Virus record (IMG/VR): IMGVR_UViG_3300031658_000095
Coordinates: 1 to 26,816 of that record
Strand: one strand, 5' to 3'
From: a virus
Length of the DNA stretch: 26,816 nucleotides
A program made the position numbers and the translations under genes. The notes under the pieces are model-generated. The model saw only the letters and a list, made by a program, of their open reading frames with translations, was not told where the DNA came from and ran no database searches. Within the stretch, counting starts at the first letter, position 1. Every line of letters starts with the position of its first letter. Below are positions 1 through 26,816 of this stretch, one piece after another.

Positions 1-132
1 TATCTGTTTCCTGTATTAACAAAAGAATCTGTTTTTGATAAAGATTGGGCGTATATACTAGGTCACATTACTCAGTTTTTTATTGTGCCAACCATTGTCC
101 TACAGATTCTTGCTGTAATTAAATCGAAATAG
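1..132 (+). CDS. C-terminal end of a probable membrane protein (5' cut by window)
   Basis: An open frame runs from base 1 to a TAG at 130-132 and encodes 43 residues with no start in view, so the gene begins outside the window. The end is hydrophobic (GHITQFFIVPTIVLQILAVI) and is followed by a short basic tail (KSK). This looks like a transmembrane helix with a cytoplasmic C-terminus. I do not recognise the family. Its stop lies two bases before the next ATG, so it belongs to the same rightward operon as the packaging genes. A small phage membrane protein is plausible, but a holin role is not supported because a better holin lies at 21031. Confidence 0.5.
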   Translation, partial: YLFPVLTKESVFDKDWAYILGHITQFFIVPTIVLQILAVIKSK

Positions 133-134
133 TT

Positions 135-308
135 ATGCCTTTTCAAAGTCAAAAGCAACGCGCCTATCTTCATGCTAACCAACCCGCTATTGCTAAGAAG
201 TGGGAGAGAGAAGAAGCGCAAGCCTCACTGCCCCAAAGAGGACAAAGAGCAGAAATCAACAAACAGAAGCAACAGGCCCAGCTAATTAGGGCCGCCAATG
301 CCAAATAA
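135..308 (+). CDS. Small conserved phage protein (57 aa) upstream of terminase
   Basis: ATG at 135, TAA at 306-308, 57 residues. It begins MPFQSQKQRAYLHANQPAIA and continues with KKWERE. This matches from memory a recurrent short phage pattern, MPFKS-x-QRR-(W/Y)-x-(Y/H)-A-N-x-P-x-(I/M)-A-K-x-W, often encoded near terminase and portal genes; its function is unknown. The C-terminal half is very rich in Gln, Lys and Arg and probably helical. It overlaps the next gene by 11 bases, which suggests translational coupling. A small terminase subunit is possible by position only, but the protein is shorter than typical TerS and I see no helix-turn-helix. Confidence 0.72.
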   Translation: MPFQSQKQRAYLHANQPAIAKKWEREEAQASLPQRGQRAEINKQKQQAQLIRAANAK

Positions 309-645
309 TGATTCACCTCATTTTGTTACTCGCTATAAAAATGCAGGACTATTTCCTCATGTTGATAACGGTGATGGCTCCATATCCACCCATAGGATGG
401 CTGCCGAGATTGATGAAGATGGGCGGGCGTATGCATTCCCAACAATAGCTCAAACTGACGAAGGTGAGCTTATAGAATTCAAAGATCCCTTTGATGCCCT
501 TGAATATAACAAATCAAAAAACAATGTTATCGAATTTGATTCTATTGAAGAAGCCAATGAATACGCGAAGGGTGGTTATAAAAAAGATTCGTACTTTGAT
601 CCTGACAAGCAAAAAAGACAGGCTAAAGCAATAAGGGGTTATTAA
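298..645 (+). CDS. Conserved phage protein of unknown function (115 aa)
   Basis: 115 residues, ATG at 298 inside the end of the previous gene, stop TAA at 643-645. The central stretch, GLFPHVDNGDGSISTHRMAA followed by a short acidic segment and YAFPTI, resembles a block I recall in other phage proteins (DG-S-STHRM-x-A then a FPTI strand), sometimes as a domain of larger virion proteins. The second half (DALEYNKSKNNVIEFDSIEEANEYAKGGYKK) has alternating helices typical of that block. No catalytic motif is visible. It is immediately followed by terL, with one base between stop and GTG start, so it is part of the packaging operon. The function is unknown; a virion or terminase-associated role is inferred from position only. 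Confidence 0.7.
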   Translation: MPNNDSPHFVTRYKNAGLFPHVDNGDGSISTHRMAAEIDEDGRAYAFPTIAQTDEGELIEFKDPFDALEYNKSKNNVIEFDSIEEANEYAKGGYKKDSYFDPDKQKRQAKAIRGY

Positions 646-646
646 T

Positions 647-1999
647 GTGAACCCACATGAAACCTCGTCTGAGTTTCATTTAAGCTATACCCCACGCGAA
701 CAGTTTCTTCCGTTCCACGGACGCAACTCAAGATTTAGCGCAATGGTCTGCCACCGGAGGGCTGGTAAGACAGTCTCCTGCATTGGTGAGCTAGTTATCC
801 GCGCCTTATACACAACAAAGACTCGCGCCAAGTTTGCCTATTGCGGCCCTTATCGACAACAAGCTAAAGAAGTAGCGTGGGAATACCTCAAAGAATTTAC
901 TGAAGGCATCAGGCGTGGCTCACCTAGAGAAAGTGATTTACGGGTAACTCTACACAACGGGGCCACCATTACTTTATACGGTGCTGATAACCCCGATGCT
1001 TTGCGGGGATTGTATTTTGACGGTATTGTTCTGGATGAGTACGGTGACTGTAGGCCGTCTTTGTGGGGAGAGGTTGTCCTGCCCACCCTCTTGGACAGAA
1101 AAGGTTGGGCTGTGTTTATTGGAACACCCAAAGGAAAGAATCACTTTTATCAAATGGTTCAACGCGCACAAGCAGAAGATAACTGGTATTACTTAAAACT
1201 TAAAGCTAGTGAGTCAGGCTTGTTAGATGATGAAGCCCTATCAGAAGCTAGAGCTGAAATGACCGAAGCTCAATATGAACAAGAAATGGAATGTTCTTTT
1301 GAAGCAGCGGTTCAAGGATCATACTATTCATCTTTACTTTCTAAGATGGAGCTTAACGAACAAATAGGCGAGTTTCCTTACGATCCATTAGAAGAAGTTT
1401 ATGTTTCGGCTGATCTTGGCTATACAGACTCTACCGCGTTTTGGTTTTGGCAGCTTTCAGATACTGGCCCTATCCTTATTGACTACGAAGAATACGATGG
1501 GAAGTCATTAGACTTTTATTTTGAATTGTTGGACGGAAAACCGTATAAGTATCAACGAATGTATCTCCCTCACGATAGTAAGGCTAAATCTTTACAAACA
1601 GGCAGATCAACTATTGAGCAGTTTTTAGATCACGGCTATCCTTGTAAGGTTGTTCCTAAGCTGAGTGTTCAGCATGGCATTGATGCAGTAAGGTTATTGC
1701 TTCCCCAGTGTAGAATAGACAAAGCAAATTGTTATTCAGGGATTGAGGCGGTAAGAGCATACAGCCGATCTTTTAATGAAAAACTCCAAAGTTATAGCGA
1801 TCATCCACGCCATGACTGGGCTAGCAACGGGTCAGACTCATTGCGGTATTTTGCTTTGGTGACGGAATTAAGCAAATCAACAACAGAAAGCGCAGAAGAT
1901 ATAAAAGAGCCATTACTAACTAATCCAGAATATTCCTTGGATCAACTGTGGAAAGACAAAAAAGATGACAGTTGGCGTTCAAGTATTATCCGTATATGA
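647..1999 (+). CDS. terL: Terminase large subunit (ATPase-nuclease packaging motor)
   Basis: 450 residues, typical for a large terminase. It pumps DNA into the prohead at the portal and cuts concatemers. The N-terminal ATPase shows an adenine-binding YTPREQ stretch near residue 14, Walker A CHRRAGKT at 35-42, and Walker B GIVLDE at about 126-131 with a following acidic Glu. A coupling-like segment, FIGTPKGKNHFY, lies at about 157-168. The C-terminal RNase H-like nuclease shows candidate metal-binding Asp residues at D256 (VSADLGYTD), D310 (YLPHDSKA) and D397 (SNGSDSLRYF). The start is GTG at 647, one base after the previous stop; the overlapping ATG at 645 is out of frame. No convincing small subunit is seen in this window, so it may lie left of the window or be one of the small upstream genes. 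The fold resembles the Terminase_6/RNase H group. Confidence 0.95.
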   Translation: MNPHETSSEFHLSYTPREQFLPFHGRNSRFSAMVCHRRAGKTVSCIGELVIRALYTTKTRAKFAYCGPYRQQAKEVAWEYLKEFTEGIRRGSPRESDLRVTLHNGATITLYGADNPDALRGLYFDGIVLDEYGDCRPSLWGEVVLPTLLDRKGWAVFIGTPKGKNHFYQMVQRAQAEDNWYYLKLKASESGLLDDEALSEARAEMTEAQYEQEMECSFEAAVQGSYYSSLLSKMELNEQIGEFPYDPLEEVYVSADLGYTDSTAFWFWQLSDTGPILIDYEEYDGKSLDFYFELLDGKPYKYQRMYLPHDSKAKSLQTGRSTIEQFLDHGYPCKVVPKLSVQHGIDAVRLLLPQCRIDKANCYSGIEAVRAYSRSFNEKLQSYSDHPRHDWASNGSDSLRYFALVTELSKSTTESAEDIKEPLLTNPEYSLDQLWKDKKDDSWRSSIIRI

Positions 2000-2030
2000 T
2001 TGTTTAATCGCTAACTAAAAGGTAACTAAA

Positions 2031-2381
2031 ATGCACCCACAAAAAATGCCGCCACAAGGAATGCCCCCACAAGGAATGATTCCTCAAGCTCCTCAAGGAA
2101 TGCCGCCTCAAGGAATGCCGCCTCAAGCTCCACCACCTCAACCTCAGGGGCCGCCTCCAATGCACATGATGCCTGATGGAACAATGATGCCTGGACCACC
2201 TATGGGACAAGATCCTGCCCAACCGCAGATTGATCCTATGTTAGTTCAAATGATGCAAGCACAAGCTATGCGTCAAGGGCCGCCTCAAGGACTGCCTCAA
2301 AACCCACCACAAGGTCAAATGCCACCACAAGGGCAGATGCCTCCTAAAATGCCACCACAGGGAATGCCTAGTGGATATTGA
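2031..2381 (+). CDS. Low-complexity Pro/Gln/Met-rich protein upstream of portal
   Basis: 116 residues made almost entirely of Met, Pro, Gln and Gly. Variants of the pentapeptide PPQGM recur about a dozen times, interrupted by a short less repetitive stretch near residues 60-85 (DPMLVQMMQAQAMRQ). It should be disordered, with perhaps one short helix. The start ATG follows an AAAAGG ribosome-binding site at 2017-2022. The last 11 bases overlap a GTG that can start the portal gene, so translation of the two may be coupled. The opposite strand is also open (2004-2222) but only as a shadow of the repeats. I do not know a function. A disordered linker on the portal or packaging machinery is a guess. 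Confidence 0.7.
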   Translation: MHPQKMPPQGMPPQGMIPQAPQGMPPQGMPPQAPPPQPQGPPPMHMMPDGTMMPGPPMGQDPAQPQIDPMLVQMMQAQAMRQGPPQGLPQNPPQGQMPPQGQMPPKMPPQGMPSGY

Positions 2382-4548
2382 TATTAATATACAAGAAACA
2401 ACTGTTGTCGAAATGGCTCCTAATAAAAAAGAGAAGTCACCTGCTCAATGGCATCAGCACTGGCAAAAAGAAATGGATGCTTGTGAAAAGCGTCTGAGGC
2501 ATTATAAAAAACAGGGCGTTCAAGTTGTTAGTCGATACCTTGATGATCGACAAGGGCAAATGGATTTGTCTTATGATGCGTCAAGAGGAGGAGCGACCCT
2601 TAACCTGTTTCATAAGAATATTAGCACAACTTTAGCCATGCTTTACGGAAATACTCCGTCAGTTGAAGTAAGTCGTGAGCATTCTGACCCTGATGACGAT
2701 ATTGCGCGAGTAGCATCGTTAATGTTTCAAAGAATGCTAGAGAATGACATAGAACCCAGTGGCGAAGATTTATCAACTGTCCTTAAAGCTTCTCTTCAGG
2801 ACAGATTGCTGCCTGGAATGGGAACGGCGCGTGTTCGTTATGAAGTAATGACAACAACAGAGACAACACTTAACCCTCAAACCATGCAAATGGAAGAAAT
2901 CGAAGTTTTAGACTACGAAAATGCCTGTATAGACTACGTTCACTGGCAGGATGTCTGCTGGGGCTGGGGAAGAACGTGGAAAGAGATACCTTGGTGGGCT
3001 TTTCGCAGTTGGATGACAAAAGATGAAGTTATAGAGCGTTTTGGCGAACAAATAGCTAAAAATATTGAATATAAAAACCAAACTGCTGATGGCAATAGCA
3101 AATCAAGCAGTAGTAGCAATCCAGAGCAGAAAGATAACATCCAGAAAGCTGAAATATGGGAAATCTGGGAAAAAAAGAACAAAAAAGTGTATTGGTTCTC
3201 TCAGGGAGCTGATTTAATTCTAGATATGCGTGATGACCCTCTTGAATTGAACGGATTCTGGCCTATGCCGCGTCCTATGGTGGCTAATCCTACAACGACA
3301 ATGTTTCTGCCTAAAGCTGACTTTCTTTTTGCTCAAGACTTGTATAACGAAATTGATGAGCTTCAAGGGCGTATTGCTGTTATTACTCGCGCAATTAAAG
3401 TTGTAGGCGTATATGACAAAGCTGCTGGAGACTCGGCAGGGCGTATGCTTAAAGAAGGCATTGAAAACGATTTAATACCTGTTGATAACTGGGCTATGTT
3501 TGCTGAGAAAGGCGGATTACAGGGTGTCATTCAGTGGTTTCCTGTTCAGGAAATAGTTGGCGTCCTCCAGACTCTACAGGCTGTTCAGCAGACTAAAGTA
3601 GAGCAGTTATATGAGATAACAGGCATGAGTGATATCATGCGCGGAGCTAATACCGATCAGTACACCTCAGGTGGCACTCAAGCTATAAAGGCTAAAATGG
3701 GCAGTATTGGCATTCAGGCTTTGCAGGAAGAATTTGCTCGATTTGCCAGTGATCTTGAAGGACTTAAAGCTGAAATAATTTCTAAGCATTTTAGTAAAGA
3801 AACTATTGTTATTCAGTCTAATGCAGGATTTTTGCCTGAATACGATAAACTAAAGGTTGCTCCTGCTCTTGATTTAATGCAAAGCCAAGATATTAAATGG
3901 CGCGTACAGATACGCCCTGAATCCATTGCTATGATTGATTATGCTCAAATTCAATCAGAGCGCTCAGATTTTTTAATGGCTATGTCTCAGTATATTCAAG
4001 CAGCTTCTGGTGCTGCTCAGGCTATTCCAGGCTCACTTCCAATTTTAATGGAATTGATGAAATGGAGTCTTGCTGGCTATAAAGGCGCTGAATACCTTGA
4101 AGGCACTTTGGATCATGCAATTGATATTGCAAAGAAGTCACCTCTAGGTGAGGAAAATAAAGGCCCAAGCCCAGAACAAATGAAGATGCAAATTGAGCAG
4201 ATGAAACTAGAGGGAGCGCAAATTAAGCAGCAGGGAGAATTAGCTAAAATCCAAGCCAAAGCTCAAGCCGACATGCAAACCCAGCAAATGAAAATTCAAG
4301 GCGAAATGCAAAAGATGCAAATGGACTCCGATAGAGACATGAGTCTTGAGGATCAACAAACTCAAAATAGGCTAATGGAGATTGCGCGAGAGATGCAAGC
4401 TTCAATGTCTGAGATACAGGCTAACATGCAAGCCAATATAACTGTAGAAGAAGCACAAGCGCGCTTTGACATAGCTTCACAAGAAGTTAATCACGAATAC
4501 AACATGGATGAGATGTACACTCAGGCTCGGTTAAAGGGGACAGAATAA
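2371..4548 (+). CDS. Portal protein, P22-type, with long coiled-coil tail
   Basis: 725 residues, matching the long portals of P22-like podoviruses. The portal is a dodecameric ring at one capsid vertex that passes DNA and docks the terminase and connector. The N-terminal region (NLFHKNISTTLAMLYGNTP, then SLQDRLLPGMGTARVRYE near residue 150) carries patterns recurrent in this family. The clip/stem region is followed by an AMIDYAQIQSERSDFLMAMS segment typical of the wing. Residues about 600-725 are Gln/Met/Lys-rich heptads, a likely coiled-coil barrel extending into the capsid. The frame opens with GTG at 2371; an in-frame ATG at 2413 is the alternative start and neither has a strong ribosome-binding site. 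The stop overlaps the next ATG (TAATG). Confidence 0.9.
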   Translation: MDIDINIQETTVVEMAPNKKEKSPAQWHQHWQKEMDACEKRLRHYKKQGVQVVSRYLDDRQGQMDLSYDASRGGATLNLFHKNISTTLAMLYGNTPSVEVSREHSDPDDDIARVASLMFQRMLENDIEPSGEDLSTVLKASLQDRLLPGMGTARVRYEVMTTTETTLNPQTMQMEEIEVLDYENACIDYVHWQDVCWGWGRTWKEIPWWAFRSWMTKDEVIERFGEQIAKNIEYKNQTADGNSKSSSSSNPEQKDNIQKAEIWEIWEKKNKKVYWFSQGADLILDMRDDPLELNGFWPMPRPMVANPTTTMFLPKADFLFAQDLYNEIDELQGRIAVITRAIKVVGVYDKAAGDSAGRMLKEGIENDLIPVDNWAMFAEKGGLQGVIQWFPVQEIVGVLQTLQAVQQTKVEQLYEITGMSDIMRGANTDQYTSGGTQAIKAKMGSIGIQALQEEFARFASDLEGLKAEIISKHFSKETIVIQSNAGFLPEYDKLKVAPALDLMQSQDIKWRVQIRPESIAMIDYAQIQSERSDFLMAMSQYIQAASGAAQAIPGSLPILMELMKWSLAGYKGAEYLEGTLDHAIDIAKKSPLGEENKGPSPEQMKMQIEQMKLEGAQIKQQGELAKIQAKAQADMQTQQMKIQGEMQKMQMDSDRDMSLEDQQTQNRLMEIAREMQASMSEIQANMQANITVEEAQARFDIASQEVNHEYNMDEMYTQARLKGTE

Positions 4549-4877
4549 TGGCTAGATTCATCCAGCACCCTATTACCCTAAAGCTAGTCCCAGCGGAAGA
4601 ATACTGCCGCCCTTCTGAGAATAGCCATAGCATTCATGGCGATATAGAATCGTTTGTTTCTCCTATAGATCACTCTGTAATTTCTGATAGAAACCAGCTT
4701 AGAGAACATAACAAAAAACATAATGTGGTGAATTCCGCAGAGTTTAGTCAAAACTTCCTTGATAGAAAGCGAGTGGAGCGAGAAAGAATCCTAAGAGGTG
4801 AACATACATCTCAGGAAAAACTGGTTCGTAAGCAAGAAATTTACGAAACAATAATTAAAGCAGAAAGGGCGAATTAA
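4548..4877 (+). CDS. Conserved phage head-module protein (109 aa), function unknown
   Basis: 109 residues, start ATG overlapping the portal stop by one base. It begins MARFIQHPITLKLVPAEEY and has a core HGDIESFVSPIDHSVISDR followed by NQLREHNKKHNV. I recall this arrangement (HPIT-x-KLVP, then a SP-x-D-x-x-VI-x-x-R block, then LR-x-HN-x-x-H) from many phages, always near the portal and capsid genes. No zinc-binding Cys pairs are visible, although the SPIDHSVI block looks like the remnant of a treble-clef or ribbon fold. The C-terminal 40 residues are charged and helical. It stops one base before the scaffold ATG. A head assembly accessory role is inferred from conserved position only. Confidence 0.75.
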   Translation: MARFIQHPITLKLVPAEEYCRPSENSHSIHGDIESFVSPIDHSVISDRNQLREHNKKHNVVNSAEFSQNFLDRKRVERERILRGEHTSQEKLVRKQEIYETIIKAERAN

Positions 4878-4878
4878 A

Positions 4879-5883
4879 ATGAATGAAGAAATAGAATTAG
4901 ACGACATTAATTTAGAATTAACGGCTGCGTGGGATGCCGTAAATGGAGCCGAAGATTCAAATGAGTCAGATGAGGGCATCTTGTACGATACCGCTAATGA
5001 ATCTGTTGATGCTATTGAAAATAAAAATGAATTTACCGAAGAAATTAAAACTGAAAATCCTGAATTAATTAGTCAAGAAACACAAGCTGATGATCCATCT
5101 CCTGTAGGATTATCTCCAGAAGCAAGAGAAGAATGGTCTAATACACCTCCTGCTATAAAAGAACATCTTGCTCGTAATGAGCAGCGCATGGAAGGAATGG
5201 CTCAAAAATTTGGGGCTAATTCTAAACGTGCTGAAGCTATGGATAGATCGCTTGCGCCCTATGCACAGTTATTTGCCATAAACGGTGGAGGCGACCAAGT
5301 TATTCCAGCTTTGTTGCAAACTGCATCTCAGCTTCAAATGGGTTCTGGGCCTCAAAAAGCTCAGGCAGTTGCTCAAATTATTAAACAATATGGTGTAGAC
5401 ATACGGACTTTAGACTCATTGTTGGTTGGCGAAGCTCCCAGCCCAGAGGTAAAACGGCAATCAGAAGTTCAACACGCTGTTCAACAAGCTGTAGCGCCTT
5501 ATCAACAACACATGCAGCAGTTCCAACAACAGCAGCAGCAACAACAGCAAAATGCTCAAAATCAAATTGCTGGAGAAGTAAACAATTTTGGCGCTCAGAA
5601 TGAGTTTTACAACGATGTTTGTTCTCAGATGGCTGATTTAATGGATATGGCCGCTAACCGCAACCAAGAGATGTCAATGGAGGAAGCCTATTATGCGGCT
5701 TGTGTTTCTCATCCTCAGATTTCAAAGATAATCCACTCTAGGCAGTCGCAGCAATCTGTGCAAAAGAAGCAAAGAGCCGCTTCTAGCGTCCACGGAAACT
5801 CAGGTGGATCTATGTCTAGCAATGCGCCTGACAGCGTTGAAGCGGCCTTAAACTCTGCATGGGATAATGCTGGACGAATGTAG
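4879..5883 (+). CDS. Probable capsid scaffolding protein
   Basis: 334 residues directly upstream of the capsid gene, the usual place for a scaffold. Residues 1-70 are strongly acidic. The middle (GLSPEAREEWSNTPPAIKEH, then LARNEQRMEG) matches a pattern I associate with podovirus scaffolds: Leu-Pro/Ser, a Trp-x-x-x-PP helix, then a Gln/Arg-rich helix. Residues near 210-230 form a poly-Gln run encoded by CAA/CAG repeats around 5523-5551, likely a flexible hinge or coiled coil. The C-terminal part is Ser-rich and ends in a small helix (SVEAALNSAWDNAGRM), where scaffolds usually touch the capsid protein. No protease motif is visible, so a non-cleaving scaffold is inferred. The identification rests on position and composition. 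Confidence 0.75.
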   Translation: MNEEIELDDINLELTAAWDAVNGAEDSNESDEGILYDTANESVDAIENKNEFTEEIKTENPELISQETQADDPSPVGLSPEAREEWSNTPPAIKEHLARNEQRMEGMAQKFGANSKRAEAMDRSLAPYAQLFAINGGGDQVIPALLQTASQLQMGSGPQKAQAVAQIIKQYGVDIRTLDSLLVGEAPSPEVKRQSEVQHAVQQAVAPYQQHMQQFQQQQQQQQQNAQNQIAGEVNNFGAQNEFYNDVCSQMADLMDMAANRNQEMSMEEAYYAACVSHPQISKIIHSRQSQQSVQKKQRAASSVHGNSGGSMSSNAPDSVEAALNSAWDNAGRM

Positions 5884-5899
5884 TAAATAAATGTATATT
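5871..5899 (+). promoter_or_regulatory. Candidate sigma70-like promoter for the capsid gene
   Basis: TGGACG at 5871-5876 matches four of six bases of the -35 consensus. TATATT at 5894-5899 matches five of six of the -10, with the standard 17-base spacing. The -35 lies inside the end of the scaffold gene and a transcript would start near 5906, inside the structured leader. A dedicated capsid promoter makes sense for the most abundant protein. Matches this good occur by chance in AT-rich DNA, so this is tentative. Confidence 0.35.
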
Positions 5900-5940
5900 C
5901 TCTGTACAGCTCCAATTATGTAAGGATCTGTGTAGAGAAT
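5897..5940 (+). promoter_or_regulatory. Imperfect inverted repeat in the capsid leader
   Basis: The arms are ATTCTCT-GT-ACAG (5897-5909) and CTGT-GT-AGAGAAT (5928-5940). They pair as a 7-bp stem, a 2x2 internal loop and a 4-bp stem, with an 18-base loop. No U-run follows, so it does not look like a terminator. It lies just downstream of the candidate promoter and could be an RNA stability element, a protein-binding hairpin or an operator. Confidence 0.5.
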
Positions 5941-5952
5941 AAGAAGCAAAAG

Positions 5953-6025
5953 GCCATTCAAGCGGTCTTACAACTGAAGGGCTATTCAAGCGGCACCTTC
6001 TAAGTATCTAGCCATTCAAGCGGCA
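5953..6025 (+). repeat. Three direct repeats GC(C/T)ATTCAAGCGG in the capsid leader
   Basis: Copies lie at 5953-5965, 5981-5993 and 6011-6023. They are identical over 13 bases except for one C/T change, and copies two and three extend to 15 bases (ending CA). Start-to-start distances are 28 and 30 bases, close to three helical turns. No ORF with a start codon covers them. They sit between the inverted repeat and the capsid ribosome-binding site (AGGAG at about 6062-6066). The function is unknown; a repeated protein-binding site in DNA or mRNA is an inference. Confidence 0.6.
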
Positions 6026-6074
6026 GGATAAAGTGTAATTAACCTCGTTACCTTTTAACTTAGGAGATAGCCTC

Positions 6075-7049
6075 ATGGCAAATCCAAACATTAGCGACAT
6101 TCTCGCTACCACAATCGAGTCGCGCAGTAAGACTATTGCCGACAACGTAACCAAAAACAATGCTGTTTTGATGCGTCTGTCCCAAAAAGGAAAAATTAAA
6201 ACTTTTTCTGGTGGTTCACAGATTCTTCAAGAACTGTCTTTTGCTGAAAACAGCAATGGCGGCTGGTATTCTGGTTACGACATTTTGCCTGTTGGCGTAA
6301 GTGACGTTATCAGTGCTGCTGCCTTTCAGATCAAACAGGCTGCTGTTCCAGTAGTTATTTCTGGACTCGAAATGCTGCAAAACTCTGGCCGAGAGAAAAT
6401 GATCGACTTGCTAGACGCTCGTTTGTCAGTTGCAGAGTCAACTCTGTCTAACTTGATTTCTATTGGTTTGTACTCTAACGGTACTGCTGCTGGCGGAAAG
6501 CAAATTGATGGACTTGATCTTGCTGTATCTGAAACGCCTCTTACTGGCGTTTACGGTGGAATTGATCGTGCTACTGCTAGTAATGCGTTCTGGCGCAACC
6601 AGATCGTATCTTCTGGTGCAGTTCCTGACCCTCTTACAATTCAAGGATTTATGAATGATCTTTGGGTGAAGCAGGTTCGTGGCACTGATCGTCCTGATTT
6701 AATTATGACGGACAACTCTGTGTGGAGTACCTACATGGAATCATTGCAAGCGCAACAGCGTTTTACCTCTCCTGAAACTGGTAGCCTTGGATTTGCAAGT
6801 ATCAAGTTTATGGATTCTGACGTGGTTCTTGATGGTGGTATCGGTGATGCTTGCCCAGCAGGAACAGCGTTCTTCTTGAACAGCGATTACATCCATTATC
6901 GTCCTCATTCTGGACGTAACATGGTTCCACTGTCACCTAACCGTCGATATGCGACTAACCAAGACGCAGAAGTGCAAATACTTGCATGGGCTGGTAACTT
7001 GACTTGTAGCGGAGCGCAGTTCCAAGGCCGTCTTGATTTAACGGCATAA
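6075..7049 (+). CDS. Major capsid protein (HK97-type fold, inferred)
   Basis: 324 residues following the scaffold gene, led by a good ribosome-binding site (TAGGAGATAG). The sequence has features I associate with a widespread podovirus/siphovirus capsid family. An N-terminal helix (ISDILATTIESRSKTIADNV) precedes NNAVLMRLSQKGKIKTFSGG, followed by the long spine-helix region with DLLDARLSVAESTLSNL-type heptads and a loop rich in Gly/Ala. There is a conserved-looking PDLIMTDNSVWSTYMESLQ segment and a C-terminal domain ending GAQFQGRLDLTA. The length suits an HK97 fold without large insertions. No protease or cleavable delta domain is apparent, consistent with the separate scaffold. It is followed at once by strong hairpins, which would cap a highly expressed transcript. 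Identity is fairly sure from context and the family-like pattern. Confidence 0.88.
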   Translation: MANPNISDILATTIESRSKTIADNVTKNNAVLMRLSQKGKIKTFSGGSQILQELSFAENSNGGWYSGYDILPVGVSDVISAAAFQIKQAAVPVVISGLEMLQNSGREKMIDLLDARLSVAESTLSNLISIGLYSNGTAAGGKQIDGLDLAVSETPLTGVYGGIDRATASNAFWRNQIVSSGAVPDPLTIQGFMNDLWVKQVRGTDRPDLIMTDNSVWSTYMESLQAQQRFTSPETGSLGFASIKFMDSDVVLDGGIGDACPAGTAFFLNSDYIHYRPHSGRNMVPLSPNRRYATNQDAEVQILAWAGNLTCSGAQFQGRLDLTA

Positions 7050-7060
7050 GAAGTTCGCCC

Positions 7061-7092
7061 GAACGGGAGGGGGCATTTGCCTTTTCCCGTTC
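7061..7092 (+). terminator. Long hairpin after the capsid gene
   Basis: GAACGGGA (7061-7068) pairs with TCCCGTTC (7085-7092). The inner GGG-GGC pairs with GCC-TTT through three G-U wobbles around the loop ATTT (7075-7078). That gives a 14-bp stem with a 4-base loop, followed by TTTA. It starts 11 bases after the capsid stop. It is a probable terminator or 3' mRNA-stabilising hairpin, and the first of two in tandem. Confidence 0.72.
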
Positions 7093-7095
7093 TTT

Positions 7096-7117
7096 AGGGT
7101 GGAAACGCCCTCTTTTT
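7096..7117 (+). terminator. Rho-independent terminator, GAAA tetraloop
   Basis: AGGGTG (7096-7101), loop GAAA (7102-7105), CGCCCT (7106-7111), then CTTTTT (7112-7117). This is a 6-bp stem with one G-U pair closed by a stable GNRA loop and followed by a U-tract, the classical intrinsic terminator layout. The AGGAG ribosome-binding site of the next gene starts immediately after the U-tract, so any downstream expression depends on read-through or processing. Confidence 0.8.
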
Positions 7118-7128
7118 AGGAGAAATAT

Positions 7129-7641
7129 ATGTCATATAACGCAAGCCCAACATTTTTTGACGATTTAACTTCTGCTGGCTCTAGGCAATCAGAAACGGGT
7201 ATTACACAAGTAGCTTGGGAGACAGGCGGCAATGCAGGAGCTTCTAACGCTCACGGTCTTGGCATTAATATAGGCGGTGGTGAATTGCCAGCCATTCCTG
7301 CAATACCTGCAAACGGTATTGGTATGAATTGGACTTTAACTGATCAATTTTCAGTTGCGCGAACTCCTCAAGTATCACAAGTAATTGGCGGAGCAGGTTT
7401 TGTGCCAAGAAGCGGAAATGTAGCAACAACATGGGACACTACTCAAGTATTGTATACGCCTAATGGTGCAGCAGGTTCTGGTGGAATTTCTGGCAATGGC
7501 AGCGCTGTTTCACCATTAATGTCTATTAATACTGCTACTAACCAAGTTGATGTAGACAATGCCCCTGTTTACAATGCTTATCCGACAATTGATGGGCAAG
7601 CACATGTGGCATCACTTGATCCAGGATGGGTTTCAGTATAA
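7129..7641 (+). CDS. Gly-rich structural-type protein, paralog A (possible capsid decoration)
   Basis: 170 residues, ATG preceded by TTTTTAGGAGAAATAT. It is rich in Gly, Ala, Asn, Ser and Thr with no Cys, giving a beta-rich look. It is clearly related to the next gene: both have GIGINI-type GG-x-LP-x-I (here LGINIGGGELPAI), an IG-x-NWTL-x-x-Q segment, the shared GNVATTWDTTQ block near residues 96-106, and a C-terminal L-x-x-GWV end. The position after the major capsid gene and two terminators suits a minor head protein such as a decoration or head-fibre subunit, but I recognise no named family. The role is inferred from location only. Confidence 0.7.
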   Translation: MSYNASPTFFDDLTSAGSRQSETGITQVAWETGGNAGASNAHGLGINIGGGELPAIPAIPANGIGMNWTLTDQFSVARTPQVSQVIGGAGFVPRSGNVATTWDTTQVLYTPNGAAGSGGISGNGSAVSPLMSINTATNQVDVDNAPVYNAYPTIDGQAHVASLDPGWVSV

Positions 7642-7652
7642 GGAAATAGCTT

Positions 7653-8168
7653 ATGCCTAACGCAACATACTTCTACTCATCAGCAATACAAGGCGGGGAT
7701 ACCGCAAGGGCTAAGACGCCTAATGCCGAATGGTATAACGGTGCAAATCCTAATGCTGGAAACAACTCTGGCATTGGGATTAACATAAATGGCGGTTCTT
7801 TGCCTGAAATTACAGGTGAAAATAGCATCGGCTACAACTGGACGCTTTTGCAGCAAATGCCTAATATTTTTAATCCTTCGGTTATGCAAAGTAGAACCCC
7901 GCAGGGAGTATGTCCTATTGGCTGCTCTGCTAATGTTATTCGCATTGGAAATGTAGCAACAACATGGGACACTACTCAGCCCCTTTATACAGAATCTGGC
8001 GCAGCAAGTTCCGGTGGTTCAATTCCTCAACTTATGCAGTTTGGCCCTATTAGTGCTGGAACCAATCCTGATAATGTTAATGGCGCTCCTGTTGAAGGTG
8101 CGGCTCCTGTTTTGGTTGGGAGTGCAACTTTAGCTACATTGAGTGCTGGCTGGGTAGCCACACCTTAA
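7653..8168 (+). CDS. Gly-rich structural-type protein, paralog B (possible capsid decoration)
   Basis: 171 residues, ATG preceded by AAGGAAATAGCTT. It is the tandem paralog of the upstream gene: it shares GIGININGGSLPEI, IGYNWTLLQQ, GNVATTWDTTQ near residues 99-109, GAASSGG and a LATLSAGWV end. It differs in having a Cys pair (GVCPIGCSAN) near residues 86-90, absent from paralog A, which could form a disulfide or metal site. The two proteins are diverged over most of their length, yet 32 bases (7947-7978) are identical to 7414-7445. Head decoration or a paired structural component is inferred. No homologous family is recognised. Confidence 0.7.
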   Translation: MPNATYFYSSAIQGGDTARAKTPNAEWYNGANPNAGNNSGIGININGGSLPEITGENSIGYNWTLLQQMPNIFNPSVMQSRTPQGVCPIGCSANVIRIGNVATTWDTTQPLYTESGAASSGGSIPQLMQFGPISAGTNPDNVNGAPVEGAAPVLVGSATLATLSAGWVATP

Positions 8169-8197
8169 TAACACTGGGGCATCCGCTCCTTTACCTA

Positions 8198-8215
8198 AAA
8201 CCCCGCAGAGGGTTT
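8198..8215 (+). other. Small hairpin between paralog B and the AT-hook gene
   Basis: AAACCC (8198-8203), loop CGCAGA (8204-8209), GGGTTT (8210-8215), in the 65-base gap after paralog B. The stem is perfect but short, and only three Ts belong to the stem with no U-run after it. It could be a weak attenuator, or it may have no function. Confidence 0.35.
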
Positions 8216-8233
8216 AACTAAAAGGCGAAAACT

Positions 8234-8863
8234 ATGTTAAATGAAGCAGATTACGGACAAACCGATTTAGCAATGAATCGAGGATCTAACGCTGGCGATG
8301 AGACACTTTTGGTAAAGTTTTATACTTTTGCTCATCATAACCATCCTAAATCTAAAGAAGCAGGAAGGCCGATCTATGAGGATATTCCTTATATTAAGAT
8401 TATGGCTCCTGGAAATAGGGATAGTGTTGTTGAGCGTCCTGCTCGTGAAACCGATAAGCATCGGTTCCCACAGCACTGGAAAAATTTTCAAGCAAGGGAG
8501 AATCAAGACATTGTAGAGGGAACGCCTTTGTCTGAATGGCCCGCTATACAAGGCTCTCAAGTAGAAGAATTAAAGTTTATGCACGTTGTAACATTAGAGC
8601 AGCTTGTTTCTATGAGTGATGCCAATGCCCAGAATATTAGAGGCATATATGCTCTTAAAGAAAAGGCTCAAAGGTATCTAAATAGCGCCAAGGAAGGATT
8701 AGCAAGTGAAGCTCTAGCTGAACAGCGTAGCATTAATGCAGAGCTGCTAGAGCGCTTAAAAGCCCTTGAGAGCAATCTAGAAATTGCCAAGCACTATGCT
8801 CCAGAAAAGGCTGCCTCTAAACGTGGCCGCCCTAAGAAAGCTGAAACATCAATAAAGGAATAA
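8234..8863 (+). CDS. Conserved phage protein with C-terminal AT-hook (209 aa)
   Basis: 209 residues with the start ATG eight bases after AAAAGG. The N-terminal third contains GRPIYEDIPYIKIMAPGNRDSV and HRFPQHWKNFQARENQ. Next comes EGTPLSEWPAI and a helical LEQLVSMSDANAQNIRGIYAL segment that resembles a small helix-hairpin-helix-like unit. I recall this order (EGTPL-x-x-WP, then an EQLA-x-(V/M)-SD block) from many phage structural regions, with unknown function. The C-terminus ends in a charged coiled coil and KRGRPKK at residues 196-202, a textbook AT-hook core (GRP flanked by basic residues) that would bind the minor groove of AT-rich DNA. A protein contacting packaged DNA is inferred. Confidence 0.78.
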   Translation: MLNEADYGQTDLAMNRGSNAGDETLLVKFYTFAHHNHPKSKEAGRPIYEDIPYIKIMAPGNRDSVVERPARETDKHRFPQHWKNFQARENQDIVEGTPLSEWPAIQGSQVEELKFMHVVTLEQLVSMSDANAQNIRGIYALKEKAQRYLNSAKEGLASEALAEQRSINAELLERLKALESNLEIAKHYAPEKAASKRGRPKKAETSIKE

Positions 8864-8866
8864 AGC

Positions 8867-9601
8867 ATGGCCCGATATTTGGATGTTAATACTATTATCA
8901 ACCGAGCTGCGGTTGAGATGGGATTATTGCCTTCTGAAGATCCAGCATCAGATACAGGCGATACATTTATTCAGATGGTTGGGCTATTAAATTCCTCTGG
9001 GCAAGAACTGTGTGAGTTAAATGACTGGCCTATACTAATAAAAACCTACTCTATTCTAACTACGAGTGCTGACACTGGATCTTACGATCTGCCTGATGAC
9101 TTCAACTACATGATAGATCAGACAGGCTGGGATAAAACACGAAGGCTGCCTGTTGGCGGCCCTTTGTCTGCTCAAGAGTGGACATATTTAAAAGGGCGCA
9201 GCTTATTCAATGAGACTATCTACGCTTGCTTTCGTCAATTAGACGGTAAGCTTGATTTATTCCCTAATCCACCGCCTGATGGCTTAGATATTAGCTTTGA
9301 ATACGTTAGTAGAAGTTGGTTAAAGGAGCAGGGTGCAGAAGTAGCAACTAGAGACACTATAGGCTCTGGAACCGATGTTTGTATTCTCGATCCTTTGCTG
9401 TCTATTAAGTTCTTAAAGCTAAAGTTTTTACAAGCTAAAGGATTTGACTATTCTGGTGCTGCAATGGAATTTGACACTCTTCTTGGCGGAAGAATAGGAA
9501 AGTCTACAGGCGCACAGGTCTTAAATGCTTCTTATGGCTCTAAAGGAATGCGCTATATAACTCCTTATGGAAACACTAGTGACACAGGGTATGGATCTTA
9601 A
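8867..9601 (+). CDS. Head-tail connector / tail adaptor (T7 gp11 or P22 gp4-like role)
   Basis: 244 residues, ATG three bases after the previous stop. The N-terminal helices (NTIINRAAVEMGLLPSEDP, then FIQMVGLLNSSGQELCELNDWP) are followed by a beta region with DLPDDFNYMIDQTGWDKTRR and GGPLSAQEWTYLKGRSL. A further strand block, KLDLFPNPPPDGLDISFEYVS, follows. This sequence pattern is one I associate with phage adaptors placed between portal and tail nozzle, functionally like T7 gp11. In the virion it would bind under the portal as a dodecameric ring. It is encoded directly before the hub/nozzle gene, as expected. The C-terminal Gly/Ser/Tyr-rich tail is probably flexible. The role is inferred from family pattern and gene order. 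Confidence 0.8.
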   Translation: MARYLDVNTIINRAAVEMGLLPSEDPASDTGDTFIQMVGLLNSSGQELCELNDWPILIKTYSILTTSADTGSYDLPDDFNYMIDQTGWDKTRRLPVGGPLSAQEWTYLKGRSLFNETIYACFRQLDGKLDLFPNPPPDGLDISFEYVSRSWLKEQGAEVATRDTIGSGTDVCILDPLLSIKFLKLKFLQAKGFDYSGAAMEFDTLLGGRIGKSTGAQVLNASYGSKGMRYITPYGNTSDTGYGS

Positions 9602-9609
9602 ATGTCCTC

Positions 9610-9627
9610 AAAACAGCTAGTTGTTTT
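9610..9627 (+). other. Hairpin before the nozzle gene
   Basis: AAAACAG (9610-9616), loop CTAG (9617-9620), TTGTTTT (9621-9627). This gives a 7-bp stem including one G-U pair, then AAAACGG. The stem is AT-rich and its final four Ts belong to the stem itself, so it is not a convincing terminator. It lies in the 40-base gap before the ATG at 9642, which has no clear ribosome-binding site, so it could affect translation of the nozzle gene. Confidence 0.4.
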
Positions 9628-9641
9628 AAAACGGTTTTGAT

Positions 9642-12056
9642 ATGAGTTATCAGCGTAAAAAAACATTAGGCCGCTATGGAACTCAACTTGGGCAGCCAAG
9701 CATTACTAGTTATACTTTTCCAGCCGCGGTAGGCGGCATTAATGCTATTGATTCTTTAATGCTAATGCCTCCAGAAGATGCAATATACACTTATAACCTA
9801 ATGCCTAGTGAATATGGGATGAGGTTGCGCCAAGGCTATCGACAGTGGGCAACAGGCTGTGTTGTTGATCCCGCAGTTAATAACGATGTTAGAACAATTA
9901 TTCCGTTTGAATCCAATATACAAGACCAAGCCAATAACCGTATTTTTGGTGTAACGGCAGAAGGTATATGGGATGTAACTTTGTTTAACACTAATGTTCC
10001 TGTTAGAAAAGCAGCATTTGCACAGACTAGTGATCCCGCAGGATATGGAGTATGGGCTGAATTTACAGGTGACGCTGCGGGTTCAGGACTTAGAGGACAT
10101 TATTTATTCTATGCTGATGGATTAAATGGAATTTGGCAGTATGAAGAAGCAACAGATTTATGGGCGCAGCCTCCTTCCGGACTTACTGGGGCTGACTGGC
10201 GTTACATGCCTGATGGCGCAACTAACACTGCGTTCCCAGTCGATAACGTAGCTTTTGTCATGGTATTTAAGCAGAGAATCTGGGTGATTCTTGAAGATGA
10301 AGATGATGCTTGGTATTTGCCTGTTGCTTCAATAGGAGGAGAGTTAACCAGGTTTAACTTTGGGTCTAAAATGCCTCATGGTGGAAACTTGCAAGGATTA
10401 TTTACTTGGACTGTAGATAGCGGAATTGGCGTTGACGATATGATGGTTGCCATTGGCCGTGGTGGTGATGTAATTATCTATCAAGGTGAAGATCCAGAAA
10501 TTACTCCGACAGGAGGAACACCTTGGAGTACAAAAGGAAACTGGTTTATAGGACAAACACCTAACAGCCGAAGAATTGCTGTTGATTATGGTCCTGATCT
10601 TTATATTTTGTCAACTTATGGTCTGGTATCGCTTAATAATTTATTGCGTGGCGAGCCGCTGTCCGGAAACATGCCTTCTAGAAAGATAAGTAGATTTTTA
10701 AGGGCAGACGTTAAACAGGGCAACAGTTCCCCTTCATGGCAAATGGTTATTAACCCTTCTGATGGATTTCTTCAGATTATAACGCCTAAACCCACTTCAA
10801 CTCCTTATATTCAATACAACATGAACACTCAAACAGGTGCATGGGGATTTTGGGAAAACGTACCAATATTTAGCGCTGATTCTTTGGGCGGTGATTACAT
10901 AATGGGTGGCGCAGATGGTGTTGTATACATTAATAGCGGCACAATGGACGGCACAGAGATCGTTGCTGACAATGAGTTCCAAGATGTTCCAAATCCAGCA
11001 GCCCCAGCGCCTTGGACAGTACCTGTCGCCCTTGAGTTTCAGTGTGATGGCACTCAGGTTGCAGAAACCGAGTACCAAGTAGACTTAGTAACTGCCCTCA
11101 CGCAAGATACTGAGTACATTCTATCTTACAGAATTAAAGCAAATCCTCCTGTTAATTTGTTTCAGAACGTACCTACTGTCCCAGCAGGGGCGGAGTGGAG
11201 TAATCCTGTCCCAAATTCTTACTTATGCTCTGGCGCTCAGGTTGCAGAAACAGCTTATCAAGTGAATCTTGTTTTTGATCTAAAAGCAGGAGAACAATAT
11301 GCAGTTTCTTTTGATGTAGCATATTCTGGAGCAGGAACTTATAAGCTGGTAGCGGGAGCTGACGTTATTATCGCTTTTAGCTCAGGTAATGGATCATATT
11401 CAGCGAGCTATACCCCAATTGTAAATCAATCAACCATGAGCATAGTGGGTAATGTGGACTTTGTAGGTTTGGTTGGAAATGTTGAGGCAGTTCTTTATGA
11501 CGGGGCAGGACAGCATTCAGTTTCTATAGGCACAGAAGCTATGAATAGTCCTAGTTCTGGCAGCGGGCTGTTTACTTCTACTTTTACCGCAACAGCAACC
11601 GATACACAGATGGCGCTTGTAGGTGATGAAAACTTTACAGGCACATTCTATGAAGTCAGCTTAAGAGGTGCAACTTTTATAGGATCTCCCATTAATTTTA
11701 GGTGTTTAACTAGCTTTCAAGCTCCTGCTGGACATTCTAATTTTACTCGCGTTGGTTTTGTAAGAACAATAGGGCTTGTTGCTGGAACGGCATCACTGAC
11801 AGTAAAAGCTGTCTATGATTACAATATTCAGGAATATATATCTCCTCCGCTTGTTGTCCCAATATTAGGTGAAAATGTTTGGAATAGTGCTGTTTGGGAT
11901 AGAGATTTGTGGGATTTTAATTTAAAAGGGAGGTCTTTTACTTCTGGAAACTTAGGTATAGGGCGCTCATTTGCTATAGGCATGTCGGGCAATTCAGATA
12001 CTCGTATTAATATAATAGGCTGGGACGTACTGTTTAATGTTGGAGGCTATTTGTAA
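9642..12056 (+). CDS. Tail hub / nozzle protein with inserted duplicated beta-domain
   Basis: 804 residues. The start (SYTFPAAVGGINAIDSLMLM, then AIYTYNLMPSEYGMRLRQGY) matches a very common podovirus protein with PAPVGGLN-A-x-DS, a beta-propeller-like tail hub or nozzle comparable in role to T7 gp12 or P22 gp10. The C-terminus (NVWNSAVWDRDLWDF and the final GWDVLFNVGGYL) completes the same family pattern. Residues about 443-682 interrupt it with a Gly/Val/Ala-rich beta region in which two segments repeat: F-Q-x-VP (near 446 and 507), a Gly-x-QVAET-x-YQV-(D/N)-LV strand, and then a Y-(I/V)-(L/S) strand. These look like jelly-roll or carbohydrate-binding-type beta-sandwiches. The stop overlaps the next ATG (TAATG). 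The nozzle identity is fairly sure; the sugar-binding idea is inference. Confidence 0.82.
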   Translation: MSYQRKKTLGRYGTQLGQPSITSYTFPAAVGGINAIDSLMLMPPEDAIYTYNLMPSEYGMRLRQGYRQWATGCVVDPAVNNDVRTIIPFESNIQDQANNRIFGVTAEGIWDVTLFNTNVPVRKAAFAQTSDPAGYGVWAEFTGDAAGSGLRGHYLFYADGLNGIWQYEEATDLWAQPPSGLTGADWRYMPDGATNTAFPVDNVAFVMVFKQRIWVILEDEDDAWYLPVASIGGELTRFNFGSKMPHGGNLQGLFTWTVDSGIGVDDMMVAIGRGGDVIIYQGEDPEITPTGGTPWSTKGNWFIGQTPNSRRIAVDYGPDLYILSTYGLVSLNNLLRGEPLSGNMPSRKISRFLRADVKQGNSSPSWQMVINPSDGFLQIITPKPTSTPYIQYNMNTQTGAWGFWENVPIFSADSLGGDYIMGGADGVVYINSGTMDGTEIVADNEFQDVPNPAAPAPWTVPVALEFQCDGTQVAETEYQVDLVTALTQDTEYILSYRIKANPPVNLFQNVPTVPAGAEWSNPVPNSYLCSGAQVAETAYQVNLVFDLKAGEQYAVSFDVAYSGAGTYKLVAGADVIIAFSSGNGSYSASYTPIVNQSTMSIVGNVDFVGLVGNVEAVLYDGAGQHSVSIGTEAMNSPSSGSGLFTSTFTATATDTQMALVGDENFTGTFYEVSLRGATFIGSPINFRCLTSFQAPAGHSNFTRVGFVRTIGLVAGTASLTVKAVYDYNIQEYISPPLVVPILGENVWNSAVWDRDLWDFNLKGRSFTSGNLGIGRSFAIGMSGNSDTRINIIGWDVLFNVGGYL

Positions 12057-12499
12057 TGATAAAATTTAAACCTTTAACTGAGCAAATTGAATGGGATTGG
12101 ATAGCAAAAAGGGCTTGTCCTATGAGAGTTGAAGATTCTCAGGGATTAGTTGCTTATAATGAAATTACAGGTGACATTTCTGGCATTGTTATTATGGATA
12201 GCTGGACTAAATCAGGTTGTCAGGCTCATATAGCTATTGATAACCCTATGTGTATACGAGCTGGATTATTACGCGAAGCTTTTTTTCATATTCATGTAAC
12301 GTGTAATCGCAAATATGTTTTTGGAACAATACCTGCTGGCAATAAAAAAGCCTATAATTTTGATTTAAAAATGGGTTTTAAAGAAGTTGCTCGAATTCCT
12401 GATGGATATGCAGAAGGTGTAGACTATATAATTATACGAATGTCGAGAGAAAATAATCCTTGGCTACCTAAGCAAACAGAACAAAAGGAAGCAGCATAA
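12056..12499 (+). CDS. Phage GNAT-fold protein in the tail module
   Basis: 147 residues, ATG overlapping the nozzle stop. Its pattern is one I associate with a phage GNAT-superfamily protein near tail genes. An early Cys-Pro segment (KRACPMRVED) precedes GIVIMDSWTKSGCQAHIAID, the strand where GNATs hold acetyl-CoA, then LLREAFFHIHVTC and GTIPAGNKKAYNFDLKMGFKEV, where the second half (A-x-NFDLKMGFKEV) is the usual GNAT end with G-F. Many such proteins lack the full R/Q-x-x-G-x-G/A pyrophosphate loop, and I see only a degenerate version here. Acetyltransferase activity is therefore uncertain; it may be a structural or accessory factor. It is encoded between the nozzle and the internal virion proteins, overlapping both neighbours by one base. 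Confidence 0.72.
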   Translation: MIKFKPLTEQIEWDWIAKRACPMRVEDSQGLVAYNEITGDISGIVIMDSWTKSGCQAHIAIDNPMCIRAGLLREAFFHIHVTCNRKYVFGTIPAGNKKAYNFDLKMGFKEVARIPDGYAEGVDYIIIRMSRENNPWLPKQTEQKEAA

Positions 12500-14004
12500 T
12501 GTCTAATAAATCGCAAGTAACAGGTAAAGCTTGGGGTAATATGAATAATGCTGAAAAATCTGCTCATGTTATTGCTAGAGGAGAAGATAGAAGTGCTTTT
12601 GGCCCTAAACAAATAAAAGCTGGTCAAGAATGGCTTAACACAAACATAGGAAGCGCAAAAAAACAGCAAGCATTATTTGTTAAAGTTCGTACAGCCGCTA
12701 AAAACAGAGTAGAAGATGGAACATTTAATAATTTAGATGAAAATGCTGCCGACAGAGCTGTAATTTTAGGTAATGCAGCAAACACAAACGATTTATCAAC
12801 TAATGTTGGATTTCGCAGCCCTATTGATATGTCTCCTTATTCTCAAGTAAACGCAAACGAAAACAATTTTTCTTTTGACGGGCAGACAAGTGGAGCATGG
12901 GACAATAATAAAGGATGGACTCTTTGGAACCCAGAAATAGGAGAGTTTCAAAGCTTTTCTGATCCTGGAAAAGCCGGAGGTGTAATAGACGGTAGAAATG
13001 ATTTTACGCCTGGAAATGGAGTTACTGGATATTATACCAATCATCTTGGAAATTTTGTGCTTGGAATATTGCCTTCAGCAGCTTCAGCAACAATTTTGCC
13101 AAACCCAACAGGTGAGGGAGATGGGTTTACGGCTTTACCTCCATCATACCAACCTCCAGCAGGTCAACCTCCAACAGGTCAGCTTCCCACAGGTCAACTT
13201 CCCACAAGTCAACCTCCGACAAATCAGCCTTCTGGAAATGTTCCTTTACCTTCTGATGATCCTACATTTTATGCTGAACAACCTCCCGCAGACACATCAT
13301 GGGACTGGGATTATTTTAAAAACAAGAATCAAGGAGATAACGCTTGGGGCGGATACGATGTTGATTATGGCGCTTTTGAGCGCTATCAGCCAGGTCAAGA
13401 TACTCCTTGGGGAATGCCTAGCGTTGAAGGCGGAAATGATGAATTTTATCAGCAACAAACTGCTAATTATATGCGCGACCAACAAGGGTTTTTAAACAGG
13501 CAGCGTAATGCTCAAAAAGCTGCGTATGAATCACAAGACAACCCTTATGAAAATTGGATGGCTGGCTCTAATGATTGGAGCTGGGCAAATAACGGGAAAG
13601 GACTGCCTACCGTTACAATGGGCGGAGGAGAACCACCTTCTCAGACGTTTAAACTTAGACAAGGCTTTACAAGAGACACTAGCAATTTAGGGATATTAAA
13701 CTCATTAAGTTCGCTTGATGCGTTTAGCGGTGAAGATGACCAAGAAAGAATAGCAAACTGGAGTCAGACAGATGCCAATGGTGTTAACCCTTCTGAGCAA
13801 TTTAACTGGGCAAGGCAAAATAGTCCTGATGATTTTATTCGGGGTTTTGGTTCTAGTTTAGATGCTGGCAACAAGCCATTTTTAACTAAAATTATGAACA
13901 ATCTTTATGTTGGAAGCGGCAGTGGGCCACAAGCTCCATCAGGATATGCTAATCCTGTTGGGTGGGGCAACAATTATACTAACGTAACAACAAGCGGAGA
14001 ATAA
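12499..14004 (+). CDS. Probable virion protein with Pro/Gln repeat linker (501 aa)
   Basis: 501 residues, ATG overlapping the previous stop (TAATG). No family is recognised. The first ~100 residues are helical and basic (VTGKAWGNMNNAEKSAHVIA). Residues about 218-246 contain five tandem pentapeptides of QPPAG/QPPTG/QLPTG/QLPTS/QPPTN type plus a partial sixth, a likely flexible linker. The remainder is rich in Asn, Trp, Asp and Gly with repeated aromatic-Gly patterns such as ENWMAGSNDWSWANNG. No signal peptide, membrane segment or enzyme motif is seen. The position between the nozzle and the other internal proteins suggests a virion or ejected component. Confidence 0.68.
   Translation: MSNKSQVTGKAWGNMNNAEKSAHVIARGEDRSAFGPKQIKAGQEWLNTNIGSAKKQQALFVKVRTAAKNRVEDGTFNNLDENAADRAVILGNAANTNDLSTNVGFRSPIDMSPYSQVNANENNFSFDGQTSGAWDNNKGWTLWNPEIGEFQSFSDPGKAGGVIDGRNDFTPGNGVTGYYTNHLGNFVLGILPSAASATILPNPTGEGDGFTALPPSYQPPAGQPPTGQLPTGQLPTSQPPTNQPSGNVPLPSDDPTFYAEQPPADTSWDWDYFKNKNQGDNAWGGYDVDYGAFERYQPGQDTPWGMPSVEGGNDEFYQQQTANYMRDQQGFLNRQRNAQKAAYESQDNPYENWMAGSNDWSWANNGKGLPTVTMGGGEPPSQTFKLRQGFTRDTSNLGILNSLSSLDAFSGEDDQERIANWSQTDANGVNPSEQFNWARQNSPDDFIRGFGSSLDAGNKPFLTKIMNNLYVGSGSGPQAPSGYANPVGWGNNYTNVTTSGE
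13150..13224 (+). repeat. Tandem 15-base repeats inside the linker-encoding region
   Basis: Five in-frame 15-base units encode QPPAG, QPPTG, QLPTG, QLPTS and QPPTN, followed by a 12-base partial unit (QPSG). Each unit follows the pattern CA(A/G)-C(C/T)T-CC(A/C/G)-(A/G)CA-(G/A)(G/A)T. Wobble and some non-synonymous differences show the units are not freshly copied. Such arrays change length by slippage, so copy number could vary among relatives. Confidence 0.8.
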
Positions 14005-14005
14005 C

Positions 14006-14995
14006 ATGGGTGGAAAAAATCAACCAGATTTTGGAGCGCTTGCGGCAGGACAAGGCGAAGAAAATCAGGCCGTAATTCGAGATCAGATTTATGCTAATCG
14101 CCCTACACAATATACCCCGTGGGGAGCCAATTCTTGGGAAGCTACCGCTGGAATTGATCCTGCTAGTGGGCAAGAAGTTACTAACTGGGCAAATACTGTG
14201 TCTTTAAGTCCTGAGCTTCAAGACATATATAACAAACAAATAGCTATTCAAGGCGGCAGAACTGATATTGCTGGAATGCTTACAGGACGCATGGGAAATA
14301 CTTTTGGTAGAGAAATGGATTTAAGAGGCGTTAACCCTATGGGGTATGCGCCTCAAACAAACTTTACTTTGACTGAGCCTGACATTGGCAATGCTTACGG
14401 AACTCGTCAAGCTGCTGAAGATGCCGTATATGGTCAAGCTATGTCTCGTATTGCCCCTCAACAAGAATCTCAAAGAGGTTCTTTAGAAATGAAAATGCGG
14501 AGTCAGGGATTAAAACCTGGAGATGCAGCATGGCAGTCTCAAATGCAAAATCAAGGACAGCAATTTAACGACCAAAATAATCAAGCTTTGTGGAGTGCTA
14601 ATCAAGCTGGAATGGCTGAATCTTCACAAATGTATAATCAAATGATGGGGCAGCAACAAAACAGATACAATCAGGCTATAGGGGCTAATAGTCAAAATTT
14701 TAATCAGGCAATGACTCAAAGCAAGTATGCTAATCAAATACGTCAGCAACAGATTACTGAAGCAATGCAGTTACGAGGATTTGAGCTTAATGAGATTAAT
14801 GCTTTGTTATCTGGACAACAAGTTGGAATGCCTCAAATGCCTAGTTTTAGTCAAGCAGAAGCCGCACAATCTGCTGATATTATAGGAGCTGGTGTAGCTC
14901 AAGCTAATGCAAATGCGGCCGCAGATCCAACTCAAGCATTGATTGGCGCAGGAGCTACTCTTGGTGCGGGATATCTAGCTGCAAATCCGTTTTAG
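14006..14995 (+). CDS. Gln-rich internal / injected virion protein (329 aa)
   Basis: 329 residues, ATG one base after the previous stop. The opening MGGKNQPDFGALAAGQGEEN leads to RPTQYTPWGANSWEA, a Pro-Trp-Gly pattern I associate with phage internal or tail-associated proteins. In the centre, PQQESQRGSLEMKMRSQGLKPGDAAWQSQM (residues about 150-180) matches a recurring pattern of a helix, then an N/S-Q-G-(I/L)-x-PG turn and another helix. The middle and C-terminal parts are Gln/Asn-rich, helical and low in charge, ending in a hydrophobic Gly/Ala helix (IGAGATLGAGYLAANPF). This suits a protein that is packaged and then crosses or lines the cell envelope. The N-terminus resembles that of the protein at 21453. 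Confidence 0.72.
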   Translation: MGGKNQPDFGALAAGQGEENQAVIRDQIYANRPTQYTPWGANSWEATAGIDPASGQEVTNWANTVSLSPELQDIYNKQIAIQGGRTDIAGMLTGRMGNTFGREMDLRGVNPMGYAPQTNFTLTEPDIGNAYGTRQAAEDAVYGQAMSRIAPQQESQRGSLEMKMRSQGLKPGDAAWQSQMQNQGQQFNDQNNQALWSANQAGMAESSQMYNQMMGQQQNRYNQAIGANSQNFNQAMTQSKYANQIRQQQITEAMQLRGFELNEINALLSGQQVGMPQMPSFSQAEAAQSADIIGAGVAQANANAAADPTQALIGAGATLGAGYLAANPF

Positions 14996-15005
14996 GAGAA
15001 TAAAA

Positions 15006-16361
15006 ATGAATTTTACCCAACGGCAAATTTCTGATTACATGCGTCAAATGAAGCGGCAAGGCATGAATATGAATGGAGCCCCTATTACGATGGACTCACA
15101 AGTAAGCAAACTAACTAATGCTCCAGTGTCCTCTGGTATGGTTAGTGGATATGTAGATAAAGCAAAAGCTCAGTCAGAAAGAGAAAATGCTGAAGCTATG
15201 GCAAGGTCATTTAAAGGCCAAGAATCTAACATAACTTCACAGCGAGCTAGAGCAGCAGCATTGCGCGGTAAAGGTATGCCTCAAGCTAGAATGGTAGGAC
15301 AAGGCAAGTGGGCTACGCTAACACAACCTAATTGGGGTGAAACACTAGAAGGCGTCACTAACAAGCTCGTAGGCGGCTATTTAGAGGGTCAGGCGATAAA
15401 AGATGCTGAACAGTTAGACGTAGATCAGACTGAGCAAGCTGGCTTGGTGTTGGCAACAGAAGCAGCAAAAGAGCAAGCAGCGTTAGCTTTAGATGCGTTT
15501 AATTTGAAAACTGATTATGACAGAGAAGATCAACGGTTTGTAGTAGAAGATAAACTTGACCAAGACAAACTAGGAATTTTAAGACGACAAGCGAAGGCAG
15601 CAGAATTAGAGGCATTCGCCAAAAGTGGAGGGGCATACCAAGGAACAGGAATAGAGGCCCAGCATTTAAACAATCTTAAAAAGTATAAAGATGACCCAAC
15701 TAATCCATATTATATTGCAGCAGTACAGTGGTTAGAAAGGCCAAGAACAGTTACAGACGCAGCAGGAACTACTACAACAACACCAGGATATGATGTTGAT
15801 CTTATGTTGGGGAAAAATATCTCAGATGGCCCCTCTAATTCAGTAGTTACTGAAAAGCCTACTACCGAAGCAAAAAAAGCGACAAATTACTCTGTGGGAG
15901 GAATGTTTGATTTGCATGCAAGAGAAGGAGCAAATTATATTCCTAATATTGTAGAAATAAGCGCAACGAAACTTGGAGAAGACATTATTGGCCCCGCAAT
16001 AACTAGCTCGAAATTTAAGGCGCAAGGTGAAATAGCTTCTCAATGGAGTAGGTATAAAACGTTATTAATGTCAGGAAAAACTGCAAGAGCAGACGAGGTC
16101 ATTGCTAACAAAAATGATTTCTTCCCAAAATTTGGTGATACCGAGGTAGATGTTGCACGAAAACAAAAGTCAAGAGAAGCAGAAATGGCAAGGGCTATTG
16201 AAGCGTTTGAGCTTAGAACAGGGAAAGATTTTAATGAAGATACTGTAATTGTTATAGAGCCTACAATATCTAACGTAAACTCAGAAAATATGACACCTGA
16301 ACAAGAGAAAGAAGCTATTTATGCCAAGTTTCCAGCATTAAGGCCAGAAGACAATGATTGA
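15006..16361 (+). CDS. Probable internal virion / DNA-ejection protein (451 aa)
   Basis: 451 residues, start ATG after a GGAGAATAAAA ribosome-binding site. The N-terminus has QRARAAALRGKGMPQARMVG followed by QGKWATLTQPNWG, a pattern I have seen in phage internal core proteins (ALRG-x-x-(M/L)PQ-x-R-MVG). Residues 130-210 are long charged helices (TEQAGLVLATEAAKEQAALAL). The rest is mixed and includes VARKQKSREAEMARAIEAFE and an acidic C-terminus. There is no clear lysozyme or transglycosylase motif. It overlaps the following gene by 8 bases. An internal core or ejection role is inferred from order (after the 329-aa protein, before the largest virion protein) and helical composition. Confidence 0.68.
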   Translation: MNFTQRQISDYMRQMKRQGMNMNGAPITMDSQVSKLTNAPVSSGMVSGYVDKAKAQSERENAEAMARSFKGQESNITSQRARAAALRGKGMPQARMVGQGKWATLTQPNWGETLEGVTNKLVGGYLEGQAIKDAEQLDVDQTEQAGLVLATEAAKEQAALALDAFNLKTDYDREDQRFVVEDKLDQDKLGILRRQAKAAELEAFAKSGGAYQGTGIEAQHLNNLKKYKDDPTNPYYIAAVQWLERPRTVTDAAGTTTTTPGYDVDLMLGKNISDGPSNSVVTEKPTTEAKKATNYSVGGMFDLHAREGANYIPNIVEISATKLGEDIIGPAITSSKFKAQGEIASQWSRYKTLLMSGKTARADEVIANKNDFFPKFGDTEVDVARKQKSREAEMARAIEAFELRTGKDFNEDTVIVIEPTISNVNSENMTPEQEKEAIYAKFPALRPEDND

Positions 16362-19185
16362 ATCACTCGCAACTATGACCGAAGAAGAGGCGAAAGCTAG
16401 ATTAAGGCTTATAGAGTTAGATAACCTTAATGAAGCACCTTCTTATGCAATGAGATCAAGCGGTAATAACCCTATTGCTGAACCTGTTGATGAAACTGTT
16501 GTTGAAACTGTTGTTGAAGAGCCTGTTAACCCTAACGAGTATGCCGTTGGCGAAGTTCCTGTTACTGCTGGCTTGGTGAATACGTTGCGAGGTCTTGGCA
16601 GGGGCGCAATAGATAGCACAATAGATTTACCGAACCTTTTATCAGGTATGGCTGGGCCAGCGGTTACATGGGCCGGAGAAACATTATATGACGCACCAAA
16701 TGACGCTGCAAGTTTAGCCAATATTACTAATCCGTTTGGAACAAATGTTTTGCCTATGACTTTAATGGCATTAGGCGATAAATTATCAAATGTTGGTGAA
16801 AGAACAAAACCATCTGAAGCTCCATTTATAGACAAACCTTTAGATTTTATTTCTAAAGAAGACCCAAATATACCTAAAGATTCATACTGGAATGCGCCCA
16901 GAAAAGGAGCAGAATGGGGCGTTGGAGGACTTTCTAACGCTTTAAGAAAAACTGCAAGAGTGTTGCCTGACATTGCAATGGGACTTGGAGCAACAGCAGG
17001 GGCCGCAATAGACACTGGATTAAGAAAAAATACAGAAATTGATACTCCGTTTGGCGAAATTGTAGGAGGTATAGGTGGTTTATTGGCTACAATAAAAGGC
17101 AGACCTAGAGCAATAGACGAAAGTGGAAAAGAAATTCCGCAAGCAGTATTGCGAGCATTAAAATACATGGATCAGAATTTTGTAGATACAAGTAACATGA
17201 GTAAAATAGATGCTAACAAAGCACAAGCAGCTGCAAGAGAGCAAAATTTTGCAGATGTTTCTTTGTCATTATCAGAAGGAGAAAAAGGAACGTTAGCAGA
17301 TATTTTAAGAACTAAAGAAATTTCTAATATTGAATCTAGTTTAGCTGGAAATGCCAGTACAAGACAAAACTTAAGAGAAAAAAATCAAGAGCAATTAGAT
17401 CAAGTCGTGGAAGAAGTGCGAAACAAAAGTCAATCAACAGGAGTGCCTGAGGCTTCTATTGCTTCTGCTGAAAGAGAAGTTATTGGCCTTACTCAAGCCA
17501 TTGAAGCTAATGCAGTGCAAAAACAAATAGACATAGCTAACAGTAGAACACAAGAATTTGATGACATTTCTGCTTTACAGGCATCTTCTAATCAAAGAGC
17601 AACAGCGGCAGCAAATGAAAGAGAAGCGGCTAGAATAGCTTCAAGAGATAGTGAAGCATTATTAAAAACAGATTCTAGGGTAGATGAAACTGCTGTTTCT
17701 GTTCAAGATGAAATACTGGCGCAACAAGAAGCCTATAGAGCTAATATAGAAACTCCTGCGTATGCGCGATTTAAAAATGATTCTTCTAATATTCCTATGG
17801 AAACTATTGGAAGCGCAATAAACCGTTTTAGAAACCGTTTAGAAGAAACTGAAATAGCATATTTTGATCGTAAATTTAAATCTGACATAAATTTAATTGA
17901 TTTAAATGCAGAAACAATAAGTCCTGACTCATTTATTACTTATTTGTCTGAGTTAAGAAAAGCAAGAAAAAACGCCAGCTCTGGAGATAACGCGGCAAGT
18001 TCTCCTACGTTAAGGCGAATGGATGAATTAATTGAAGAAATTGAATTGTCTGTAACATCTAATAGCCCTCTTTACCGAGAAGCAAAAGCAACAACAACAG
18101 AATTTTACAGAAGATTTGGAGACACAACTTTACAAAAAGCTCTTGCAGGAGAACCTGAATATTTTACTAGAAATATGGGCGGTCTTGCAGATGAATCTGG
18201 AGCAGTGGTTCCTCGGATTTTAAAAAACACAGGAATATCAACTACACCTCAGATGGTATTTGAGCAGTTGTCTAGTGTCGCAAGAAAAGAAGGCATAGAT
18301 AATAAATTTTTAGTTAAGTATGGAGCTGCTATTGCAGACCTTTCTGAAGAACAGCAAGCACTTTTTAGAAATGCTGCTAATGACGCTGAAAATCTTAAAC
18401 GATTAGAAACAGATGTGCCTGTAAAATTAAAAGCTGAAGATAACATTGCAACACAATTAGGAAAAGACGAAACAAAATTAACAAAAGCACTAGAAGATGA
18501 AGCCCAAATAGTTGCTACAGAAACAAAAGGATTAACAAATTCTGTTCAAGCTAGTTTGCTAGGAAGATATGTTGACAAGCCAGAGGTATTGTTGCGTGAA
18601 TTAACGAGTGCAGACAATGTTACGGGTAACATTAGAAATTTAAAAGAGCTTAACAAAAGAATGATCGAACAAAATCAAGGAGCATCTTTTAGAGCCGATG
18701 TTACTCGGTATGCTCAAGAAGCATTGTTAAAAAACGACAAACAAGTTAGACGCATTTTAGAAGAATCCAATATTCTTACAAAAACAGAATTAGACAATAT
18801 TGAAAGGTCTACTAATAAGTTAAAAAGCATAGAGCTTAGAAAAAATGCTGTTAGCTTTCACCTTACTCCAGACAAGAAAGGGGAAAGTTGGTGGAATGAT
18901 CTTGTTAAGACTGGCGTAGTTATTACTGCCGTAAAAGCAAGTCCTGGAGGCAACGAATTAATTATTGCTGGAGCCGTGAGAAGGGCGGTAAACAGAATTT
19001 TTTCAAAAAATCCAGATGGAGCAGAAATAGCAGCATTAGAAGAGTTTTTTTTAAACCCTCAGTTATATATTGACGCAATTAGAAGAGCTAGAAATGCTGA
19101 AGAGATAACCACAGCATTTATATCAAGAATTAACGCTATGGCAAGCACTGCAAGAGCGCAAGAACGCTATCAACAAAACAACTAA
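16354..19185 (+). CDS. Large internal virion / ejection protein (943 aa)
   Basis: 943 residues, the largest protein in the window, ATG 8 bases inside the previous gene. The N-terminus has a short Val/Glu repeat (VDETVVETVVEEPV). Residues about 70-245 contain several amphipathic Gly/Ala-rich hydrophobic segments (for example near 190-220 and 230-245) that could enter a membrane. Residues about 300-830 are mainly charged helix and coiled coil. A second hydrophobic stretch (TGVVITAVKASPGGNELIIA) lies near residues 850-875. This mix of membrane-active segments and long helices fits ejection proteins of the T7 gp16 or P22 gp16 type, which carry DNA across the periplasm, but I see no transglycosylase domain. 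The role is inferred from size, location and composition. Confidence 0.7.
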   Translation: MIESLATMTEEEAKARLRLIELDNLNEAPSYAMRSSGNNPIAEPVDETVVETVVEEPVNPNEYAVGEVPVTAGLVNTLRGLGRGAIDSTIDLPNLLSGMAGPAVTWAGETLYDAPNDAASLANITNPFGTNVLPMTLMALGDKLSNVGERTKPSEAPFIDKPLDFISKEDPNIPKDSYWNAPRKGAEWGVGGLSNALRKTARVLPDIAMGLGATAGAAIDTGLRKNTEIDTPFGEIVGGIGGLLATIKGRPRAIDESGKEIPQAVLRALKYMDQNFVDTSNMSKIDANKAQAAAREQNFADVSLSLSEGEKGTLADILRTKEISNIESSLAGNASTRQNLREKNQEQLDQVVEEVRNKSQSTGVPEASIASAEREVIGLTQAIEANAVQKQIDIANSRTQEFDDISALQASSNQRATAAANEREAARIASRDSEALLKTDSRVDETAVSVQDEILAQQEAYRANIETPAYARFKNDSSNIPMETIGSAINRFRNRLEETEIAYFDRKFKSDINLIDLNAETISPDSFITYLSELRKARKNASSGDNAASSPTLRRMDELIEEIELSVTSNSPLYREAKATTTEFYRRFGDTTLQKALAGEPEYFTRNMGGLADESGAVVPRILKNTGISTTPQMVFEQLSSVARKEGIDNKFLVKYGAAIADLSEEQQALFRNAANDAENLKRLETDVPVKLKAEDNIATQLGKDETKLTKALEDEAQIVATETKGLTNSVQASLLGRYVDKPEVLLRELTSADNVTGNIRNLKELNKRMIEQNQGASFRADVTRYAQEALLKNDKQVRRILEESNILTKTELDNIERSTNKLKSIELRKNAVSFHLTPDKKGESWWNDLVKTGVVITAVKASPGGNELIIAGAVRRAVNRIFSKNPDGAEIAALEEFFLNPQLYIDAIRRARNAEEITTAFISRINAMASTARAQERYQQNN

Positions 19186-19222
19186 TTTAATGTATGGCTA
19201 TTAAGCCGCAGGAGAATAAGTA

Positions 19223-21034
19223 ATGCCACGCGATGCAGCAGGTTCATACAGTTTAGTAGCAGGAAACCCCGTTCTTAGTGGAACGGTTATATCGTCTAGC
19301 TGGGCGAATAACACACTCAATGATGTTAGCACGGCATTAACTGACTCTCTTGATCGCTATGGCAGGGGAGGCATGTTAGCTCCTTTTAGATTTGCTGATG
19401 GCACTAAGCTTTTACCTTCTGCTTCATTTGTAAACGAAATTTCCTCTGGCTTGTATAGGGACGATGGCGGTGATGTTCGTATGAGCGTTTTAGCTCAAGA
19501 TGTTATGCGCTGGCAAATAAGTGGTGTTCAAATATGGAATAACACTTTATCGCAATGGTTTACCGTTATTACTGATGGTACTGCTGGGCGCGTTCCCGTA
19601 GATGCAGGAACAGTTGAGGGGCAGACGCTGTATTGGAAAGCTGCTGACAACAAATGGACTTATAACAGTGCTTTTAAAATCAATCCTACTGATGGAATCA
19701 TAACCGTTGGAGTTGCAGCGCCAGGAACAGGCATTGAAGGCGGTCAGATTAACATATTGGCTAACGATGGTGGTCTTGGCTGGAGTTTTGACGTTACCGG
19801 AACAGAGCCTACTGCTCAAGGTAGACTATTTAACAGCAGCACTACTGCTGCTACTGATTTAGTTATAGGGCAGACAGGTGTTGGCAACACAGGCAGCATA
19901 GAATTTTATACCAGTGGTGTTAACAGAATAAAAATCAAGGATGACGGCTTAGTGGGTATAGGCACAGCAACACCTATTGAAAAGTTAGATGTTGATGGCG
20001 CTATTAGGTGGAATGGATCAAGCGCAGGATTTGCGACAACCACTAGCGTTGGTATGGCTGACTTCAACACTGGCGGCACTAGATTTGGTTCATTTGGTGC
20101 TGATGCCACTACTCGCGGAACCTTTGCTTTCTATCAAGCAGGACAAGACGATGCGATCTCTCAAGTCCCGCTAGTTATTGATGTAGACGGAAATGTAGGC
20201 ATAGGGACTATTGCGCCTTTATTTAAAATGAGCGTTGAGGGAAATGTTGATAACTCTGCATCACTTATGGGATTATCTCCAAAAGTAAGCGTTTTAATAA
20301 GAAATACATCAGGAGCAACATTAGAGCAAAAAGCAGAATTACTATTTTCTCCTTCTAATAATGGGAGTACATTATTGCCGCCTACATCTGCCATTTCTGG
20401 AAGCTATGAAACTTTTGATGCTGGAGGTTTTAACGGAGGCGCTCTTTTATTTGGCACACAAACTAATGCTATTGAAGGCATAAAAGAGCGTATGCGAATA
20501 ACAAATGATGGATATGTATTAATTGGAAGAACCGTTCCCGATCCGGATGGAGCAAGTTTAAGTCTTGGAATTACTATACAAGAAGACGGCTTTTTAACTA
20601 TTACAGGAAGGCCTAATAGTGTTGTTGCCAGCTTTAACCGTAAATTAGGCGGGGGTACAGGAGGGGCGGTTATTCGCATACGAAATGAAGGCACTCTTGT
20701 GGGATCAATAAGCGTAAATGGTGCTGTTACATCGTATAACACATCCTCTGACTATCGGCTGAAAAAAAATGTAATGCCTATGACGGATGCTATCAACAGA
20801 CTCAATCTTTTAAAGCCATGTAATTTTGACTGGGTATCCGATGGATTAAATGTTGACGGATTTATTGCTCACGAAGCTCAAGAGGTTATACCTGAATGTA
20901 TATCTGGGATAAAAGATCAGGTTGACGAAAGCGGAAGCCCCGTAATGCAAGGCATAGATCAGTCTAAAATTGTTCCGCTAATAACCGCAGCATTGCAAGA
21001 ACTTATTTCTAGAGTTGAAGCATTAGAAGCATGA
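19223..21034 (+). CDS. Tail fibre/spike with C-terminal S74 self-cleaving chaperone
   Basis: 603 residues, ATG after AGGAGAATAAGTA. The N-terminus (MPRDAAGSYSLVAGNPVLSG, then TVISSSWANNTLNDVSTALTDSL) matches the standard anchor of many phage fibres. The middle has trimeric beta-rich repeats of the GNVGIGT-A/T-P type, for example VGIGTATPIEKLDVDG and VDGNVGIGTIAPLFK. The C-terminus from about residue 500 is a peptidase S74 intramolecular chaperone: SSDYRLKKN with catalytic Ser509 and Lys514, then a helical bundle (DAINRLNLLKPCNFDW), GFIAHEAQEVIPE and a coiled-coil end. In this family the chaperone trimerises the fibre and cuts itself off at the Ser. Receptor specificity cannot be read. Its last bases (ATGA) start the holin. 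Confidence 0.9.
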   Translation: MPRDAAGSYSLVAGNPVLSGTVISSSWANNTLNDVSTALTDSLDRYGRGGMLAPFRFADGTKLLPSASFVNEISSGLYRDDGGDVRMSVLAQDVMRWQISGVQIWNNTLSQWFTVITDGTAGRVPVDAGTVEGQTLYWKAADNKWTYNSAFKINPTDGIITVGVAAPGTGIEGGQINILANDGGLGWSFDVTGTEPTAQGRLFNSSTTAATDLVIGQTGVGNTGSIEFYTSGVNRIKIKDDGLVGIGTATPIEKLDVDGAIRWNGSSAGFATTTSVGMADFNTGGTRFGSFGADATTRGTFAFYQAGQDDAISQVPLVIDVDGNVGIGTIAPLFKMSVEGNVDNSASLMGLSPKVSVLIRNTSGATLEQKAELLFSPSNNGSTLLPPTSAISGSYETFDAGGFNGGALLFGTQTNAIEGIKERMRITNDGYVLIGRTVPDPDGASLSLGITIQEDGFLTITGRPNSVVASFNRKLGGGTGGAVIRIRNEGTLVGSISVNGAVTSYNTSSDYRLKKNVMPMTDAINRLNLLKPCNFDWVSDGLNVDGFIAHEAQEVIPECISGIKDQVDESGSPVMQGIDQSKIVPLITAALQELISRVEALEA

Positions 21035-21441
21035 GTATAACAACTACCATTATAGGTTCTCTGGTTAATCCTGTATCTGATCTATTGTCTGAGTTTATTG
21101 TGGATAAAGACAAGCAAGCTGAGATTGCGTATAAAATAGCAACTATGGCTGAAACTAATGCCCATTTACAGGTATTAGCTCAATTAGAGATTAACAAGGC
21201 AGAGGCTTCTAGTGAATCTTTGTTTAAAGGTGGTTGGCGCCCCGCTTGTGGGTGGCTCACGGTATTTGCACTGGGTATTAACTATGTTGTAATACCAATG
21301 GCAGGGCCAGTTGTAGAAGCTTATACCCCTATTAATATGGAACCACTCGATATGACAGTTATGCTGCCCTTATTAATGGGTATGTTAGGATTAACAACAG
21401 CAAGAACTATTGAAAAAACTAAAGGCGTTGCAGCTAATTAA
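21031..21441 (+). CDS. Holin, GTA-type 3TM family
   Basis: 136 residues, ATG overlapping the fibre stop. The N-terminal amphipathic segment (LVNPVSDLLSEFIVDKDKQA, then EIAYKIATMAET) is followed by a WRPACGWLTVFALGINYVV helix at residues 69-87. A second hydrophobic helix at about 107-123 (MTVMLPLLMGMLGLTTAR) and a Lys-rich end follow. WRP-x-x-GW is characteristic of the small 3TM holin family. It would make holes in the inner membrane to trigger lysis. It lies just before the other lysis-region genes and the endolysin at 22718. Confidence in the family is good; timing is unknown. Confidence 0.85.
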   Translation: MSITTTIIGSLVNPVSDLLSEFIVDKDKQAEIAYKIATMAETNAHLQVLAQLEINKAEASSESLFKGGWRPACGWLTVFALGINYVVIPMAGPVVEAYTPINMEPLDMTVMLPLLMGMLGLTTARTIEKTKGVAAN

Positions 21442-21452
21442 GGGGAATTATT

Positions 21453-22271
21453 ATGGGTGGCAAAAACAATCAAAGCAACCAAGGCGGTGCGGGGAGTAAT
21501 CTTGAACTGTACGGTGGGAACCAAAATCAAACCCAACAAAATATGGGGCAAAAGAACAATGGAGCTGGAGGGCAGTATCCTCAACAGCAGCCTTCCGAAT
21601 ATAGGCAGCAAGAAAACAGACAAGGCATAGGCTATATGGGTGGTCAGGCTTTGGGAAACGATAATCCTGCAAACTGGAATCGACCCCCCATTACCGCAGG
21701 CACTGGCGGCCCTCTTATGATGCCACAGCGACCACCGCCACGACCCATGTACCCGAATCGACCACCACGAGCACCAATTCGTCCAACCGGGGACAACGGA
21801 AGTGCGGTACCGGGACGACCCATGTACCCGCCACGACCACAACGACCACCGGATGGTGATGGAGGGTACAACTCAGGAATTAATGGGGGATTGACGCGGG
21901 AGGAGTACGACAATTTTCCCAGCAGAGATGAGATGATGGAAAATGTGTCCAACAATGGCGGGATGGCGTATACAGGTGGTAGCCCTACTTTTGATGAAAC
22001 TCAACCTACCGTAGGCACTGGCGGCCCTTTTATCACAGACAAGGGAGCTGTTGGAGCTACTAAACCTTGGCAACCTGGCCCTGAAAGCCCCAACAGAGCC
22101 GCATGGGATGAGGCAATTGCCAAAAAGATGTATGAAAACGCTTTCGCAGCAGGTGGATATAGTGAACAAGACATTATGCAAAATGCAATTGATGCAGGTA
22201 TGATTTCACCCAAAACAAATCCAGAGTATTTTGACAAAAATGGCACATATAATCCAGTTCCTTATGAGTAA
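21453..22271 (+). CDS. Disordered Gly/Asn/Pro/Arg-rich protein between holin and endolysin
   Basis: 272 residues, ATG preceded by AAGGGGAATTATT. Residues 1-80 are Gly/Asn/Gln-rich (MGGKNNQSNQGGAGSNLEL). Residues about 84-140 are a basic Pro/Arg/Met segment with MYPNRPP- and MYPPRPQ-type repeats. The final third is ordered and acidic, with a helix (NRAAWDEAIAKKMYENAFAA). Internal duplication is seen in TAGTGGPLM (near 79-87) and TVGTGGPFI (near 186-194), encoded by near-identical DNA around 21691-21716 and 22011-22034. The GC-rich, CGA/CCN-heavy stretch near 21680-21870 looks unlike its neighbours. The minus strand is open there only as a shadow. No function is recognised. Confidence 0.65.
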   Translation: MGGKNNQSNQGGAGSNLELYGGNQNQTQQNMGQKNNGAGGQYPQQQPSEYRQQENRQGIGYMGGQALGNDNPANWNRPPITAGTGGPLMMPQRPPPRPMYPNRPPRAPIRPTGDNGSAVPGRPMYPPRPQRPPDGDGGYNSGINGGLTREEYDNFPSRDEMMENVSNNGGMAYTGGSPTFDETQPTVGTGGPFITDKGAVGATKPWQPGPESPNRAAWDEAIAKKMYENAFAAGGYSEQDIMQNAIDAGMISPKTNPEYFDKNGTYNPVPYE

Positions 22272-22301
22272 TAACCTTTAATTAACTAAGGGTGAAATTT
22301 T

Positions 22302-22721
22302 GTGGAAAAAGGACGCAGGATGACTGACAAGGAAGGCATTGGGCATTTTGATATAACGCAAAGAAATGTCCGAGACATTGGTGAGATAAGAAGTGATATA
22401 TCTGGCCTTAAAGTAGGAATGGATGCGCTGGGAGCTTCTCAAACTTCAGGGTTTGGCAGTCAATCTGTTGCTATGGAAAGGCTTAGTAAGCAGCTATCTC
22501 ATTTTAGTCAACCTAAAGAAAAAAACTGGGCGCAAATTGGCAGTCTTATTGTTGCCGTTATTGTTGTCTTTGGCAGTATCTTTGGTTTTTTGTTTTATGC
22601 TCAAGCATCTAACACTCAATCTGTATCTGCTGCTTTGTTCCGGTTAGAAGATAGAATGCTTGCCAACAGTGCAAATCAAGAAGATTTGAATATGCAATTT
22701 ATTAGCGGAGACTGTCATTGA
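22302..22721 (+). CDS. Single-pass membrane protein in the lysis cassette (139 aa)
   Basis: 139 residues from a GTG at 22302, preceded by AAGGGTGAAATTTT; an in-frame ATG at 22320, with AAAAAGGA upstream, is an equally good start and would shorten it by six residues. Residues about 15-70 are helical with an Asp/Arg-rich coil (RDIGEIRSDISGLKVGMDAL). A single transmembrane helix follows at about 77-100 (IGSLIVAVIVVFGSIFGFLF), preceded by Lys residues, which suggests a cytoplasmic N-terminus. The last 39 residues end in a short helix with a Cys near the terminus (SGDCH). A holin partner, antiholin, XhlA-like anchor or i-spanin-like protein are all possible; none is decided by the sequence. The stop overlaps the TTG of the endolysin. 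Confidence 0.65.
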   Translation: MEKGRRMTDKEGIGHFDITQRNVRDIGEIRSDISGLKVGMDALGASQTSGFGSQSVAMERLSKQLSHFSQPKEKNWAQIGSLIVAVIVVFGSIFGFLFYAQASNTQSVSAALFRLEDRMLANSANQEDLNMQFISGDCH

Positions 22722-23062
22722 GCTTATCTCCTCATTTTAAACGCCCTGAGTTTGCTTGTAAGTGTGAATGTGGTTTTGATACAGTTGACACTGTATTGCT
22801 AGAAGCCTTGGAAGCTATCAGAGGCCACTTTGAAGCCCCGGTAGTGATAACGTCAGGGTGTAGATGTATTGCTCACAATCATGCAGTGGGAGGCACTGAA
22901 AAGTCTCAGCATTTAAAGGGTAGGGCGGCAGACATTCAAGTAAAAGGAATTGAGCCAGAAAGAATTGCTAATTATGCAGAAGATTTGGGAATGTCAGTGG
23001 GCAGGTACAGCACCTTCACCCACATCGACTCCCGTAGTGGTGTTCCCGCTAAGTGGGGCTAA
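22718..23062 (+). CDS. Endolysin-type peptidase, M15 family (TTG start)
   Basis: 114 residues. The start is TTG at 22718, supported by GGAG at 22706-22709 eight bases upstream; no ATG lies near the domain's beginning and the codons from TTG encode the expected N-terminal SPHFKRPEFACKC. It is a zinc peptidase that cuts peptidoglycan cross-links. Its motif H65-LKG-RA-AD (HxxGxAxD: H65 and D72) plus H102 in FTHIDSR form the metal site of M15 D-Ala-D-Ala-type peptidases. There is no signal peptide or wall-binding domain, so export must depend on the holin. The Cys pairs (CKCEC) at residues 14-18 are unusual but recur in this family. The TAA stop overlaps the stop of the opposing gene. Confidence 0.9.
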   Translation: MSLSPHFKRPEFACKCECGFDTVDTVLLEALEAIRGHFEAPVVITSGCRCIAHNHAVGGTEKSQHLKGRAADIQVKGIEPERIANYAEDLGMSVGRYSTFTHIDSRSGVPAKWG

Positions 23063-23069
23063 TCCCCGC
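23053..23069. terminator. Weak hairpin where the two transcription units meet
   Basis: GTGGGG (23053-23058), loop CTAAT (23059-23063), CCCCGC (23064-23069), a 6-bp stem with one G-U pair that spans the two convergent stop codons. No U-run follows on either strand, so it is not a typical Rho-independent terminator. It may slow colliding polymerases or may be chance. Confidence 0.3.
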
Positions 23070-23868
23070 AAAAGCAGGGAATTGATTCGTCTTCACTAAA
23101 GTTAAAAAGATTAGGCTGATCTGTGGCGATTACTTTCATGTCAGAATAGCTAATCTGATCTTTCCTAAACCGTCCTCCAATCTTTTTTTCTTGAGCTGCC
23201 CACCAGTCTGATAGATCAGGATTTTCGCGCATAATAGAGGCTCTAATTTTTCGTCCTTTCAAAAAACACAAATCACAATTCGAGGCATTAGATGTGCCGT
23301 CTTGCATCATGGGAAGATTTAAGCCAAAGGGTTGAGATTCCCAAAAATCCCTAATTGTCTCTATACTTACACCATCGTCTGCAAGAGGAACAATATAATC
23401 ATCTTTGATTTTCTGTTTTGCTACCCTGCGGGGTTCGTCTGCCCGAATGCCAACTGCTGTAATGAACTCTTTATGCCCTATTGATGTCATGTATTTCTGA
23501 ATCGGTATGATCTTCAATTCCGTTGTGCAGAAACGCATTCTCGGGTTTGGCAGATAGTTTTTTTCCGTAGTCAGCAGATCAAACGGCTCGCCTTTTCTGC
23601 TGGCGGCTTTATAGTCCACAATTCGGGGTGGCAATTTGCGGCTGATAAATTCCAGCCATACAATATCCACACCCCAGTTGTCAGAGCAAGCCTGAACAAA
23701 ATCTAACGTCTGGGGCATTTCTTTACCTGTATTTGCGAAGGTAACTACCGCTTCGTCAGGGAGCTTTCCGCCATTGGCCTCCAGCACCTTCCAAAGCATA
23801 TACGCAGATGTTCGCCCACCGCTAAACGATATAGCGGTAGGCTCAGTGATTAAATAAGGATTTGTCAT
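23059..23868 (-). CDS. PP-loop ATPase, PAPS-reductase-like, with extra Cys pairs
   Basis: 269 residues, ATG preceded by AGGAATAAAAATAA. PP-loop SFSGGRTS at residues 14-21 would bind ATP, as in the adenylating enzymes of the PAPS reductase / N-type ATPase superfamily. TFANTGKE (43-50) and GIRADEPRR (140-148, GxRxxExxR) are typical of the reductase-like phage subgroup related in fold to DndC. Cysteines at C114, C198 and C201 (NCDLCFLKG) and C265 and C267 (CFCGD) suggest an Fe-S or zinc site. The substrate is unknown; sulfur transfer to nucleic acid or sulfate reduction are possible, and no dnd-like partners are seen. It is the last gene of the leftward block. Confidence 0.82.
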   Translation of the reverse strand: MTNPYLITEPTAISFSGGRTSAYMLWKVLEANGGKLPDEAVVTFANTGKEMPQTLDFVQACSDNWGVDIVWLEFISRKLPPRIVDYKAASRKGEPFDLLTTEKNYLPNPRMRFCTTELKIIPIQKYMTSIGHKEFITAVGIRADEPRRVAKQKIKDDYIVPLADDGVSIETIRDFWESQPFGLNLPMMQDGTSNASNCDLCFLKGRKIRASIMRENPDLSDWWAAQEKKIGGRFRKDQISYSDMKVIATDQPNLFNFSEDESIPCFCGD

Positions 23869-23886
23869 TTATTTTTATTCCTCAAG

Positions 23887-24093
23887 CTAAGTGGGGCCAG
23901 TAACCTCACTTAACAAGCCTAAATTGGCAGCCGCCTCTTGAGTGCGCTCTAGTTCCTCTGACAACCTTTTGATCTCAATAGTAGCTGCCTCATGGTATTG
24001 CAATAAAGTCTGCTTCCAGTTTACTGTCACACCATCATCTTCTGCCTGAATAGAGGCTAATATTACTTCATGTGCTGATTTTGGTTCGCTCAT
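23887..24093 (-). CDS. Small helical phage protein (68 aa), function unknown
   Basis: 68 residues from an ATG preceded by TAGGATTATAAG. The sequence is mainly charged helix (EVILASIQAEDDGVTVNWKQ, then TLLQYHEAATIEIKRLSEEL) with a probable coiled coil in the second half. No motif is recognised. It lies between the secreted peptide gene and the PP-loop gene in the leftward operon. It starts 9 bases after the stop of the upstream 53-aa ORF. Codon use and spacing support it as real, but confidence is limited by its size. Confidence 0.55.
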   Translation of the reverse strand: MSEPKSAHEVILASIQAEDDGVTVNWKQTLLQYHEAATIEIKRLSEELERTQEAAANLGLLSEVTGPT

Positions 24094-24102
24094 CTTATAA
24101 TC

Positions 24103-24264
24103 CTATAGTTGATGTGTGGGAAAAGGACATGGATAGCCAGCCTGGACAACGATGATCTCTCCAGTCTTGCTGTTCTTACAGTATGCAACCTCTTGCGCGT
24201 GACACATAGAAGCCGTAGAAATGAATGTAATCAGTATAGCAAGTAACGCGTTTTGTTTACTCAT
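24103..24264 (-). CDS. 53-residue secreted Cys-containing peptide
   Basis: ATG at 24264-24262, TAG at 24105-24103, 53 codons on the minus strand. The first 23 residues form a classical signal peptide: basic start (MSKQN), hydrophobic core (ALLAILITFISTASM) and a signal-peptidase-type site CHA before QE. The mature part of 30 residues is QEVAYCKNSKTGEIIVVQAG then YPCPFPTHQL, with two Cys that could form one disulfide. A further Cys sits in the signal peptide near the cleavage site, but the sequence there (ASMC) is a poor lipobox. The ATG overlaps the HNH stop (ATGA) and has GCAGGATTCCC upstream. The family is unknown; the signal peptide makes a real gene likely. Confidence 0.7.
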   Translation of the reverse strand: MSKQNALLAILITFISTASMCHAQEVAYCKNSKTGEIIVVQAGYPCPFPTHQL

Positions 24265-24863
24265 GGGAATCCTGCTCCAAATGATTCGTGGTTAATAGTA
24301 AATTCATCTTTTTCACGCTGTCGTTCATTCATTTCATTAAGGGCATCAGCAATGGCTTCTAGGGCTTCAATAGCCCTATACACCAACACCTCCTCATCTT
24401 TTGTATCCATTAATTCCTTCTCCGTTTCTATGTGCCATTGATGATGACACTTTGAGCATAGCCACCTAACTACCATCGGCAATGAGTAATTATCATGGTG
24501 GCCGTGGATTCTTCCGCCACATCCACATTCACTGCATTCGTGGGATTTTTTAAGCCTCCCGTCACGAACTGCATTTCCAATTATTGTCGATGCTCCTTTT
24601 TTAATCGCATTTTTTGAAGCCCATTTGTTTTTACTCCTTTTTTGAGAGTCCTTGCCAGCCTCTGTTTTTGCGTAAGCTTCTCTTGCGGCAACTCTATGCG
24701 GCAATGCGTTTCTTTTTTTTTCGTACACAGGGTCAGTGCCTCTATCCCTGCTATCACGTTTTGCGCATTCCTTGCACTTCCCAAGCAAGCCATCTGCCAT
24801 CTGTCTATTTTTATAGAACTCTGAACGGGGCTTTTCATCTCCACATTTAAAACAAGTTTTCAT
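24261..24863 (-). CDS. HNH endonuclease with N-terminal zinc ribbon and C-terminal helix
   Basis: 200 residues, ATG preceded by ACAGGAGTAGCTA. An N-terminal Cys ribbon (C4, C7 and C30, C33: CFKCG...CKEC) is followed by a basic helical linker. The HNH core is C110-x-x-C113, GGRIHGHHDNYSLPMVVRWL (with H122/H123), then C136-SKC-HHQW-H144. This spacing (C-x2-C, HH, then CSKCHHQWH) matches the small phage HNH nucleases that cut DNA with one metal. A charged C-terminal extension (ALEAIADALNEMNERQREKD) of about 50 residues follows the nuclease, longer than most. Such proteins can be homing, packaging or replication-associated nucleases. The gene sits between the SSB-like gene and the secreted peptide, in the early block, and not next to terminase. 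Confidence 0.82.
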   Translation of the reverse strand: MKTCFKCGDEKPRSEFYKNRQMADGLLGKCKECAKRDSRDRGTDPVYEKKRNALPHRVAAREAYAKTEAGKDSQKRSKNKWASKNAIKKGASTIIGNAVRDGRLKKSHECSECGCGGRIHGHHDNYSLPMVVRWLCSKCHHQWHIETEKELMDTKDEEVLVYRAIEALEAIADALNEMNERQREKDEFTINHESFGAGFP

Positions 24864-24903
24864 TAGCTACTCCTGTAAAGTTTCACTAACAGTAACCTAC
24901 AAA

Positions 24904-24922
24904 GGAACTTTAATAAAGTCCC
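24904..24922 (-). terminator. Hairpin after the SSB-like gene
   Basis: On the minus strand GGGACTTT-ATT-AAAGTTCC (24922 to 24904) makes an 8-bp stem with one G-U pair and a 3-base loop. It is followed by TTTGT and preceded by AAAAT. This resembles a weak intrinsic terminator in the 62-base gap before the HNH gene. It may reduce expression of the HNH, peptide and PP-loop genes relative to the SSB-like gene. Confidence 0.45.
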
Positions 24923-24925
24923 ATT

Positions 24926-25252
24926 TTAGAAGGGAATATCATCCTCTGCGAAAGTAGAGGTATTCAAGGCTTTGTTAACCTCAACAATTCCCTGAGAATG
25001 TGCCTTGGCTTTAGCTTGGCTGTCTTCGGTATAAAAGACTTTGCAGTTACCCAGTATTGGGGTTCTCTCCGCGCCTTCTTCTCGTTCTTCTTTGGTTAGA
25101 CTCTGACTGATAAAACCGTGGTTGTCATACTGATCAGCCTCATTTGTGTCAATAAAGGTCGTTAGATCCAAGTATGTGCCTTTCTTTCCCTGATACAATC
25201 GATCTTTAAGAATTTTTGTAACATCAATACTGATAGATACGCCTATTTTCAT
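24926..25252 (-). CDS. SSB-like phage single-stranded DNA-binding protein
   Basis: 108 residues. The start ATG overlaps the upstream stop (TAATG) and has a strong GGAGGT ribosome-binding site six bases before it. The sequence KIGVSISIDVTKILKDRLYQ and GKKGTYLDLTTFIDTNEADQ with HGFISQSLTKEEREEG matches a pattern I know from small phage ssDNA-binding proteins. The C-terminal DDIPF acidic tip is the classical SSB protein-interaction tail. It would coat ssDNA during replication and recombination, and the annealing protein two genes upstream is the natural partner. The compact length is usual for this phage group. Assignment is by pattern recall, not by search. Confidence 0.8.
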   Translation of the reverse strand: MKIGVSISIDVTKILKDRLYQGKKGTYLDLTTFIDTNEADQYDNHGFISQSLTKEEREEGAERTPILGNCKVFYTEDSQAKAKAHSQGIVEVNKALNTSTFAEDDIPF

Positions 25253-25563
25253 TACTTACCTCCAAATCGTTGACTACGGAATTTAAAATATTCTGCACGT
25301 TCTTGTTCAACAGCATCAAGCCTATCTTGATTTTCAATACAGGCTAGCTCCACCCAGCCTATTTGTTCATTCGTTAAATCTTTAGGGTAATAATTTCCGT
25401 CATTTGCTGTTTTTGTCATAAATGGCTTTTCATCATGCACACCTAATATCTCTACACCATCGTCAAAATCGTACTCAACAGTAATAGGCCAATCTGACCA
25501 TTCTTGTGACGGTTTTGATTGACTACCTACACGCTGCAAGATTGTAGTTGTAAATTCAGTCAT
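25252..25563 (-). CDS. Early-region protein of unknown function (103 aa)
   Basis: 103 residues, ATG preceded by AGGGAGAAAGCGTA. The first half is beta-like (WSDWPITVEYDFDDGVEILG, then VHDEKPFMTK). The second half is helix (NEQIGWVELACIENQDRLDA, then VEQERAEYFKFRSQR). No motif is recognised. It is tightly linked to the SSB-like gene (overlap by one base) and lies between it and the annealing protein gene, so a role in DNA replication or recombination is a reasonable guess only. The pattern (beta half then Glu/Arg-rich helix) is common in phage accessory proteins. Confidence 0.6.
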   Translation of the reverse strand: MTEFTTTILQRVGSQSKPSQEWSDWPITVEYDFDDGVEILGVHDEKPFMTKTANDGNYYPKDLTNEQIGWVELACIENQDRLDAVEQERAEYFKFRSQRFGGK

Positions 25564-25577
25564 TACGCTTTCTCCCT

Positions 25578-25603
25578 AAAAAAATCATTATTGTCACAAC
25601 AAT
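25578..25603 (-). terminator. Weak terminator-like hairpin after the annealing-protein gene
   Basis: On the minus strand ATTGT-TGTG-ACAAT (25603 to 25590) is a 5-bp stem overlapping the stop region. After five unpaired bases it is followed by a run of seven Ts (25584 to 25578). The stem is short and AT-rich, so termination would be inefficient. The ribosome-binding site of the next gene follows directly. Confidence 0.3.
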
Positions 25604-26382
25604 CACAACGATACATAGCCATCACGTGAGAATTCGTCATGCGCGATCCCAGCTTGCTCCGTTAAGTTTTTCATTTGAAGATGCTCAATTTTAGTCATAC
25701 CAGCATTTACTAGGTCTATGTTCTCAGGATCAAGCTCATCATAGATTTCGGCAATGGAATCACTAGAGTGATCGGCTATAGCCTCCTGTAAAGCCGCCAC
25801 AGTCGTTTTAAGCTCAGAGTTGGCAGATTGTACCAGTTCTCTTACTTTGCTCTTGAGGGCCGTTATCTGGCCTTTGGGGGCAGAGTTGAATAAATCGTCC
25901 ATAATATGCTGCTGATTAGCTTCAGTTAGTGCTTTATTAAACCGTTTGATTGCCCAGCCGTCACCGTTTGCTACCATCATATTGAATGATGCCAATTGCT
26001 CAGGCGTGTAAGTCTCTCCAACTGGAGCCGATTCTCCTGCAAAAATGTAATGACCTAGACCAAAGCCAACGGCACAGCATTTTACTAAGCAACGCATCCT
26101 GGCAGAGTTAATGTCAAAGGAATTGGGGTTTGATATGGCTTTATTGCGAAAATCTAGTACAGGAAGCCACATAATAGCTTCCTGATCGTCAATAATGACT
26201 GTCACTCTGACCTCCATCGAACCGTCAGCATAGTGTACGTCAGGTTCTAGGCGGTAATTGGCTAATGGGTAATTATCTTTAACCATAGCCCATGCCCAAC
26301 TCCAACTTAAATAGTCAAAGCCACCTTTCTTATCAACGTGTTTTGAACAGTCGATTGCGCTTAATGTTGCCCAGACACTCAT
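25603..26382 (-). CDS. Single-strand annealing protein, DUF1071 (Sak3-type)
   Basis: 259 residues. The N-terminus carries the DUF1071 pattern: L-x-AI-x-CSKHVDKKGGFDYLSWSWAW at residues 7-32 (K-x-GG-x-YLSW-x-WAW), then a beta region ending MWLPVLDFRNKAI. The conserved DINSARMRCLVKC helix (residues 90-102) and GFGLGHYIFAGE (106-117) complete the domain. Members promote annealing of complementary ssDNA for recombination-dependent replication. The C-terminal half is helical and variable (residues about 125-259), probably a partner or ring interface. The start ATG at 26382 has a weak GCGAG site. It is paired with an SSB-like gene two genes downstream, the usual recombinase/SSB partnership. Confidence 0.85.
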   Translation of the reverse strand: MSVWATLSAIDCSKHVDKKGGFDYLSWSWAWAMVKDNYPLANYRLEPDVHYADGSMEVRVTVIIDDQEAIMWLPVLDFRNKAISNPNSFDINSARMRCLVKCCAVGFGLGHYIFAGESAPVGETYTPEQLASFNMMVANGDGWAIKRFNKALTEANQQHIMDDLFNSAPKGQITALKSKVRELVQSANSELKTTVAALQEAIADHSSDSIAEIYDELDPENIDLVNAGMTKIEHLQMKNLTEQAGIAHDEFSRDGYVSL

Positions 26383-26406
26383 ATTCTTTACTCGCTTTAT
26401 AATTGA

Positions 26407-26420
26407 GGGGCCGTAGCCCC
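26407..26420. other. Perfect hairpin before the annealing-protein gene
   Basis: GGGGC (26407-26411), loop CGTA (26412-26415), GCCCC (26416-26420). It lies in the 45-base gap between two minus-strand genes. No U-run follows on the minus strand (TCAATTATAAAG). It may act as an mRNA processing or stability element, or as a weak attenuator for the annealing gene. Confidence 0.35.
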
Positions 26421-26427
26421 GATTGGT

Positions 26428-26619
26428 TTACTTAGCTTCAAGACCTGGAATGTTAGGCTTAACACCCTGTAGCTCTTGATACTTGAGTATTTTCCCGTAA
26501 GCAGCATTGATAGTGCTGGCTGCGCGATTAATTTCCTTTGCGGTGTTGATTTGAATGTTCTCTGCCTTCAGTGCGGCATAAAGTGCATTCTGTTCTTCGA
26601 TCAGTTTATGGATATTCAT
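26428..26619 (-). CDS. Small helical conserved phage protein (63 aa)
   Basis: 63 residues, ATG overlapping the upstream stop (ATGA) and preceded by CGAGGAAATAAAAT. The pattern MNIHKLIEEQNALYAALKAE, then a second helix with AKEINRAASTINAAYGKILKY, is typical of short two-helix phage early proteins I recall, with unknown function. It ends Gly-Leu-Glu-Ala-Lys. It lies upstream of the annealing-protein gene in the leftward block and may be a replication or recombination accessory. Confidence 0.65.
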   Translation of the reverse strand: MNIHKLIEEQNALYAALKAENIQINTAKEINRAASTINAAYGKILKYQELQGVKPNIPGLEAK

Positions 26620-26816
26620 ATTTTATTTCCTCGGTTTATTAAACGATGTATCTTAAGTTGAACCCTTTTTAACTCTATCAACTCTTGGGGCGGGCTCTTC
26701 ACCCCAAACCTTTCTCTGATTATTCGTCTGATATAGACATCAGCTATGTTATCTCTGTTATTTTGCGCTCTCTTATTACCCTCTGTTAAAGACCATGCTT
26801 TCTTTGAGATAAGCAC
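26616..26816 (-). CDS. C-terminal part of an early phage protein (5' end at window edge)
   Basis: The frame stays open to the window edge; it ends with a TGA at 26618-26616 and encodes at least 66 residues. A GTG lies exactly at the edge, but the protein probably begins further right. The visible part is basic and helical (GNKRAQNNRDNIADVYIRRI, then SPPQELIELKRVQLKIHRLI). The PP-x-ELIELKR-x-QL-x-x-x-RL end resembles the C-terminus of phage proteins that have an N-terminal zinc ribbon, but no ribbon is in view. It is the first visible gene of the leftward block. The function is unknown. Confidence 0.6.
   Translation of the reverse strand: MLISKKAWSLTEGNKRAQNNRDNIADVYIRRIIRERFGVKSPPQELIELKRVQLKIHRLINRGNKI

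Follow-up and report, generated by a model that had tools for sequence, protein, structure and literature searches.

In MS2-type RNA phages, the coat-protein operator is a short, conserved-loop hairpin close to the gene start, while in HK022 the put RNA, which is present at both early operons, consists of tandem hairpins right after the promoter. In phage T4, the ribosome site is sequestered in an RNA helix in the leaders of genes e, soc, 49 and I-TevI, and genes 32 and 43 have autogenous leaders through which gp32 and gp43 regulate the translation of their own mRNAs (PMC3014915).

We analyzed the window, a 26,816-nucleotide stretch of viral DNA, and compared the leader of its major capsid gene with these systems. 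As in MS2-type operators, short hairpins with a conserved loop lie near a phage gene start; however, the present phage is a dsDNA tailed phage, the hairpin occurs in three copies with another loop and a separate anti-Shine-Dalgarno (SD) strand, and binding is putative. The leader shares with HK022 put the tandem hairpins directly after a promoter but differs in that its hairpins are restricted to the capsid leader and that a leader strand pairs with the SD region. The likeness to the T4 e/soc/49/I-TevI leaders is that the SD region is paired within the mRNA of the phage gene, whereas their pairing strand belongs to longer early transcripts extending into the gene and the present one lies 3' of a predicted promoter and competes with a conserved-loop hairpin. 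Like the ribosomal-protein and T4 gp32/gp43 autogenous leaders, it would work as a structured, protein-read leader controlling translation of one gene, although it has hairpins in tandem that vary among close relatives, and its ligand is putative. Sequestered ribosome sites and autogenous leaders are already known; this leader is absent from Rfam (release 15 gave no family above the gathering threshold for it or for 30 related loci), and we found no description of it in the papers searched, full texts outside subscription journals.

The major capsid gene and its leader

The capsid protein is 68% identical to the annotated capsid of BUCT555 and 63% identical to that of Mx8, and its family takes in the isolated phages BUCT555, Mx8 and Mx9. 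Only five relatives were found in the genome collection, all of them MAG contigs. The protein encoded upstream of the leader is probably a scaffolding protein. Downstream of the capsid gene, the adjacent genes at 7129-7641 and 7653-8168 have repeated DNA in common (about 71 bp at 79%) and look like paralogues from their sequences; neither has a PHROG match. The minus strand of the window carries genes for a PAPS-reductase-like protein (23059-23868), an endonuclease (24261-24863, PHROG 2340) and a Sak-type single-strand annealing protein (25603-26382).

The gap between the upstream ORF stop (5883) and the capsid ATG (6075) spans 5884-6074. Its 191 bases make it, as the preliminary description had it, the longest gap of the window; the next has 79 bases. 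A long leader is usual before this capsid gene (median 154 bases, at least 100 in 86%). The features are as follows.

5871-5899, + strand: promoter-like pair, TGGACG (5871-5876), 17 bases, TATATT (5894-5899); from sequence
5896-5941, + strand: 5'-proximal inverted repeat or hairpin H0, arms 5896-5913 and 5924-5941; from folding and inverted-repeat search
5950-5969, + strand: hairpin H1, loop AUUCAAGC at 5956-5963; from folding and covariation, 30.3 bits, E 2.4e-6
5976-6000, + strand: hairpin H2, loop AUUCAAGC at 5984-5991; from folding and covariation
5997-6005, + strand: anti-SD strand CUUCUAAGU, 89% complementary to 6058-6066; from swap tests
6005-6030, + strand: hairpin H3, loop AUUCAAGC at 6014-6021; from folding and covariation, 32.0 bits, E 8.1e-7
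6058-6066, + strand: SD region ACUUAGGAG, the 3' strand of the clamp helix; from sequence, inverted-repeat search and swap tests
6070-6079, + strand: small predicted hairpin GCC-UCAU-GGC with the start codon inside; from folding only
6075-7049, + strand: major capsid gene, 324 aa; PHROG 9953 major head protein, E 6e-115
7061-7111, + strand: two weak terminator-like hairpins 3' of the capsid gene; 3 overlapping matches, 1.5 expected

The promoter-like pair, which had been pointed out before, is present but taken alone stands at chance level (2 found, 2.5 expected). In relatives, however, such a pair recurs: a sigma-70-like pair (TTG[AC]NN-15..19-TANNNT) occurs at the same place before the capsid gene in 63 of 113 leaders, compared with 6.3 expected from shuffles and 5 in a control search inside the capsid gene. 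The pair predicts a transcript start at about 5906, and the terminator-like hairpins weakly suggest a one-gene capsid transcript.

The inverted repeat in the leader had been given as 11 bp with an 18-base loop; the repeat is real, but its size was understated, since the arms are 18 bases long and 83% complementary, with 10 bases between them. H0 lacks the conserved loop and is maintained by compensation in L004, L006 and L007. This imperfect repeat overlaps the -10 box and could therefore function both in the DNA, as an operator, and in the RNA, as a hairpin.

Tandem hairpins with a constant loop

The three 13-mers previously noted at 28- and 30-base spacing are found on the + strand at 5953 (GCCATTCAAGCGG), 5981 (GCTATTCAAGCGG) and 6011 (GCCATTCAAGCGG). 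As had been stated, no ORF explains them, in that no + strand ORF of at least 50 aa covers them, and the search of the whole record that had been proposed gave no further match at 0-1 mismatch; at up to 2 mismatches there were 7 matches (1.05 expected; 0 of 100 shuffles). What had been missed is that each 13-mer forms the top of an RNA hairpin with the 8-base loop AUUCAAGC when the leader is folded. The leader fold has a stability z of -2.85 and was equaled by 1 of 200 shuffles, the ViennaRNA energies being those of a model that does not include a structured 8-base loop. The 13-mers, judged from the letters, are real repeats, but as RNA hairpin tops and not as a DNA repeat.

Related leaders, taken from IMG/VR, provided 37 hairpins from 13 capsid leaders for comparison, and the leaders whose hairpins bear the loop A-N-U-C-A-M-G-C are referred to as class A. 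Loop positions 1, 3, 4 and 5 are constant in 37 of 37 hairpins, G7 and C8 are present in 36, and position 2 varies; the closing pair is C-G in 29 and U-G in 7. All 37 loops contain UCA, a U-turn-like U-N-R step. The loop sits on very different stems, such as CAGAC-ACUCACGC-GUCUG and AUAGUC-AAUCACGC-GACUAU in L015. T-loop and CsrA motifs were considered by eye and dropped, the former because loop position 2 varies and the latter because the loops lack GGA.

Alignment of the leaders, proposed earlier as a check for covariation, bore out the hairpins: around the constant loop, the stems gave a covariation score of 0.668, compared with 0.264 for shuffled and at most 0.273 for slid controls, and both sides had changed in 63 cells. 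RNAalifold recovered H2 and H3 unprompted from the class-A alignment. In the inner five stem pairs, G.U pairs outnumber A.C mismatches by 21 to 5, the signature expected of a + strand RNA; the p-value of 0.001 for this excess is a guide only, as the hairpins are related to one another. Spacing between hairpins varies among relatives from about 26 to 47 bases.

The hairpins are tied to this one leader. At E < 0.01, their covariance model matched only in the capsid leader, in 12 class-A records, the window among them (two records are of 37-40 kb and one is of 35 kb); it gave no real match at 25 other loci and no hairpin elsewhere in the near-complete relative records, so that presence at other operons of the same phage, as in put, was not found. 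A pattern scan for two tandem copies, run over all of IMG/VR (2.9 million viral contigs), returned 56 stretches, among which every one with both copies in stems of at least 3 bp was a capsid leader; stem-bearing tandem copies outside this capsid family were absent from the scan. L420 is the window's phage again (99.99% identity), and L419, an 85%-identical relative of the window, carries the same three hairpins. On the capsid tree, class A requires five changes, at least 3 of them forced by strong branches, and class-A hairpins stand at no fewer than 3 separate places. A further small hairpin, perfect or nearly so (UGUUCCAUGUGGAACA), lies between hairpin 3 and the SD in L008, L012, L015, L018 and L009.

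A leader strand that can pair with the ribosome site

A second inverted repeat, 5997-6005 with 6058-6066, had also been overlooked and joins the leader to the SD region. In each leader, a strand complementary to its own SD region lies 3' of hairpin 2 and covers some or all of that hairpin's 3' arm; in the window, CUUC is common to the lower 3' arm of H2 and the anti-SD strand. Because of this overlap, the clamp helix and hairpin 2 compete. The paired strands are CUUCUAAGU with ACUUAGGAG in the window, GGCUAUCUCC with GGAGAUAGCC in L012, UCUUCUAUUC with GAAUAGGAGA in L014, and GCGAUUCUCUUGUCAG with CUGAUAGGAGGAUCGC in L010.

We assessed this pairing by an alignment-free swap test, in which the best duplex of a leader with its own ribosome-site region was compared with those formed with the regions of other phages, foreign pairings being optimized equally. 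Own pairing was in the best 5% for 33 of 105 leaders. For 89 non-redundant leaders of the capsid family, z was -12.7 (0 of 20,000 permutations) and the double-centered advantage of own pairing was -3.8 kcal/mol, while a control stretch inside the capsid gene gave z 0.8. With five class-A clade representatives, own pairing ranked 1 of 120 permutations. Compared with shuffles, leader duplexes averaged z -1.40; the mean over 141 other gene starts, drawn from five phages, was -0.12. A leader strand complementary to the SD is thus kept by compensation, as a sequestering strand would be. In the window alone, the clamp of 9 bp is modest (duplex z -0.61), so the case for it rests on the family; the minimum-energy fold of the window leaves it unpaired. 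Since RNAalifold did not report the clamp on the class-A alignment, it rests on the swap tests.

In L013, an endonuclease-like ORF (2658-2978; PHROG 2340, E 1e-21) separates the three hairpins from the capsid ribosome site. The two strands of the clamp are still present there, about 400 bases apart, and close spacing is therefore not essential in that phage.

The clamp and hairpin 2 are mutually exclusive folds of similar energy in the nearest-neighbor model, to which all these values belong: the difference (clamp minus hairpin 2) is +2.4 kcal/mol in the window and, for 11 of 12 leaders, falls in the range -6.9 to +4.4 kcal/mol. The remaining leader, L007, gives +7.4, with a poorly placed helix and 3 clamp pairs in forced register.

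A proposed translational switch, its alternatives and its variation among relatives

We consider it fairly likely that synthesis of the major capsid protein is regulated in cis, at translation, by the leader, which would combine tandem putative docking hairpins with a switchable clamp on the ribosome site. The leader would be transcribed from the local promoter, and the three hairpins would form while the RNA is made, and a trans-acting factor may dock on them. An RNA-binding protein is the likeliest kind of factor; no candidate ligand was found. Alternatively, the SD region could pair with the 3' arm of hairpin 2 together with the next bases, so that the site would be open with hairpin 2 formed and closed with the clamp helix, the two alternating. 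Because the two compete at similar predicted energy, a factor holding or releasing hairpin 2 would switch capsid translation; as it would stabilize hairpin 2, binding is expected to open the site, and co-transcriptional folding would likewise favor the open state first. The preliminary description had offered two readings, of which the repeated RNA element controlling capsid translation is well supported by the covarying hairpins and the covarying predicted ribosome-site pairing, whereas the reading as a DNA site for a protein, repeated at helical spacing, is not supported, given the variable spacing, the compensating stems and the G.U excess.

Relatives keep this layout of hairpins and a ribosome-site-pairing strand while the RNA letters change. 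The preliminary description would have been weakened by relatives with the same capsid gene but neither the repeats nor the inverted repeat, and here the outcome is mixed: about a dozen lineages keep the repeats, whereas L009, whose capsid protein is 98% identical to that of L010, lacks this loop and yet retains tandem hairpins and the ribosome-site pairing. The L009 and L011 records are about 94% identical across structural genes, and the L010 leader equals that of L011; nevertheless, the L009 leader (G002 30335-30508) has no detectable similarity to the L011 leader (G003 17738-17901) over the stretch between the upstream gene and the bases immediately preceding the SD region, and was either replaced or evolved extremely fast. 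L009 has four hairpins with YUCGCR loops (by eye), and its clamp strand is still present (AUCCUCC..GUCAG). In the 90 leaders outside class A, hairpins made of an outer stem, a CCA/A 3x1 internal loop and a short inner stem occur in 35, often two or three in tandem (L308, L302, L028, L053 and about 30 others), compared with 7 for the next commonest 3x1 type and 1.9 for CCA/A in shuffled leaders; by their sequence, they are probably an equivalent putative docking site in other lineages.

A special case of the translational switch, in which an excess of either the capsid protein or the probable scaffolding protein encoded upstream would bind the hairpins, seems to us rather unlikely. It would suit an element tied to the capsid gene only and has parallels in T4 gp32 and gp43 (PMC3014915), but the nearly identical capsids of L009 and L010 face different loops, and class-A hairpins are scattered over the capsid tree. 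The former point weakens this case and is not fatal, since YUCGCR and ANUCAMGC share U-C..G-C and one protein might read both.

An alternative is that the hairpins shield the 5' end of a strongly expressed capsid mRNA, or have it processed, through RNase E or RNase III, the ribosome-site pairing being secondary. Their place near the predicted 5' end, the resemblance of the capsid gene to its own transcription unit, and L013, where they have remained beside the promoter with an ORF intervening before the capsid gene, agree with this. Plain stability, however, needs no octamer loop constant across 37 hairpins and leaves the ribosome-site covariation uncalled for, and we find it unlikely. An antiterminator RNA acting in cis on RNA polymerase, like put of HK022, would explain tandem hairpins just after a promoter at the head of the late structural genes and fits terminator-like hairpins beyond the capsid gene; it is improbable given that the hairpins precede the capsid gene only, at no other operon of near-complete relatives, and that the covarying SD pairing is left unexplained. 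A target of antisense RNA, for example in superinfection immunity, is very improbable: the U-turn-like UCA suits loop-loop pairing, and immunity types would be consistent with near-identical phages having dissimilar leaders, but five genomes held no convincing trans cluster of loop-complementary sites, only the leader itself and a few short sites elsewhere. A repeated DNA operator for a dimeric regulator, to which the near-identical 13-mers at 28/30 spacing and the repeat over the -10 box might point, is the most improbable and is disfavored by the varying spacing, the compensating stems and the tolerance of G.U over A.C.

Returning to the translational switch, a broader and tentative proposal is that this clade of tailed phages has a modular capsid RNA switch with a conserved plan (promoter, tandem recognition hairpins and ribosome-site-clamping strand), in which the recognition hairpins might be swapped as cassettes between near-identical phages, driven by a need to match or evade a trans-acting host or phage factor. 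Little is known of the post-transcriptional means by which tailed phages adjust when, and in what amount, their most abundant protein is made. The RNA element described here belongs with a single capsid family that has isolated phages among its members, and clear mutants can be made. The plan is kept while the recognition hairpins change, and in one case, that of phages about 94% identical over the structural genes they share, the change is complete; this may give a handle on the putative factor.
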